Positions 1 to 64,000 of a stretch of 64,000 nt of DNA are shown here, in pieces; position 1 is the first letter of the stretch, and every line of letters starts with the position of its first letter. This DNA is from Sphingopyxis witflariensis. Its GTDB lineage: Bacteria > Pseudomonadota > Alphaproteobacteria > Sphingomonadales > Sphingomonadaceae. Under the pieces are notes generated by a model. That model was not told the DNA's origin and did no database searches. It saw nothing but the letters and a program-made list of their open reading frames with translations. Position numbers and translations under genes: made by a program. Location of the stretch: contig NZ_NISJ01000002.1 in the NCBI RefSeq assembly GCF_002205635.1, positions 124,001 to 188,000 of the forward strand, written 5' to 3'.

Positions 1-582
1 GCTTGTAGAGGATCAGGGGCAGCAATTCCTCACCGAACACGAAACAGCCTTCGCTGCGCCCCAGCTTGCCCTGTGTGGCGATCAGCGACGGTTCGGCATA
101 CCAAGCACCGTGGACGACGATCGCGCGCACATCGGCATTATTGTTGTCGGGTTCCAGCCCGGCGAGCCGCATAGACGAGCCGTTTCCGCCCAGATAATAG
201 TCGCTGGTGCGATAGGCGCCGCGCGAGGTTGCGAGGCTGCCGACACGGTTCGAAAAGCTCTTGAGCCAGCCGTCGTGCTGAGGGTCTGACCCGCGGCCGT
301 GGGTGACCGGATACATGTCGATCTTCCCCGCCACCATATCGACGAGCGCGAAGCGCGGGCGCGATGACGGCAGGCCGAAATCGACGATGCCAACACGATC
401 GGTCTGCGTGATATTGCGCCCTTGGCGCGCGAGCTGCGTCCGCGCGACGGCCAGATAGTCTACCGGCGCGGGGGGTGCCGGCTGCTGGATCCAGCCTGGC
501 ATCTGGGCGCGCGCCGAAGTCGCGGCCAACGCACCTGCGCTCGCCAGTCCCGCCAACATCGCCCTGCGATCAATCAATTCAT
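1..582 (-). CDS. Murein L,D-transpeptidase catalytic domain family protein (3' end outside window)
   Basis: Partial gene running off the left edge; 194 codons are visible from an ATG at 582. The N-terminus (MNELIDRRAMLAG followed by an Ala-rich stretch ending ARA) is an exported, possibly Tat-type, signal. The downstream part has the HGRGSDP motif, a YYLGGNGSSMRL stretch and a GRSEGCFVF motif whose Cys is the expected catalytic residue. This pattern is that of the YkuD_2 family, periplasmic proteins related to L,D-transpeptidases that act on peptidoglycan stem peptides. The catalytic assignment is from family knowledge. It is divergent from the arsC-like gene, with 174 bp between them holding no other gene. 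Confidence 0.85.
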
Positions 583-756
583 TCACGTGCAACCCATACC
601 CCGCATTGGCCGCCTTTACGGTCCCTCGATTCCTCGACAAATCATGGGTCCGGCCTTCAAAGGCAAGCAGGTGGTGCCTCTTCATGCGGGCAAATGTGCC
701 ATATATGCCATGAACAGCGGGTTTACGCTGCGATAAGCCCGCGTTAGGACGCCTCC

Positions 757-1101
757 ATGAACGCAACCATCTGGCATAACCCCGCCTGCGGCACCTCGCG
801 CAAGACCCTCGCGATTCTGCAAGAGACGCCCGGCGTCGACGTCACCATCGTCGAATATCTGAAAAATCCCTATGCGGCGGACAAGCTGCGTCAGCTGTTC
901 GCGGACGCCGGTCTCGGCGCGCGCGACGCGCTGCGCCTGCGCGGCACCGATGCCGAAGAACGCGGCCTCAAGGATGCGAGCGAGGATGATATTATCACCG
1001 CGATGGCTGCCAACCCAGCCTATGTCGAACGCCCGATTGTCGAAACCGACAAGGGCGTGCGCCTGTGCCGTCCGCAGGATGTAGTGCACGAGATTCTCTG
1101 A
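757..1101 (+). CDS. arsC: ArsC-family arsenate reductase (glutaredoxin type)
   Basis: 114-residue cytoplasmic protein of the ArsC/Spx thioredoxin-fold family. It has the HNPACGTSRKTL signature near the N-terminus with the active Cys at residue 11 and Arg at 15, and the length matches glutaredoxin-dependent arsenate reductases (about 115 residues). Such enzymes reduce arsenate to arsenite with glutathione and glutaredoxin. No ars regulator or arsenite pump lies beside it, so a general role (YfgD-like or Spx-like) remains possible. It is a single gene, convergent with the TPR-SPOR gene on the other strand. Confidence 0.85.
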   Translation: MNATIWHNPACGTSRKTLAILQETPGVDVTIVEYLKNPYAADKLRQLFADAGLGARDALRLRGTDAEERGLKDASEDDIITAMAANPAYVERPIVETDKGVRLCRPQDVVHEIL

Positions 1102-1170
1102 CAAAAGCGAAGGGGCGCAGCCTTGCGGCCACGCCCCTTCTCGGTCCACTCCCCCCGGAGTGTCGAAAAC

Positions 1171-2571
1171 TTACCGCGAAGCCATCCGCAATGGACTGGC
1201 TTTTGCCGTCCACTGGATGCTTTCGCCGCCCCCCATCTGGCGGATGAAACAGGTCTGGCCCTGCGCCTTCAACTCGTTGCACAGGCTCACCGCATCGTTG
1301 CGGGTCGTAAGGCCGTTGACGGTCAGGCGGTAAAAGGTGCGCCCCTTCACTGTCGCGGCGTGGCTCGATGCCGGGAAGTTCGCCAGCATGGCGCTCCGCT
1401 TTTTCAGGCCGCCCCATTTTTCCTTGGCGATACCCAGACTGTCATAAGCGCCGAGTTGCACGGCCCAGCCCGACGGCTTTTTCGAATCGAAGCCCATCGC
1501 TGCGGGCACAATGCGCGTCGCCATTTCCAGCGCCTGCTGCTGATACGGACGCAACCGTTCGCTGGCTTCGCCCGTAACGCGCGGCGCGGCGCGATATGGC
1601 GCGGCCTCGGCCAGGATCACTTCTCCCGCTGCCTTCGGTTGCGGCAGTTCGGTCGCCGGCACCACGCCATCGGCGGTGCGCTGTGGCATCGGCAGTTCGA
1701 CGGTTCTGATCGTGCCTGATGCGTCGGCCATCACGGGCGGCGGCGGAGCAAAAGCAGCGATCGGGGCCGGGTCGATGCTGGCGAGTTCGACCGCAGCGGG
1801 CGCAGCGGCCATTTGCGTGTCGGCAAAATTGCTCAGCGCCAGACGCACCGGCATGCCGGCATCGCTCTGTACTTTGGCGCCGATCAGGCTCGCGACGCGG
1901 AACTGTGCGTTCGGCTGTTCGGCGAGCTTCGACCATTCGGCCATTCGCCCCTCGAGCTTCGCAGGCGACAGATCCTGCGAAGCAAGAATGCGGGCCTGCG
2001 CCCAGCGCCCCGACAAAGCGAATGCCAGCGCCAGATTCTGACGCGTGCGCGCATTGGCGCCGGGAGCCCGGGCAGCTTCGCTCAGCATATAAATTGCCGA
2101 TTCGCTGTCGCCGGCCAGCGCCATCGCCAAGCCGGTGTCCGATGCGGGCACCTTGTCCTGATGCGCGCCCAGCAACGCGGCCGCATCGACCGCCTTGCCC
2201 TGTGCAATCTGGGCCAGCGCCAGCGCGATGATCGTGTTGCTGTCGGTCGCGCCGAGCTCCATCGCCTCGGTCAATGCTGCGGTGGCCGACGCGAAGCGGC
2301 CGTCGTTCAGATAGGCCTGCCCCAGCAACGCGCGATAGTCGGCATCGCGCGGGCTTGCTGCGACCGCTGCTTCAGCGAAGCCCACGGCGTTGCCGGCCTT
2401 GTCCTCCACGATCGCCGCGCGCGCCTTGTCGGCCGACCTGGCGGCGACGTCGGGCTTGCCCGCTGCGTTGGCGGGCGCCGACGCCATCTGCCCCAGGCCG
2501 CTGCAACCCGCGGTCGTAGCGGTCAGAACAAAGCCCGATACGGCCAGTTTCATCAGCATTTTGCGGTTCAT
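1171..2571 (-). CDS. TPR and SPOR domain lipoprotein
   Basis: 466 residues. The N-terminus is a lipoprotein signal (hydrophobic stretch ending ATTAGCSG, predicted lipidated Cys about residue 23). Residues about 35-200 are tetratricopeptide-like helices (DADYRALLGQAYLNDGRF and similar). A Pro/Ala-rich linker follows, then a C-terminal SPOR domain (starting SGWAVQLGAYDSLGIAKEKW, about residue 368) of the kind that binds denuded septal peptidoglycan. It is the last gene of a three-gene minus-strand operon after the ParA and RHH genes, 21 bp downstream of the latter. Its partner genes suggest a role in division or polar positioning; this is inference. Confidence 0.85.
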   Translation of the reverse strand: MNRKMLMKLAVSGFVLTATTAGCSGLGQMASAPANAAGKPDVAARSADKARAAIVEDKAGNAVGFAEAAVAASPRDADYRALLGQAYLNDGRFASATAALTEAMELGATDSNTIIALALAQIAQGKAVDAAALLGAHQDKVPASDTGLAMALAGDSESAIYMLSEAARAPGANARTRQNLALAFALSGRWAQARILASQDLSPAKLEGRMAEWSKLAEQPNAQFRVASLIGAKVQSDAGMPVRLALSNFADTQMAAAPAAVELASIDPAPIAAFAPPPPVMADASGTIRTVELPMPQRTADGVVPATELPQPKAAGEVILAEAAPYRAAPRVTGEASERLRPYQQQALEMATRIVPAAMGFDSKKPSGWAVQLGAYDSLGIAKEKWGGLKKRSAMLANFPASSHAATVKGRTFYRLTVNGLTTRNDAVSLCNELKAQGQTCFIRQMGGGESIQWTAKASPLRMASR

Positions 2572-2592
2572 GATGTCATCCCCCTTGCTGGC

Positions 2593-3267
2593 CTAACCCT
2601 GTGCCGTCCGGCGCGGCGGCCGCACCGCCGGCAGGCGGCTCGCCATCGCGTCGATTTCGGGCAGCGATGCCAGATATTCGTCGAGCAAATCGATCAGGAT
2701 CAACTGTGAAGAGCGGTTCGTCACCGCGCTCGCCAACCGCAACCGGAGATGACGTTCGGCATCGAGCCGCAGCGTGAAGGCCGCCTTTTCCCGAGCGCGC
2801 AGCGTGCGCGGCGCCTTGGCTTTCGGTGTCTTGGGGGCCGGACGCGCCTCGACCTTGCGCGCCACTGCGGCGACGCGGTCGATCAGCGATTCCTGCTGGC
2901 GAACGATCTCGGGGATCGCGGGTGCTTCGGCGACATAATCCGCATCGACGCCCATGATCTCGGTTGGCTCGACCAGTTGGGTCAGCTCGCCGCCGACACC
3001 TTCCTCGACAGCCTGTTCGGCCTCGACATTATGCGCCAAGACCGATCCGGTAAGCAGCGGCTTCAAATCGAGCATCTGCGCCGGTTCGCCCGACTGGTCG
3101 GGATCGACGTCATAGCCCATGTCGTTCCAGCCGAGGTCGTCATAACCGGTGCCGCTCATCGAAACGGGGCCGCTGCCCAGCGGCTGACGGCGCATGGCAG
3201 GCCGTGCGCCGCCCTTGCGGGCCAGCAATCCGGCGCTCAGCGATGCGAGGGGTTTGGGTTCGCCCAT
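2593..3267 (-). CDS. Probable ribbon-helix-helix DNA-binding protein, partner of the ParA ATPase
   Basis: 224 residues from the ATG at 3267; a longer reading would run through the upstream gene and is rejected. The first 140 residues are low-complexity, rich in Gly, Asp and Pro, and probably disordered. The C-terminal 60 residues have a basic stretch, then a beta-strand FTLRLDAERH followed by two helices (LRLRLASAVTNRSSQLILI, DLLDEYL), which matches a ribbon-helix-helix fold as in ParG/ParD-like proteins. It starts 17 bp after the ParA stop, so the two are almost certainly co-transcribed. The family assignment is by eye; no named family is recognised for the N-terminal part. Confidence 0.7.
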   Translation of the reverse strand: MGEPKPLASLSAGLLARKGGARPAMRRQPLGSGPVSMSGTGYDDLGWNDMGYDVDPDQSGEPAQMLDLKPLLTGSVLAHNVEAEQAVEEGVGGELTQLVEPTEIMGVDADYVAEAPAIPEIVRQQESLIDRVAAVARKVEARPAPKTPKAKAPRTLRAREKAAFTLRLDAERHLRLRLASAVTNRSSQLILIDLLDEYLASLPEIDAMASRLPAVRPPRRTAQG

Positions 3268-3284
3268 GATATCCACTCCCTCTC

Positions 3285-4007
3285 TCACTGGCCCGCGATG
3301 CGGCGGCCGAAGCCACCACCCATCGGGCGGACTGCGCCATAACCAGCCTGCGCCGGGATCGGCGAGCTGAACACGGTGCGGCGGAAATTCTTTTCGAGCC
3401 GGTCGTTCATATAGGTCCACAATTGGCGGATCTCTTCGGCCGACCGGCTGTTCGGGTCGACCTCCATCACCGTGCGACCGTCGATCATCGACGCGGCATA
3501 ATCGGTGCGGTGGTGCAGGGTGATGGGGGCAACTGTACCGTGCTGCGACAATGCGACAGCGGCTTCGCTGGTGATTTTCGCTTTCGGGGTTGCGCCGTTG
3601 ACGACGAACACCAGCGGCTTGCCGGCGCGTTCGCACAGATCAACGGTGGCGCCGACGGCACGCAGATCATGCGGGCTCGGCCGGGTCGGAACAACGATCA
3701 GTTCGGATACCGAAATCACGCTCTGGATCGCCATGGTGATTGCCGGCGGAGTGTCGATGACCGCCAGTTTGAAGCCTTGCTGGCGCAGGATTTCGAGGTC
3801 GGATGCCAGCCGTGCGACGGTGGTCTGGGCAAAGGCCGGAAGGTCCGTTTCGCGCTCGTTCCACCAGTCGGCGAGCGAGCCTTGCGGATCGATGTCGATA
3901 AGGACGACCGGCCCTGCGCCCGCAATTTGCGCCTGTACCGCCAGATGCCCCGACAGGGTGGTTTTACCCGACCCCCCCTTTTGTGAAGCCAATGCCAAAA
4001 CGCGCAC
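3285..4007 (-). CDS. ParA/MinD-family ATPase (small, type Ib-like)
   Basis: 240 residues from a GTG start preceded by AGGGGGAC six bases upstream. The deviant Walker A motif QKGGSGKTT (signature Lys10, catalytic Lys15) opens the protein; VVLIDIDPQGSLADWW is the A' region and LAVIDTPPAIT the Walker B-like region. There is no N-terminal helix-turn-helix, so it resembles plasmid ParF-type or MinD-like positioning ATPases rather than chromosomal ParA. It heads an operon with a probable RHH protein and a TPR-SPOR lipoprotein, and is divergent from a second SPOR protein. A positioning function for envelope or septal machinery is inferred from the neighbours. Confidence 0.85.
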   Translation of the reverse strand: MRVLALASQKGGSGKTTLSGHLAVQAQIAGAGPVVLIDIDPQGSLADWWNERETDLPAFAQTTVARLASDLEILRQQGFKLAVIDTPPAITMAIQSVISVSELIVVPTRPSPHDLRAVGATVDLCERAGKPLVFVVNGATPKAKITSEAAVALSQHGTVAPITLHHRTDYAASMIDGRTVMEVDPNSRSAEEIRQLWTYMNDRLEKNFRRTVFSSPIPAQAGYGAVRPMGGGFGRRIAGQ

Positions 4008-4158
4008 AGCCGTCCCCCTGATAAATCCACGAATTGGCGGTGGAATGCCATGCGGGGCGCTAAAATTGAGTTAACGATGATAAAATGATGGTGAACGATC
4101 CGTTGGAGCCCGTGGTAAACAGCGACTTAATGCTACATTGTGCCATAGCGGAGCAAAA

Positions 4159-4193
4159 TTGACGCTTTTAGGTTTCGCTAACATGATGTTAGC
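4159..4193. promoter_or_regulatory. Palindromic operator candidate overlapping a possible promoter between the ParA and Sel1-SPOR genes
   Basis: Within the 255-bp divergent intergenic region, positions 4177-4193 form a perfect inverted repeat GCTAACAT-G-ATGTTAGC (8-1-8). A possible -35 TTGACG lies at 4159-4164, and a weak -10 (CATGAT, 4182-4187) at 17-bp spacing falls inside the palindrome, reading toward the Sel1-SPOR gene. The RHH protein of the adjacent operon is the obvious candidate binder, but that link is inferred. Confidence 0.5.
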
Positions 4194-4262
4194 CATTTCC
4201 GCTTAACCGGCATGTCGGGACTGCAGCCGCTTCCAGCCGGGGCATGCCATTGGAGACTATTG

Positions 4263-5477
4263 ATGCGTAATTTCCGCACCGCCGGTTCGCTGGCCCTGTC
4301 CTTGGCCGTCGCCGCCCTGATCGCGGTGCCCGCCCATGCCGACGTCAAGGCCGGCGTCGATGCCTGGCAAAGCGGCGACTATAAGGCTGCGGTCGCCCAA
4401 TGGCGCCCGCTCGCGATCACCGGCGATGCGGACGCCCAGTTCAACCTCGGCCAGGCCTATAAGCTTGGCCGTGGCGTCCCCGCCGATCTCGGTCAGGCCG
4501 AAAGCTGGTATCGCCGTGCCGCCAAACAGGGGCATTTGCAGGCCGAGGATAATCTGGGCCTCATCCTCTTCACCGCCAATCGCCGCGAGGAGGCGATGCC
4601 CTTCATCCTCCGCTCGGCCGAGCGCGGCGAACCGCGCGCGCAATATGTCCTTGGCACCGCCCATTTCAACGGCGACCTCGCCAAGGAGGATTGGCCGCGC
4701 GCCTATGCGCTGACCAAGCGCGCGAGCGACGCCGGCCTCACCATCGCTTCGGCCCGCCTTTCGCAGCTTGATCAGCTCATCCCGCTCGAGCAGCGGCAGC
4801 GCGGCCTCGCGATGCTGCCCGAGATTGAAAAAGCCGAACAGCGCGCGCGCCTCGCTGCGGTAAGCGCCGCCGCCCCCCCGGCGACCAAGGCGACCGCCCC
4901 TTCGCCGATCAAGGTCGCCAGCGTCCCGCCTTCGGTCCCCGGCGCCAGCTACACCCCGCCGCCGGTGATCGCGGCGGTCAAACCGACTCCGCCTGCGACC
5001 ACGCCACCCCCGTCCGCCGTCCGCGCCGCCGAAGCCGCGAGCGCCGCGACCGCGGCCGCAACTGCTGCCAAGGCTGCCACCCCGACAACGACGACGCCCG
5101 GCACCAGCTATCCCGCGCCGCCCGAAAGCGGCACGCTGTCGCCTGCGCCGACAAAGCCCGCGCCTGTGAAGCCTGCCGTGCAGGTGCCGCCCAAAGCGGT
5201 GATCACCAAGCCCGCGCCCGCCACGCCGACGCAGAACGCCGCCGCCAGCCCCTGGCGTGCCCAGCTTGGAGCCTTCGGGGTCGAGGCGAATGCCCGAAAC
5301 CTGTGGGCCTCGCTCGAAAAGAAGAACCCCGCCTTTGCGGGACGCCAGCCCTATCTGGTCAAAAGCGGCAAGATCACCCGCCTTCAGGCCGGCGGCTTTG
5401 CCAACAAGGGCGAAGCCGAAAGCTTCTGCGCGGCGGTGCGCAAACCGGATCAGGCCTGCCTCGTCGTCGATAAATAG
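4263..5477 (+). CDS. Sel1-repeat and SPOR domain protein
   Basis: 404 residues from the ATG at 4263, preceded by GGAG seven bases upstream; an in-frame start 51 bases further up lacks this and would bury the signal peptide. Residues 1-27 are a Sec signal ending AHA. Residues about 30-150 hold Sel1-type repeats (AQFNLGQAYKLGRGVPADL, AQYVLGTAHFNGDL). A long Pro/Ala/Thr-rich linker follows (about 190-320), then a C-terminal SPOR domain (SPWRAQLGAFGVEANARNLW). It is periplasmic and probably septal. It is divergent from the ParA-RHH-SPOR operon, giving two SPOR proteins around one control region. Confidence 0.87.
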   Translation: MRNFRTAGSLALSLAVAALIAVPAHADVKAGVDAWQSGDYKAAVAQWRPLAITGDADAQFNLGQAYKLGRGVPADLGQAESWYRRAAKQGHLQAEDNLGLILFTANRREEAMPFILRSAERGEPRAQYVLGTAHFNGDLAKEDWPRAYALTKRASDAGLTIASARLSQLDQLIPLEQRQRGLAMLPEIEKAEQRARLAAVSAAAPPATKATAPSPIKVASVPPSVPGASYTPPPVIAAVKPTPPATTPPPSAVRAAEAASAATAAATAAKAATPTTTTPGTSYPAPPESGTLSPAPTKPAPVKPAVQVPPKAVITKPAPATPTQNAAASPWRAQLGAFGVEANARNLWASLEKKNPAFAGRQPYLVKSGKITRLQAGGFANKGEAESFCAAVRKPDQACLVVDK

Positions 5478-5489
5478 GCCAGGCGCTGC

Positions 5490-7766
5490 TCACTCCCTGA
5501 TACGCACCGGCTTGCTGGCGCCATCGGCGGCAATCGCCTTCGCGCTGAAGGGCAGGCGATGCCATAGTTTCGCCGAATAAAGCCGCGTCTGATCGGCGAA
5601 ATGCGGCGATGCCGGGTCGGTCGATTGCGAATAGGACAGCACCGCGTCGGCGACCGGCCCCGAAGGATCGAACCCGACGATCTGGATATAGCTCGACCCA
5701 TGATAGGGGATGACCCCGCCGGGCGCAGGTGCGGCGTTCTGAAGGTTCAGCACCCCGGCAATGCCTTCGCCGCCGTGAACCGGAATCCGCTCATCGCCGC
5801 GCGGTGCATATTGGACATCGCCCCAGCGCGCATCGAGCGCGACCCCTTCCTTGTCGAGTTGCGCCGTCGCCGTCGCCAGCGCGGCAAGCAACTTTGCCCC
5901 GACCTCACCCGTCGTCACCATGTCGCGCGGGGTGTGGACCGGGTCGGCAACGTCGAACTTCACCGCCCACAGCCCGGGCATCTTATGGACGCTCTTCCAG
6001 AAGACCGTGAACAGATAGGCGCCCCGGCTGTCGAGGTTGAAGCGGCGATCCCAACCCTCCAGTGCCGCGCATCCGCGCGCCACTTCGGTCTTGCCCCGGC
6101 ACAGTTCAAGAAGCCGGTCGACCGTAAGGTCGGCAGCGAGGCTCTTGTTCGCCAGCGTCAGTTCTTTGGCGACCGCATGGTCGATCTTCACCCTCGGCTT
6201 GCCGCCCTCACCGTTCAGCAAATGGCCCAATTCGATGAAGTTCGAGCGGGTGCGCAGCGACAATGCGCTTTCGGCACCGCCGAGGATCGGCGATAGCGGC
6301 TTGTGCGGCGCGCTGGCGTTGCTCATCCAGTAACTGTCGTTGCTGTTGGTCACATAGTCGCGCCGCGCATAGACCGCCTGCGACGCCGCAGGCAGCAGCC
6401 CCGGAACCGGCGTGCCTTCGGCCACATCCCAGTCGCATTCGGCACGCGATCCGTCGAGCAGGGTCGCGACGCTGGCGGCAAGCGCCGAAAAGGGGGTCGC
6501 ACAGGCCTTGATCTTGTCGGCGGACAAATTGGGCACGGCGGTCACGTCGGCATGCAATATGTCGCCGTTGCGGTCGGCGACGATCGTGTTGACCCACGGA
6601 ATGCCCAGCGTTTCCTCAACCGCGCGGCGTACCTCACCGACACTCTTCGCGCGTGCGATGCGAACCCATGTCCCCAGCGCGCGCTGATTGCCGCTGTTGA
6701 CGTCGCGCATCGCAAAGGCCGTCGTCCCGCTCCACGTCAACCCCGACGACGGCAGCGCGACGAGCGCGCCGAAACGCGTCGTATAAAGCGTGCGGCTGAC
6801 CGGCGCGGCGCCATCACCCATCGGCACGCTGATCGTCCGCGTGCCCATTTTCTCCGATTTTCCGTCGACCAGATAGGCGGTGGGATCGGCGGGATCGAGC
6901 TTCAGCTGGAACAGGGTGAAATGGCGCGCGGCGGTCACCGTATGCGTCCAGGCGATGTCGCGATTGAAACCAAGTATCGGCAGCGGCGTCCCGGCGAGAC
7001 CAACTCCCATGGTGTCGATCTGGCCCGGTATCGTCACATGCATCTGCCAGAAGCGGTTGGGGCCATTCCACGGAAAATGCGGATTGCCGATCAACAGCCC
7101 GCGGCCGTCCGCCGTCGTCTCGGCGCCGAACGCCCAACCGTTGCTGCCAAAGCGCGCATCATCCGGGCCGGGCAGCCCGCCCGAAAGGCTTGCGACCGCT
7201 TTACCCGGCGGCGCGGCATTGGCGATCCCGTTCGCCAGTGCCAGCGAACCCGCCAACAACATCGTTTTCTCATTGAGGCGCAACAGATCATCGCTGCTGA
7301 TCGGCCGCACCCACGCCTTGCCGCGGCACCCCTCGGGCACGCCGTTCGGGCCGATCTCGCGCAGCCAGCGATTATATCCGGCGACATAGCCATCGACCAT
7401 CCCCGCCATCTCGCGGCCCTGCGCCGCCGCACCCGCGCGCAGGCGCGGCAGGTCGATCGTCGCGCGGAAAAATACGTCCGACGACAAATTGTCGATTTCG
7501 CTAAAGCCCAGAACCGCCTTGTTCGCCGCGCCGAAATAGAGCGACCGCTCGCCCGCCACAGTCGCAAACTCCTCGGCGATCATGCACAGATTATCCTGCG
7601 CATAGGCATAGCCGACACCATAGCCGAGGCCGCGCCAATCCTTTGCCTTGATATGTGGGATGCCATAGGTCGTGCGGACGATCGTTGCGTCGAGGCGATC
7701 CTTCGCCGTCGCCGGTACGATCGACACCGCACCGGCCAAAGCCGCCGCCGCAACCCATTTCATCAT
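5490..7766 (-). CDS. Penicillin acylase family protein (acyl-homoserine lactone acylase-like)
   Basis: 758 residues from the ATG at 7766, which has GAGG nine bases upstream; an in-frame TTG lies six codons earlier. A signal peptide (AAAALAGAVSIVPATA) is followed by the alpha chain and the autoprocessing site GSNGWAFG; Ser208 would become the N-terminal nucleophile of the beta chain. The motifs YGIPHIKAKDW near the start and GNPHFPW after the nucleophile are typical of the family (PvdQ, aculeacin A acylase, AHL acylases). Substrate cannot be read from sequence: acyl-homoserine lactones or other N-acyl amides are both possible. Convergent with the Sel1-SPOR gene, 12 bp apart. Confidence 0.87.
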   Translation of the reverse strand: MMKWVAAAALAGAVSIVPATAKDRLDATIVRTTYGIPHIKAKDWRGLGYGVGYAYAQDNLCMIAEEFATVAGERSLYFGAANKAVLGFSEIDNLSSDVFFRATIDLPRLRAGAAAQGREMAGMVDGYVAGYNRWLREIGPNGVPEGCRGKAWVRPISSDDLLRLNEKTMLLAGSLALANGIANAAPPGKAVASLSGGLPGPDDARFGSNGWAFGAETTADGRGLLIGNPHFPWNGPNRFWQMHVTIPGQIDTMGVGLAGTPLPILGFNRDIAWTHTVTAARHFTLFQLKLDPADPTAYLVDGKSEKMGTRTISVPMGDGAAPVSRTLYTTRFGALVALPSSGLTWSGTTAFAMRDVNSGNQRALGTWVRIARAKSVGEVRRAVEETLGIPWVNTIVADRNGDILHADVTAVPNLSADKIKACATPFSALAASVATLLDGSRAECDWDVAEGTPVPGLLPAASQAVYARRDYVTNSNDSYWMSNASAPHKPLSPILGGAESALSLRTRSNFIELGHLLNGEGGKPRVKIDHAVAKELTLANKSLAADLTVDRLLELCRGKTEVARGCAALEGWDRRFNLDSRGAYLFTVFWKSVHKMPGLWAVKFDVADPVHTPRDMVTTGEVGAKLLAALATATAQLDKEGVALDARWGDVQYAPRGDERIPVHGGEGIAGVLNLQNAAPAPGGVIPYHGSSYIQIVGFDPSGPVADAVLSYSQSTDPASPHFADQTRLYSAKLWHRLPFSAKAIAADGASKPVRIRE

Positions 7767-7891
7767 ACGGAAATCCCTCGACAATTGACGTCGGCTACGT
7801 AGCAGACCAGCTCAGTCCGCAAGTGGCGCGCAGCACCCGGAAACGTCAAGCGCCCGTATTGACATCAGTGTCCACAGCATGTCCCCGCGCC

Positions 7892-8446
7892 TCACCGAAC
7901 TCCAGCCGAAACCTGTCCCCGCAGCCGCTCCAGTTCGCGTCCCGCCACGGGCGCCAGCGCGGCCGCGGACTTGCCTTCGCGCAGCCGCTTGCGATCCTTC
8001 TCCGACGGTTCGACGCGGCGCACCCGCACCATCGCATGGCCCTGCGCCTTGATGCCCAATTCTTCGGCCGCCCCCCGCGACAGATCGATGATCCGTCCCG
8101 CCGCAAAAGGGCCGCGATCATTGACCCGCACGACGATCCGCCGCCCGGTGTCGAGTGCCGTCACCTCAACATAGGTCGGCAAGGGCAAGGTGGTGTGCGC
8201 TGCAGTCATCCAGCCGGGACGGAACTTCTCACCATTGGCGGTGCGGTTGCCGGACTCATTCCTGTACCAGCTCGCATAACCTACCCGATCATAGTCGGGC
8301 GCGGCCGCGGGCACATAGGTTGTGCCGCGAACCGCATAGGCCGGGCCGATCCGCACCGGCGCATCGCTCACCGCCCGAAAACCGCCGCCGCCCGCGCAGG
8401 CCGAAAGCATCAGGACCAGCGCCACGGCGCTCACCAATCGGGTCAT
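7892..8446 (-). CDS. rlpA: RlpA-like septal lytic transglycosylase lipoprotein
   Basis: 184 residues from the ATG at 8446, chosen because it places a lipoprotein signal (VLMLSACAGG) at the very N-terminus; ATGs at 8461 and 8488 in the same frame are possible. The double-psi barrel domain shows the RlpA motifs YASWYRNESGNRTANGEKF and VRVNDRGPFAAGRIIDLS. Unlike E. coli RlpA it has no C-terminal SPOR domain, ending in a short charged tail. RlpA cleaves denuded glycan strands at the septum in Pseudomonas; here the activity is inferred from family. Confidence 0.88.
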   Translation of the reverse strand: MTRLVSAVALVLMLSACAGGGGFRAVSDAPVRIGPAYAVRGTTYVPAAAPDYDRVGYASWYRNESGNRTANGEKFRPGWMTAAHTTLPLPTYVEVTALDTGRRIVVRVNDRGPFAAGRIIDLSRGAAEELGIKAQGHAMVRVRRVEPSEKDRKRLREGKSAAALAPVAGRELERLRGQVSAGVR

Positions 8447-8532
8447 GGAACATCGCTGCATTTGCCCGACCCTAGATAGAGCGCGCATGGGGATAAAGCC
8501 CTTTGGCGACTTTCTCTTCCCTCCGGCGCCCG

Positions 8533-9642
8533 CTATCCCGCCGCAATCCGCCCACCGGCGATGCGAAATCGCGTTACCGGACCCGGCATGTCGGCGAAGA
8601 GCGCAGCCTCGGTCCCGGTGAGCCACGCTTGCCCGCCCTGCCCCGCCAGCCTTTCATAGAGCGCGCCACGTCGCAGCGGGTCCAGATGCGCGGCAACCTC
8701 GTCGAGCAACAGGAGCGGACGCCTGGCCCGCGCCCGCGCGACACAATCGCTGTGCGCAAGGATGAGCGACAGCAGCATCGCCTTTTGCTCGCCGGTTGAA
8801 CAACGGGCAGCGCTGCGGCGCGTCACGGCGTGGACGGCGGACAGGTCATCGCGGTGCGGGCCGGCGGTCGCCCGCCCTGCCGCTGCGTCGATCCGCCGCC
8901 GGGCTGCGAACAACGTCTTCAGCGCATCGGCCTCGTGCGGCGCCTCGCGCTCCGCGCCGTCGCTGTCGAGGAGCGTCAGCAGCGGGCGCGCAAAGGGCGC
9001 GTCTGGCTGCCCCGCCAGTTCAGCCGACAAGGCGGCCAGCATGGCCTGCCGCGCAGCGTCCATCGCCGCGCCATGTTCAGCCAGTTGTGCCTCGAGGCTC
9101 GCGAGCCATTGCGGATCGGCGGACGACGGGTCGGCGAGCAATTTTCCGCGCGCGCGCAGCGCCGCCTCATAGCGGTTGCTGTGCTGCGCGTGGCGCGGAT
9201 CGAGCGCCAGCACCAGTCGATCGAGGAAGCGCCGCCGGTTCCCTGCGGTCTCGACGAACAAGCGGTCCATCGCCGGGGTCAGCCACAAGACCGCAACCCA
9301 CTCGCCAAGCGACCCTGCGGCAGCGGATGCCCCATTGATCCGCACGATCCGTCGTCCGGGGTGCGCGGGCTCGATCCCTGTCCCCAGCGCGACCGGCGAC
9401 AGGCCGACACCTGCCTGCACCTCGGCAAAAATCGCAAAGCCTCCACTCGCACCGTCACGCACCATGTCCGGCAACGCCGCGCGACGCAGCCCGCGCCCCG
9501 GCGCGAGCAGCGAGATCGCTTCCAATATATTGGTTTTGCCCGCACCATTGTCGCCGTGAAGCGCAACCAGCCCGGCGTCGGCCGCCATGTCCGCGCCGGC
9601 ATGATTGCGAAAATCGGTCAGCGAGAGGCGGATGAGCGTCAT
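8533..9642 (-). CDS. recF: DNA replication and repair protein RecF
   Basis: 369 residues. SMC-like ATPase with the N-terminal LTDFRNH motif, Walker A GDNGAGKT at residues 30-37, and a C-terminal signature and Walker B region (STGEQKAML, LLLLDEVAAHLD). RecF loads RecA at gapped DNA with RecO and RecR. It is not next to dnaN or gyrB, the arrangement in many bacteria, but alphaproteobacteria often differ. It is followed after about 86 bp by rlpA on the same strand. Confidence 0.95.
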   Translation of the reverse strand: MTLIRLSLTDFRNHAGADMAADAGLVALHGDNGAGKTNILEAISLLAPGRGLRRAALPDMVRDGASGGFAIFAEVQAGVGLSPVALGTGIEPAHPGRRIVRINGASAAAGSLGEWVAVLWLTPAMDRLFVETAGNRRRFLDRLVLALDPRHAQHSNRYEAALRARGKLLADPSSADPQWLASLEAQLAEHGAAMDAARQAMLAALSAELAGQPDAPFARPLLTLLDSDGAEREAPHEADALKTLFAARRRIDAAAGRATAGPHRDDLSAVHAVTRRSAARCSTGEQKAMLLSLILAHSDCVARARARRPLLLLDEVAAHLDPLRRGALYERLAGQGGQAWLTGTEAALFADMPGPVTRFRIAGGRIAAG

Positions 9643-9910
9643 GTCGGCGCCGTCCTAGGGGATTTCGCAGTTTGAAGGAATGAACAGTTTCCTCCCTCTC
9701 GCTTGGGGGTGACGGACAATCCATATGGGTGAAATAAATTTCCTAATATTGGGATATTCTCCCACCTTAGAGCTATTTTCGCAACGGCGGAAAAATCCAA
9801 AACCCCAAAAATCCCGCTTAACCGCCAATGAATGAAATTGGCACGCCTCCTGCATTACCTTTGGCATCCCCCGGATGGTCCGATGGGAAGGATACAGGAA
9901 GGACAATATC

Positions 9911-10039
9911 ATGGCATATTTCAACATCGACTCGCTCCGCAGCTACGCCGTCGCCGCGGTTGCTTCGGTCTATTGCTCGGTCATGCTGCTCGCGATTGCC
10001 GGTCAGAATGGTGCGCAGGTTGGTTCGCTGGTCATCTGA
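9911..10039 (+). CDS. Small single-span membrane protein (42 residues), upstream of pspC
   Basis: MAYFNIDSLRSYAVAAVASV begins a 42-residue protein with one hydrophobic span (about residues 12-30) and a short polar tail. AGGAAGGA lies about 8 bases before the ATG. It is 59 bp upstream of a PspC-domain gene on the same strand, so the two may form an operon. The ribosome site, the protein-like composition and the context support it. No named family is recognised. Confidence 0.6.
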   Translation: MAYFNIDSLRSYAVAAVASVYCSVMLLAIAGQNGAQVGSLVI

Positions 10040-10098
10040 CCAGCGGCCTCCTCACAACCAAAAAAACGCCGGCGCCAGCCGGGACTGAAAGGAAAGAA

Positions 10099-10278
10099 AT
10101 GAAACAGGGTTTTCGCAAGAATCGTCGCGATGGTGTGATCTTCGGCGTGTGCGCCGGGATGGCAGACCAGTTCGGTGTCGACGTCTTGTGGACGCGCATC
10201 GCCTTTGTGGCGCTGACGCTCTTGGGCTTCGGCCTGCCGCTGCTGCTGTACCTCGCGGTCGCGATCCTCGCGCCCTAG
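10099..10278 (+). CDS. PspC domain protein
   Basis: 59 residues from the ATG at 10099, preceded by GAAAGGAAAG. It consists almost only of a PspC domain: a basic N-terminus (KQGFRKNRRDGVIFGVCAGMA), the conserved G-V-C-A-G-x-A-x-x-F core and one hydrophobic helix (FVALTLLGFGLPLLLYLAVA). PspC proteins are inner-membrane components of the phage-shock response in enterics. Here no pspA or pspB is nearby, so the role may be different. An imperfect terminator hairpin follows. Confidence 0.85.
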   Translation: MKQGFRKNRRDGVIFGVCAGMADQFGVDVLWTRIAFVALTLLGFGLPLLLYLAVAILAP

Positions 10279-10329
10279 GACAGCCCCGGGCCGGACGCAA
10301 ACACGCGGGGCCCGCATATTCCCCAGAAC

Positions 10330-10363
10330 AAAGGGCCCGCCGGCCACCCGGTGGGCCCCTTTC
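10330..10363 (+). terminator. Terminator-like hairpin after pspC
   Basis: AAGGGCCCGCCGG and CCGGTGGGCCCCTT form a GC-rich stem with one bulge and a mismatch, followed by TTTCTATTT. It lies about 50 bp after the pspC stop. Confidence 0.6.
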
Positions 10364-10409
10364 TATTTCGCAATTCCCGACGGCTGCATTCGACCAGTTG
10401 CGGCCATTC

Positions 10410-10548
10410 GATCCTCCCTGTGCCGCAGGCATGGGGAGGTGGCAGCCCGAAGGGCTGACGGAGGGGCTATGGGCGCTGACGTCGCTGCCCCTCCACCACC
10501 GCCTGCGGCGGCGGTCCCCCTCCCCATCGCTGCGCGACAGGGAGGATC
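10410..10548. repeat. 139-bp palindromic repeat element between pspC and rpoC
   Basis: The ends are perfect 12-bp inverted repeats, GATCCTCCCTGT at 10410-10421 and ACAGGGAGGATC at 10537-10548. Between them are further inverted segments (ATGGGGAGG with CCTCCCCAT; GGAGGGGC with GCCCCTCC). It has the look of a non-coding dispersed palindrome of high-GC alphaproteobacteria. The 10279-10652 gap holds only this element and two terminators. Confidence 0.65.
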
Positions 10549-10592
10549 TTTATGTCCTCTTCCCACCCCGAAGCGGCCTCCCGAATGCAAAG

Positions 10593-10629
10593 AAAAAGCC
10601 CCGCCGGATCGCTCCAGCGGGGCCCTTTT
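10593..10629 (-). terminator. Rho-independent terminator of rpoC
   Basis: On the minus strand GGGCCCCGCTGGAG and a matching GGCGGGGC arm form a stem followed by TTTTTCTTT. It lies 24 bp after the rpoC stop codon and probably ends the rpoBC transcript. Confidence 0.8.
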
Positions 10630-10652
10630 CTGTCAGCACCAGGCCGAGGAAG

Positions 10653-14939
<4,287 letters not shown>

Positions 14940-14956
14940 ATTCTAGCTCCACTCTT

Positions 14957-14981
14957 CCCCCCTCGCCGCAGGCGAAGGGGG
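14957..14981. other. Hairpin in the rpoB-rpoC gap
   Basis: CCCCCCTCGCC-gca-GGCGAAGGGGG forms a strong stem in the 55-bp space between rpoB and rpoC. There is no clear T-run on the minus strand, so it is more likely a processing or translation-spacing structure or a small repeat than a terminator. Confidence 0.45.
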
Positions 14982-14994
14982 TGAGGATAAGATC

Positions 14995-19173
<4,179 letters not shown>

Positions 19174-19469
19174 AAGTGATTGTCTCGCCTGTCAAATATC
19201 AAAATCGCGAGCGCTCCGACGCGAAAAAAGCCGCAGGCAACCGTCGCCGGTTTACCGCAGCTTTCCACGCCTGTCGAAATCCCCGCCGACCTATCCGTAC
19301 AACCCGCTGCGCAAAGTCAGGCTCTATCTCGGACGATGGGGTATGGAGGCGATATAGGATTGGGGGGTCGCGGTGTCAACGGGACTGGTCGGATGCCGCA
19401 TGAGCATGCGCGTCGGCTTTGGGGTGGGAAGCTGCCGTGGCTACATCGACCGAATAGTGTGCATCAAAT
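19174..19469 (-). promoter_or_regulatory. Non-coding region upstream of rpoB
   Basis: 296 bp with no convincing gene between rpoB and the next minus-strand gene. Because rpoBC is detached from rplJL, its promoter is expected here. I could not identify a clear -35/-10 pair or a terminator by eye. Confidence 0.4.
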
Positions 19470-19712
19470 TCAGTTGCGGTGCTCACACTTCACACAGACG
19501 CCATCGCCTTGCCCGGTGAGTAGCCATCGCAGAGGTTTGCGCAGATATATTCGGCTGCATTGCTCGCACAGGAGGAAGGTGCCGAGCACTCCGGCAAGCG
19601 TCATACCGGCGAACAGCAAGTATAGGTTGCCCGAGATTGCACCAACCAGCATCACGAGCGTGGAGATGATGCCTAAGTGTCGGACCTTGTTGGCCCGGTC
19701 AAATCTGCTCAT
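19470..19712 (-). CDS. Small membrane protein with two CxxC motifs
   Basis: 80 residues from the ATG at 19712, which has AGGGGAAC ten bases upstream; an in-frame ATG 13 codons earlier is less well placed. Two hydrophobic spans (IISTLVMLVGAISGNLYLLF and MTLAGVLGTFLL) are followed by CEQC and, near the C-terminus, CVKC. The two pairs could bind zinc on the cytoplasmic side. No family recognised; a real gene is likely but not certain. Confidence 0.5.
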   Translation of the reverse strand: MSRFDRANKVRHLGIISTLVMLVGAISGNLYLLFAGMTLAGVLGTFLLCEQCSRIYLRKPLRWLLTGQGDGVCVKCEHRN

Positions 19713-19813
19713 GCCCACGAGTTCCCCTGCACACGTCCACGTCTGTGTCACGGCATACTGGCCGACGGCGCGAACGTCTGCAACCGGTCGCGTCCAGCCA
19801 TTCAGGCTAAAGC

Positions 19814-20482
19814 CTAGAAGATGCCCTTGAGCAGCCGCGTCGGATCCCGACGCAACGACGCCTCCTCCCCCGCCATATAATGGAAGATGCCCTTCAGCGC
19901 CTGTTCGGTCACCGAACGGGTCAAGCCGTCGCGGGTCAGCCCAGTCGAAGCCATCAGCTGATTGCCCTTCGATAGCTGATCGAGCTGGCGATAGGCGCCA
20001 ACATTTTCCAATGCCGAACCGATCAGCGGCGACACCTTGCCGAACAGCACGCTGCCCGCGCTCGATTGAAGATAACGCGTCGCCCCGTCATTTTTCGACA
20101 CCAGCGCGGGGGCGTCGGACCAGCGCAGATTGTCGATCGCGGCGCAGAACACCGGCTTCGCCTCGCCCGCTGCCCGGCCGCCCGCATCGTTCAAGCTCTT
20201 GGTCAAATTGGTCGTGAGGCCGAGCTTGTCGCCCATGCCGAAAAGTTTCGAGGCGAGCTTTCCGCCTGCGCCCGGCAACAGGATGCGCACCGCGGCATCG
20301 CGATAAAAGGCGCCGGGCGCGGCCAATTTGTCGAGCGCCCCGTCGGAGGCATTACCGATCAAGCCCTTCACGCCGCTGCTCGGCAGTTTCGCCAGACTCC
20401 ATGGCGCATAGGCGATCGCCAGCACGCCGACGGCGCCCGCGAGCATCGCCCGCCGGCCGGCTATTTCCTCATCCCATTTCAT
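19814..20482 (-). CDS. DUF4197 domain protein
   Basis: 222 residues with a Tat- or Sec-like N-terminus (GRRAMLAGAVGVLAIAYA). The rest matches DUF4197: SDGALDKLAAPGAFYRD, KPVFCAAIDNLRWSDA, KNDGATRYLQ and a C-terminal GIFHYMAGEEASLRRDP with LLKGIF. Exported, function unknown. Monocistronic, divergent from the DUF2975 operon. Confidence 0.85.
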   Translation of the reverse strand: MKWDEEIAGRRAMLAGAVGVLAIAYAPWSLAKLPSSGVKGLIGNASDGALDKLAAPGAFYRDAAVRILLPGAGGKLASKLFGMGDKLGLTTNLTKSLNDAGGRAAGEAKPVFCAAIDNLRWSDAPALVSKNDGATRYLQSSAGSVLFGKVSPLIGSALENVGAYRQLDQLSKGNQLMASTGLTRDGLTRSVTEQALKGIFHYMAGEEASLRRDPTRLLKGIF

Positions 20483-20586
20483 AGCGCACCTCCGCTGCCC
20501 TGCGTCCGGCGATCAGGCTAGCAGCAAAGTTGCGACCGCCAAAGCCCGATGGCCATGGGACCAAATTGCTCGCGGCACAGTCAATT

Positions 20587-20636
20587 TATCGAAAAACGAT
20601 ATTCAAATTGACGAGACGCGATATCCGATATATCGT
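20587..20636 (+). promoter_or_regulatory. Promoter with CGATAT-type palindromes before the DUF2975/HTH operon
   Basis: A -35 TTGACG (20608-20613) and -10 TATCGT (20631-20636) are 17 bp apart. Two inverted repeats flank or overlap them: TATCG-aaaaa-CGATA at 20587-20601 and the perfect palindrome CGATATATCG at 20626-20635, which covers the -10. This is a plausible autoregulatory operator for the HTH protein of the operon; the binder is inferred. Confidence 0.6.
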
Positions 20637-20666
20637 TATTCAATAAATCGCATATTGGAGTTCGAT

Positions 20667-21191
20667 ATGAAGACCGATAATCGCATCCTCCTCGCCACCC
20701 GCGGGCTGATCCTGCTGATCATGGGACTGGTCGCCGCCGGTGCAATCGGCTTGACGGCCGCGGCGCTGGCCCTGCCCTTTTATCGAAGCGAGGTCGCAAG
20801 TGCGCTGGCCGAACAGGCCCCGGCGCTCAACATGACGACGCTCTACCCGCCGCTTTACGGGGCCTTCCTGTTTGGCCTGATCGCGCTGGGCCTCATCTGG
20901 GCCACCCTCAGCAAATTGCGGGCGATCGTCGCGAGCGTTTCCGAAGGCGACCCTTTCATCGCCGCGAACAGCCGGCGGTTGAAGGCGATCGGCTGGCTGA
21001 TGGTCGCAGGTCAGGTCGCCGCCATCGCGCTGGGGCTGATGATCGACCGGGTCGCGAGCCTGACGGGCACGCACGGCGGCGGCTCTGACCTTTCACTCAA
21101 CGGCCTGCTCGCGATCCTGCTGGTGTTCGCCCTCGCCGGGGTGTTCGAGCGCGGCGCGCAGATGCGCGAAGAGCTGGAAGGGACCATCTGA
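20667..21191 (+). CDS. DUF2975 domain membrane protein
   Basis: 174 residues from the ATG at 20667 with TTGGAG just upstream. Four hydrophobic segments: about residues 10-32, 60-82 (LYGAFLFGLIALGLIWATL), 110-128 (WLMVAGQVAAIALGLMI) and 145-165 (LLAILLVFALAGVF). The EGDPFIAANSRRLKAIGWLM stretch between them is the characteristic DUF2975 motif. It overlaps by one base a small HTH gene, a pairing seen in many bacteria; the function of the pair is unknown. Confidence 0.85.
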   Translation: MKTDNRILLATRGLILLIMGLVAAGAIGLTAAALALPFYRSEVASALAEQAPALNMTTLYPPLYGAFLFGLIALGLIWATLSKLRAIVASVSEGDPFIAANSRRLKAIGWLMVAGQVAAIALGLMIDRVASLTGTHGGGSDLSLNGLLAILLVFALAGVFERGAQMREELEGTI

Positions 21192-21400
21192 TGCCCGTTC
21201 TGGTCAAACTCGACGAACTGCTGCACGACCGGCGCATAACGCTGACCGAACTCGCCGAGCGCGTCGACATCACCCTCGCCAATCTGTCGATCCTGAAAAC
21301 CGGCAAGGCAAAGGCGATCCGCTTCTCGACCCTCGCCGCCATCTGCGCCGCGCTCGAGTGCCAGCCCGGCGATCTTCTGGCCTTTCAACCGGACGAATAG
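21191..21400 (+). CDS. Small XRE-family (YozG-like) transcriptional regulator
   Basis: 69 residues, almost entirely a Cro/XRE helix-turn-helix: LTELAERVDITLANLSILKT as the HTH and FSTLAAICAALECQPGDLL as the following helices. Translationally coupled to the DUF2975 gene (TGATG overlap). It probably regulates its own operon through the palindromes upstream. Confidence 0.9.
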   Translation: MPVLVKLDELLHDRRITLTELAERVDITLANLSILKTGKAKAIRFSTLAAICAALECQPGDLLAFQPDE

Positions 21401-21485
21401 CTCCGACCATATCAATCCTGCCTGTTCACGGCATCGCCAGCCGCGATGCCGAACCCCCTCGCACATCCAGACGCTGGAGAATGTC

Positions 21486-22544
21486 ATGCGGTCCGTCCTG
21501 ATCCTTTCGCTCTTTCTGACCGGCCTCCTCCCCTCGGCTGCGGTCGCCACCGCTCCCGCCGACCGGGCACGCATCCTGCTCGTCGTGAGCAGCCACGGCC
21601 GCGATGGCGGCAAGGCCCAACCCGGCTTCGAAATGGACGAGCTGGCGCAGGCATGGCTGATCTTCCGCGACAACGGCTTTGCTGCCGATATTGCAAGCCC
21701 CGAAGGCGGCGTCGTCGTTCCCGACGAATATGCCGCCGACAAAGCGTATAATCGCAGTTTCGCTGACGACCGCGACGCATCGGCTCAGCTGGCCGCCACG
21801 CTGCGCCTGTCGACGGTCGACCCCGGCCGATATGCCGCCGTCTTCGTCATCGGCGGCAAGGGCGCCATGTTCGATCTGCCGTTCAGCCAGTCGCTGGCAC
21901 GGCTGGTTTCGGACATTCATGGCCGTGGTGGTGTGATCGGCGCGGTATGCCACGGCCCGGCGGTGCTCGCACGGCTGCGCAACGCGGAGGGCAAGCCCTT
22001 CGTCATGGGCCGCACCGTCACCGGCTTCACCGACGAAGAGGAAGCATTGTTCGGCAAGAAATGGGTCGCCGAATTCCCCTTCCTGCTCGAAACCGAACTG
22101 CGTCGCCAGGGCGCCAAGTTTAGCGAAGCCGCGTTCATGCTGCCCCACGTCGCGGTCGACGATCGCATGGTGACCGGCCAGAACCCCTATTCAGTCGCCC
22201 CCGCCGCCGAAGCTCTCGTGGCCATGCTGGGAAAATCCCCCGCCGCGCGCGCACCATGGCCCGACAAAAAAAGCATGGCGCTGCTGGCATCGTCGCTGAC
22301 GGAAAAGCCCGGTGCGCTGACAAGCGCGTTGGCGAAGCAGCACAAGCAACTCGACGTGCCGTTGATCGCGATCTGGGGCTATTATCGCACCATCGAGGCG
22401 GCCGGGGACAAAGCAGGCACAGCCGAGGGCTTGCACGTCATGGAGGCCGCCCAGCCCTGGTTCGATGACGACGGCCTGCATCAGGCCATCGCTGCCGTGC
22501 GCAAGGCCCTCGCGACCCCCGGCAATATAAAGCTGTCAGACTAG
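21486..22544 (+). CDS. DJ-1/PfpI family (class I glutamine amidotransferase-like) exported protein
   Basis: 352 residues. Signal peptide (LILSLFLTGLLPSAAVA) then a DJ-1/PfpI domain: strand RILLVVSSH, Glu49 in GFEMDELAQAW, and the nucleophile elbow GAVCHGPAVL with Cys155-His156. The family includes glyoxalase III-type (Hsp31) enzymes and proteases. The C-terminal 130 residues (after about 230) are an extra helical region not part of the core domain. The TAG stop lies in the left arm of a long inverted repeat shared with the convergent cyclase gene. Confidence 0.85.
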   Translation: MRSVLILSLFLTGLLPSAAVATAPADRARILLVVSSHGRDGGKAQPGFEMDELAQAWLIFRDNGFAADIASPEGGVVVPDEYAADKAYNRSFADDRDASAQLAATLRLSTVDPGRYAAVFVIGGKGAMFDLPFSQSLARLVSDIHGRGGVIGAVCHGPAVLARLRNAEGKPFVMGRTVTGFTDEEEALFGKKWVAEFPFLLETELRRQGAKFSEAAFMLPHVAVDDRMVTGQNPYSVAPAAEALVAMLGKSPAARAPWPDKKSMALLASSLTEKPGALTSALAKQHKQLDVPLIAIWGYYRTIEAAGDKAGTAEGLHVMEAAQPWFDDDGLHQAIAAVRKALATPGNIKLSD

Positions 22545-22700
22545 GGGCCGTACTCCATCACCACGCGGGGGAGGTTTGAAGTAAAATGGCTCAGTGCGAG
22601 GAGGGAAGGCGCAGGGATATGTCGATATTTCAAGGCTTCTCGACGAAGCAATGGGCCATTTGGGCGCCTCGATCGCGTGGTGATTGAGTACGGCGCCTAG
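22541..22700. repeat. 160-bp inverted-repeat element spanning two convergent stop codons
   Basis: Arms 22541-22567 and 22674-22700 are inverted repeats matching at 25 of 27 positions (CTAGGGGCCGTACTCC... against ...GAGTACGGCGCCTAG). Inner pairs continue: GAGG 22571-22574 with CCTC 22667-22670, and AAATGGCTCA with TGGGCCATTT (22584-22593, 22652-22661). The whole element can fold into one long hairpin. The left arm holds the TAG of the DJ-1 gene and the right arm that of the GGDEF gene. It may act as a bidirectional terminator or be a small mobile palindrome. Confidence 0.7.
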
Positions 22701-24481
22701 GCCGCCATGCGCAGCCGGTTCCGGCCATCGCTTTTGGCGACATACAGCGCTTTGTCGGCGCGATGCAGCAATTCCTCGACGCTCGCCTCCGCAGCGTAAA
22801 CAGCTAGGCCGATGCTGACCGTCACTCTCGGCAAATTACCGGCAACGCCGTCTTCCGCCTCGATCGTCTTGCGCACACGTTCGGCGACCATTTCCGGGGA
22901 CAGCGCGCTGTCGCCCCGCAATATACAAACGAACTCCTCTCCCCCGAAGCGGCCGACCAGATCCGTTTCGCGAAGTGGCGCCTTGGCGCGCTGTGCGACG
23001 CGGCGGATCACATTGTCGCCCACGGCATGACCATGGCTGTCGTTAATCCGCTTGAAATGGTCGATGTCGAAGATCGCGACCGCCAGCGGTGCGCCATCGT
23101 CCCGCGCGGCAGCGAAAGCCTTTTCGAGAAAAGCGAGCGTTTGCCGGCGGTTGGGCAGGCCGGTCAGCATGTCGGTGTTGGCGACCCGTTCCGCCGCGCT
23201 GCGCGCCGCTTCGAGGATCCGCGCATTTTCGACCGTCTCGGTCACGTCCTGGATCGTTCCGAAAATGCCGACCGCGACGCCATTGCGGTCCATTTCGATC
23301 GATCCGTGCGACTTGGCGTGGCGTACATCACCGTCGGCGCGCTGGATCCGCCCCTGGAATTCAAAGGGCGCGCCGCTCGCAATGGACTGTTTCAGCACAT
23401 GGCGCACCCGCACGCGATCATCCTCGAGATAGCAGGCGAGGCTGCCCTCGACCGTCATACCGGCCCCCGGCTCCAGCCCATGGATGCGATAGGACTGGTC
23501 CGACCATTGGATCGTCCGGCGCACCAGATCGACGCGCCAGTGGCCGACCAGCGCCACCGCTTCGGCCTGAAGCAGCCAGCGATTGCTTTCCTCCAGCCGC
23601 TTGGCCAGCCGCTTTCGCACGACGATCAGCGCCGCGAGCGGCAGCGCGATGGACAGCATCGTCACCAGATAAAATTGCAGGAAGAATATCTTGACCTTCT
23701 GCGGCCCGTCGATCGCCGCGATGGGGCCAAGCCCCTGCCCCGTCAGCAACGCGGCAATGACGGCGACGATCAGCATCCCCGCCGCCGCGCCAAAGGGGCC
23801 GAGCCGATAGGAGGCAAGAATGACCGCGACACAGGGAAGGAAAGTTGCCGGAAAATGGGACTGTGAAAAGGAGGCTACGGTCAACAGGGCCGCACCGGTC
23901 AATATCGCCGTCGCCTCGACCTTCATCGCGATCGTCGCGTTGCGCATCGCGTTGGACGCGATCATCCGCGACAGCATGATGATCGGCGGCGTGACGATCA
24001 ACATGCCCAGCGCGACCGTGCTCATCCAGGACAGGAAAAAATCGACGCCGGTTCCGGCGAGCAGCGTCGCGATAGCTGCGCTGACGATGCTGGCCGCCAT
24101 GGCCGCGATACAAAAGCTCCCGACTGCGCGCGGGACCATGAACGAGATCATGGCCGGTTCGCGGCGGCGGAGCACCCACAGCGCAACGACCGGCTCGCAG
24201 GCATTGGCCAGTGTAAAAGCAGCGGCGGTCAGCGGCGGAGCGCCGCCCAGCATATTGGCCGACAGGCTCGCAGCGACCATGCCAACGAACGCCCCGATGC
24301 GCATCCGCGCGGGCATGAGCAACAGCAACGCCAGAAAATATCCGCTCGGCGGCCAGATCGCCGCGATATTATCGGCGCCCTTGGTCGCATGGAGCGAGAG
24401 ATGCGCCAGCAGGAAATAACCGAGCGCCGTGAGCAGGAGCCAGAAAGTCGCCTCGACTCTGGGGGGGAGCGCTCGCGTCAT
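22697..24481 (-). CDS. MASE1-PAS-GGDEF diguanylate cyclase
   Basis: 594 residues. The N-terminal 300 are a MASE1 membrane sensor with about eight hydrophobic segments (includes AAIWPPSGYFLALLLL, typical of the family). A PAS domain follows at about 320-410 (VGHWRVDLVRRTIQWSDQSY). The GGDEF domain (about 430-594) carries RFGGEEF, an active variant of the signature, with DIDHFKRINDSHGHAVGD before it. Predicted to make cyclic di-GMP in response to an unknown signal. No inhibitory-site RxxD is obvious before the signature. Single gene. Confidence 0.92.
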   Translation of the reverse strand: MTRALPPRVEATFWLLLTALGYFLLAHLSLHATKGADNIAAIWPPSGYFLALLLLMPARMRIGAFVGMVAASLSANMLGGAPPLTAAAFTLANACEPVVALWVLRRREPAMISFMVPRAVGSFCIAAMAASIVSAAIATLLAGTGVDFFLSWMSTVALGMLIVTPPIIMLSRMIASNAMRNATIAMKVEATAILTGAALLTVASFSQSHFPATFLPCVAVILASYRLGPFGAAAGMLIVAVIAALLTGQGLGPIAAIDGPQKVKIFFLQFYLVTMLSIALPLAALIVVRKRLAKRLEESNRWLLQAEAVALVGHWRVDLVRRTIQWSDQSYRIHGLEPGAGMTVEGSLACYLEDDRVRVRHVLKQSIASGAPFEFQGRIQRADGDVRHAKSHGSIEMDRNGVAVGIFGTIQDVTETVENARILEAARSAAERVANTDMLTGLPNRRQTLAFLEKAFAAARDDGAPLAVAIFDIDHFKRINDSHGHAVGDNVIRRVAQRAKAPLRETDLVGRFGGEEFVCILRGDSALSPEMVAERVRKTIEAEDGVAGNLPRVTVSIGLAVYAAEASVEELLHRADKALYVAKSDGRNRLRMAA

Positions 24482-24562
24482 GTGGCTACGCTACGAGAAG
24501 CTGGAAAAGAAACAATGAACTTCATGCCTCGGCCATTCCGGCTCCGACCCGCCGTACAGCGG

Positions 24563-25171
24563 CTAGGCGTTACCGCCAAAGGTCAGGCCGACGACCTCTT
24601 CGACCATGGCTTCGTCCCATTCCACCCGCTTGTCGAGGAGCAGCATCGCAAGACCGTGGACGAGCGCCCAGGCGTGGAGCGCCGCGGTGTCGGGATCTTC
24701 AAGGTGGGGCATCGTCTGCGCGACCCCGGCCCGCAACAGATTATAGCCCACCTCTCCCCCGTCGGCGCCGGGCTGGCAGCGTTCGGACATCTGGCGAGTA
24801 AAGCTCAGCCGAAACACCGCCGGCTCCTCATAGGCGAAGCGGACATAAGCGATGCCCGTCGCCTTGAAGCCGGCGTGACCGCCGCCCGCCTTCAGCCACG
24901 CCTGTGCCTGCAACGCGCCAAGCCGTCGCAGCCCCTCGTCGGCGAGGGCATCGAGCAGCGCCTCCTTGTCGGGGAAATGACGATAAAGCGCGGTCGCACT
25001 GACCCCGACGTCGCGCGCCAGCGCGCGCAGCCCCAGCTCGCCGTCATCGCCATCGCGCAGCCGCTTCATCCCGGCGGCGATCACCGCCGCGCGCAGGTCG
25101 CCATGATGATAGGCACGCGCCGCCTTACCGTCCGCCTCATTTATGTTGACACTGTTATCTTCGTTGATCAT
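24563..25171 (-). CDS. TetR/AcrR family transcriptional regulator
   Basis: 202 residues from the ATG at 25171; an upstream extension of the reading frame overlaps the divergent gene and is rejected. The N-terminal HTH is clear: YHHGDLRAAVIAAGMKRLRD, then LGLRALARDVGVSATALYRHFPDKEALLDAL. The C-terminal ligand domain has WALVHGLAMLLLD. It is divergent from the carotenoid oxygenase with 81 bp between start codons, so it is the likely regulator of that gene and of itself. Confidence 0.92.
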   Translation of the reverse strand: MINEDNSVNINEADGKAARAYHHGDLRAAVIAAGMKRLRDGDDGELGLRALARDVGVSATALYRHFPDKEALLDALADEGLRRLGALQAQAWLKAGGGHAGFKATGIAYVRFAYEEPAVFRLSFTRQMSERCQPGADGGEVGYNLLRAGVAQTMPHLEDPDTAALHAWALVHGLAMLLLDKRVEWDEAMVEEVVGLTFGGNA

Positions 25172-25184
25172 GTTGTCACCGTAA
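25144..25184. promoter_or_regulatory. Tandem operator-like repeats at the TetR / carotenoid oxygenase junction
   Basis: TGTTGACACTGTTA (25144-25157) and TGTTGTCACCGTAA (25171-25184) are similar (11 of 14) and 27 bp apart; each is also weakly palindromic. One lies within the first codons of the TetR gene and the other just upstream. They are candidate TetR sites; support is by eye only. Confidence 0.35.
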
Positions 25185-25252
25185 ACATTTCGAGTCGCCA
25201 GCACAACCCGCGAAGCGACCCGCCTGCAACCTTCCGCATAAGGAGCGTCTCC

Positions 25253-26692
25253 ATGGCTAGCAATGTCGAAAACATGATCCGCGGCGCGGTGACCAAAGGC
25301 ATCGTCAAGGTCGCCGAATTCAACCGCAAACGCCTTCCGAGCCCCACCGACGCGCACCCCTTCCTCACCGGCATCCACACGCCGATGACGGAGGAGTTAA
25401 CGCTGGAAACATTGCGCGTGGATGGCGCAATTCCGGCAGCGCTGACGGGGCGCTATCTGCGCAACGGCCCCAACCCCGCGGTCGCCCCCGATCCGGCGAG
25501 CTATCACTGGTTCACCGGCGCCGGCATGGTCCACGGCATCCGCATCGAGGGCGGCAAGGCCGACTGGTATCGCAACCGCTGGGTGCGCGGTGCAGAAGCC
25601 TGCGCCGCGCTGGGCGAGGAATTGCCCCCCGGCCCCCGCGAGACCAGCGACGCGCCGAACACCAATGTCGTCGGCCTGGCCGGGCGGACCTTTGCCATCG
25701 TCGAAGCCGGCGGCAAGCCGGTCGAGCTGAATTATCAACTCGATACGATCGCGCACAACCCGTTCGATGGCACGCTCGCGGGGGCTTACACGGCGCATCC
25801 GCATCTCGACCCCGCGACCGGTGAAACCCACGCGATCACCTATAAGGGCGATACGCCGACCAAGGTCTGGCACGTCGTGCTCGACAAGGACGCGCATGTG
25901 ATCCGCGAGGAAGCGGTGGCGGTCAGCGACGGCCCGTCGATCCACGACTGCGCGATTACCGCAAATTATGCGCTGATCTTCGACCTGCCCGTCACTTTCT
26001 CGATGAAGCTGCTGATCGGTGGCTATCGCTTTCCCTATGCGTGGAACGAGGCCCATCCGGCGCGCGTCGGTCTGCTCCCGCGGAATGGCAGCGGCGACAG
26101 CATCATCTGGGTTCCGGTCGAGCCCTGCTATGTCTTCCACCCTGCCAACGCCCATGAGACCGCCGACGGCAAGGTGATCGTCGATGTCGTCGCGCACGAC
26201 ACGATGTTCGCACAGTCGACGCGCGGCCCCGACAGCGAAAAGTCGCGGATGGAACGCTGGACGATCGATCCCGTCGCCCGCACCACCGTCCGCACGATCA
26301 TCCACGATCATGCGCAGGAATTCCCGCGCTATGACGAACGGCTGACGACGCGGCCCTATCGCTATATATACAGCGTCGCGATGCCCGATGGCGAGGCGAT
26401 CGAATGGGCGCTGGCCGACACGCGCCTGTTCCGTCACGACCTCGATGCGGGAACGACCGACATCCACGACTTCGGTCCCGGCCGCCATCCCGGCGAGTTT
26501 GTCTTCGTTCCGCGCGGCGCCGACAGCGCCGAGAATGACGGCTGGCTGATCGGGCTGGTCGTGGACATGAATGATGAGACGACCGATCTGGTGATCCTGA
26601 ATGCCGACGACTTTGCTGGCGCACCACAGGCCGTCGTCCATCTGCCGCACCGCGTTCCGCCGGGCTTCCACGGCAATTGGATCGCCGACTGA
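25253..26692 (+). CDS. Carotenoid oxygenase family dioxygenase
   Basis: 479 residues from the ATG at 25253 with AAGGAG eight bases upstream; the reading frame is open far upstream but that part is antisense to the TetR gene. Seven-bladed propeller family (RPE65, NCED, lignostilbene dioxygenase). The likely Fe(II) His ligands sit in AYTAHPHLD, SIHDCAIT, CYVFHPANAHE and, at the C-terminus, PPGFHGNW. Members cleave a double bond in carotenoids, apocarotenoids or stilbenes. The substrate is unknown; sphingomonads make carotenoids and also degrade lignin-type stilbenes. Confidence 0.92.
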   Translation: MASNVENMIRGAVTKGIVKVAEFNRKRLPSPTDAHPFLTGIHTPMTEELTLETLRVDGAIPAALTGRYLRNGPNPAVAPDPASYHWFTGAGMVHGIRIEGGKADWYRNRWVRGAEACAALGEELPPGPRETSDAPNTNVVGLAGRTFAIVEAGGKPVELNYQLDTIAHNPFDGTLAGAYTAHPHLDPATGETHAITYKGDTPTKVWHVVLDKDAHVIREEAVAVSDGPSIHDCAITANYALIFDLPVTFSMKLLIGGYRFPYAWNEAHPARVGLLPRNGSGDSIIWVPVEPCYVFHPANAHETADGKVIVDVVAHDTMFAQSTRGPDSEKSRMERWTIDPVARTTVRTIIHDHAQEFPRYDERLTTRPYRYIYSVAMPDGEAIEWALADTRLFRHDLDAGTTDIHDFGPGRHPGEFVFVPRGADSAENDGWLIGLVVDMNDETTDLVILNADDFAGAPQAVVHLPHRVPPGFHGNWIAD

Positions 26693-26884
26693 CCGACTTA
26701 CCGGGATTGGCGGCGGCCAAAACCGCACCGACCGATCCCGGTACCTCGTTCGGTCGCAAAGTCGGTCGCTGCGCGCGACAAACCGGGGCGGAATCTTCGC
26801 CCAGTCGCCGCACGGCCACGGCTCACCTTGAAATCAGGCGCTTTTCGGCATCGCTTTACCGATGCCGCTCGTTTCCTGTTCACT

Positions 26885-27904
26885 ATGAAAAAAGCAATCC
26901 CCCTCTCTCGCCCCGCCATGAGCGCGATTGCCGCGTTCCTGGCCCTCTCCGCCCCGCAGGTCTTTGCGCAGGCTGCCCCCACCGACATTCCGCCGATGGT
27001 ATCGCCCGTCGCCGCGCCCGAACCGAGCGCCCCGGCGCCGGTCACCGCGCCACAAGCTGCCGAGCCCGCGGCGCCGAAACCCGTCATTCGTCTCCCGATC
27101 GATTTGCCGAGCGAACCCGCCGAACCGGTGGCCAAGACGACCGAACGTCCACCCGCGACTGCCAAGGCCACACCAGTGCGCGCCGAACGCAGCGCAGCCC
27201 GCGCACGCAGCGCTGAACCCGACCCGGTCGCCGCGAAAGCCATCGCTCCGGCCGCTGCCACTCTGGTGACCAGCGAAGCTCTGCCGGCCACCCCGCCGGC
27301 GACGGCGCCCGTCGAACCCGCCGCAAACCTCTCGCCGCTACCCGTTGAAGAGGCGCCCGCAGAGATCGCCGCAACGAGCGACGCCTTCCCTTGGGAACTC
27401 GCCGGCGGTGCTGCGGCCTTGCTGCTGGTAGGCGGCGCGGGCCTTGCCTTCGCACGCCGTCGCCGCGCGAACGATCGCGCCGACGAAACGGCGATGAGCT
27501 TCGAAGAAATGGCCGCTGCGGAGGCGGTTCCCTATAGTCCCGCGCGCGCGGACGTCGTTCCGCAGCCCGCTCCGCAACCCGCGATGCGCAGCACGCCGAG
27601 CTTCGCCGCCGCACCCCATGGCAGCATGGGCCGCCACGAAGCACTGGCGCTCACGGGGCCGACGCCCGACAATCCGTTCGAGACGCTCAAGAAGCGATTG
27701 CAACGCGCCCGCTTTCTCGATCGACAGGAACGCGCACAATATGAAGTCACGCTTGGCGCGCAGAAAGATATGCAGCGCAAACCCGTCAGCGCCTGGGAAA
27801 TTGCGCACCGCGTCGTTCCCGCCCCCGCTGAACAGGAAGTGCGCCGCCCCGAACGCGGCAACGCGCGCCCCGGAAGCCTCCGCCCGGGCTTGATCCGCCA
27901 CTAA
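26885..27904 (+). CDS. Pro/Ala-rich exported protein with one membrane span
   Basis: 339 residues from the ATG at 26885, chosen because a signal peptide (MSAIAAFLALSAPQVFAQA) begins there; an ATG 19 codons upstream is also open and no clear ribosome site marks either. Residues 30-165 are low-complexity Pro/Ala/Glu, probably periplasmic. A hydrophobic segment at 170-190 is followed by RRRR, so the last 150 residues are cytoplasmic (stop-transfer topology). No domain recognised. A bidirectional terminator follows. Confidence 0.65.
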   Translation: MKKAIPLSRPAMSAIAAFLALSAPQVFAQAAPTDIPPMVSPVAAPEPSAPAPVTAPQAAEPAAPKPVIRLPIDLPSEPAEPVAKTTERPPATAKATPVRAERSAARARSAEPDPVAAKAIAPAAATLVTSEALPATPPATAPVEPAANLSPLPVEEAPAEIAATSDAFPWELAGGAAALLLVGGAGLAFARRRRANDRADETAMSFEEMAAAEAVPYSPARADVVPQPAPQPAMRSTPSFAAAPHGSMGRHEALALTGPTPDNPFETLKKRLQRARFLDRQERAQYEVTLGAQKDMQRKPVSAWEIAHRVVPAPAEQEVRRPERGNARPGSLRPGLIRH

Positions 27905-27924
27905 ATCGCAACCTGTTTGCGACA

Positions 27925-27962
27925 AAAAAAGGGCGGCGCCTCGCGGCACCGCCCTTTTCTTT
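27925..27962. terminator. Bidirectional terminator between the Pro/Ala-rich gene and rplL
   Basis: AAAAAAAGGGCGG and CCGCCCTTTTCTTTT form a stem with A-run and T-run on the two sides, so it can end transcription from both directions. Confidence 0.75.
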
Positions 27963-27972
27963 TTCGCTGGAA

Positions 27973-27996
27973 CCCGGCCGGATCAACCGGCCGGGG
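27973..27996 (-). terminator. Hairpin immediately after rplL
   Basis: CCCGGCCGG-atcaa-CCGGCCGGG, a nine-bp perfect stem 13 bp after the rplL stop. It has no T-run of its own and may work with the next hairpin or protect the rplL 3' end. Confidence 0.55.
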
Positions 27997-28009
27997 CCCG
28001 CAAACCGAA

Positions 28010-28381
28010 TTACTTCAGTTCGACGGTCGCGCCAGCGCCTTCGAGGCGCTTCTTCAGTTCGTCAGCTTCTGCCTTGTTGGCGCCTTCCTTGACGACCTTC
28101 GGTGCGCCTTCGACCAGCGCCTTGGCTTCGCCCAGGCCCAGACCGGTGATCGCACGGACTTCCTTGATCACGTTGATCTTGTTGCCGCCGTCACCCGTCA
28201 GGATGACGTCGAATTCGGTCTGCTCTTCAGCAGCCGGGCCAGCAGCGGCAGCAGCCGGAGCGGCAGCAACAGCAGCAGCAGCCGAAACGCCCCACTTTTC
28301 TTCGAGCATCTTCGACAGGTCAGCCGCTTCGAGGACGGTCAGCGTCGACAGTTCTTCAACGATCTTTGCGAGATCAGCCAT
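28010..28381 (-). CDS. rplL: 50S ribosomal protein L7/L12
   Basis: 123 residues. Starts [20 protein letters not shown], has an Ala-rich hinge (about 38-52) and the conserved C-terminal domain ([34 protein letters not shown]). Forms the ribosomal stalk with L10. It follows rplJ by 59 bp; unusually rpoB is not the next gene. Confidence 0.99.
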
Positions 28382-28440
28382 GTTATTTCTCCATTAAAAC
28401 CGGGACATGCCCGGCACCAGTTCAAGTTCGGTTCGAAAGT

Positions 28441-28956
28441 TTATGCGGCCTCTTTGGCGGCATATGCGCCAAAAACCCGCGCCAACTGGCCCGCCGGGGC
28501 TGCGGCGATTTGCGCAACCTTGGTGGCCGGAGCCTGCACCAGACCAATGATCTTGGCGCGCAGCTCGTCGAGCGAGGGAAGCGAAGCCAGCGCCTTCACG
28601 CCATCAACGTCGAGGATCACATCCCCCATGCCGCCACCAACGATTTCCAGTTTGGGGTTGGTCTTGGCAAATTCCACGGCGATTTTCGCAGCAGCCACCG
28701 GGTCGGTGGACGATGCAAGTGCCGTGGGACCGGTCAGCAGATCGCCGATGCCGGTGTAGGACGTGCCGTCGAGCGCGATTTTGGCAAGACGGTTCTTCGT
28801 GACGCGAAAGTCGGCTCCTGCATCACGCATTTGCTGACGCAGCACCGTCGACTGAGCGACGGTCATGCCAAGGTTGCGGACGACCACAACCGAAGCAGCT
28901 GACGACAGGGTAGCGTTCAGCGAGGATACGGCTTCGGCCTTTTCCGTACGATCCAT
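28441..28956 (-). CDS. rplJ: 50S ribosomal protein L10
   Basis: 171 residues from the ATG at 28956; the reading frame extends 51 codons upstream but has no L10 similarity there. Typical N-terminus MDRTEKAEAVSSLNATL and VVRNLGMTVAQ, with NRLAKIALDGTSY in the RNA-binding part. It anchors L7/L12 dimers. A long untranslated region lies upstream, as in other rplJ operons where L10 autoregulates. Confidence 0.98.
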   Translation of the reverse strand: MDRTEKAEAVSSLNATLSSAASVVVVRNLGMTVAQSTVLRQQMRDAGADFRVTKNRLAKIALDGTSYTGIGDLLTGPTALASSTDPVAAAKIAVEFAKTNPKLEIVGGGMGDVILDVDGVKALASLPSLDELRAKIIGLVQAPATKVAQIAAAPAGQLARVFGAYAAKEAA

Positions 28957-29356
28957 GCCTATACTCCACTCATCTGCCCGGAACCGCCCACGCCGAAACG
29001 CACGCGCCGCCGGGCGGCTAACACACGCAAATGCCGACGCGAGCCAAGGCTCACCTGCATTTGCGCAACGATGTCCGAAGGGGTCGGTCAAGACGCGTCG
29101 CCTGATCAAACAGGCGGGCGACCGAAAAAGACTGTTCCCCGTCTCGGCTGGAAATTAAGAAGGGCATATTCCCTTCACCAACTGTCTCGGACGGAATCGC
29201 CACCGCCGGAGCGATGACAACACAGGGGCGCCTAATAACGGCGACGGCTGCGGAGTCAAGTTGCGATGGTGCGGGGCGGTGCGGTGATCAGGACACCATG
29301 CGGTGCAAACGGGCGATTACGCCATCATAGAGCTGAATGAAGAAGCGAAGGGATGG
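28957..29356 (-). promoter_or_regulatory. Long untranslated leader and promoter region of rplJL
   Basis: 400 bp with no convincing gene. It includes a hairpin CGCCTGTTTGATCAGGCG near 29099-29116 on the minus strand. Since rplJ is no longer behind rplA, its promoter should be here. An L10-binding leader is known in other bacteria, but I could not confirm its secondary structure by eye. Confidence 0.4.
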
Positions 29357-29542
29357 TCAGCGGTGTGCCCGCCCCTGTCGTACCTTGGCCGATTTGATCG
29401 CCTCCCGGAATCGAGAACCAAAGACAACTGCCAACCCGAGACCAACAAGCGCCGTGAGAAATTCGCTCCACAACCATTTTTCCACGCCTCGCGCGGCAAT
29501 AATTGTCAGGCAAATTAGCGTCAATTCTTCCCGCCACCTCAT
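29357..29542 (-). CDS. Possible small membrane protein (61 residues)
   Basis: MRWREELTLICLTIIAARGV starts a protein with two hydrophobic stretches (residues 8-18 and 26-42, FLTALVGLGLAVVFGS) and a basic C-terminal tail. GGAG lies nine bases before the ATG. Overlapping frames on the other strand are also open, so this is a tentative call. No family recognised. Confidence 0.45.
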   Translation of the reverse strand: MRWREELTLICLTIIAARGVEKWLWSEFLTALVGLGLAVVFGSRFREAIKSAKVRQGRAHR

Positions 29543-29634
29543 CGATTACACTCCGTCAACTCGAAATTGATGGTGAGCAGAATATCACGGCAATTGCAAC
29601 GCAGGTTTCGGTCACTTGCTGCGCCTCCTCTCAT

Positions 29635-29708
29635 CGTCGTCCGGGACTTGATCCGGGATCCGTTTTTCGCCCATGCCGCAGTACCCCGGATCAAGCCCGG
29701 GGTAACGA
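29635..29708. repeat. Palindromic repeat, CCGGGACTTGATCCGGG type (copy 1)
   Basis: CGTCGTCCGGGACTTGATCC ... GGATCAAGCCCGGGGTAACGA, arms of about 20 bp facing each other over a 30-bp middle. The same sequence family occurs at 37338-37411. Repeats of this type are abundant in sphingomonad genomes (established knowledge); each arm also folds on itself. Confidence 0.85.
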
Positions 29709-29779
29709 AGAGTGATCAGGTCACAGTTCGGCCACGCGTGACCTAGTGCGGCGCCACCCCCTCCGCTAAAAGCGCCGCT

Positions 29780-30223
29780 ATGATCAATATCAGACAATCC
29801 ACTCCCGCAGACGGCGAACGCGCCGTGCAGATCTGGCGCGACGCCGTTGATGCGACGCATGATTTCCTTCGCCCCGAAGACCGGGTAGCGATCGAGCAGG
29901 AGGTCGCGGGCTTCCTGCCCGCCGCCCCGCTCTGGCTCGCCGTCGATGGCGCCGACCGGCCGATCGGCTTCATGCTGCTCGATGGCGCGAGCATGGAGGC
30001 GCTGTTCATCGACCCAGCGCACCGCGGCGAAGGCGTCGGACGGGCGCTCATTACACATGCTCTCGAACGCCACCCTATACTCACGACCGAAGTGAATGAG
30101 CAGAATATGCAGGCGGTCGGCTTCTACGAACATATGGGCTTCATTCCCATCGGACGCTCCGAGCGCGACGGTCAGGGGCGCGCTTACCCGCTGATTCACT
30201 TGCGCTTCGGCGGCGCGGACTAA
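29780..30223 (+). CDS. GNAT N-acetyltransferase (YjaB-like)
   Basis: 147 residues. The GNAT acetyl-CoA loop is MEALFIDPAHRGEGVGRALI, and the rest follows the E. coli YjaB pattern closely: VDATHDFLRPEDR near the N-terminus, LTTEVNEQNMQAVGFYEHMGF in the C-terminal half. YjaB is an acetyltransferase of uncertain substrate. Single gene between a palindromic repeat and the PadR operon. Confidence 0.9.
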   Translation: MINIRQSTPADGERAVQIWRDAVDATHDFLRPEDRVAIEQEVAGFLPAAPLWLAVDGADRPIGFMLLDGASMEALFIDPAHRGEGVGRALITHALERHPILTTEVNEQNMQAVGFYEHMGFIPIGRSERDGQGRAYPLIHLRFGGAD

Positions 30224-30252
30224 CCGCACTCAACACCGCCCGCCTGGCACGA

Positions 30253-30304
30253 TGCGAAATTTCGCACGATACCCCTTGCGCCATTGCATTTAAGATATAT
30301 CTTA
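30253..30304 (+). promoter_or_regulatory. Two 14-bp palindromes upstream of the PadR operon
   Basis: TGCGAAATTTCGCA (30253-30266) and TAAGATATATCTTA (30291-30304) are perfect palindromes with centres 38 bp apart. The second lies 30 bp upstream of the start codon, where a core promoter is expected, and is a good candidate for PadR autoregulation. PadR proteins often bind AT-rich dyads of this sort. The role of the first is unknown. Confidence 0.55.
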
Positions 30305-30334
30305 GAGCTATCAAGAATCACTCTAAGGCAGGAT

Positions 30335-30937
30335 ATGATGCACTTTCACGGAAAAATGAGCGGGCATGGCTGCGACAAGCGACACGCCATGCACCGCGGC
30401 GGGCGCGGCTTTGGCCACGGCCATGGGCGCGGCTTCGGTGGGCGGCACCGCGATGACGATGAGGGTCGCGGCCCGCGCCGCCGGATGTTCGACAGCGGCG
30501 AGCTGCGGCTCGTGCTGCTCAAACTGATCGCCGACGAACCGCGCCACGGCTATGACCTGATCCGCCAGATCGAGGAACTGACCAGCGGCGCCTATGCGCC
30601 AAGCCCCGGGGTCATTTACCCCACCCTCACCCTGTTGGGCGATATGGGTCAGATCGAGGCGCAGCAGAGCGACGGCGCCAAAAAGCTGTTCGCAATCACC
30701 CCCGAGGGACAGGTCGAACTCGACGCCAGCAAGGATGTCGTCGATGCACTGATCGCGCGCCTCACCGCGTTCGGCGAGGAGCGGCAGCGGACCGACAGTG
30801 CATCGGTGCGCCGCGCGATGGGCAATTTGAAGCAGGTGCTCCTCAACCGGCTCGGCCAGCGCGATCTCGACGATGCGACATTGCACGCCGTCGTGGCGCT
30901 GATCGACGAGGCGGCGCAGAAGATCGAGCGACTGTAA
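30335..30937 (+). CDS. PadR family transcriptional regulator with His/Gly-rich N-terminus
   Basis: 200 residues from the ATG at 30335 with AAGGCAGGA upstream. The first 50 residues are His-, Gly- and Arg-rich (MMHFHGKMSGHGCDKRHAMH, then GHGHGRGFGGRH), which could bind metal. The PadR winged helix follows: LRLVLLKLIADEPRHGYDLI and GVIYPTLTLLGDMGQIE. A C-terminal helical domain (about 130-200) mediates dimer formation in relatives. Co-transcribed with a DUF2218 gene 11 bp downstream. Iron or other metal sensing is inferred from the His-rich segment and partner. Confidence 0.9.
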   Translation: MMHFHGKMSGHGCDKRHAMHRGGRGFGHGHGRGFGGRHRDDDEGRGPRRRMFDSGELRLVLLKLIADEPRHGYDLIRQIEELTSGAYAPSPGVIYPTLTLLGDMGQIEAQQSDGAKKLFAITPEGQVELDASKDVVDALIARLTAFGEERQRTDSASVRRAMGNLKQVLLNRLGQRDLDDATLHAVVALIDEAAQKIERL

Positions 30938-30948
30938 GGAGCGACAGC

Positions 30949-31275
30949 ATGACGGTTTCGGCCATCGCGAGCGTACCCACCGCGCACGCCAGCAAATATC
31001 TGCAACAACTATGCAAGCATTGGGAGCATAATCTCTCGGTGGAATTCATCGCTTCGCACGGCACCGTGACCTTCCCCCGCGACGCGCGCGGCGCCGACTG
31101 GCCGGGCGATGCGCTGGTCACCTTCGACGCCGGCGCCGATGCGCTGGCGGTCCGCATCGACGCCAGCGTCGGCGGGCAGCTCGAAGGGTTGAAGGGCGCG
31201 GTCGCGCGCCACCTCGACCGCTTCGCTTTCCGCGAAGCGCCGCTGCCTTTCGACTGGCGCGCGGTAGCGAAGTAA
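30949..31275 (+). CDS. DUF2218 domain protein
   Basis: 108 residues, a single DUF2218 domain: ASKYLQQLCKHWEHNL near the N-terminus, TVTFPRD and LEGLKGAVARHLDRFAFRE. Members are often found by siderophore uptake or FMN-reductase genes. Here it is the second gene of the PadR operon. Cytoplasmic, function unknown. Confidence 0.85.
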   Translation: MTVSAIASVPTAHASKYLQQLCKHWEHNLSVEFIASHGTVTFPRDARGADWPGDALVTFDAGADALAVRIDASVGGQLEGLKGAVARHLDRFAFREAPLPFDWRAVAK

Positions 31276-31318
31276 GATGTCGGGGCGGGACATTGCCCGC
31301 CCCGCTCCACCTGGCCGA

Positions 31319-32716
31319 TCAGCCGACCAAAGCGCGCTGCCTTGCGTAAAGGAAATAAACCGCCAGCCCGCCAATGTTCCACAGCAGGAACCAGAATTGG
31401 GTCTGCGCCGGCAGGCTGAAGAAAAGATAGATACAGCCAAGCACCGCGATGGTGCCGATCACCCATGGCATCGGCGCGCGGAAGGTACGCGGCGCATCGG
31501 GGGCGCGGCGGCGCATGATCAGCATGCAGATCGACACCGCGGTGAACGCCGCGAGCGTCCCCGCGTTGGCGAGCGCCGCCAGCTCACCCAAGGGAATGAA
31601 ACCCGCGAGTACCGCTACGACGATTGCGGTAAAAATGGTGATGCGCACCGGCGTCCCGCGCGATGACAGCTTCGCAAGGCTCGCGGGAAGCAGTCCGTCT
31701 CGCGCCATGGTGAAAAAGATGCGGCTCTGGCCATAGAAGAAGGCAAGGATGACCGTGGGGAGCGCGATGATTGCCGAGACGGCCAGATATTGCGCCGCGA
31801 GCGGACTGCCCAGTTCGCGCAGGATCAGCGCCAGCGGCTCGGGGCTGTTGGTGAAGCGGGTGTAAGCGATGGCGCCAACGGCAGCGACCGCGACGACGAT
31901 ATAGATGAGCACGCAGGCCAGCATCGAACCGACGATGCCGATCTTCAGGTCACGGTCGGGATTTTTGGTTTCTTCGGCCGCGGTCGCAATCGCATCGAAG
32001 CCGTAAAAGGCGAAAAAGATGATCGCCGCCGCGGCCATCACGCCCCGCTCCACGCCGTCAGGTCCGACATGCTTGGAAAAGCCGTAGGGGCTGAACGGTT
32101 CGAAATGAGCGGCGTCGAAAGCCGGAAGCGCGACTGCGACGAACACAATGAGCGCGACGATTTTGACGAGAACGAGGATAGCGTTGACCGTCGCGCTTTC
32201 GCGTGTCCCGACGAGCAACATGCCCGCAACCACCGCAATAATGCCGATCGCCGGCAGGTTGACGATGCCGCCGAGTTCCGGCCCTTGCATTAACGCCATC
32301 GGCACGCCCGCCCATGCCTGTAGTAAAGGCGCGGCATAGCCCGACCAGCCGACCGCAACCGCGCTGACCACCAGCGAATATTCGAGAATGAGGCTCCAGC
32401 CGACGACCCAGGCGATGATTTCGCCGATGACGACATAGCTGTAGGTATAGGCGCTGCCCGACGCCGGGATCATCGTCGCCATTTCGGCATAGGCGAGCGC
32501 AGCGCAGGCGCAGATCAGGCCCGCAATGCCGAAGGAGAGGATCACGGCAGGGCCCGCCTTGTCGGCGCCGACGCCGATCAGCGTCAAAATCCCCGTGCCG
32601 ACGATCGCGCCGACCCCCAATGCGATCAGATGCGGCCAGCCCAGCGTCCGCGCCAGCCCTTGCCCATCTTGATGGTCGGGAACGATGGCTTTGCGACGAA
32701 ACAGGCTGGCATTCAT
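31319..32716 (-). CDS. APC family amino acid permease
   Basis: 465 residues, about 12 membrane spans. Family motifs: GVGAIVGTGILTLIG near residue 35-50 in the first span, and MIPASGSAYTYSYVVIGEI in the third. The sequence is closest in style to the cationic amino acid transporter (CAT/YhdG) branch. Substrate not determined. Single gene; its start is 75 bp from the end of the next minus-strand gene. Confidence 0.9.
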   Translation of the reverse strand: MNASLFRRKAIVPDHQDGQGLARTLGWPHLIALGVGAIVGTGILTLIGVGADKAGPAVILSFGIAGLICACAALAYAEMATMIPASGSAYTYSYVVIGEIIAWVVGWSLILEYSLVVSAVAVGWSGYAAPLLQAWAGVPMALMQGPELGGIVNLPAIGIIAVVAGMLLVGTRESATVNAILVLVKIVALIVFVAVALPAFDAAHFEPFSPYGFSKHVGPDGVERGVMAAAAIIFFAFYGFDAIATAAEETKNPDRDLKIGIVGSMLACVLIYIVVAVAAVGAIAYTRFTNSPEPLALILRELGSPLAAQYLAVSAIIALPTVILAFFYGQSRIFFTMARDGLLPASLAKLSSRGTPVRITIFTAIVVAVLAGFIPLGELAALANAGTLAAFTAVSICMLIMRRRAPDAPRTFRAPMPWVIGTIAVLGCIYLFFSLPAQTQFWFLLWNIGGLAVYFLYARQRALVG

Positions 32717-32791
32717 GTAGTGGGTTCCCCTTGTGCTTTCCCCTGCTTGTAAGGGAGTGATGCGTCAGCGCAAGATAACAACATAATGGCG

Positions 32792-33433
32792 TCAGGCGTC
32801 TGTCCGCATGATGACGAACGCACGCAGCATCAGGACCGCGGCCAGCGCGGTCGCAACGCCATAACCTGCGGGAGCTGACCACAGAACCAGCCGCGCGCCG
32901 ATAATCGCGCCTGCGACCAGCCCGGCCCAAAGCGCTAGATGGGGCAGCCACTGCCGATCCTCTCCCCCGCGTAACGCGTTGGCGATTTTATGCCCCATCT
33001 GCACCAGAGTGCCGGTCATATAGGTGACGCCAACGACCGCACCGTCCCTTCCCTCCAGCGCCGAATTTACCAGGCCCATAGCCAGCGCGAGACAGGCGAC
33101 GGCTGGCCACCCGGCGCCATCGAGCCTCAGTCGCGTTGCGGCGGCAAGCAATATTACGACAAGCGACAGGACAGCCACTGTCCGCGCGGACCGAGCGCGG
33201 GCAGCCAGGAGCGAACCCGTGATCACGCCGGTCACGAACAAGGCAATAATACCTCCGGCAATCAGCGCCGTCTGATGCCCCTGCGCCGCACCCACTGCAA
33301 GTCGCGTCGAATTTCCGGTCATGAAGGACACGAAGAAACCCGCCGTTTCGACAAAGCCGATCGCATCGACAAAACCGGCAAGCATGGAAATCCCCACCGC
33401 CAATATCTGGTGCGACCGGTTAAAGCGGATCAT
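32792..33433 (-). CDS. YoaK/DUF1275 family membrane protein
   Basis: 213 residues with about six hydrophobic segments. The family signature is near the N-terminus (GFVDAIGFVETAGFFVSFMTGNSTRLA). YoaK proteins are small inner-membrane proteins of unknown transport function. It lies six bases after the phhB stop on the same strand, so the two are co-transcribed. Confidence 0.88.
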   Translation of the reverse strand: MIRFNRSHQILAVGISMLAGFVDAIGFVETAGFFVSFMTGNSTRLAVGAAQGHQTALIAGGIIALFVTGVITGSLLAARARSARTVAVLSLVVILLAAATRLRLDGAGWPAVACLALAMGLVNSALEGRDGAVVGVTYMTGTLVQMGHKIANALRGGEDRQWLPHLALWAGLVAGAIIGARLVLWSAPAGYGVATALAAVLMLRAFVIMRTDA

Positions 33434-33439
33434 CGGCGA

Positions 33440-33727
33440 TCAGACCAGCGCTTCGATCGCCTCGGCCAGCCGGGAGTCGCGTTCCGAAAGCCCATCGGCG
33501 TCGTGCGTCGTCAGCAAAATATCGACCCGGTTGTAAACATTCGACCATTCGGGGTGATGATCCATCTTTTCGGCAATGATCGCGACACTCGCCATGAAGC
33601 CGAACGCCTGCGCGAAATCGGCAAATTTAAACTGACGGGTGATCGCATCGCGGACGGGCTCATGCGCCCAGTCAGGGAATCGGGCCAACAGCGCCGCGCG
33701 CGCCGCATCGTCGAGTTTCTGGATCAT
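33440..33727 (-). CDS. phhB: 4a-hydroxytetrahydrobiopterin dehydratase (pterin carbinolamine dehydratase)
   Basis: 95 residues from the ATG at 33727, with GGAG about 10 bases upstream; the frame is open further but overlaps the divergent protease gene. The PCD motif [27 protein letters not shown] contains the catalytic His pair. It recycles the pterin cofactor of aromatic amino acid hydroxylases or acts in molybdopterin-linked metabolism. First gene of a two-gene unit with the YoaK-like gene. Confidence 0.93.
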
Positions 33728-33779
33728 CGTCTCTTCTCCCGCTGGCCAATCCGGCCCGCCCGCCATAAGGGTGAGCGCA

Positions 33780-34199
33780 ATGAGCGACAAGCCCACCCTT
33801 CCAGACGGCTGGACCGGCGGCCCGCCCGACGCCGACGCGCTGTTCGCGATGGCCGAGGCGGCGTTGGAAACCATGCCTGCGGAGTTCCTGCCGCACATTC
33901 AGGGCGTGGTGATCGCGGTCGAGGAATTCGCCGACGACGAGGTTCTGAAATCGCTCGACATCGAGCATCCCTATGACCTCACCGGCCTGTACGAAGGCCG
34001 CCCGCTGACCGAGCGCAGCATCGACCAGAGCGGTGGCATGCCCGACCGCGTCACCCTCTATCGTGTCCCGATCCTCGTCGAATGGATCGAGACCGGCGAG
34101 CCACTCGGCGGACTGGTGCGCCATGTGCTGATCCACGAAATCGGCCATCATTTCGGCTTTTCGGACGATGACATGCACGCGCTGGAAGCGATGACGTGA
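33780..34199 (+). CDS. Zincin-like metallopeptidase family protein
   Basis: 139 residues from the ATG at 33780. The C-terminal [13 protein letters not shown] is the HExxH-type zinc site of the family (PF06262). The N-terminal half has [20 protein letters not shown] and [14 protein letters not shown], both typical. Short cytoplasmic proteins with unclear substrate. It overlaps the ccmA start (GTGA), so translation may be coupled. Confidence 0.9.
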
Positions 34200-34807
34200 G
34201 CGCGCATCCGCGCGCAGGGGGCATGACGGCACTGCTGCGGCTCGACCGGGTGGCGTGCATTCGCGGCGACCGGCTTCTGTTCGAAAGTCTGTCGCTGACG
34301 CTGAACCGCGGTGATGCCTTGTGGCTGCGCGGACCCAATGGCACCGGCAAGTCGAGCCTGATCCGCGTCGCCGCCGGATTGCTGCGCGCCGCCGCAGGCA
34401 CAGTCGAGCGCTACGAACGTAGCGCGCTGATCGATGAGAATGCGGCGCTTGATACCGAACTGCCGCTGCGCCGCGCGCTTGATTTCTGGGCGCGGATCGA
34501 CACGGTCGACGGCCATAGCGTCGACCGCGCGATCGCCGAAATGGCGCTGGCGCCGCTCGCCGAAGTGCCCGTCGGCATGCTCTCGACCGGCCAGCGCAAG
34601 CGCGCCGCCATGGTGCGCGTCATCGCATCGGGTGCGCCGATCTGGCTGCTCGACGAGCCTGCCAACGGCATGGACGATGCGGCGCAGGCGCGGCTGGTCG
34701 CGGCGATCGCAAAGCATCGCGCCAATGGCGGTGCGGTGCTGCTCGCGTCGCATTTTCCGCTCGGACTGGGCGATCTGGCCGAACTCGATCTGGGGGCGCT
34801 GGCATGA
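34196..34807 (+). CDS. ccmA: Heme exporter ATP-binding protein CcmA
   Basis: 203 residues from a GTG overlapping the previous stop; an ATG at 34223 is an alternative start. Walker A GPNGTGKS at 46-53, signature MLSTGQRKRAAM, Walker B IWLLDEPANGMD, and the short length of CcmA. It energises the CcmAB(C) complex that releases holo-CcmE in cytochrome c maturation. ccmB is next, but the two are separated by an inserted palindromic repeat. Confidence 0.93.
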   Translation: MSAHPRAGGMTALLRLDRVACIRGDRLLFESLSLTLNRGDALWLRGPNGTGKSSLIRVAAGLLRAAAGTVERYERSALIDENAALDTELPLRRALDFWARIDTVDGHSVDRAIAEMALAPLAEVPVGMLSTGQRKRAAMVRVIASGAPIWLLDEPANGMDDAAQARLVAAIAKHRANGGAVLLASHFPLGLGDLAELDLGALA

Positions 34808-34822
34808 CCGAACTCCCACCTT

Positions 34823-34918
34823 CGTCATTGCGAGCGCAGCAAAGCAATCTCCAGCTATCGGCCTCACGCAAGGCCGCTAGCTGGAGATTGCCGCGTCGCT
34901 TCGCTCCTCACAATGACG
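34823..34918. repeat. Palindromic repeat, CGTCATTGCGAGCG type (copy 1), inside ccmAB
   Basis: CGTCATTGCGAGCGCAGCAA ... TTCGCTCCTCACAATGACG with inner inverted AGCAATCTCCAGC / GCTGGAGATTGC arms. A second copy is at 39090-39185. It fills most of the 121-bp space between ccmA and ccmB. This repeat class is known from several alphaproteobacteria and other bacteria. Confidence 0.9.
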
Positions 34919-34928
34919 GGGAAATGAA

Positions 34929-35576
34929 GTGACCGCGCTGATCGCTCTCTTCTGGCGCGACCTGCGCCGGGCGTGGGGCAGCGGCGCGCTGTGGCTGCCG
35001 GTGCTGTTCTTCCTGCTGGTCGCCACGGCCTTTCCTTTTGCGGTCGGCCCCGACGCGCCGTTGCTGGCACGGACCGGTGGCGGGATGATCTGGGTCGCGG
35101 CGTTGCTCGCGGCGCTCTTGCCGATCGACCGGCTGGTCCGCCCCGACCTCGATGCGGGGGTGCTCGACCGACTCGCGGTGCGCGGCATGCCCGACGAGGT
35201 GATCGCCGCGGTCAAGATCGGCGCTCACGCGATCGGCTTTGGCCTGCCGCTGCTGATCGCGCTGCTGCCCGCGGCGGCGCTGCTTGCGCAGGATATGGCG
35301 CGGGTGGAGATACTCGCGGCCGGCCTCGCCATCGCCATCCCTGCGCTCGCCTCGCTCGCGGTGCTGAGCGCGGCGCTGACCGCCAACCTCAAGGGCGGCA
35401 GCGCGATCGGCGGGCTGCTGATCCTGCCGCTCGCGGTACCGATGCTGATCTTCGGCGCCGGCATGCTCGACCCGTCAGGGCGCGGCGCGATGAAGCTGCT
35501 CGGTGCGACGAGTTTGCTGCTGACGGTGATCGGGCCATTCGCGGCGGGGGCGGCGCTCAGGGGCTTGCGCGAGTGA
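34929..35576 (+). CDS. ccmB: Heme exporter protein CcmB
   Basis: 215 residues from a GTG start. Six hydrophobic segments and the family motifs WRDLRRAWGSGALWLPVLFF and GGMIWVAALLAALLPIDRL. LDRLAVRGMPDEVIAAVKI is the conserved cytoplasmic loop. ccmC, which often follows, is absent; a VOC gene takes its place and overlaps the ccmB stop. Confidence 0.92.
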   Translation: MTALIALFWRDLRRAWGSGALWLPVLFFLLVATAFPFAVGPDAPLLARTGGGMIWVAALLAALLPIDRLVRPDLDAGVLDRLAVRGMPDEVIAAVKIGAHAIGFGLPLLIALLPAAALLAQDMARVEILAAGLAIAIPALASLAVLSAALTANLKGGSAIGGLLILPLAVPMLIFGAGMLDPSGRGAMKLLGATSLLLTVIGPFAAGAALRGLRE

Positions 35577-35989
35577 GCAGGGTGCGCCAGTCGCTCGCGC
35601 ATATCGCGCTGGTCGTCCGCGATTATGACGAGGCTATCGATTTCTACGTCGGCACCCTCGGCTTCACCCTCGTCGCCGATCAGGATCAGCCTGAACAGGA
35701 CAAGCGCTGGGTGCTCGTCGCCCCGCCGGGCAATCCCGATGGCGGTGCAACGATCCTGCTCGCCCGCGCAAGCAATGCCGAACAGGCGAAATTCATCGGC
35801 GACCAGGCGGGCGGGCGCGTCTTCCTGTTCCTGCAAACCGACGACTTCCAGCGCGACTATCAGCGTCTGCTCGACCGGGGCGTGCGGATCGAACGCGAGC
35901 CGATTGAGGCCGATTATGGCACCGTCGCGGTGTTCCTCGACCTTTATGGCAACAAATGGGATCTGATCGAGTTTCGCCGGCGGGAATGA
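35573..35989 (+). CDS. VOC family (glyoxalase-like) protein
   Basis: 138 residues from a GTG that overlaps the ccmB stop (GTGA). A single vicinal-oxygen-chelate domain of two beta-alpha-beta-beta-beta units: HIALVVRDYDEAIDFYVGTL with metal His at the start, VFLFLQTDDFQRDYQRLL, and YGTVAVFLDLYGNKWDLIEF at the end with a Glu ligand. Exact reaction unknown. Probably translated with ccmAB. Confidence 0.88.
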   Translation: MSRVRQSLAHIALVVRDYDEAIDFYVGTLGFTLVADQDQPEQDKRWVLVAPPGNPDGGATILLARASNAEQAKFIGDQAGGRVFLFLQTDDFQRDYQRLLDRGVRIEREPIEADYGTVAVFLDLYGNKWDLIEFRRRE

Positions 35990-36011
35990 CGGCGACGGCC
36001 GGAACCGGACA

Positions 36012-36428
36012 TTAGTGGAGCGCGGTCGAACGGTCGGTTGCGGCTCCAATTGGCATGCCATTCAATTCATCGCCTTGTGCGATTGAACAAAAATATCCGC
36101 CCCAGTAACTTGAAGCTTCTCGTGACTTGAAGATAGTCACCGACACCTCAACTGTCGTCGATACCGCTTTGCAGCGTCCTATGCTGGAGGCCTTTTCGTC
36201 AGAATGGACCAGCTTAATTCCCTTCTCGGGAAAGAGGCAGGCATGCGCGTCCCGCAACTGGGGAGAATGGCGTCTATCGCGCGCCTTCATCCACCCCGAA
36301 TCCCAACAATCCAGACCCGCCGTCCCCCTTGCCAATAGACCCTTTGATTGTTCAATTCCTTCTTCGGGCCAGTTCTGGGTGCAAGCTGCCGCCAAAGCGA
36401 AGGTAGTCAACGTGAGCAATTTTCGCAT
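36012..36428 (-). CDS. Hypothetical small lipoprotein, upstream region disrupted by an IS element
   Basis: 138 residues. Signal with lipobox-like end (LTTFALAAACTQN) at the N-terminus, several Cys and a compact C-terminal part. No family recognised. The left end of the IS5-type element is 12 bp upstream of the ATG and no ribosome site is visible, so the promoter and probably the native leader have been displaced. It may not be expressed, or its true start may have been lost. Confidence 0.55.
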   Translation of the reverse strand: MRKLLTLTTFALAAACTQNWPEEGIEQSKGLLARGTAGLDCWDSGWMKARDRRHSPQLRDAHACLFPEKGIKLVHSDEKASSIGRCKAVSTTVEVSVTIFKSREASSYWGGYFCSIAQGDELNGMPIGAATDRSTALH

Positions 36429-36437
36429 CGCAGTAGG

Positions 36438-36893
36438 CTAGGCCGTGTTGACAAAAGACTTCAGCCATAGGCGCGTAGCGGCGAGGTTGAGGAAGCTCTC
36501 GAACGAGAGCAGGGTTTTGTCATAGCGGGTTGCGATGCGTCGTTGCTGTTTGAGTTTGCCGAACATGCGCTCGACGCGGTTTCGGTCCTTGTAGCGGCGA
36601 TAGTCGGGATGCTCTGGCACCTTGCGGTTCGAGCGAGGCGGGATGATCGGCAGGATGCCCCGGGTCAGCAGGCTTTCCCGGAAGTGATCACCATCATAAC
36701 CCTTGTCCGCGAGCAGCGCCTTGGGCGTGGCGGCGGGGATCGCCATCAGCGGTTCGGCAGCGGTGTAATCGGAAGCCTCGCCGCCGGTGAGGATGAAGCC
36801 GACAGGCAGTCCTTGATTGTCGCAGCGGGCGTGGATTTTGCTCGTAAAGCCGCCGCGTGATCGACCAAGAGCGTTCGCACAAGCCCCCCTTTT
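36438..36893 (-). CDS. IS5-family transposase, OrfB (C-terminal part, reached by -1 frameshift)
   Basis: Coding is meaningful only from the slippery run onward. It reads LGRSRGGFTSKIHARCDNQG, then LLADKGYDGDHFRE (second catalytic Asp) and KDRNRVERMFGKLKQQRRIA (catalytic Glu). The open frame upstream of 36893 is the shadow of OrfA. The stop lies at the outer edge of the left inverted repeat, overlapping it. With OrfA a full DDE transposase results if frameshifting occurs. Confidence 0.85.
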   Translation of the reverse strand, partial: KRGACANALGRSRGGFTSKIHARCDNQGLPVGFILTGGEASDYTAAEPLMAIPAATPKALLADKGYDGDHFRESLLTRGILPIIPPRSNRKVPEHPDYRRYKDRNRVERMFGKLKQQRRIATRYDKTLLSFESFLNLAATRLWLKSFVNTA

Positions 36894-37289
36894 CCGCCCG
36901 CTGCCGAGACATGGCCGCGAACGCTGGTGCTGTCGATCATGTGTTGCCAGTCGTCGGTCAGACCCAGATCGACCAGTGTTTGCAGCAGGGCATCCCAGAC
37001 ACCCTGTTCGGCCCAGCGACGGAAGCGCACATAGACCGAGTTCCACTTGCCGTAGCGCTCGTGCATGTCGCGCCAGGGGCAGCCGACCCGCAGCACGTGA
37101 AGCATTCCATTGAGGAAGCGCCGGTTATCGCCCGCCGGCCGCGCCCAGCGACCGCGCTCAGGCGGCAGTAGCGGCCCGATCAGATCCCACTCCGCGTCCG
37201 ACAAATCCCCGCGACCCATGACTGCCCCTCAAAAAGCAGTCTTGAATCAGAACAAGGCGGGTTTGGGAATCCCTTTTGTCAACACGGCC
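36441..37289 (-). mobile_element. IS5-family insertion sequence (IS427-like group), 849 bp
   Basis: Terminal inverted repeats of 17 bp, perfect: GGCCGTGTTGACAAAAG at 36441-36457 and CTTTTGTCAACACGGCC at 37273-37289. TA flanks both ends (36439-36440 and 37290-37291), the short target duplication expected. It encodes a two-frame DDE transposase with a slippery run at 36884-36893. It lies between rplA and the lipoprotein gene. Confidence 0.95.
36746..37219 (-). CDS. IS5-family transposase, OrfA (N-terminal part)
   Basis: 157 residues. Starts MGRGDLSDAEWDLIGPLLPP, then RRFLNGMLHVLRVGCPWRDM and WNSVYVRFRRWAEQGVWD, the usual N-terminal domain of these enzymes. MIDSTSVRGH provides the first catalytic Asp. 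After the A4G6 run at 36893-36884 (minus strand) this frame continues into unrelated sequence and stops. A -1 shift there joins it to OrfB. Confidence 0.9.
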   Translation of the reverse strand: MGRGDLSDAEWDLIGPLLPPERGRWARPAGDNRRFLNGMLHVLRVGCPWRDMHERYGKWNSVYVRFRRWAEQGVWDALLQTLVDLGLTDDWQHMIDSTSVRGHVSAAGGKGGLVRTLLVDHAAALRAKSTPAATIKDCLSASSSPAARLPITPLPNR

Positions 37290-37337
37290 TAGTCTTCCAA
37301 ATGTCCGCTTGCCACCCCAATTCAGACATTCCCACTT

Positions 37338-37411
37338 CGTCATCCCGGACTTGATCCGGGATCCATGGCCGCCCTCGCCTTCTGGACCCCGGATCAAGTC
37401 CGGGGTGACGA
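37338..37411. repeat. Palindromic repeat, CCCGGACTTGATCCGGG type (copy 2)
   Basis: CGTCATCCCGGACTTGATCC ... GGATCAAGTCCGGGGTGACGA, with the arms facing inward. It is 49 bp beyond the right end of the IS element. Same family as 29635-29708. The rest of 37290-37730 shows no gene or other structure that I can support. Confidence 0.88.
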
Positions 37412-37730
37412 GGGTTGAGAAGCTGTGGCGACTTTGCACCCCAAAGCCGGCATCGCCTTCAAATAAGCCTTTCCTACATTATCCGACCGTGCCAGCCTTC
37501 ATCCGGCTCTTTCATTTGGTGGATAGAAACGGTTGCTGCCCGGCTTGCCAGTGCGCCCACGGCGAGGTGCGCCGGGGGACCCAGCAAAGCGCGACGTCCA
37601 AATTGGGGCCGCACAAGGCTGAACTTTACTGAACTTTGGAATATCATGCGGTCCTTGCGCAGCCGGAGCCCGGATCCAGCTTGGGGCGATGAAGATGGCC
37701 ATGGGGTTCGCGCGCCCGACCCGCCCATAA

Positions 37731-37762
37731 GAAAAGGGCCGGAGTTTCCCCCGGCCCTTCCC
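37731..37762 (-). terminator. Terminator after rplA
   Basis: On the minus strand, AAGGGCCGGGGG and CTCCGGCCCTT form the stem, followed by TTTCTTATG. It is 20 bp after the rplA stop. Confidence 0.8.
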
Positions 37763-37781
37763 TAAATCAGTCTGATCGAAA

Positions 37782-38480
37782 TCAGGCGCCGGTGACGTCG
37801 GTCGTGTCGACCTTCACACCCGGGCCCATCGACGACGACAGTGCGATCTTGCGGACATATTTGCCCTTCGCGCCAGCCGGCTTCGACTTGACGATCGCAT
37901 CGACGAAAGCGTCGAAGTTCTGGCGAAGCTTTTCTTCACCGAACGACAGCTTGCCGAGGCCAGCGTGGATGATACCGGCCTTTTCGACGCGGAATTCGAT
38001 CTGACCGCCCTTGGCGGCCTTCACGGCTTCGGCGACGTTCGGGGTCACGGTGCCCAGCTTCGGGTTCGGCATCAGGCCCTTCGGACCCAGCGTCTTGCCG
38101 AGGCGGCCGACGATGCCCATCATGTCCGGCGTCGCAATGACGCGGCCATAGTCGAGGTTACCCGCGAGCATGTCTTCCATCAGGTCTTCGGCACCAACCT
38201 TGTCGGCGCCGGCGGCCAGAGCCTTTTCGGCATTGTCGCCGCGTGCGAACACGGCAACCTTGACGTCCTTGCCGGTACCGGCGGGCAGCGTCACGACGCC
38301 GCGGACCATCTGGTCGGCGTGGCGCGGATCGACACCCAGGTTGATCGCGACTTCGAGCGATTCGTCGAACTTGGCCGAGGCCAGTTCGCGGATCGTCTTG
38401 ATCGCTTCGTCGACAGCGTGAAGCTTCAGCGCGTCAACCTTGCCCTCGAGGGCCTTGAGCTTCTTGGTCAGCTTTGCCAT
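37782..38480 (-). CDS. rplA: 50S ribosomal protein L1
   Basis: 232 residues. Conserved L1 segments are [21 protein letters not shown] near the N-terminus and [19 protein letters not shown] in the second domain. L1 forms the ribosomal stalk by the E site and represses its own operon in E. coli. Four bases after rplK on the same strand. A terminator follows at once, so rplJL are not co-transcribed. Confidence 0.99.
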
Positions 38481-38484
38481 CGGT

Positions 38485-38916
38485 TCAGCCCTCCGTTACT
38501 TCGAGGCCCATCGAGCGGGCGCTGCCTTCGATGATCTTCGTCGCCTGTTCGATGTCGTTGGCGTTCAGATCCTTCATCTTGATCTGGGCGATTTCGGCGA
38601 GCTGCGAGCGCGCGATCTTGCCACCGCTGATCTTGCCGGGCTCCTTCGAACCCGACTTCAGGTTCGCGGCCTTCTTGATCAGATACGTCGCCGGAGGCGT
38701 CTTGGTGACGAAGGTGAAGCTCTTGTCGGCGAAGACGGTGATGATGGTCGGGGTAGGCGTACCCTTTTCCATTTCGCCGGTCGCAGCGTTGAACGCCTTG
38801 CAGAATTCCATGATGTTCACGCCACGCTGGCCGAGTGCCGGCCCGAGCGGCGGCGAGGGGTTTGCGGTCCCTGCCGGAACTTGCAGCTTGATATAGCCGC
38901 TAATCTTCTTGGCCAT
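38485..38916 (-). CDS. rplK: 50S ribosomal protein L11
   Basis: 143 residues. Typical start [20 protein letters not shown] and the [20 protein letters not shown] motif of the N-terminal domain that binds thiostrepton and RelA-linked factors; C-terminal RNA-binding end. A palindromic repeat and tesB lie between it and nusG, which is normally adjacent. Confidence 0.99.
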
Positions 38917-39089
38917 GATAGCCTCCTTTCAATCTATTGGTCCGCCCTTGCGGGTGAACCTCAAAATAAGCGGTCGAACAGAAGGGCATCACCCCTTCCT
39001 CCCGCGCGGAATCACACCCGTATCTGATGCGAAGCGGCGCCGTTAGCCGGTGCAGCCGAAAAAAGCAAGGGAGGCAGTCGGTCTCACCG

Positions 39090-39185
39090 CGTCATTGCGA
39101 GCGCAGCGAAGCAATCTCCAGCGCTCGGCCCGGCGCAAGGCCGAAAGCTGGAGATTGCTTCGTCGCTTCACTCCTCGCAATGACG
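39090..39185. repeat. Palindromic repeat, CGTCATTGCGAGCG type (copy 2), between rplK and tesB
   Basis: CGTCATTGCGAGCGCAGCGA ... TTCACTCCTCGCAATGACG with inner GCAATCTCCAGC / GCTGGAGATTGC arms. Closely similar to 34823-34918. Probably inert, though it could act as a processing site in the tesB-rplK gap. Confidence 0.9.
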
Positions 39186-39209
39186 AGGGCTTGGAGCGAC
39201 GGCGCGACC

Positions 39210-40139
39210 TCAGGCCGGCGGCGTGATGCGGACAAGCCCCTCTTGTACCGCGGAGGCAATCAGCGTGCCGTCCTGACGGTAAATCAGCCCGCGGTTGATG
39301 CCCCGCGCGCCGCCGGTCCAGTCGCTGTCCATGACATAGACGAACCATTCATCAACGCGCACGTCGCCATGAAACCACATCGCATGATCGAGGCTGGTCG
39401 AAAACAGCCCCGGCGTCGTCCAGGTGATACCGTGCGGCAGCATCGCCGATGACAGCAATCCCATATCCGACGCAAAGGCCAGGAAAGCGCGATGGATCAA
39501 CTGATCGTCGCCGATCGGCGCCGCGACCCGGAACCATTGATAATGCTGGGTCGCCTTTGCCGACGCGGGCGGGCGATAGCTGCGCATTTCGAACGGCCGA
39601 CGCCGCGCCATATAGGCGAACCGCTCGTCGGATATGCTGGGGTCGGCGGCGAGCGTGTCGGTGAAGTCCACACATTCCTCGGGCGGCAACAGGTCGGGCA
39701 TCGACACTTGATGCGACAGCCCCTCTGTCGGCAGCTGGAACGAAGCGGTGAGGTTGAAGATCACCTTGTCGTCCTGACGCACGACGACGCGGCGGTTGGA
39801 AAAACTGCGCCCGTCAAAGTCGCGGTGGACGCGAAAATGCAGCGGCTTCGTCTCATCGCCACCGCGCAGGAAATAGGCGTGCAGCGAATGAACATGCTTA
39901 TCGGGATCGACGGTACGCGCCGCCGCAACCATCGCCTGCGCGATCACCTGACCGCCGAAGATGCGATCGCGCGCGGTCGTCGCAAGCGCCGGAAAGTCGA
40001 ACTCGTCGGGAGCCCCCGCAGGTTCGAGATCGAACAGCCGTGACACCGCGCCGACGACTTTTCCGGGCGCAACGCTGTCGTTGATCGCGCGGGCGCGTTC
40101 GATGCGGGCCTGAATTTCTTCTGGAGTCAGCGCAGTCAC
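39210..40139 (-). CDS. tesB: Acyl-CoA thioesterase II (TesB family)
   Basis: 309 residues from a GTG at 40139. An ATG nine codons upstream falls in the end of a palindromic repeat, so the GTG, with AGGGGG about 12 bases upstream, is preferred. Double hot-dog protein with [17 protein letters not shown] and [16 protein letters not shown] in the first half and the catalytic SLDHAMWFH in the second. Hydrolyses acyl-CoA thioesters. It sits between nusG and rplK, breaking the usual cluster. Confidence 0.93.
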
Positions 40140-40160
40140 GATGTCGGCTTGCCCCCTTTT

Positions 40161-40235
40161 CGTCATCCCGGCGAAAGCCGCGATCGCTGGCGGATCTGGA
40201 GACCGCCCGCAGCCCCAGCTTTCGCTGGGGCGACG
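40161..40235. repeat. Palindromic repeat, CGTCATCCCGGCGAAAGCC type, between nusG and tesB
   Basis: CGTCATCCCGGCGAAAGCCG at one end and CAGCTTTCGCTGGGGCGACG at the other, inverted with a few mismatches. A third repeat family of the window. It begins four bases after the nusG stop codon. Confidence 0.8.
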
Positions 40236-40239
40236 TTCA

Positions 40240-40776
40240 TTATTTCATGCGCTCGACCTGCTCGAAGTCGAGTTCGACCGGCGTCGCACGACCGAAGATC
40301 GAGACGCTGACCTTGACGCGTGCCTTTTCGAAATCGAGTTCCTCGACCAACCCGTTGAAGCTGGCGAAGGGACCGTCGAGCACCTTGACCTGATCGCCGA
40401 TTTCGTAATCGACGCGGATTTCCTGCTTCGGACGGGCCGCAGCCTCTTCCTTGCTGTTGAGGATGCGCGCGGCTTCAGCTTCACTGATCGCCTGCGGCTT
40501 GCCCATCGAACCGAGGAAGCCCGTGACCTTCGGCGTGTTCTTCACAAGGTGATAAACATCGTCGGTCATCGTCAGCTTGGCGAGGACGTAACCGGGGAAG
40601 AATTTGCGTTCGGCCTGAACCTTTTTGCCGCGCTTCACCTCGGTCACCGTCTCGACGGGCACTTCGACCGCTTCGACGAGCTGGGTCAGCCCCATGCGCT
40701 CAGCCTCGGCGAGCACCGAATCGCGCACCTTGTTCTCGAAACCCGAATAGGCGTGAATGATGTACCAGCGCGCCAT
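40240..40776 (-). CDS. nusG: Transcription termination/antitermination protein NusG
   Basis: 178 residues. NGN domain begins [20 protein letters not shown], with [22 protein letters not shown], and the C-terminal KOW motif is [21 protein letters not shown]. Binds RNA polymerase, Rho and S10. Follows secE by 34 bp, as is usual. Confidence 0.99.
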
Positions 40777-40810
40777 AGCTATGCCTGTCCTGTCTGAATT
40801 GTCGCGCTGA

Positions 40811-41008
40811 TCAGCGCGCGAGCGACGTCAGCCAGCTGACGATCGCGTTGAAAACCGTGTCGATGCCGAGGAAGAACATCGAAAGGATCGTGGTCATGAT
40901 CAGCACCAGAATCGTCGTCTGCACGGTCTCGCGACCCGTGGGCCAAACGATCTTGCCGGCTTCGGTCTTCACCTGGTTGACGAATTCGCCGATGCTGGTC
41001 TTGGCCAT
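40811..41008 (-). CDS. secE: Preprotein translocase subunit SecE
   Basis: 65 residues from the ATG at 41008 (an ATG ten codons upstream is less likely), with AGGACAGGACG upstream. Amphipathic N-terminus (EFVNQVKTEAGKIVWPTGRE, the conserved KIxWP) and one C-terminal membrane span. Small single-span SecE, as in other alphaproteobacteria; partner of SecY and SecG. Confidence 0.98.
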   Translation of the reverse strand: MAKTSIGEFVNQVKTEAGKIVWPTGRETVQTTILVLIMTTILSMFFLGIDTVFNAIVSWLTSLAR

Positions 41009-41192
41009 GTCGTTCGTCCTGTCCTCGTAAGCGTTCAATAATCGATCAGATGGGTCACCACCCGCCGCGCGTCAAGCGTGCTTCGGGCAATAGTCCGCCC
41101 ACCCTCCCCGAGCAGGTCGGCGAAAGGCGGAAGGAAAACGGCGCATCTGTCCGAATGGGCGGCCTTTACTTGGGCGGCGCGGTGATTGCAAG

Positions 41193-42509
41193 TCAAAGGC
41201 GGGCCGCGGCGTGCGGCATGTGCCGCCGCATCGCGATGAGCAGGCCCATCATGATCACCCAGGCGGTGGTCGGCAGCAGCGCGAACAGCAAATGGAGTTC
41301 GCGAGCCGACACTTCGCCATTCTTCGGATCGAAGCCGACAAGATCGAGCAACGCATAGCTGACCGCGATCGCGGCCGCGACGCCGAACTTTTGCATCAGG
41401 TTCAAAAGCGCGAAAAGAAAGGCCGAGCGATTGCGCCCGCACCGCGCCGCATCGCGCGGAATCAGGTCAGCGAGCATCGAGTAAATGAAGAGCAGCCCGA
41501 CGAACCCCGTCCCCAGCATCAACGAAAATCCGGCCGCCTGTGCAAAGCCGCGCGGCTGCTGCGCCAGCGTCGCGACCAACAGTACAGAGATCAGCAAACC
41601 CATCGCGATCATCATCAGCGGCTTGCCATAGCGCCGCGCGAGCCAGGTCCACACAGGCGAGGCGATCGCCCCGCCGATGAAGCTTGCGAACAGCAGCAAC
41701 GCACTTTGCGTATCGAGGCCGAGCACCGCGGCGGCGAAGAAGATGAAAAGCGACGTCAGCGCCCCAAAGGCAAAGCTGTTGAGGAATTGCACGCCGAGCA
41801 ACAGCATCAGCGGCGGGAAGGACAGCGAGGCGCGAATCTCCTGCCGCCAGCCGATGCCCGGCGCGGCAATCACCGGGCGCGGCGGCACGCGGCGGATCGC
41901 GAACAGCGCGACGGGCGCCATGACCAGAAAGATGCTGGCATAGGCCATGATCCGCCCCTGAAGACTGATGTCGGGCATCAGAAATTGTGCGGCAGCGGGC
42001 GCCGCGAAGGCCGTAATCAGCGCGATCTTCGAAAACCAGTCGCGCGCACCATAGAGCAAGGCGCTTTCAGCGGGGGTCCGCACCAGCGCCGAGCCCCACG
42101 ACAGCTGTGCGACATCGTAAAGGCTGAAGCTCGAATAAAAGAGGATCATCACGACGAACAGCGCTGCAAAGGGCAGCCGGTCACCGACCGTCACGATGAC
42201 AAGAAGGAGGAGCAGCAACGGCAGAAGCGCGCGCAGCATCCAGCGCCGGTGCGCGCCGATCTCCGTCCCCACCCGGTCGATCATCGTCCCGATCAAGGGG
42301 TCAACGACGCCGTCCCAGATGGTCGTGAACGAAAAGAGCAGCCCGACCAGCGCGACCGCGATCACCCCGCCATCGGCGATATAGGGCGGCAGATAGACGC
42401 TGAACGGCAGGCCGAGAATCACCGTAGGCCCCGCCGTTGCCGCGTAGGCCGCCACGGTGCGCGGCCGCAAAGCCGGGGGTTCGGCCAATGACGGGACGGT
42501 GTTGGCCAA
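41193..42509 (-). CDS. MFS transporter, glycoside-pentoside-hexuronide (MelB-like) type
   Basis: 438 residues, 12 spans. It follows the GPH/MelB pattern: SFTTIWDGVVDPLIGTMIDR with the conserved Asp pair in the second span, IGAHRRWML after it, and QKFGVAAAIAVSYALLDLVGF late in the protein. Sugar or other solute symport is expected; substrate unknown. It lies between secE and nuoA. Confidence 0.88.
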   Translation of the reverse strand: MANTVPSLAEPPALRPRTVAAYAATAGPTVILGLPFSVYLPPYIADGGVIAVALVGLLFSFTTIWDGVVDPLIGTMIDRVGTEIGAHRRWMLRALLPLLLLLLVIVTVGDRLPFAALFVVMILFYSSFSLYDVAQLSWGSALVRTPAESALLYGARDWFSKIALITAFAAPAAAQFLMPDISLQGRIMAYASIFLVMAPVALFAIRRVPPRPVIAAPGIGWRQEIRASLSFPPLMLLLGVQFLNSFAFGALTSLFIFFAAAVLGLDTQSALLLFASFIGGAIASPVWTWLARRYGKPLMMIAMGLLISVLLVATLAQQPRGFAQAAGFSLMLGTGFVGLLFIYSMLADLIPRDAARCGRNRSAFLFALLNLMQKFGVAAAIAVSYALLDLVGFDPKNGEVSARELHLLFALLPTTAWVIMMGLLIAMRRHMPHAAARL

Positions 42510-42579
42510 AATACAAAGCTCCCACAGGAAGCGCCAAGCTTTCAGCTATTGACAGATGTGTCAACGCACCAGGCCGAAC

Positions 42580-43005
42580 CTATTCCCAATCGAGCGCGCC
42601 CTTCTTCCATTCATAGATGAAACCGACGGTCAATATGCCGAGAAACACCATCATCGCGCCCCACGCCCCCCACCCGAGGTCGGTCACCGTCACCGCCCAG
42701 GGGAACAGAAAGGCGGCCTCGAGGTCGAAGATGATGAACAGGATCGCGACGAGATAGAATCGTACGTCGAATTGCGCGCGCGGCGCTTCGAAGGCGGGAA
42801 AGCCACATTCATATTCGGATGTTTTTTCAGGATCGGGTGCGTGCGTGCCCGTCAACCGGGACACCGCCATCGGCAGGAAGACAAACAGCGCAGACAGGGT
42901 CAGCGCGACCCCGAGGAAGATCAGGATCGGCAGATAATCGAGCAGTACGAACGACGCGGGTTCGACGATGGCATTGGCGGATGATGGGATCGATAACGTC
43001 GGCAT
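42580..43005 (-). CDS. nuoA: NADH-quinone oxidoreductase subunit A (orphan)
   Basis: 141 residues, three spans. The conserved NuoA loop is [20 protein letters not shown] with the Cys, then [27 protein letters not shown] lies five bases before the ATG. It is a proton-pumping Complex I membrane subunit. No nuoB-N follow; the next gene on the strand is an MFS transporter. An upstream leader is shared with the guanidinium exporter. Confidence 0.95.
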
Positions 43006-43027
43006 GACAGCTCCCCTTTTCAGTGGA

Positions 43028-43083
43028 GCCGGGCCGTCCCGGGCTTGAGCCTGCGCGGGCTGCGCAGGGGAGGACGTGGCCTC
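43028..43083 (-). ncRNA. Structured leader element, copy B (upstream of nuoA)
   Basis: Read on the minus strand: GAGGCCACGTCCTC (short hairpin with GAGG/CCTC), a perfect 7-bp stem CCTGCGC/GCGCAGG (43050-43068), then CCGGGACGGCCCGG (hairpin, ACGG loop, 43029-43042). Copy A at 43445-43499 keeps the outer motifs and has a different but equally paired middle stem. That suggests a selected RNA structure. The ACGG-loop hairpin resembles one half of a guanidine-II riboswitch, but the first loop does not fit. Confidence 0.6.
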
Positions 43084-43102
43084 GCTCGCTATGTTGCGCC
43101 GG

Positions 43103-43423
43103 TCAGGCCGGCGACGAGATTTTCATGAGCACCAGACCGCTGACGATCAGCACCGCAGCGCCGATCCGCATCGCATTCGCCTGCTCGCCCAGGACAAGGA
43201 TGCCGACGACAAAGGCGCCGACCGCGCCGATTCCGGTCCAGATCGTGTAAGCAGTGCCCAGCGGCAGCGATTTCATCGACAGCGACAGCAGCGCGAAACT
43301 CGCGACCATCGTCACCAAAGTGACGAGCGACGGCACGAGCTTCGTAAAACCTTCCGATTGTTTCATCGAAAAGGCCCAGACGATTTCGAGCACGCCAGCG
43401 ATGGTAAGATAAATCCAAGCCAA
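43103..43423 (-). CDS. gdx: SMR-family guanidinium exporter (Gdx/SugE)
   Basis: 106 residues, four spans. Starts from a TTG with AAGGAGG six bases upstream; no ATG fits. The catalytic Glu is in [13 protein letters not shown] and the SugE-specific [14 protein letters not shown] follows, which separates it from EmrE-type drug pumps. SugE/Gdx proteins exchange guanidinium for protons. It lies between tRNA-Trp and nuoA and has its own leader. Confidence 0.93.
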
Positions 43424-43444
43424 AACAGCCTCCTTTGCATCGGG

Positions 43445-43499
43445 CTGCCGGGCCGTCCCGGACCTGTAACCCGCGAAACGCGGGCGAGGACGTGGCCTC
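43445..43499 (-). ncRNA. Structured leader element, copy A (upstream of gdx)
   Basis: Minus strand: GAGGCCACGTCCTC, then stem CCCGCG-TTT-CGCGGG (43470-43484), then the ACGG-loop hairpin CCGGGACGGCCCGG (43448-43461), 24 bp before the gdx start. Same outer motifs as copy B, 419 bp away, with a different middle stem. Regulatory role inferred from position; guanidine sensing is possible but the motif is not a full match to known classes. Confidence 0.6.
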
Positions 43500-43514
43500 T
43501 ATTTTTTTGTGGCC

Positions 43515-43590
43515 TGGCAGGGGCAGTAAGACTCGAACTTACGACCCTCGGTTTTGGAGACCGATGCTCTACCAACTGAGCTATACCCCT
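43515..43590 (-). tRNA. tRNA-Trp (CCA anticodon)
   Basis: 76 nt on the minus strand with AGGGGTA/TGCCCCT acceptor stem, D-arm AGCTCAGTTGGTAGAGC, anticodon loop CTCCAAA (anticodon CCA), T-arm GTTCGAGTC and an encoded 3' CCA. In many bacteria tRNA-Trp precedes secE; here gdx, nuoA and an MFS gene lie between. Confidence 0.98.
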
Positions 43591-43681
43591 AGGCCGGATG
43601 CGCCACTAGCCCGATTGGCGAAGCGGGGCAAGAGGGATCACAGGTTGCAAGAGACAACTGGCCTGATATGCGCATTTGCAC

Positions 43682-44617
43682 ATGACCGCCGCCACCCCCT
43701 CTTCCGCCGCACCGCAAAATTATCTCGGCGGAATCGCCCTGCGTTTGCTGGCGATGCTGAGCCTCTCGCTGATGTTCGTGCTGGTCAAATTGATCGCCGA
43801 AACGGGAGTCCATGTCGTCGAAAGCCTGTTCTGGCGCCAGGCGGTAGTGATTCCCTTCGTCTTTGCCTGGGCGGTCTCGCACGGCGGTGTCGCGTCGTTG
43901 AAGACCCAGCGAATCGGCGCCCATGCGCGCCGTGCAATGATGGGTCTCGCTGGGATGTGCTGCAATTTCGGCGGCATGATCTTCCTGCCGATGGCGGAGG
44001 CGACGACGATCAACCTGTCGGTACCGATCTTCGCGGTCATTTTCGCGGCGGTGCTGCTCGGCGAACGCACGGGGGTCCAGCGGTGGAGCGCGGTGATTGT
44101 CGGCTTTATCGGCGTTCTCGTCGTGCTCGACCCCAGCACGATCTTCGCGGGCGGCTTCAGCGGCGATCATGGCATCGGCACGCTGATCGCACTGTCGGGC
44201 GCGATCATGACCGCGCTGATCACCATTGCCGTTCGCGACCTCGGCCGCACCGAAAATTCGGCGACAATCGTTTTCTGGTTCAGCCTGCTCTCGATGGTCC
44301 CGCTCGGCATCGCGCTGCCCTTCTTCATCACCCCGCACGACAGCTATGAATGGCTGCTGCTGCTCGGGCTCGGCGTTTCGGGCGCGGTGGTGCAAATGTC
44401 GCTGACCGGCGCGCTGCGCCTCGCGCCCGTCGCGGTGGTCATCCCGATGGATTATTCGGCGTTGCTCTGGTCAATCGCCTGCGGCTGGTTCTTCTTCGGC
44501 ACCTTCCCCGCCGAGACGACGTGGATCGGCGCGCCGCTGATCATTGCGAGCGGCCTGTTCATCGCCTGGCGCGAGCATCGTCTGCATATCGAACGCACAA
44601 AGGATATCACCGCATGA
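43682..44617 (+). CDS. EamA/DMT-family transporter
   Basis: 311 residues from the ATG at 43682 (an in-frame TTG lies two codons upstream). Ten spans in two EamA repeats: first NFGGMIFLPMAEATTINLSVPIF with LLGERTG, second LRLAPVAVVIPMDYSALLWSI. Drug/metabolite exporter superfamily; substrate unknown. The stop overlaps the start of a GST gene (ATGA), indicating coupling. Confidence 0.9.
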   Translation: MTAATPSSAAPQNYLGGIALRLLAMLSLSLMFVLVKLIAETGVHVVESLFWRQAVVIPFVFAWAVSHGGVASLKTQRIGAHARRAMMGLAGMCCNFGGMIFLPMAEATTINLSVPIFAVIFAAVLLGERTGVQRWSAVIVGFIGVLVVLDPSTIFAGGFSGDHGIGTLIALSGAIMTALITIAVRDLGRTENSATIVFWFSLLSMVPLGIALPFFITPHDSYEWLLLLGLGVSGAVVQMSLTGALRLAPVAVVIPMDYSALLWSIACGWFFFGTFPAETTWIGAPLIIASGLFIAWREHRLHIERTKDITA

Positions 44618-45240
44618 CGCTTCCGATCCTCTACCATTGCCCCGACGCCCGGTCGCTGCGCTGTCTGTGGGCGGTCGAGGAAGCCGGGATCGACATCGAC
44701 CTCAAGACCCTGCCCTTCCCGCCGCGCGCCTTTGCACCCGAATATCGCGCCGTTAACCCGCTGATGACGGTGCCGGGCTGGGTGGAGGACGGGCGGCTGA
44801 TGACCGAATCAGCGGCGATCTGCGAACGCATCGCCGAGGGAACCCCGCTCGAAGTGCGCCGTGACGAGGGCGATTATTGGGAATGGCGCAACTGGCTCCA
44901 CCGCAGCGACGCGACGCTGACCTTCCCGCTCGCGATCATGATTCGCTACACCCGCGTCGAAGTGCCCGAACGGCGCCTCGCGCAAGCCGTCGATGACTAT
45001 AAAGCCTTTTTCGGCGGCCGCGCAAAGAGCATCGAGGCGGCGCTCTCCGACGGCCGCGAATGGCTCGTCGCGGGGCGCTTCACCTCCGCCGATATCGTCA
45101 TCGGTTATGCCGCCTTCCTCGCGACAACGCTCGGCGCCGAGGATGTGCTGGGCGAAAAGACGCAGGCATGGCTGGCCCGCTGCATCGCGCGTGACGGTTT
45201 CATCCGGGCGCGCGAGCGGCAGAAACTGACCAGCGCCTAA
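44614..45240 (+). CDS. Glutathione S-transferase family protein
   Basis: 208 residues. N-terminal thioredoxin fold with the GST start ILYHCPDARSLRCLWAVEEA, NPLMTVPGWVEDGRLMTESAAI (the cis-Pro and the Glu/Ser that bind glutathione), and the C-terminal helical domain with AGRFTSADIVIGY. The catalytic residue is probably Ser or Cys near residue 10-14. Translated with the DMT transporter. Convergent with the MHYT protein, with a 3-bp overlap of the two ends. Confidence 0.92.
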   Translation: MTLPILYHCPDARSLRCLWAVEEAGIDIDLKTLPFPPRAFAPEYRAVNPLMTVPGWVEDGRLMTESAAICERIAEGTPLEVRRDEGDYWEWRNWLHRSDATLTFPLAIMIRYTRVEVPERRLAQAVDDYKAFFGGRAKSIEAALSDGREWLVAGRFTSADIVIGYAAFLATTLGAEDVLGEKTQAWLARCIARDGFIRARERQKLTSA

Positions 45241-47303
45241 GCGACCTGCTCAGCCGACGCCTGTTGCGGGAGCGGCTTTGCATCGCCGAACGGCGACTGT
45301 CCCGACACCGGTCCCGATGCCGGATAGCCGAGCAAGAAGCCTTGCGCTTCATCGCAGCCCTCGCGCTGCAAAACCTCGAGTTGCCGATCGGTCTCAATCC
45401 CCTCGGCCAGTACGGGGATCGACAGGCTTTTGCCCAGCGCCAGAACCGCGCGGACGATCGCCGTCGCCTCGGGCGAGCTTTCGAGTTCGGACGCGAAGAC
45501 CCGGTCGATCTTGATCTTGTCGAAGGGGAAGGCGCGCAAGGTTTCGAGCGACGAATATCCGGTGCCGAAATCGTCGAGCGCCACCCCGACCCCCAGCGCC
45601 TTGATCTGGCGCAGCACATGCAACGCACGATCGCGGTCGGCCATGATCGCAGTCTCGGTCAACTCGATTTCCAGCCGCCGCGGCGGCAGCCCGGTATCGA
45701 GCATCACCTGATGGAACAATTGCGGCAGACCGGCATGGGCAAGCTGCACCGGCGACACGTTGACAGCAACCTTCGTCTGATGATCCCAACCGGTGGCATC
45801 AGCGCACGCGCGCCGCAGCACCCATTCGTCCAGCGACAGGATCAGGCCATTTTCCTCGGCGATGGCAATGAAGATTTCGGGCGGAACATCGCCGCGCTCG
45901 GGATGCTGCCAGCGCAAAAGCGCTTCATATCCCGTCACTTCGCCCGTCACGACCGACGCCTGCACCTGATAATGGACGTCCAGCTGATTGGCATCGATCG
46001 CATGGCGCAAATCATTCGCCAGCTCGCGCCGCTCGCGAACCGCATCATCCTGTTCGGGATCGAAATAGCAGGGGCCGAATATGCTCGACCCCTTCGCCCG
46101 GTACATCGCCAGATCGGCGTTGTTGGACAGCATATCGGCGGTGGTCGCATCCTGCGGATAGATCGCCACGCCGATGCTGGCGCCCAGATGCGCGTCAAAA
46201 CTGCCGAGGCGCAGCGGCGCCTTCAGCACCGCATCGAGCCCGGTCACGAGCGTCGCCAGTTCGTCACGGTCGACATAAGGGCGCAGCGCGACAAACTCAT
46301 CGCCGCCCAGCCGCGCGACAAAACCCTGCTCGCCCACTTCCTGTCGCATGCGCCGCGCGAAAGCGACGAGAACATCGTCGCCCGCCTTATGCCCATGGAT
46401 GTCATTGACCTCCTTGAACCGGTCGAGGTCGATCGCGATCAGCGCGAGTTCGCTGCCCGAGATGCGCGCCTTGTCGAGCAGGCGGTCCAGTTTGCGCTGA
46501 AAGCTGATCCGGTTCGGCAACCCCGTCAGCGCATCGTTCATCGCCATATGGTGCAATTTTTCCATCGCGTCCGACCGCGTTTTCCGGTCGATGAACGCCG
46601 CGGACACCCCTGCGCCGATCACCACCAGCCCGACCAGCGACGTCGCGAGGCCCAGCGCGTGAAGCTGCCCCGGGTCGAGCGGTGTCTGGCTGAGCGCCAG
46701 CGGCGTAATCCGCAGCGCGGTCATCCCCACGAAATGCAGCAATGCAATCGCGGCGACGAGCAAGGCGGCGCCGATGAGGCGGCGATATTTGATCGATCGG
46801 TCAGTCCCCAGCATCGCGGCCGCCGCGCCCGAAAAAAGCGCAGCACACACGAGCGACGCGAGAACATAGGGCCAGCGCCATTCGACAATGCCGTCCACGC
46901 GGTACGCGGCCATCCCGACATAATGCATCGCCGAAATCGCGGTGCCGACGATCAGCCCGCCGGTCACATGGAAAAGGATATGGCGACGGACCAAGGCGAC
47001 GCCGAAACCCAGACCGGTGCCGACAACCGCGATGATCAGCGATGCAATGGTCAGCACCGGATCGAGCGTAACGGCGACCTTCGCCTGATAGGCCAGCATG
47101 GCAACGAAATGGGTGCACCAGATCGTCGCACCGGCACCGACGGCGGTCAGAAACGTCCAGCCGACGCGTTGCGTCCCCATTGTATTCTTCGCGCGCTCGA
47201 ACATCTGCACAATCGCAAACGCCCCGCAGCAACAGATGAAAACGGCGAGCAGCACCATCCAGGGATTGTGCTCGATCGCGATGCACAAGGCGACATTGAT
47301 CAT
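45237..47303 (-). CDS. MHYT-GGDEF-EAL cyclic di-GMP signalling protein
   Basis: 688 residues from the ATG at 47303 with AAGGA upstream. The N-terminal MHYT sensor (about seven spans) has WCTHFVAMLAY, SAMHYVGMAAY and LLHFVGMTAL, motifs thought to bind copper and possibly O2, CO or NO. The GGDEF domain (about 255-415) has intact RLGGDEF; the EAL domain has intact YEALLRWQHPE and DDFGTGYSS. Both synthesis and breakdown of c-di-GMP are possible. Single gene. Confidence 0.93.
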   Translation of the reverse strand: MINVALCIAIEHNPWMVLLAVFICCCGAFAIVQMFERAKNTMGTQRVGWTFLTAVGAGATIWCTHFVAMLAYQAKVAVTLDPVLTIASLIIAVVGTGLGFGVALVRRHILFHVTGGLIVGTAISAMHYVGMAAYRVDGIVEWRWPYVLASLVCAALFSGAAAAMLGTDRSIKYRRLIGAALLVAAIALLHFVGMTALRITPLALSQTPLDPGQLHALGLATSLVGLVVIGAGVSAAFIDRKTRSDAMEKLHHMAMNDALTGLPNRISFQRKLDRLLDKARISGSELALIAIDLDRFKEVNDIHGHKAGDDVLVAFARRMRQEVGEQGFVARLGGDEFVALRPYVDRDELATLVTGLDAVLKAPLRLGSFDAHLGASIGVAIYPQDATTADMLSNNADLAMYRAKGSSIFGPCYFDPEQDDAVRERRELANDLRHAIDANQLDVHYQVQASVVTGEVTGYEALLRWQHPERGDVPPEIFIAIAEENGLILSLDEWVLRRACADATGWDHQTKVAVNVSPVQLAHAGLPQLFHQVMLDTGLPPRRLEIELTETAIMADRDRALHVLRQIKALGVGVALDDFGTGYSSLETLRAFPFDKIKIDRVFASELESSPEATAIVRAVLALGKSLSIPVLAEGIETDRQLEVLQREGCDEAQGFLLGYPASGPVSGQSPFGDAKPLPQQASAEQVA

Positions 47304-47408
47304 TGATTGTCCTTGACCGCCCCCGCCCGACAGGGCGGCTCCGAACGGTCGGCCCCCGTGCAATCCCAATCCCTAAATTTGCGTTAAATTACCGAAAATC
47401 AAACATAT

Positions 47409-50400
47409 TCAGGGCGAAGGCGGCGTCGAAGCCGGGGCAAGTTGGCGGCTATAGAGCCAACCAATCCCGATCAGGCTGAAACCCAGCGCGACGAACGACG
47501 CTATGCGGAGCAGCCCCTCGAGACCAGACGCGTCGAACAGGAACACCTTTCCAACCGCACCGAGCATGAGCACGAGCGAGGCGATGCGCCAATCATGACG
47601 TCCGGTACGGATGCCCCAAAGGAGGAAGCCGATCGCCAGCGCGAGGATCAGGATCGAACGCAGGATATTCTCTGCCGGCGCGACTCCTGCCTCATCGAGC
47701 AGACCGCCATGGAAGAGCTGGCGCAATGTCGCCCAGGCGAAGCCCGCCACGAGCAGCATGGTGATGATCTGGACGCCGCGACCAAGCGTAGCGGGCGCAG
47801 CCGGGAACAATCGCTCGACCTGCGTCACCCCGAACCACGCCAGCAGGAACAATGGCGCGAGCAGGTTGAACAGCGGCCAGCCGCCGGCGGCTTGGGTGGC
47901 CCAGAGCGGATTGTGATGAAGCAGGCCATACCACAGGATATGCGCCACTCCCGCGAGGATGAGCGGCCGCGCGAGCGTCATTGCCCCGCGCTGCATCGCG
48001 AACCAGCCGCCGCCGATCAGCAGTGCTTCCCAGATAAGTCGCTGCGCAATGCCGGTCGCAACGAAATCCTGACCCGCTACGGCGGCAAAGCCGAGGCGGT
48101 AGAAGCAATGCACCGCAACGCCCCCGACAAGACTTGTCACGCCGAGGCCTGTCAGCACCAACCAGCGGGGGAGTTGAACACGTATCGACCATAGGGGGAT
48201 GCCAAGCAGCAAGGCGGGCACCAGCCATCGCAGCAGCAATTGGCTGGCCGGCAATCCGGCGGCGTCGACCGGCATCGGCACGCCCGAAAGCGAGAGCAGT
48301 GCGTTGCTCGACCAGGCCGCGAGCGGCAGCGCCGCCCAGCCAAGACAAAGCAGCGCAAAGCTCGCCGCGGCACCATCGACGCGCGCGAAGGGGACCCGGC
48401 GCGCCGCGAGCAGCGCCGCCGCGCCGCCGAGCGCGGGAACCAGCATGAGCGCCGAGCCGGGGACGATCTGGGCGAGCGCAGCATAGGCCAGCAACGCCCC
48501 GGCGACCTGACCCAGCCGCCGAACAATCGCGCCATCCGCCCGAATCGCAAAAATCGCAGCGATCAAGCCAAGCGCCGCCCAGCGCAGGAAGGCACGTCCG
48601 CCGTCCCCGTCCGCGCCATCGAAAAGCCGTGCCAGCTCGTCGAACACCGACGGGGTGGCCGCGAGCGCGAGGATCGCCGCGCCGACAAAGGCTGCGGCAA
48701 ATGGCTCGATACGCCGATCCTGCGCGACCTTGCCGAAAAAGAGCAGCCCGGTCGCGACAATCCCGATACCGATCGGTGCCAGCCAGTGTGGCAGGATCAG
48801 GACGATTGCGAGCGCCAGCAGGATACTCCCAGTCACGGTCAGCCACGCGAAACGGCTGTCGGCAGCCCGGCCCTCGACCTTCCACCCGCGCGCGATGCCC
48901 GCCCCGACCAGCGAGGCGCCGCCAAGCGCGACCAGCGCCAGACCCGCATCGCCCATGTCCCACATATGCCATTTGGTCAGCGGCGGCAGCGCGAGCGCGA
49001 TCATGCACAGTTCGAGTGTGCGTCGCAGCGCTTTGGGGTCATCCCAGAGCCGCGCGAGAAGCGGCAAGGCATGGATCGCCAGCAACGACAGCCCGATCAG
49101 CGCGAACCATAAGGGTGTCGGATCGGGCCATGCCGCGAGGAGTAGGATCGACAGCGCCGCGCTGATTGTCGGCACGATGGCGAAATTTCGCTCGCGCCAG
49201 GCAAGCCACTGCGCCGCCGCAGCGAGCAGCGCGAACAGGCCCCAATGGAGCGGCGCAAAGCCGCCATAGCCGACGAGCAACGCCAGTTGCAGCGCGCCGA
49301 CGATCGCCGATGCCGACCGGAGCAAGGCTGCACGCGGCCCGTCGAACGTCATCATCGGTATCGCGATGGCGAGCAGCAGGACGAACCCGCCGATCGAAAG
49401 CGAGCCCAGTATGTCGAGCCCGCTGTTCGCGAGGATCATCCACAGCCCCCAGCCCGCGCCACCGATCAGCGCCGCCAGCGCCAGCCACGGCCAGCGCCGC
49501 ATCCGCGCGACCCCGGCAAGGCCCGCAATCGTCAGCGCCAGATAGACCGCAAGCAGCGGCACATCGGGCGCGACCGCCCCGACCAGCGCCGGCGCGGCGA
49601 GGCCGCCCGCGAGACCGAGCAGCGCGCTGGGGCTACCGAAGCGAAGCGACAGGCCCAGCGCCGACGCGGTGACGAGCGCGAGCGAGGCAAAGGCCAGAAA
49701 GGGCCCGATCAGTTGATAGACATTCGCCGCGACCATGATCGCGGCATAGAGCGTTGCGATACCGGCGCCCGCCAGCGCCTGCGGCACGCGCACGTCGCGC
49801 AATTTTTCCTCGTTACGCCAGGCATATTCGGCGCCGCCGATCAGCCCCAGCCCGAACAACAGTCCGGCGACGATCTGCACCCCGGGGGTGAAGATGCGCG
49901 CAAAGAAACCGGCGTCGATCGCATAGCGGACGATCAGCACGCCGGCGACAGCGAGCGTGATTCCGCCCGCCCAGATCGGCAGCGTCTTGCCGAACAGATT
50001 TTCGAACTGGAGCGACAGGTTGCGGGGGGCTTTGAGGGTTTCGTTGCGCGGAGCGGAAGCTTGCTTCGGCGCAGCGGCTTCCGGCTTGGCCGCAAGAACC
50101 GGTGGTTCCGCCACGTCGGTATGTTCAACTTCGGCTAGTTTTTGCACCATCGCGGGCAGAGGCGCACTGGTCGCCGCGACTGGCGCCTTTTCGTCGTCGG
50201 CATCGACGAGTGTCTTCGATATTGCCTCAGCAGGCGTGGTCCCCGGTGCGGAGGCTCCGCTCTCACCGACCTTGGCAGGCAGCAGGCCTGCATGGCGCTG
50301 CAACGCACCGATACGCTTTGCGGCTTCGTCCAACGTCGCTTCGGCCCGTTTCAAACGGCCCCGCATGTCCATCAGCATGACAAACAGGATGATGATCGCC

Positions 50401-50420
50401 AAAAACGTCAGTGCGCCCAA
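47409..50420 (-). CDS. DUF2339 multi-pass membrane protein
   Basis: 1003 residues. The N-terminal 150 hold one span, a coiled-coil (LKRAEATLDEAAKRIGALQR) and a Pro/Ala-rich linker. The rest is a DUF2339 domain with more than 20 hydrophobic segments, starting with the family motif FGKTLPIWAGGITLAVAGVL. Predicted inner-membrane protein of unknown function. The first codon here is TTG with GAAGGGATC upstream; an internal ATG about 14 codons in is an alternative. Confidence 0.85.
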   Translation of the reverse strand: MGALTFLAIIILFVMLMDMRGRLKRAEATLDEAAKRIGALQRHAGLLPAKVGESGASAPGTTPAEAISKTLVDADDEKAPVAATSAPLPAMVQKLAEVEHTDVAEPPVLAAKPEAAAPKQASAPRNETLKAPRNLSLQFENLFGKTLPIWAGGITLAVAGVLIVRYAIDAGFFARIFTPGVQIVAGLLFGLGLIGGAEYAWRNEEKLRDVRVPQALAGAGIATLYAAIMVAANVYQLIGPFLAFASLALVTASALGLSLRFGSPSALLGLAGGLAAPALVGAVAPDVPLLAVYLALTIAGLAGVARMRRWPWLALAALIGGAGWGLWMILANSGLDILGSLSIGGFVLLLAIAIPMMTFDGPRAALLRSASAIVGALQLALLVGYGGFAPLHWGLFALLAAAAQWLAWRERNFAIVPTISAALSILLLAAWPDPTPLWFALIGLSLLAIHALPLLARLWDDPKALRRTLELCMIALALPPLTKWHMWDMGDAGLALVALGGASLVGAGIARGWKVEGRAADSRFAWLTVTGSILLALAIVLILPHWLAPIGIGIVATGLLFFGKVAQDRRIEPFAAAFVGAAILALAATPSVFDELARLFDGADGDGGRAFLRWAALGLIAAIFAIRADGAIVRRLGQVAGALLAYAALAQIVPGSALMLVPALGGAAALLAARRVPFARVDGAAASFALLCLGWAALPLAAWSSNALLSLSGVPMPVDAAGLPASQLLLRWLVPALLLGIPLWSIRVQLPRWLVLTGLGVTSLVGGVAVHCFYRLGFAAVAGQDFVATGIAQRLIWEALLIGGGWFAMQRGAMTLARPLILAGVAHILWYGLLHHNPLWATQAAGGWPLFNLLAPLFLLAWFGVTQVERLFPAAPATLGRGVQIITMLLVAGFAWATLRQLFHGGLLDEAGVAPAENILRSILILALAIGFLLWGIRTGRHDWRIASLVLMLGAVGKVFLFDASGLEGLLRIASFVALGFSLIGIGWLYSRQLAPASTPPSP

Positions 50421-50524
50421 TATTTTGATCCCTTCGGCTCCTGCCCTCTCTATGAAGCAGGCGGGCGAATATCGGTCAACTTGTTGTGCGCGTCATCAGC
50501 GGCGCCAGATGAGGGAGCGGTCCG

Positions 50525-51346
50525 CTATCGCGACCTCGCAAACCAGATCATGTGCTTCGCGCCTTTTCCGTTGCTGCGCGCCCGAACGGCGACGGGATCG
50601 ACAGCAAAGCCGGCGCTTTCCAGCCGACGCGTAAATTGCGGATCGGCCGCGGCCGACCATATCGCCAATATGCCCCCGGGCCTCAGCGCCCTTCGTGCCG
50701 TTGCGAGGCCCGCCATCGAATAGATGCGATTATTGGCCGCACGGGTCAGGCCATCGGGGCCATTGTCGACATCGAGGAGGATCGCGTCATAACGGCCGGT
50801 CGCCGCCCCGATCACGCGGGCGACATCGTCCATCACCAGTTCGACGCGGGGATCGTCAAGGCAGCCCGCCGTCATCGCGGCCATTGGCCCGCGCGCCCAG
50901 TCGATGATTTCGGGCACAAGCTCGGCGACGCTGATCCGCGCCTTCGGCCCCAGCTCGGCCAGCGCCGCGCGCAGGGTAAACCCCATGCCATAACCGCCGA
51001 TCAGCAGATGGGGAGTGTCGCCGCGCGGCAGTCGCTCGCAGCTCATCACCGCCAGCGCCTCTTCCGATCCGCTCATCCGGCTGCTCATCAACTCATTGCG
51101 ATCGAGCGCGATGATGAAATCATCGCCGCGGCTGAACAGCCGAAGTTCGCTTCCCTGGGGCACCTGCGCGGTGCCGAGTAACGTGCGCGGTATCAAAACA
51201 CTCAGCCCTTCATCACGCGAAACAGGTATTTCCACCGCAACGCGACCGTCGCCATGGGCGCTCGCCTCGAACACTGTCAAGGCTGGGAGGTAGCCCCGCG
51301 AACGAACGCGCCGTTCATCCCCGCTTCGTGACGCTCCTCCCGCCAT
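50525..51346 (-). CDS. Spermidine-synthase-like methyltransferase fold protein
   Basis: 273 residues from the ATG at 51346; conserved sequence begins only after about residue 25, so the true start may be later. Rossmann fold: LLIGGYGMGFTLRAAL (SAM-type loop), ISVAELVPEIIDWARGPM, and YDAILLDVDNGPDGLTRAAN. It resembles SpeE but lacks a clear spermidine-synthase set of polyamine residues, so a different methyl- or aminopropyl-transfer role, or none, is possible. Single gene. Confidence 0.8.
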   Translation of the reverse strand: MAGGASRSGDERRVRSRGYLPALTVFEASAHGDGRVAVEIPVSRDEGLSVLIPRTLLGTAQVPQGSELRLFSRGDDFIIALDRNELMSSRMSGSEEALAVMSCERLPRGDTPHLLIGGYGMGFTLRAALAELGPKARISVAELVPEIIDWARGPMAAMTAGCLDDPRVELVMDDVARVIGAATGRYDAILLDVDNGPDGLTRAANNRIYSMAGLATARRALRPGGILAIWSAAADPQFTRRLESAGFAVDPVAVRARSNGKGAKHMIWFARSR

Positions 51347-51371
51347 AGAGGCTGGCGGGGCATTCGCTGCC

Positions 51372-52931
51372 TCAGTTCACCATCCGCTCATAACCCGCCC
51401 AATAGGGAGCGCGCAGGTCCTTGCGCAAAATCTTGCCGCTCGCGTTGCGCGGCAGCGCCTCGATCACGTCGATGCTGCGCGGGCATTTGAACGGCGCGAT
51501 GCGTTCGCGGGCCCAGGCGATGATATCGGCCTCGTCGACGCTCATGCCGGGCTTCGGCACGCAGACCGCCTTCACCGTCTCGCCCCATTTTTCGTCGGGG
51601 ATGCCGAACACTGCGACTTCCTGCACTGCGGGGTGGCCGAAGATCGCGCTTTCGACCTCGGCCGGATAGATATTCTCACCGCCCGAAATGATCATGTCTT
51701 TCATCCGGTCGTGGATGAAGAGATAGCCATCGGCGTCGAGATAGCCCGCATCGCCGGTATGGATCCACCCGTCGGCGGTCATCGTCTTTGCCGTCGCATC
51801 GGGCAGGTTCCAGTAACCGATCATATTGTTCGACGATCGCGTGACGATCTCGCCCACCTCACCGGTCGCGACCTGCGCGCCGTCGGGGCCGAGAATGTGG
51901 ATCTCGACGCCGGGAAGCGGCTTTCCGGCCGAACGCATCCGCGCATTGCCCTCGGGATCATGATCTTCGGGCGGCAGCATGCAAATCGTGCCCGTCGTTT
52001 CGGTCATGCCATAGGCCTGAATGAACTGCGCGCCGAACATCTTGATGCACTGGCGCAGCAGTTCGAGCGGGATCGGCGCCGCACCATAGAGGATATATTT
52101 GAGCCGGCTGAAATCGACGCTGGCGCAGCGCGGATGGAGCAGCAGCATGTGCAGCGCCGCGGGGACGATGAAGAAACGCGTGACGCCATGATTCTCGACC
52201 GCGTCGAATACTCCTTCGGGATTGAATTCGGCGAGGACAATGCCCGGAAGACCGGCGCCGAGCGCCATGATGCCCAGCCCGGTGCCGCCGATATGCGCGC
52301 ACGGCATCGCGACCAGCACCGCCTCGTCATCCTCCCATTTGGTATAGGGCAGATCGAGCTCGTTCGAATGTTTGCGCAGCGCGAACAGATTGCGGTTCGA
52401 CAGCACCGCGCCCTTGGGGTTGCCGGTGGTGCCCGATGTGTAGAGCTGTAGCACCGCCTCGTCGGTTCCCGATGGCTCGAACGGCGCGCGGACGGTTTGG
52501 TCGATCATCGCGCGCGCTTCGGCGGCGCTGACGATCGCGGGAACATGGTCCAGCTTTCCGGCGAGCTGCTCGGCCAGCGTATCGAACCCCGGCCCGGCAA
52601 AGACCATCTTCGCCTGCGTATCATTGACGATATATGCCCATTCGGTAGGCGAGAGGCGCCAGCCGATCGGTGCCATCACGATCCCCGCCCGCGCTGCGCC
52701 AAAGAACAGGGTGAAATAAAGGTCGCTGTTCTTGCCGATCCAGGCGATCCGATCGCCCTTTTTCAGCCCCGCCGCGAGCAATGCCGTTGCGACCTTCGCG
52801 GTCCGGTCTTCGAGTTCGGCATAGGTGAAGACGCGATCTTCCTCGCGCATCGCGAGCCGGTCAGGCCGCTCACCCGCCCAATGGGTCAGGAATTCGTCAA
52901 AGGTGAAAAGCTCCGTAACGTCGCGGGGCAT
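51372..52931 (-). CDS. Long-chain fatty acid (or other acyl) CoA ligase, AMP-binding family
   Basis: 519 residues. AMP-binding P-loop LYTSGTTGNPKGAVLS, the A5 region QAYGMTETTGTICML, A7/A8 at GWIHTGDAGYLDADGYLFIHDR and the C-terminal lysine at NASGKILRKDLR. Activates carboxylic acids to acyl-CoA through an acyl-AMP. Acyl preference is unknown. Followed 25 bp later by the SpeE-like gene on the same strand. Confidence 0.9.
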   Translation of the reverse strand: MPRDVTELFTFDEFLTHWAGERPDRLAMREEDRVFTYAELEDRTAKVATALLAAGLKKGDRIAWIGKNSDLYFTLFFGAARAGIVMAPIGWRLSPTEWAYIVNDTQAKMVFAGPGFDTLAEQLAGKLDHVPAIVSAAEARAMIDQTVRAPFEPSGTDEAVLQLYTSGTTGNPKGAVLSNRNLFALRKHSNELDLPYTKWEDDEAVLVAMPCAHIGGTGLGIMALGAGLPGIVLAEFNPEGVFDAVENHGVTRFFIVPAALHMLLLHPRCASVDFSRLKYILYGAAPIPLELLRQCIKMFGAQFIQAYGMTETTGTICMLPPEDHDPEGNARMRSAGKPLPGVEIHILGPDGAQVATGEVGEIVTRSSNNMIGYWNLPDATAKTMTADGWIHTGDAGYLDADGYLFIHDRMKDMIISGGENIYPAEVESAIFGHPAVQEVAVFGIPDEKWGETVKAVCVPKPGMSVDEADIIAWARERIAPFKCPRSIDVIEALPRNASGKILRKDLRAPYWAGYERMVN

Positions 52932-53031
52932 GGCATTCTCTCTCCTCGAATCGCGTTTTTCACGCGTTAAGGGGGAGGCTAGCGGCTGAACGCGCGACGT
53001 AAAGCGGCGATCAACAATCCTGTCAGCTACG

Positions 53032-53667
53032 TCAGGTCCGGCGGAACAGCAGCATCAGATTGTTCGCGGGCATTGCGCGGCGTTCGGCAAAGGCAAAACC
53101 GGCTACGGCAGCGGAGGCCTTCACGTCGGCGGTATCGCGCAAACCCCACGCCGGATCGCGGCGACGCAGGCTGCCATCGAATGCCAGATTGCTTTCCGCT
53201 GTCGGCACGCCAGACTCAGTATAAGGGCCGTAGAGGATCAGCGGCGCGGCGGGCGCGAGCAACCGCGATGCGCCCGCGAACAGCCCCAGCGTCGCCACCC
53301 ACGGGCTGATATGGACCATGTTGATGCACAGGATCGCATCGGCTTGCTCGATCGGCCAGACGTCGGCTGCCGCGTCGAGCGAGAGCGGCGGGGCGATGTT
53401 GGGCAGTCCGGCTTCGGCGCGCCACGCGGCGATTGAGGTCAGCCCGGCGGGATCGGGATCGCTCGGCAGCCAGTTCAGATGCGGAAATTCGGCGGCGAAA
53501 TGGACGATATGTTCACCCGATCCGCTCGCGATCTCCAGCACTGTTCCGGTAGCGGGGAGCCAGTCGGCAAGCACCGCGGCGATCGCATCGCGGTTGCGCA
53601 GCGTTGCCGGGGCATGGCGTTTGGCGACGCGTTCGCCGTCACCGGGCATCCACGGCTGCGGCGTCAC
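53032..53667 (-). CDS. DUF938 SAM-dependent methyltransferase
   Basis: 211 residues from a GTG that overlaps the preceding stop (GTGA). DUF938 motifs: PATLRNRDAIAAVLADWLP, then VLEIASGSGEHIVHFA as SAM loop, WLPSDPDPAGLTSI, and CINMVHISPW. Probable class I methyltransferase of unknown substrate. Last gene of the gcv transcript or of a three-gene sub-operon. Confidence 0.9.
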   Translation of the reverse strand: MTPQPWMPGDGERVAKRHAPATLRNRDAIAAVLADWLPATGTVLEIASGSGEHIVHFAAEFPHLNWLPSDPDPAGLTSIAAWRAEAGLPNIAPPLSLDAAADVWPIEQADAILCINMVHISPWVATLGLFAGASRLLAPAAPLILYGPYTESGVPTAESNLAFDGSLRRRDPAWGLRDTADVKASAAVAGFAFAERRAMPANNLMLLFRRT

Positions 53668-54110
53668 TTTGCCTTCGCCGCCTGCGCCCGCGAACGGCGA
53701 TCACGGACGATCAACCACGCGAACAGGCCGATGGGACCGACCATCAGCGTCAGGAACAGGAAAGGAAGCTGCACGATGCGGCTGAAACCCTTTTGATCGG
53801 CATCGCGCGCGATCCACATGCCAATGAACAGGTCGAAGGCCAGATAATGCGTCCAGCCGAGAACCGCGCCGCCCTTGCTGTCGAACAGCGCCATCACGCC
53901 CGCCAGCGTCGTGAGGTCGGGGGTCTTGCTCGGCCCCCAGCCGCCGAAGAAAAGCCCGCCGAACATGATCGCATAGGCCAGGCAGAGAAGCATGACGCCG
54001 AGATAGAGGATGAGCGCGAGTATCTTGGGATTGCGCGGTGCTGCGGCGAGCGCGAGCCAGCTGACCAGCGCCCAGCCATTGGTCAGCGAAAATATTGTTT
54101 CCCAGCTCAT
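53664..54110 (-). CDS. ABA4-like family membrane protein
   Basis: 148 residues, four spans. ABA4 (DUF4281) features: LALILYLGVMLLCLAYAIMF, ALFDSKGGAVLGWTHYLAFDLFIGMWIARD and a final hydrophobic helix with GPIGLFAWLIV. In plants ABA4 is needed for neoxanthin synthesis; the bacterial members are uncharacterised. The possible carotenoid link is weak. Overlaps the DUF938 gene. Confidence 0.88.
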   Translation of the reverse strand: MSWETIFSLTNGWALVSWLALAAAPRNPKILALILYLGVMLLCLAYAIMFGGLFFGGWGPSKTPDLTTLAGVMALFDSKGGAVLGWTHYLAFDLFIGMWIARDADQKGFSRIVQLPFLFLTLMVGPIGLFAWLIVRDRRSRAQAAKAK

Positions 54111-54123
54111 ACCCCGCCCCTTT

Positions 54124-54477
54124 TCAGATCAATCCGCCCAGCCCGAACAGCGCCACCCCGCCGACCAGCGCCGCGGCGCCCGCCAGCAGGATCAACAATG
54201 TCAGCCGCGCCGCCGACGCGCGCCGCAACGCCCAAAGGGCGACCACGGCTCCGCTGCCCATGGCGAACAGCGGCGCATAAAGAAAGACCCAGTCATAACT
54301 GAATTCGCGCCGGACGCGGATCATCGCCCACTGCTCGACGACCAATCCGAAGAGCAGGATCGCGAGCAGCCAGCCGATGATTGCGGTGAAAGCGAATAAG
54401 GCGCCGACTCCGACGCATCCCCAACCGCGCCCGGTCCGGGGCATATCGTCCGGACCGGGCGGCGGGGTGTCGGTCAT
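54124..54477 (-). CDS. Hypothetical membrane protein after gcvPB
   Basis: 117 residues from the ATG at 54477, which overlaps the gcvPB stop by one base. Pro-rich N-terminus ([16 protein letters not shown]) then three spans: VGALFAFTAIIGWLLAILLFG, FLYAPLFAMGSGAVVALWAL and LTLLILLAGAAALVGGVALFG. No family recognised. Coupling to gcvPB and the 13-bp gap to the ABA4-like gene place it in the operon. Confidence 0.75.
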   Translation of the reverse strand: MTDTPPPGPDDMPRTGRGWGCVGVGALFAFTAIIGWLLAILLFGLVVEQWAMIRVRREFSYDWVFLYAPLFAMGSGAVVALWALRRASAARLTLLILLAGAAALVGGVALFGLGGLI

Positions 54478-56024
54478 CAGCCTTCCCAAGCCAGCACGGG
54501 CTTGCGGGCGGCCAGCGTCTCGTCGAGCCGCGCGCGCGGCGCGAAATGCGGCGCCGATTTGAGCATCGGGTCGCCATTCTTCGCGCGCAGCGCGATGCTG
54601 CGCAGCGCGCCGATGAACTGGTCGAGCGCCGCCTTGCTCTCGGTCTCGGTCGGCTCGACGAGCATCGCGCCATGGACGACGAGCGGGAAATAGACCGTCA
54701 TCGGGTGATAGCCCTCATCGATCAGCCCCTTGGCGACGTCGAGCGTCGAGAAGCCCTCGGCGAGCCCCTTGTCGCTGAACAGCGCCTCATGCATGCACGG
54801 CCCCGACGCCGCAAAGGGTGCGTCGAGCACGTCTTCGAGGCTGCGCAGCATATAGTTGGCGTTAAGAACGGCGTCCTCGGCAACCTGCTTGAGCCCGTCG
54901 GCGCCGTGGCTGAGAATATAGGTCAGCGCGCGGGTGAACATCCCCATCTGGCCGTGGAACGCGGTCATGCGCCCGAAGGTCTGTGGATGATCCTCGCCCG
55001 CATTTTCTTCCTCGATCAGGCGGAAACCGCCATCGGCCTGCTTTGTGACGAAGGGCAAGGGCGCGAAGGGCGCGAGCGCCGCCGACAGCACGACCGGGCC
55101 CGAACCCGGGCCACCGCCGCCGTGCGGGGTCGAGAAAGTCTTGTGGAGGTTGATGTGCATCGCATCGACGCCCAGGTCGCCGGGACGCACCCGGCCGACG
55201 ATCGCGTTGAAATTGGCGCCGTCGCAATAGACGTAGCCGCCCGCGGCATGGACCGCGTCCGAAATCGCCTTCATGTCGCGTTCGAACAGGCCGCAGGTGT
55301 TGGGGTTGGTGACCATCACGCCCGCAACATCGGGGCCGAGCCGCGCCTTCAGCGCCGCGAGATCGACGCGGCCTTCGGCGGTCGCCGGAATATCCTCGAC
55401 CGTGAAGCCCGCGAAGGCTGCGGTCGCGGGGTTGGTACCGTGCGCGCTTTCGGGAACCAGGATGACGCGGCGGTCTTCGCCGCGCGCTTCGAGCGCCGCC
55501 TTGATGCAGAGGATACCGCATAGTTCGCCATGCGCGCCGGCCTTCGGCGACATTGCGACGCTGTGCATGCCGGTGAGCGTGATCAGCCACTCGGCAAGTT
55601 CATGGATCACCGCATAGGCGCCCTGCACCGTTTCCTGCGGCTGCAAAGGATGCGCGTCGGCAAAGCCGGGCATCCGCGCGACCTTTTCGTTCAGGCGCGG
55701 GTTATGCTTCATCGTGCAGCTGCCGAGCGGGAAGAGGCCGAGATCGATCGCGTAATTCTGCCGCGACAGGCGCGTGTAATGGCGCACCGTTTCGGATTCG
55801 GCGAGGCCCGGCAGGCCGATCGGCGCGGTGCGCGCGAGCGCGCCCATATCGGCGGCGGGGGCCGCTTCGTCAAAATCGACGCCGGTCGTCTCGGTCGAGC
55901 CGATTTCGAAGATCAACGCTTCCTCGAGCATCAACGCGCGGTTGCCGGTGAAGGTGGCATTGTCGTCGGCGCCGCCGGCGACATTCATTTCGGGGCGCCA
56001 GCCGGCGGGGTTTAGCGCGGTCAT
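54477..56024 (-). CDS. gcvPB: Glycine dehydrogenase (decarboxylating) subunit 2
   Basis: 515 residues. PLP lysine is Lys295 in [34 protein letters not shown], a hallmark of the family, lies at about 98-110. Forms the P-protein with GcvPA: decarboxylates glycine and passes the aminomethyl group to the lipoyl arm of GcvH. Split P-protein genes are usual in many alphaproteobacteria. Overlaps gcvPA (ATGA). Confidence 0.98.
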
Positions 56025-57379
56025 GCCAGCACCTCCTTCAGAGCGTCGGCAAAGGCCGAGATGTCCGCTTCGGTGACCGTCTCGGTCACCGCGACGACGA
56101 GGCCGTTCGCCAGATCATGATTGTCGGGATAGAGGCGGCCGAGCGAGATGCCGCCCAAAATGTCGCGTTCGGCGAGCTTGTGGATCACCGGGCGCGCTTC
56201 GGTGGGCAGCAGCAAAGTGAACTCGTTGAAAAAGCTGTTGTTCAGGACCGACACGCCCGGAACCTTCGCCAGTTCCGCCGCGGCCGCCTTCGCCCGGCCA
56301 TGGTTGATCGCCGCGAGCTGACGCAAGCCAGCTTCGCCGAGCAAGGTCATGTGGATGCTGAACGCCAGCGCGCAAAGGCCAGAATTAGTGCAGATATTGC
56401 TCGTCGCCTTTTCGCGGCGGATATGCTGTTCGCGGGTCGACAGGGTCAGCACGAAGCCGCGCTTGCCATTGGCATCGACGGTCTCGCCGCACAGGCGGCC
56501 GGGCATCTGGCGGACATATTGGGTCTTGCACGCGAACAGTCCGACATAAGGCCCGCCGAACTGGAGCCCGACGCCGAGCGACTGCCCCTCGCCCACCACA
56601 ATATCGGCGCCCATTTCGCCGGGCGCCTTGATCAGGCCCAAAGCGACGGGTTCGGTGACGACGGCAATCAGCAGCGCACCGGCGGCCTGACAGGCGGCGG
56701 CCAGTGCGGTCATGTCGTCGATGCGGCCGAGAATGTCGGGATATTGAACGACGACGCAGCTTGTGTCTTTGCCGACCGCCGCGGCGAGCGCGGACCAGTC
56801 GGTTCCGGCCTCAAGGCTGGGGTCGCCATCGACGAGCACATCGCCCGTGTATTTTGCCATTGTCCGCGCGACGCTGCGGTAATGCGGGTGGAGGCCCGTC
56901 GAGAGCAATGCCTTGCCGCGCTTGGTGATGCGGCGCGCCATGACGATCGCTTCCCAGCACGCGGTCGAGCCGTCGTACATCGAGGCATTGGCGACATCGG
57001 TGCCGAGCAGACGCGCAACCTGCGACTGAAATTCGAACAACATCTGCAGCGTGCCCTGCGCGATTTCGGGCTGATAAGGCGTGTAGGCGGTCAGAAACTC
57101 ACCGCGCTGGATCAGATGATCGACGCTCGCCGGCACATGGTGGCGATAGGCACCCGCGCCGAGGAAGAAAGGACCGTCACCCGCCGCGCGATTGCGGCGC
57201 GCCAGTGCCCCCATGTGGCGTTCGACCGCAAGCTCGCTGGCGTGCATCGGCAGGCCGGCGATCGGACCGTCGAGCTGCGCTTCAGCGGGAACGTCGGCGA
57301 ACAGATCGTCGATCGATGCCGCGCCGATCGTGGCGAGCATCGCCGTGCGATCATCGGGGGTGAGCGGAAGGTAACGCAT
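56021..57379 (-). CDS. gcvPA: Glycine dehydrogenase (decarboxylating) subunit 1
   Basis: 452 residues. N-terminal motifs [19 protein letters not shown] and [18 protein letters not shown], then [20 protein letters not shown]-like sequence ([14 protein letters not shown]) and [14 protein letters not shown]. It is the non-PLP-binding half of the P-protein. It is preceded by a double-hairpin repeat that separates it from gcvH by 97 bp. Confidence 0.98.
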
Positions 57380-57391
57380 TTCACTATCTCC

Positions 57392-57469
57392 CCCCTCCCG
57401 CTTTCGGGAGGGGCTGGGGGTGGGCTTCGCCGCAGAGTCAAGCGCGGCCCCTCCCGCACGCGGGAGGGG
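57392..57469. repeat. Double-hairpin repeat between gcvH and gcvPA
   Basis: CCCCTCCCG-cttt-CGGGAGGGG at 57392-57413 and CCCCTCCCGC-ac-GCGGGAGGGG at 57448-57469, both perfect stems, with a CTGGGGGTGGGCTTCGCC stretch between. Looks like a dispersed palindrome inserted within the operon. No T-run, so probably a processing or stability element rather than a terminator. Confidence 0.7.
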
Positions 57470-57476
57470 AGAAGCA

Positions 57477-57848
57477 TCAAAGATCGTCGCAGAAGGCCTT
57501 GTACGCCGCAGCGTTCATCAGCGCGTCGAGCTGGCTCTTGTCGCTCAGCGTCATGCGGAAAAACCAGCCTTCGCCTTCGGGGTCCGAATTGACGAGCGCG
57601 GGATCTTCCTCGAGCTGGCCATTGCCTTCGGTCACGGTGCCGTCGACGGGGGCATAAACGTCGCTCGCCGCCTTCACCGATTCCACCACCGCAGCGTCGC
57701 CACCAGCGGTCAGTTCGGCGCCGGTGTCGGGAACCTCAACGAAGACAATGTCGCCAAGCTGGCCCTGCGCAAAGTCGGTAATCCCGACCGTTGCGACGTC
57801 CCCATCGACATCAAGCCATTCATGCTCTTCGGTATAATAACGCGGCAT
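57477..57848 (-). CDS. gcvH: Glycine cleavage system H protein
   Basis: 123 residues. Lipoyl domain with the attachment lysine at Lys59 in [14 protein letters not shown] and [11 protein letters not shown] near the start. Shuttles the methylamine between P-, T- and L-proteins. gcvT is 3 bp upstream. Confidence 0.98.
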
Positions 57849-57851
57849 CGA

Positions 57852-58988
57852 TCAACCTCCCTGTTTGCGGACATAATTGTGGGGAACAAAGGGCGTCGCG
57901 GCGACCGTCACCGGCACCCGCTTGCCGCGCACTTCGGCGGCGATCGCGGTGCCCGGCGCGGCGTGGTCGCGCGGAACATAACCCATGGCGATCGGCGCGC
58001 CGACGCTGGGAGCAAAACCGCCCGAGGTCACGACGCCGATTTCGGTGTTGCCGTCGAACAGCTTGGCGCCTTCGCGGACGGGCATCTTGCCCTCGATCAG
58101 CAGGCCGACGCGCTTGCGCGGGCTGCCGTCGGCGAGATGGCCGAGGATGCGTGCAGCGCCCGGAAAACCACCCTCTTCGCGACGGCGCTTCGAGATAGCA
58201 AAGGCGAGATCGCCCTCGATCGGGTCGATACCCTCGTCGAGATCATGGCCATAGAGCGGCAGGCCGGCTTCGAGGCGCAGCGAATCGCGGGCGCCGAGGC
58301 CGATCGGCTTCACCTCTTCCATCGCGCAGAGCGCGTCGGCGAAATCGGCAAGCGCCTCGTTCGGCAGCGAGATTTCGAAACCATCCTCGCCGGTATAGCC
58401 CGAGCGGCTGAGCGCGATGGCGTGGCCGTTCCAGGTCGCCTTGGCGGCCTGCATGAACACGAGGCCTGCGGCTTCGGGAACGAGCCGCGACAGCGCGGCG
58501 ACAGCCTTGGGGCCCTGAAGCGCGAGCAGGCCATAATCTTCATTATGGTTGAGGGTGATGTCGTCGGGGAGGTTTTCGCGCAAATAGCCGATATCTTCCC
58601 ACTTCACCGCGCCATTGACGACGATGCCGATCTGGTCGCCTTCGTTGGTGACCATCAGATCGTCGAGGATTCCGCCGTCTTCGGCGAGCAGCAGCGAATA
58701 GCGCATGCGGCCGGGCTTGAGAGCCGAAATATCACCGGGGACGAGGGTTTCGAGGGCTTCGGCGGCGCCGTCACCCGACAGGCTGATCTGACCCATATGG
58801 CTGACGTCGAACAGGCCCGCATGTTCGCGCACCCACATATGTTCGGCCATGATGCCTTCATATTGGATCGGCATCCAATAGCCGGCGAATTCGACCATCC
58901 GCGCGTCCTTGGCGCGGTGCCAGGCGTCGAGCGGCAGCGTCGCGGTTTCCGGCGCTATTTCGGTCGCAACTTCTTCATCTTCGCGCAT
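57852..58988 (-). CDS. gcvT: Aminomethyltransferase (glycine cleavage T protein)
   Basis: 378 residues. GcvT motifs: MVEFAGYWMPIQY, FDVSHMGQISLSG, DSLRLEAGLPLYGHDLDEGI (folate-binding region with the active Asp/Glu) and SVGAPIAMGYV. Transfers the methylene to tetrahydrofolate and releases ammonia. First gene of the operon, about 60 bp after the riboswitch. Confidence 0.98.
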   Translation of the reverse strand: MREDEEVATEIAPETATLPLDAWHRAKDARMVEFAGYWMPIQYEGIMAEHMWVREHAGLFDVSHMGQISLSGDGAAEALETLVPGDISALKPGRMRYSLLLAEDGGILDDLMVTNEGDQIGIVVNGAVKWEDIGYLRENLPDDITLNHNEDYGLLALQGPKAVAALSRLVPEAAGLVFMQAAKATWNGHAIALSRSGYTGEDGFEISLPNEALADFADALCAMEEVKPIGLGARDSLRLEAGLPLYGHDLDEGIDPIEGDLAFAISKRRREEGGFPGAARILGHLADGSPRKRVGLLIEGKMPVREGAKLFDGNTEIGVVTSGGFAPSVGAPIAMGYVPRDHAAPGTAIAAEVRGKRVPVTVAATPFVPHNYVRKQGG

Positions 58989-59047
58989 ATCGCACTCCCG
59001 TTACTGGCACGGCAAGACGCGGCAAGATGCCGCCCTGTCGCCATGCC

Positions 59048-59273
59048 CCCTCTGTCACGGGAACCTGAGAGTTTTCCTCCACGCGCCCTCGAACAGGGAT
59101 GGGCATGGAGTTACCCCTTCGGTGGTCCCGGCCCAATCCTTATTCAGGCAGCCGGAACGCTTTCCAGAGTGTTCAGTCCAACCGCGCGGTCCTGCTGACC
59201 TGAGAGTTTCCGGGGCGGTTGCTCCTTCGGTGGTGGACCGGCGGTTGCCCGCTATCCACGCTCTCCCGCGCAG
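59048..59273 (-). promoter_or_regulatory. Tandem glycine riboswitch
   Basis: Two adjacent aptamers on the minus strand. Aptamer 1 (about 59165-59273): CGCGGGAGAGCG start, ACCGAAGGAGCAA and AACTCTCAGGTC. Aptamer 2 (about 59050-59160): ACTCTGGAAAG start, ACCGAAGGGGTAA and AACTCTCAGGTTCC. These are the hallmarks of the glycine class, and the tandem arrangement is the common cooperative form. It is in the leader of gcvT and should turn the operon on when glycine is high (established for the class). Confidence 0.95.
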
Positions 59274-59336
59274 TTGGTCGAATCCCTTGCGGAGATCCAA
59301 CGAACGCCCGAGCCTTGGCGCCGCGCCTGTGCAGAG

Positions 59337-59972
59337 TCAATCGGCGAGCCGCTGCATCGCGTCATTTTCGTGCACATAGGTGCCCGCCATGCGCTCAGCG
59401 GTGAGCGCGACGATCGCTTTTGCGACGGTAGTGGCGGAAATCGAACGATAGCGGCGGAGCGATCCGTGCATCAACAGGTCGGCGAGCGGCGCCGCGACCA
59501 TCGCAATCCCCTCCCCCAGCCGCGCCGGGCCTTCGCGGTCGCCGGTGAGCAGGCCGGGGCGCAATATGTCGAGGCGGTCGAAGCCGAGCGCGCCCAGCCC
59601 CTCCTCGATCTCGCCCTTGGTGCGGAGGTAGAAATTGCTGCTCTTGGCCGAGGCGCCGACCGAACTGACGACGATCATATGCGACGCGCCACCAGCGCGG
59701 GCGCCCTGCGCGACCGCCATGATCAGGTCATGATCGACGGCGCGAAAGGCGGCCTGTGACCCCGCCTGCCGGATCGTCGTGCCTAGGCAGGATATCAGGA
59801 CCGAAGGCTTCTCGGCGGCGATGATGTCACCCCAGCGTTCGGGCGGTGCCACGAGCGCGGACTGTCCCGCAACTTCACGCCGCGCGACGATCGTCAGCTT
59901 GCGCGTGCCAGCATTCGCCACCACCGCCCGCCCGACCAGCCCGGTCGCGCCGACGATGAGCGCGTCAGACAT
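59337..59972 (-). CDS. NAD(P)-binding oxidoreductase (HTATIP2/NmrA-like)
   Basis: 211 residues from the ATG at 59972. Rossmann start DALIVGATGLVGRAVVANAG, then LISCLGTTIRQAGSQAAF and VVSSVGASAKSSNFYLRTKG, as in the HTATIP2-like atypical short-chain dehydrogenases. The lysine after YLRT is the probable catalytic position. Substrate unknown. It overlaps the end of dgt by 8 bp, suggesting coupling. Confidence 0.85.
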   Translation of the reverse strand: MSDALIVGATGLVGRAVVANAGTRKLTIVARREVAGQSALVAPPERWGDIIAAEKPSVLISCLGTTIRQAGSQAAFRAVDHDLIMAVAQGARAGGASHMIVVSSVGASAKSSNFYLRTKGEIEEGLGALGFDRLDILRPGLLTGDREGPARLGEGIAMVAAPLADLLMHGSLRRYRSISATTVAKAIVALTAERMAGTYVHENDAMQRLAD

Positions 59973-61137
59973 GCGCCAGCGCCGCGGGCACTGCATCGCG
60001 CCCGAAGATATCGGCAAAGCGGTCGATGGCGAAGCGATCGGTCATGCCGGCAATATAGTCACCGATATGACGCACTGTCTCGCATGTTTCTTCGGGCATC
60101 CGCCCCGCCCAATCGGCGCCCATCAGACGCGGATCGTCGGCATAGGCGGCGAACAAGCGGCCGACGATCTCGTTCGCACCTTCGGCGGCGGCAATCTGTT
60201 CCGGATGGTGATAGAGATTGGCGTACATGAAACGTTTGAGGTCGCGTTCCTGCGCGGCGAGTTCGGGCGAAAAACCGCCGAGCGTCTGCCCCGCCGCGCG
60301 GACGTCTGCAACGCTTTGGACGCCAGCGGCCGCAACATTAGCCTGCGTCGCAGCGATCACGTCGTTGACCATCACCCCGATCTGGTCGCGAACCAGTTCG
60401 CGCAGCAGCCGATCGCGCGGTGCGCCGGGAAAACGCCCCTCGACGGCGCGAAAATTTGCGGCGACGAAGGGCTGTTCCATCAGCTGGTCGATGCAGAGCA
60501 ATCCGGCGCGCAGGCCATCGTCAATATCGTGATTGTCATAGGCGATGTCGTCAGCGACCGCGGCGATCTGCGCTTCGAGGCTCGCATAGCTCGAAAGGTC
60601 GAGCGGGAAGTCGGCGTCGATCCCGGAGAGCGCCCAGCCTGGGTTGGTCACCGGACCATTGTGCTTGGCGAGCCCTTCGAGCGTTTCCCACGTCAGATTG
60701 AGCCCATCGAAACGCGGATAAGGACATTCGAGCAAGGCCAATGTACGCAGCGTATGGCCATTATGGTCAAAGCCGCCATGCCCCGTCATTGCGGCCTTCA
60801 ATGCATCCTCACCGGCATGACCGAAGGGCGGATGGCCGATATCGTGCGCGAGACATAGCGCCTCGGTCAGATCCTCGTTCAGCCCGAGCGCGCGCGCGAT
60901 GCCGCGGCCGATCTGCGCGACCTCGATGCTGTGGGTCAGACGGACACGATAATGATCGCCATCGGGGGCGACGAACACCTGCGTCTTGTGGCGCAGGCGG
61001 CGAAAGGCGATCGAATGGATGATACGGTCGCGGTCGCGCTGAAAGTCATCGCGCGGCCCGCGCACGACACGGCCCGGTTCTTCATAACGACGCCCGCGGC
61101 TTTGCGCGGGGTCGCTAGCGCATTTCGCAATGCTCAC
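59965..61137 (-). CDS. dgt: Deoxyguanosinetriphosphate triphosphohydrolase-like protein (HD domain)
   Basis: 390 residues, from a GTG overlapping the SPOR gene stop (GTGA). HD-type hydrolase: DRDRIIHSIAFRRLRHKTQV, VRLTHSIEVAQIGRGIARAL and LAHDIGHPPFGHAGEDAL, with the metal-binding His and Asp residues. Converts dGTP to deoxyguanosine and tripolyphosphate in E. coli; shorter homologues like this act on various dNTPs. Confidence 0.95.
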   Translation of the reverse strand: MSIAKCASDPAQSRGRRYEEPGRVVRGPRDDFQRDRDRIIHSIAFRRLRHKTQVFVAPDGDHYRVRLTHSIEVAQIGRGIARALGLNEDLTEALCLAHDIGHPPFGHAGEDALKAAMTGHGGFDHNGHTLRTLALLECPYPRFDGLNLTWETLEGLAKHNGPVTNPGWALSGIDADFPLDLSSYASLEAQIAAVADDIAYDNHDIDDGLRAGLLCIDQLMEQPFVAANFRAVEGRFPGAPRDRLLRELVRDQIGVMVNDVIAATQANVAAAGVQSVADVRAAGQTLGGFSPELAAQERDLKRFMYANLYHHPEQIAAAEGANEIVGRLFAAYADDPRLMGADWAGRMPEETCETVRHIGDYIAGMTDRFAIDRFADIFGRDAVPAALAHV

Positions 61138-63086
61138 TTGACGGGATCGACGGATTGACCCGCTTCGCTGTTGAACGGGAGGCCGTCGCCGCCGGCCTTT
61201 TTATAGCTCGCAAGCCAATCCTGCGCCGCCTTGCGATCCTTGAACGGACCGACGAGCAGACGGCGGATCTTGCCCCATTCGACGATTCCACCCGACTTGC
61301 CCTTGAACAGGTCGGGGCTCTTCTTGGCGAACTTGCCATAATCTGTGGCGAGCGCGCGCGCATTGGCCCCTGCGGCGATCTGAACCCAGATGCGCGCAGG
61401 ACTGGCCTTTTTCTCTGCGGCTTCAGCCTTCGCCTTGGCGTCGGCTTCCGCCTTGACTTTGGCCGCGACGGCCTCCTTTTCACGCTTTGCCGCTTCGGCG
61501 GCTTCGGCGCGGCGCTTGTCGTCGAGCAATTTGGCGAGCGTTGCGGCGCCAATTGCATTGTCGGGGCGGCTCAGCTCCTCTGCCGGAATTTCGATCGATC
61601 CAACAATGTCGGCCAATGAAGCGAGCGGTGCAGCGGCAGTGAATGCAGGCGCTGGCGTCGCGGTCGGAATCGACGCGGCAGCAGGGGGAGGCCCTGTGTC
61701 CGCGATGGAATAGCCAGGCCCGACCGGACCCGTATTTTGGTTCATGGCCACGCCGATCGATCCCGGCGTCGCGGCGACAGGCGATGGCGCGGTCACGGCG
61801 TCAGACATCTGGGCCAATGTCGCTGCCTCCAGTGCCGGGCGATTCGCTGGGCGAATGGCCGGTTGAGACGATGGCGGCGCGGCAAGCTGGCCACCAGTCG
61901 GTGCGGGTGCGGGCATGGTCGTCGGCGGTTTCGCCGCGACCGCCCATCCCGGAGCGGGAGCGGGAGCCGGCTGCGGTTGCGGCTGCGGCTTCGCTTCGAC
62001 GGCCCATCCCGGAGCGGGTTGCGATGGAGCCGGCAGCGTAGCGCCCGGCGCAGTCACTCCCGCAGGCGCGGGCTGCGGCTTCGTTGCAACCGCCCACCCC
62101 GGAGCGGCCTGTGACGGTGCCGGTCTGGCAGCCGCCGGGACAGGATCGGGCTTTGCGCGCGCGGGAGCCGGGGTCGCCGATGCTGCGGGCTGGCGCCGTC
62201 CCGACGTGCGCTTGCCCGGTGTGGCCGCCGCCGCTGCCGGCGCCGGGACCGCTGCCGCGATCTGGACCGGCTTACGCTTCGGACCCAGATTGCCTTCAGG
62301 GAAACGACCAAAATGCGCGGCCGCCGCCTGCTGCGCAGGGTTCAGCCGATCGAGCTGGATGAGATAGGGCAGAATATTTTGCGCCAGCGCCGCGGGCATC
62401 GTCGCGTTGACGATCTCGGTCGCCTCCTTGTCGCGGCCGTTCATCGCCAGAATCATCGCGCGCAGCCGCCATGCGCCGCGATCCTGCGCGCGCAATTGCG
62501 GAGTCAGCAATTGCACTGCGCGATCAGCGTCGCCGCTGATCCCCAGCGACAGCGCATAACGGCGCGTCGTGTCGTCATTGGGGCCCATCGACAGCGCGAG
62601 CTGATAATCGCGCTGCGCCGCATCCTGCTGGCCGAGCAGATCGCGCGCCAGCCCGCGGTCGGACAGGAATGTCCGTTCGGGCGCGCCAAGCAACTGCGCC
62701 TCGCCGAAATAGTCAAGCGCGCGGGTCGGGTTTTCCATGTGGACCATCGCCGAACCCAGCGCGGCCTTTACCGTGCCGTCGCGCGGTGCGGCCTGTTCGG
62801 CGCGGAGCAGAAAGCCAAGCGCCGCACGATAATCATCAAGCTCGATCGACGCCCGGCCTGCATCGCGCAGCGCCGCCACATCGTTGCTGTTCGCCGCGAT
62901 GCGCGCGAGCGCCGACGACAACAGGCTCCGCGCCGCAGTGCGCTTGTCCATCGCCGCCCTGGTGGCGGAGTCAGGCGATGGCGCCTGCATCGCATGGACC
63001 GGCGACAGCGCCGCCGATGACAGGAGCAGCGCACCGAGCGCGGCAGCATATCGCTGCGCGCGTCCCGGCCCGCCCGTTGATTTCAT
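61134..63086 (-). CDS. Large TPR-SPOR domain protein next to ftsZ
   Basis: 650 residues from the ATG at 63086 (an ATG five codons upstream is also possible). Signal peptide (ALGALLLSSAALSPVHA), then TPR-like helices to about residue 270, a long Pro/Ala linker holding three copies of a PGWAV...KP motif, a charged coiled-coil (KLLDDKRRAEAAEAAKREKE) and a C-terminal SPOR domain (ARIWVQIAAGANARALATDY). Septal peptidoglycan binding is expected. It follows ftsZ on the same strand after 77 bp and overlaps dgt. Confidence 0.88.
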   Translation of the reverse strand: MKSTGGPGRAQRYAAALGALLLSSAALSPVHAMQAPSPDSATRAAMDKRTAARSLLSSALARIAANSNDVAALRDAGRASIELDDYRAALGFLLRAEQAAPRDGTVKAALGSAMVHMENPTRALDYFGEAQLLGAPERTFLSDRGLARDLLGQQDAAQRDYQLALSMGPNDDTTRRYALSLGISGDADRAVQLLTPQLRAQDRGAWRLRAMILAMNGRDKEATEIVNATMPAALAQNILPYLIQLDRLNPAQQAAAAHFGRFPEGNLGPKRKPVQIAAAVPAPAAAAATPGKRTSGRRQPAASATPAPARAKPDPVPAAARPAPSQAAPGWAVATKPQPAPAGVTAPGATLPAPSQPAPGWAVEAKPQPQPQPAPAPAPGWAVAAKPPTTMPAPAPTGGQLAAPPSSQPAIRPANRPALEAATLAQMSDAVTAPSPVAATPGSIGVAMNQNTGPVGPGYSIADTGPPPAAASIPTATPAPAFTAAAPLASLADIVGSIEIPAEELSRPDNAIGAATLAKLLDDKRRAEAAEAAKREKEAVAAKVKAEADAKAKAEAAEKKASPARIWVQIAAGANARALATDYGKFAKKSPDLFKGKSGGIVEWGKIRRLLVGPFKDRKAAQDWLASYKKAGGDGLPFNSEAGQSVDPVK

Positions 63087-63163
63087 TCGCCGCTGGGGCA
63101 AGTCAGATCATCCCGAATTTCGGCCTGCCCTTGCCCGGAGCAATGGCCATGGAATTGGCCCCG

Positions 63164-64000
63164 TTACTGGTTGTTCTGGCGATTCAGGAAGCGCGGGATA
63201 TCGACCCCGTCTTCCTTGCCACCCTCTTCACTGTCGGGCGCGGTTGATCCGCGCGACAGGCGCGACATGCGCTCGAACAAGGTGCCGCCGCTCGCAGCGC
63301 GCGCGGGGGCTTCCTCGACCGGAGCCGGCTGGTAGCTGGGCGCCGGTGCAGCGGGTTCACCGAGCACCAGTTCACCGGCCAGATCGTCATAGGTCGCAGC
63401 GACCTGCGACAAGACCATCGGCTCCTCCTCGACCGGAGCCGCCGGGGCTTCGGGTTCGGCGTGGCCGCCGAGCGAGAAGCCGGGTGCGGGTTCAGGGGTC
63501 GGGGCTACTTCGGCAACCGGCACTTCTTCAACCACCGGCTGGATTGCCTCTTCGACGACCGGAGCGGGCGTTGCAGCGCGCGCCGGAGCGAAGGAGAAGC
63601 TGCGCGTCGCGGGTGCGGCGGGCGCCGCCGCTTCGTTGTTGCTGTCGATGCCGGTGGCGACGACCGACACGCGAATCTTGCCCGCAAGCGATTCGTTGAA
63701 AGCGCTGCCCCAGATGATGTTGGCGTCGGGATCGACCAGCTCGCGAATATGGTTCGCGGCTTCGTCGACTTCCATCAGGCGCATATCTTCGCCGCCGACG
63801 ATCGAGACGATCACACCCTTGGCGCCCGCCATCGAAACGCCGTCGAGCAACGGGTTAGCGATCGCCTTTTGCGCGGCTTCGAGTGCACGGCCGTCGCCTT
63901 CGGCTTCGCCGGTGCCCATCATCGCCTTGCCCATTTCGCGCATCACACTGCGCACGTCGGCGAAGTCGAGGTTGATCAGGCCGGGCATGACCATCAGGTC
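63164..64000 (-). CDS. ftsZ: Cell division protein FtsZ (5' end outside window)
   Basis: C-terminal 278 codons visible. Begins in the GTPase domain with [20 protein letters not shown], continues through [21 protein letters not shown] and the end of the second domain. A long Pro/Ala/Glu-rich linker of about 140 residues follows, then the C-terminal peptide DIPRFLNRQ that binds FtsA, ZipA-like partners and MipZ. The tubulin-like motif GGGTGTG lies beyond the window edge. Confidence 0.97.

Follow-up and report, generated by a model that had tools for sequence, protein, structure and literature searches.

Two copies of a structured RNA leader lie on one strand of the window, the whole stretch of 64,000 nucleotides of Sphingopyxis witflariensis DNA that was analysed, one before gdx and the other before a second nuoA gene (nuoA2). 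Comparison with homologues resolves the leader into three hairpins, P1, P2 and P3, plus a fourth, P4, over the ribosome-binding site, and makes it a descendant of the guanidine-II riboswitch. It probably works like guanidine-II, on a ligand that we infer.

Two copies of the leader at one locus

Along the minus strand, tRNA-Trp is followed in turn by copy A, gdx, copy B and nuoA2 (Table 1). Two copies with common flanking hairpins had been predicted from the letters of this DNA, and both were present on that strand; copies A and B have exactly the same P1 (GAGGCCACGTCCTC) and the same P3 (CCGGGACGGCCCGG). The middle stems, which the original prediction described as different in sequence and paired in both, are so indeed (CCCGCG/CGCGGG in copy A, CCTGCGC/GCGCAGG in copy B). 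Its account of the leader architecture was correct for the hairpins that it described but overlooked P4 over the Shine-Dalgarno sequence, the arms of which are compensatory between the copies (CAGCC/GGCTG in A and GCTCC/GGAGC in B). The first G of P4 in copy B is also the last base of P3, so that full P3 and full P4 compete there.

Table 1. Positions in the window of the leader hairpins and neighbouring genes.
Feature	Position	Strand	Remark
tRNA-Trp	43518..43590	-	immediately before copy A
copy A P1 hairpin, GAGG-CCACGU-CCUC, altered guanidine-II P1	43486..43499	-	P1 covariation in homologues
copy A P2 middle hairpin, CCCGCG-UUU-CGCGGG	43470..43484	-	own- versus swapped-partner test
copy A P3 hairpin, CCGGG-ACGG-CCCGG, canonical guanidine-II hairpin	43448..43461	-	RF01068 sub-threshold, 16.5 bits
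copy A P4 hairpin, CAGCC...GGCUG, over gdx Shine-Dalgarno	43426..43447	-	swap test, homologues
gdx/sugE, SMR transporter, guanidinium-export type, TTG start	43103..43423	-	
copy B P1 hairpin, same sequence as copy A P1	43070..43083	-	
copy B P2 middle hairpin, CCUGCGC-AGCCC-GCGCAGG	43050..43068	-	
copy B P3 hairpin, CCGGG-ACGG-CCCGG	43029..43042	-	RF01068 sub-threshold, 17.9 bits
copy B P4 hairpin, GCUCC...GGAGC, over nuoA2 Shine-Dalgarno	43010..43029	-	
nuoA2, paralogue of complex I NuoA, outside nuo operon	42580..43005	-	

The two copies are 416 bp apart, and the exact P1 14-mer occurs exactly twice in the 4.3-Mb genome. When up to two mismatches were allowed, 23 matches in all were found in the genome versus 41 for the reversed pattern; the two-mismatch matches are background. 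Folding energies of the single window copies were unremarkable (z from -0.80 to -1.74), and proof of the leader structure comes from homologues, not from these energies. Copy A lies 18 bases downstream of tRNA-Trp (window 43486-43590), and a tRNA T-loop pattern was found just upstream in eight of the ten nuoA2 loci; the arrangement suggests that a transcript of tRNA and gdx may give rise to the leader. A promoter scan found nothing. Elsewhere in the window (59042-59278, minus strand) there is a tandem glycine riboswitch with two aptamers above the Rfam cut-off.

Covariation and distribution of the leader

Selection for RNA structure had been proposed from the two middle stems, and homologues bear it out, with covariation in P1, P2 and P4. 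P1 and P3 were examined in 56 distinct rows, taken from 52 hand-picked loci and aligned by fitting to the P1/P3 model; 98.2% of the cells were paired, versus 31-63% when partners were slid. Four pairs showed two-sided changes, in 11 cells, and none of 500 shuffles reached the paired share or these changes; the count of further pair types was matched by 14 of the 500. P1 pair 7/25 changed from GC to AU in seven rows. The middle stem covaried as well: with its own arms P2 formed a stem of 5.10 versus 4.15 with swapped arms (sd 0.06, maximum of 200 runs 4.32; 162 distinct instances), and P4 had a weighted score of 5.23 versus 4.23 (sd 0.08, highest 4.45; 145 leaders), in both tests with instances that are partly close relatives, so that the sd values overstate independence. 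The best P4 helix extended into the 3' strand of P3 in 110 of 145 leaders; it overlapped the Shine-Dalgarno sequence in 96 and lay outside it in 26, the other 23 having no recognised Shine-Dalgarno. RNAalifold on a MAFFT alignment of 24 sequences, found by a pattern that fixes P1 and P3, reported no covariation, with P2 misaligned. Copy B with its flanks folds as a long-range duplex between the two common elements, GGCC-AC-GUCC with GGACGGCC. This duplex is disfavoured, because P1 changes to GA..UC together with its own partner (L111, L113) while P3 stays fixed. The triplet A-N-G occurs just before P3 (within five bases) in 161 of the 162 instances and is not prominent in the guanidine-II consensus.

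Of 298 family genomes, 23 matched a two-part pattern, at 24 places in all (reversed control, 0); the source genome has two copies and the other 22 have a single copy each. By reading, a gdx start follows 23 of the places and nuoA2 the remaining one. In a species collection with one genome per species, a stricter pattern gave at least 118 stretches, the record prefixes of which were all different (by eye). The gdx context seen at copy A is general: 115 of the 121 listed exact matches stand before gdx, three before nuoA2 and three before other genes (L187, L208, L213). Placement was thus not random with respect to gene starts, 118 of the 121 preceding gdx or nuoA2. The gdx start was 19-31 nt downstream in 114 of the listed matches, and at L267 it lies beyond an insert (by eye). 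This insert, in Sphingobium lactosutens, exceeds 100 bases and splits the would-be P4 (by eye). At L187 (near 2292, minus strand), in Brevundimonas sp. Leaf363, the gene behind the variant leader is not gdx but encodes a membrane-like protein of 84 residues that has no Pfam match. The listed taxa included Sphingomonadales, Caulobacterales (many Brevundimonas), Acetobacterales, Methylobacterium and Hyphomonadaceae, along with a few Betaproteobacteria (Zoogloea, Pigmentiphaga).

A covariance model built from 34 sequences, with matches counted at E up to 0.1, matched in 74 genomes of the order (396 searched) and in 41 of the class (385 searched). Examined were 53 of the 83 order places and 31 of the 48 class places, the remainder all being weak. 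Every order place of at least 40 bits (42/42) had gdx (40) or nuoA2 (2) 11-30 nt downstream. Among the matches at 30-36 bits, gdx followed L151, L152 and L117, an apparently broken gdx start followed L153 and a PACE/BTP efflux gene followed L116. Below 30 bits, gdx was found at two of 15 places checked (L154, L158) and was missing from 13; the weak model matches L125-L141 had no gdx.

Relation to guanidine-II

The ACGG hairpin had been likened to one half of a guanidine-II riboswitch (RF01068), and rightly, since P3 is a canonical guanidine-II hairpin that fits the consensus GGG-ACGR-CCC. Variant leader and guanidine-II share two GC-rich hairpins with ACG loops, a linker, a site before the ribosome-binding site and gdx as target, and the variant has the usual guanidine-II context, upstream of exporter or carboxylase genes and near the ribosome-binding site. 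It differs in its P1 loop, which is CC-ACG-Y and not ACG-R, with two C inserted before ACG, in an extra variable hairpin, P2, in the linker, and in a P3 stem that is almost invariant in sequence. In the guanidine-II crystals described in PMC5486947, the closing G floors the ligand pocket, the loops pair with each other through the C and G of ACG, and a purine occupies position 10; variant P1 is without that pocket-floor G. Guanidine-II is defined by two ACGR tetraloops closed by G-C; P3 has this form and P1, with CCACGU in both copies, does not. Both copies score below the RF01068 gathering score of 32 bits (Table 1), and Rfam annotates none of 20 variant loci (the first 20 of at least 118).

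Common ancestry with canonical guanidine-II is indicated by transitional leaders. In L152 and L158 a G-C pair closes the P1 loop, ACGA, and a short P2-like hairpin and a variant-like P3 follow; these leaders lie 22 and 18 nt before gdx and score 36.4 and 33.1 bits against RF01068 (cut-off 32) and 33.0 and 27.8 bits against variant model R1; L284 has an intermediate P1 loop, CA-ACGA. Canonical guanidine-II stands before gdx in L064/L332, of the same order; two of 99 relatives scored above Rfam's cut-off for guanidine-II, and of these L064 has it before gdx. In a sample of gdx genes collected without use of the motif, which gave 83 places, 54 were read as loci, the 29 omitted being weaker class hits. 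The 54 comprised 18 variant leaders (17 CCACGU, one CCACGC), 19 canonical ones (including L328), the intermediate L284, three with a single GACGRC, 12 with none and one degenerate variant (L317, P3 loop ACAG); L324, with CCACGU, has an altered P3 closing base. When any last base was allowed in CC-ACG-N loops on a stem of at least three pairs, all 13 such loops in this sample ended in a pyrimidine (12 U, one C), so that CC insertion and loss of the loop purine go together. Being derived from guanidine-II yet lacking its P1 loop and Rfam score, the leader is a variant, neither a plain member nor a new class; the wholly new class that the original prediction had entertained finds no support, as the transitional leaders tie the motif to guanidine-II.

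Decayed P3 loops were seen at L317, where ACAG precedes an intact gdx, and at L153, where ACUG precedes the apparently broken one. At L116 (1499-1549) a canonical guanidine-II (39.1 bits) lies directly before the PACE/BTP gene, which is of chlorhexidine-type efflux, hinting at a further guanidine exporter family.

The variant leader may already have been met as GGAM-5, one of the motifs obtained by a search upstream of sugE, with 328 examples in Alpha- and Betaproteobacteria and sugE as its commonest gene (Lenkeit et al. 2020, PMC7736828). Both are RNA motifs mostly before sugE, and their taxonomic ranges agree, the two being likened by description and not by sequence; GGAM-5, however, is said there to precede various genes, in contrast to the nearly uniform gdx context of the variant. 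The variant's signature for this comparison is GGCCACGUCC followed by CCGGGACGGCCCGG. According to the same source, first tests showed no guanidine binding by GGAM-2 to -6, false negatives being considered possible. No mention of GGAM-5 was found in the other papers searched, and among papers listed on guanidine-II variants and sphingomonad guanidine riboswitches (PMC8632094, PMC12186494 and PMC9788692 among them) none was recognised as describing the variant. Guanidine-I, -III and -IV likewise control gdx/sugE, and Rfam listed none of them in window 42950-43620 at E up to 10. A guanidine-IV variant (Gd4v) offers a precedent for altered binding-site bases but, as described in PMC9788692, never precedes sugE, as the variant leader nearly always does.

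Exporter clade, switching and the second NuoA

The gene behind copy A had been called a guanidinium exporter, and it is a gdx/sugE of the SMR family with its pocket residues kept. Its best named model was SugE (123 bits, cut-off 126), and the protein is closer to PDB 6wk5 (7.1e-30) than to EmrE (1e-12). The Gdx-subtype pocket (E13, W16, S42, Y59 and W62, residues as named in PMC10829512) was found in the window protein and in 58/58 variant-clade rows. The Gdx tree had 97 rows labelled by regular expressions: 59 variant (55 random ones plus chosen ones, from 156), 20 canonical and 18 other, the last two sets being taken in full. One group of 69, with support 100/95, held 58 of the 59 variant rows together with three canonical-labelled (L281, L152, L154) and eight other-labelled rows, among which L117, L267 and L317 have intermediate, interrupted or decayed leaders; a tree outlier, L112, is a divergent SMR of 35% identity. 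With 58 of the 94 inner branches unresolved and about 10 changes needed for the variant label, a single origin of the variant leader is not established. Twenty positions separate the variant group from Gdx with canonical leaders; at position 20, 58/58 variant rows have M where 17/17 have L, and at position 60 A is found in 2/58 versus 17/17. PDB 8vxu differs from 6wk5 at position 60, a change that would alter the substrate range; a literature search listed no paper on it.

We regard the variant leader as probably a derived guanidine-II translational switch, of which we infer both the ligand and the direction. P1 descends from the other guanidine-II hairpin, its loop having gone from ACGR to CC-ACG-Y; the loops of P1 and P3 would kiss through CG pairs. 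A guanidinium-type cation would fill the unaltered P3 pocket, and its binding at P3 would release the ribosome-binding site, favouring translation of gdx and, in Sphingopyxis, also of nuoA2. The second leader starts about 20 bases past the gdx stop, and a separate leader for each cistron fits translational control rather than termination. ViennaRNA, whose model excludes loop-loop contacts, found the Shine-Dalgarno sequence no more open with P3 enforced (mean 0.27) than with P3 disfavoured (0.31); with P3 enforced it was more open in 28 of 145 leaders and less open in 55, so that an ON switch by P3 alone is unsupported at the level of secondary structure. The missing pocket-floor G of P1 also speaks against a guanidine-II switch, as do the negative guanidine tests if the motif is GGAM-5.

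The leader could instead be a guanidine-II relative with a changed ligand, its altered P1 loop and the Gdx subclade having co-evolved for another cation (a substituted guanidine, guanylurea or other amine). The gathering of 58 of 59 variant rows in one Gdx group, the separation of variant from canonical rows at positions 20 and 60, and the coincidence of CC insertion with loop-purine loss in all 13 CC loops among the 54 gdx leaders sampled without the motif would suit such a change. There is a precedent in a guanidine-IV variant whose ligand differs (PMC9788692), and the negative guanidine tests of GGAM-2 to -6 would count in its favour if the variant is among them (PMC7736828). However, the P3 loop and its closing pair are unaltered, as are the substrate residues of Gdx, and the few other target genes give no pointer to another ligand; we hold a changed ligand to be possible, if rather unlikely. 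It is less probable still that the leader involves no small-molecule switch and is a protein-binding site, a temperature sensor or a constitutive translation element. The P4 pairing is supported by itself, and the folding test did not couple P3 with the ribosome-binding site, as such an element would have it; sequence continuity with guanidine-II and the almost exclusive link to gdx argue the other way. A mobile or REP-like repeat that lies near genes by chance is scarcely credible: the close spacing of the two copies in the source genome might suggest one, but the other 22 matched genomes have a single copy each, distances to start codons fall in a narrow range, and P1, P2 and P4 are compensatory. 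A repeat had been offered in the original prediction, and the gdx or nuoA2 context of nearly all listed matches does not support it.

The nuoA copy behind the second leader proved to be conserved in Sphingopyxis. A second NuoA was found in 10 of 60 genus genomes and follows gdx in all ten; an eleventh double NuoA match (G347) comes from a single gene that is split in two. In all ten genomes gdx and nuoA2 each have their own leader 8-28 nt upstream, and P1 and P3 are intact in both leaders, while P2 of copy B has drifted widely. The nuoA2 product matched Pfam Oxidored_q4 at 127.6 bits; the gene lies outside the nuo operon, which has a nuoA of its own with nuoB and nuoC (both recognised by eye) behind it. 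For nuoA2, dN was below dS in all 45 pairwise comparisons. The sequences were retrieved through the motif YECG, which they therefore hold by construction, and nuoA2 of L042 extends past the usual end. PADLOC found nothing on nuoA2, and the MFS gene after nuoA2 was not found in the nine other loci searched. It is unlikely that copy B is the remnant of a lost second gdx with nuoA2 behind it by accident. The narrow occurrence of the nuoA2-linked leader, so far found only in Sphingopyxis (3 of 121 listed matches), would agree with a remnant; against it stand P1 and P3, kept intact in 10/10 genomes as copy-B P2 drifted, the low dN of nuoA2, and the absence of the motif from all 21 other nuoA loci examined.

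NuoA2 may take the place of NuoA in complex I when guanidine stress sets in. The mitochondrial counterpart of NuoA is ND3. The TMH1-2 loop of ND3 belongs to the quinone channel of complex I, where biguanides inhibit the enzyme (PMC7614227). A literature search on riboswitches, complex I and guanidine gave no nuoA among the matches listed.

The variant is a widespread form of the smallest guanidine riboswitch, unlisted by Rfam at the loci tested. More tentatively, and with considerable doubt, it may be a guanidine-II descendant made asymmetric by the rebuilding of one twin pocket, so that a two-ligand cooperative switch became a one-site or new-ligand switch that co-evolved with an exporter clade and, in Sphingopyxis, turns on an alternative NuoA so that complex I works when guanidinium-like cations accumulate. 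The series from canonical to altered loops shows how a kissing-loop aptamer can be rebuilt, and the variant leader with its Gdx subclade lets a joint change of riboswitch and transporter be put to the test. If true, the link to nuoA2 would join guanidine sensing to complex I.
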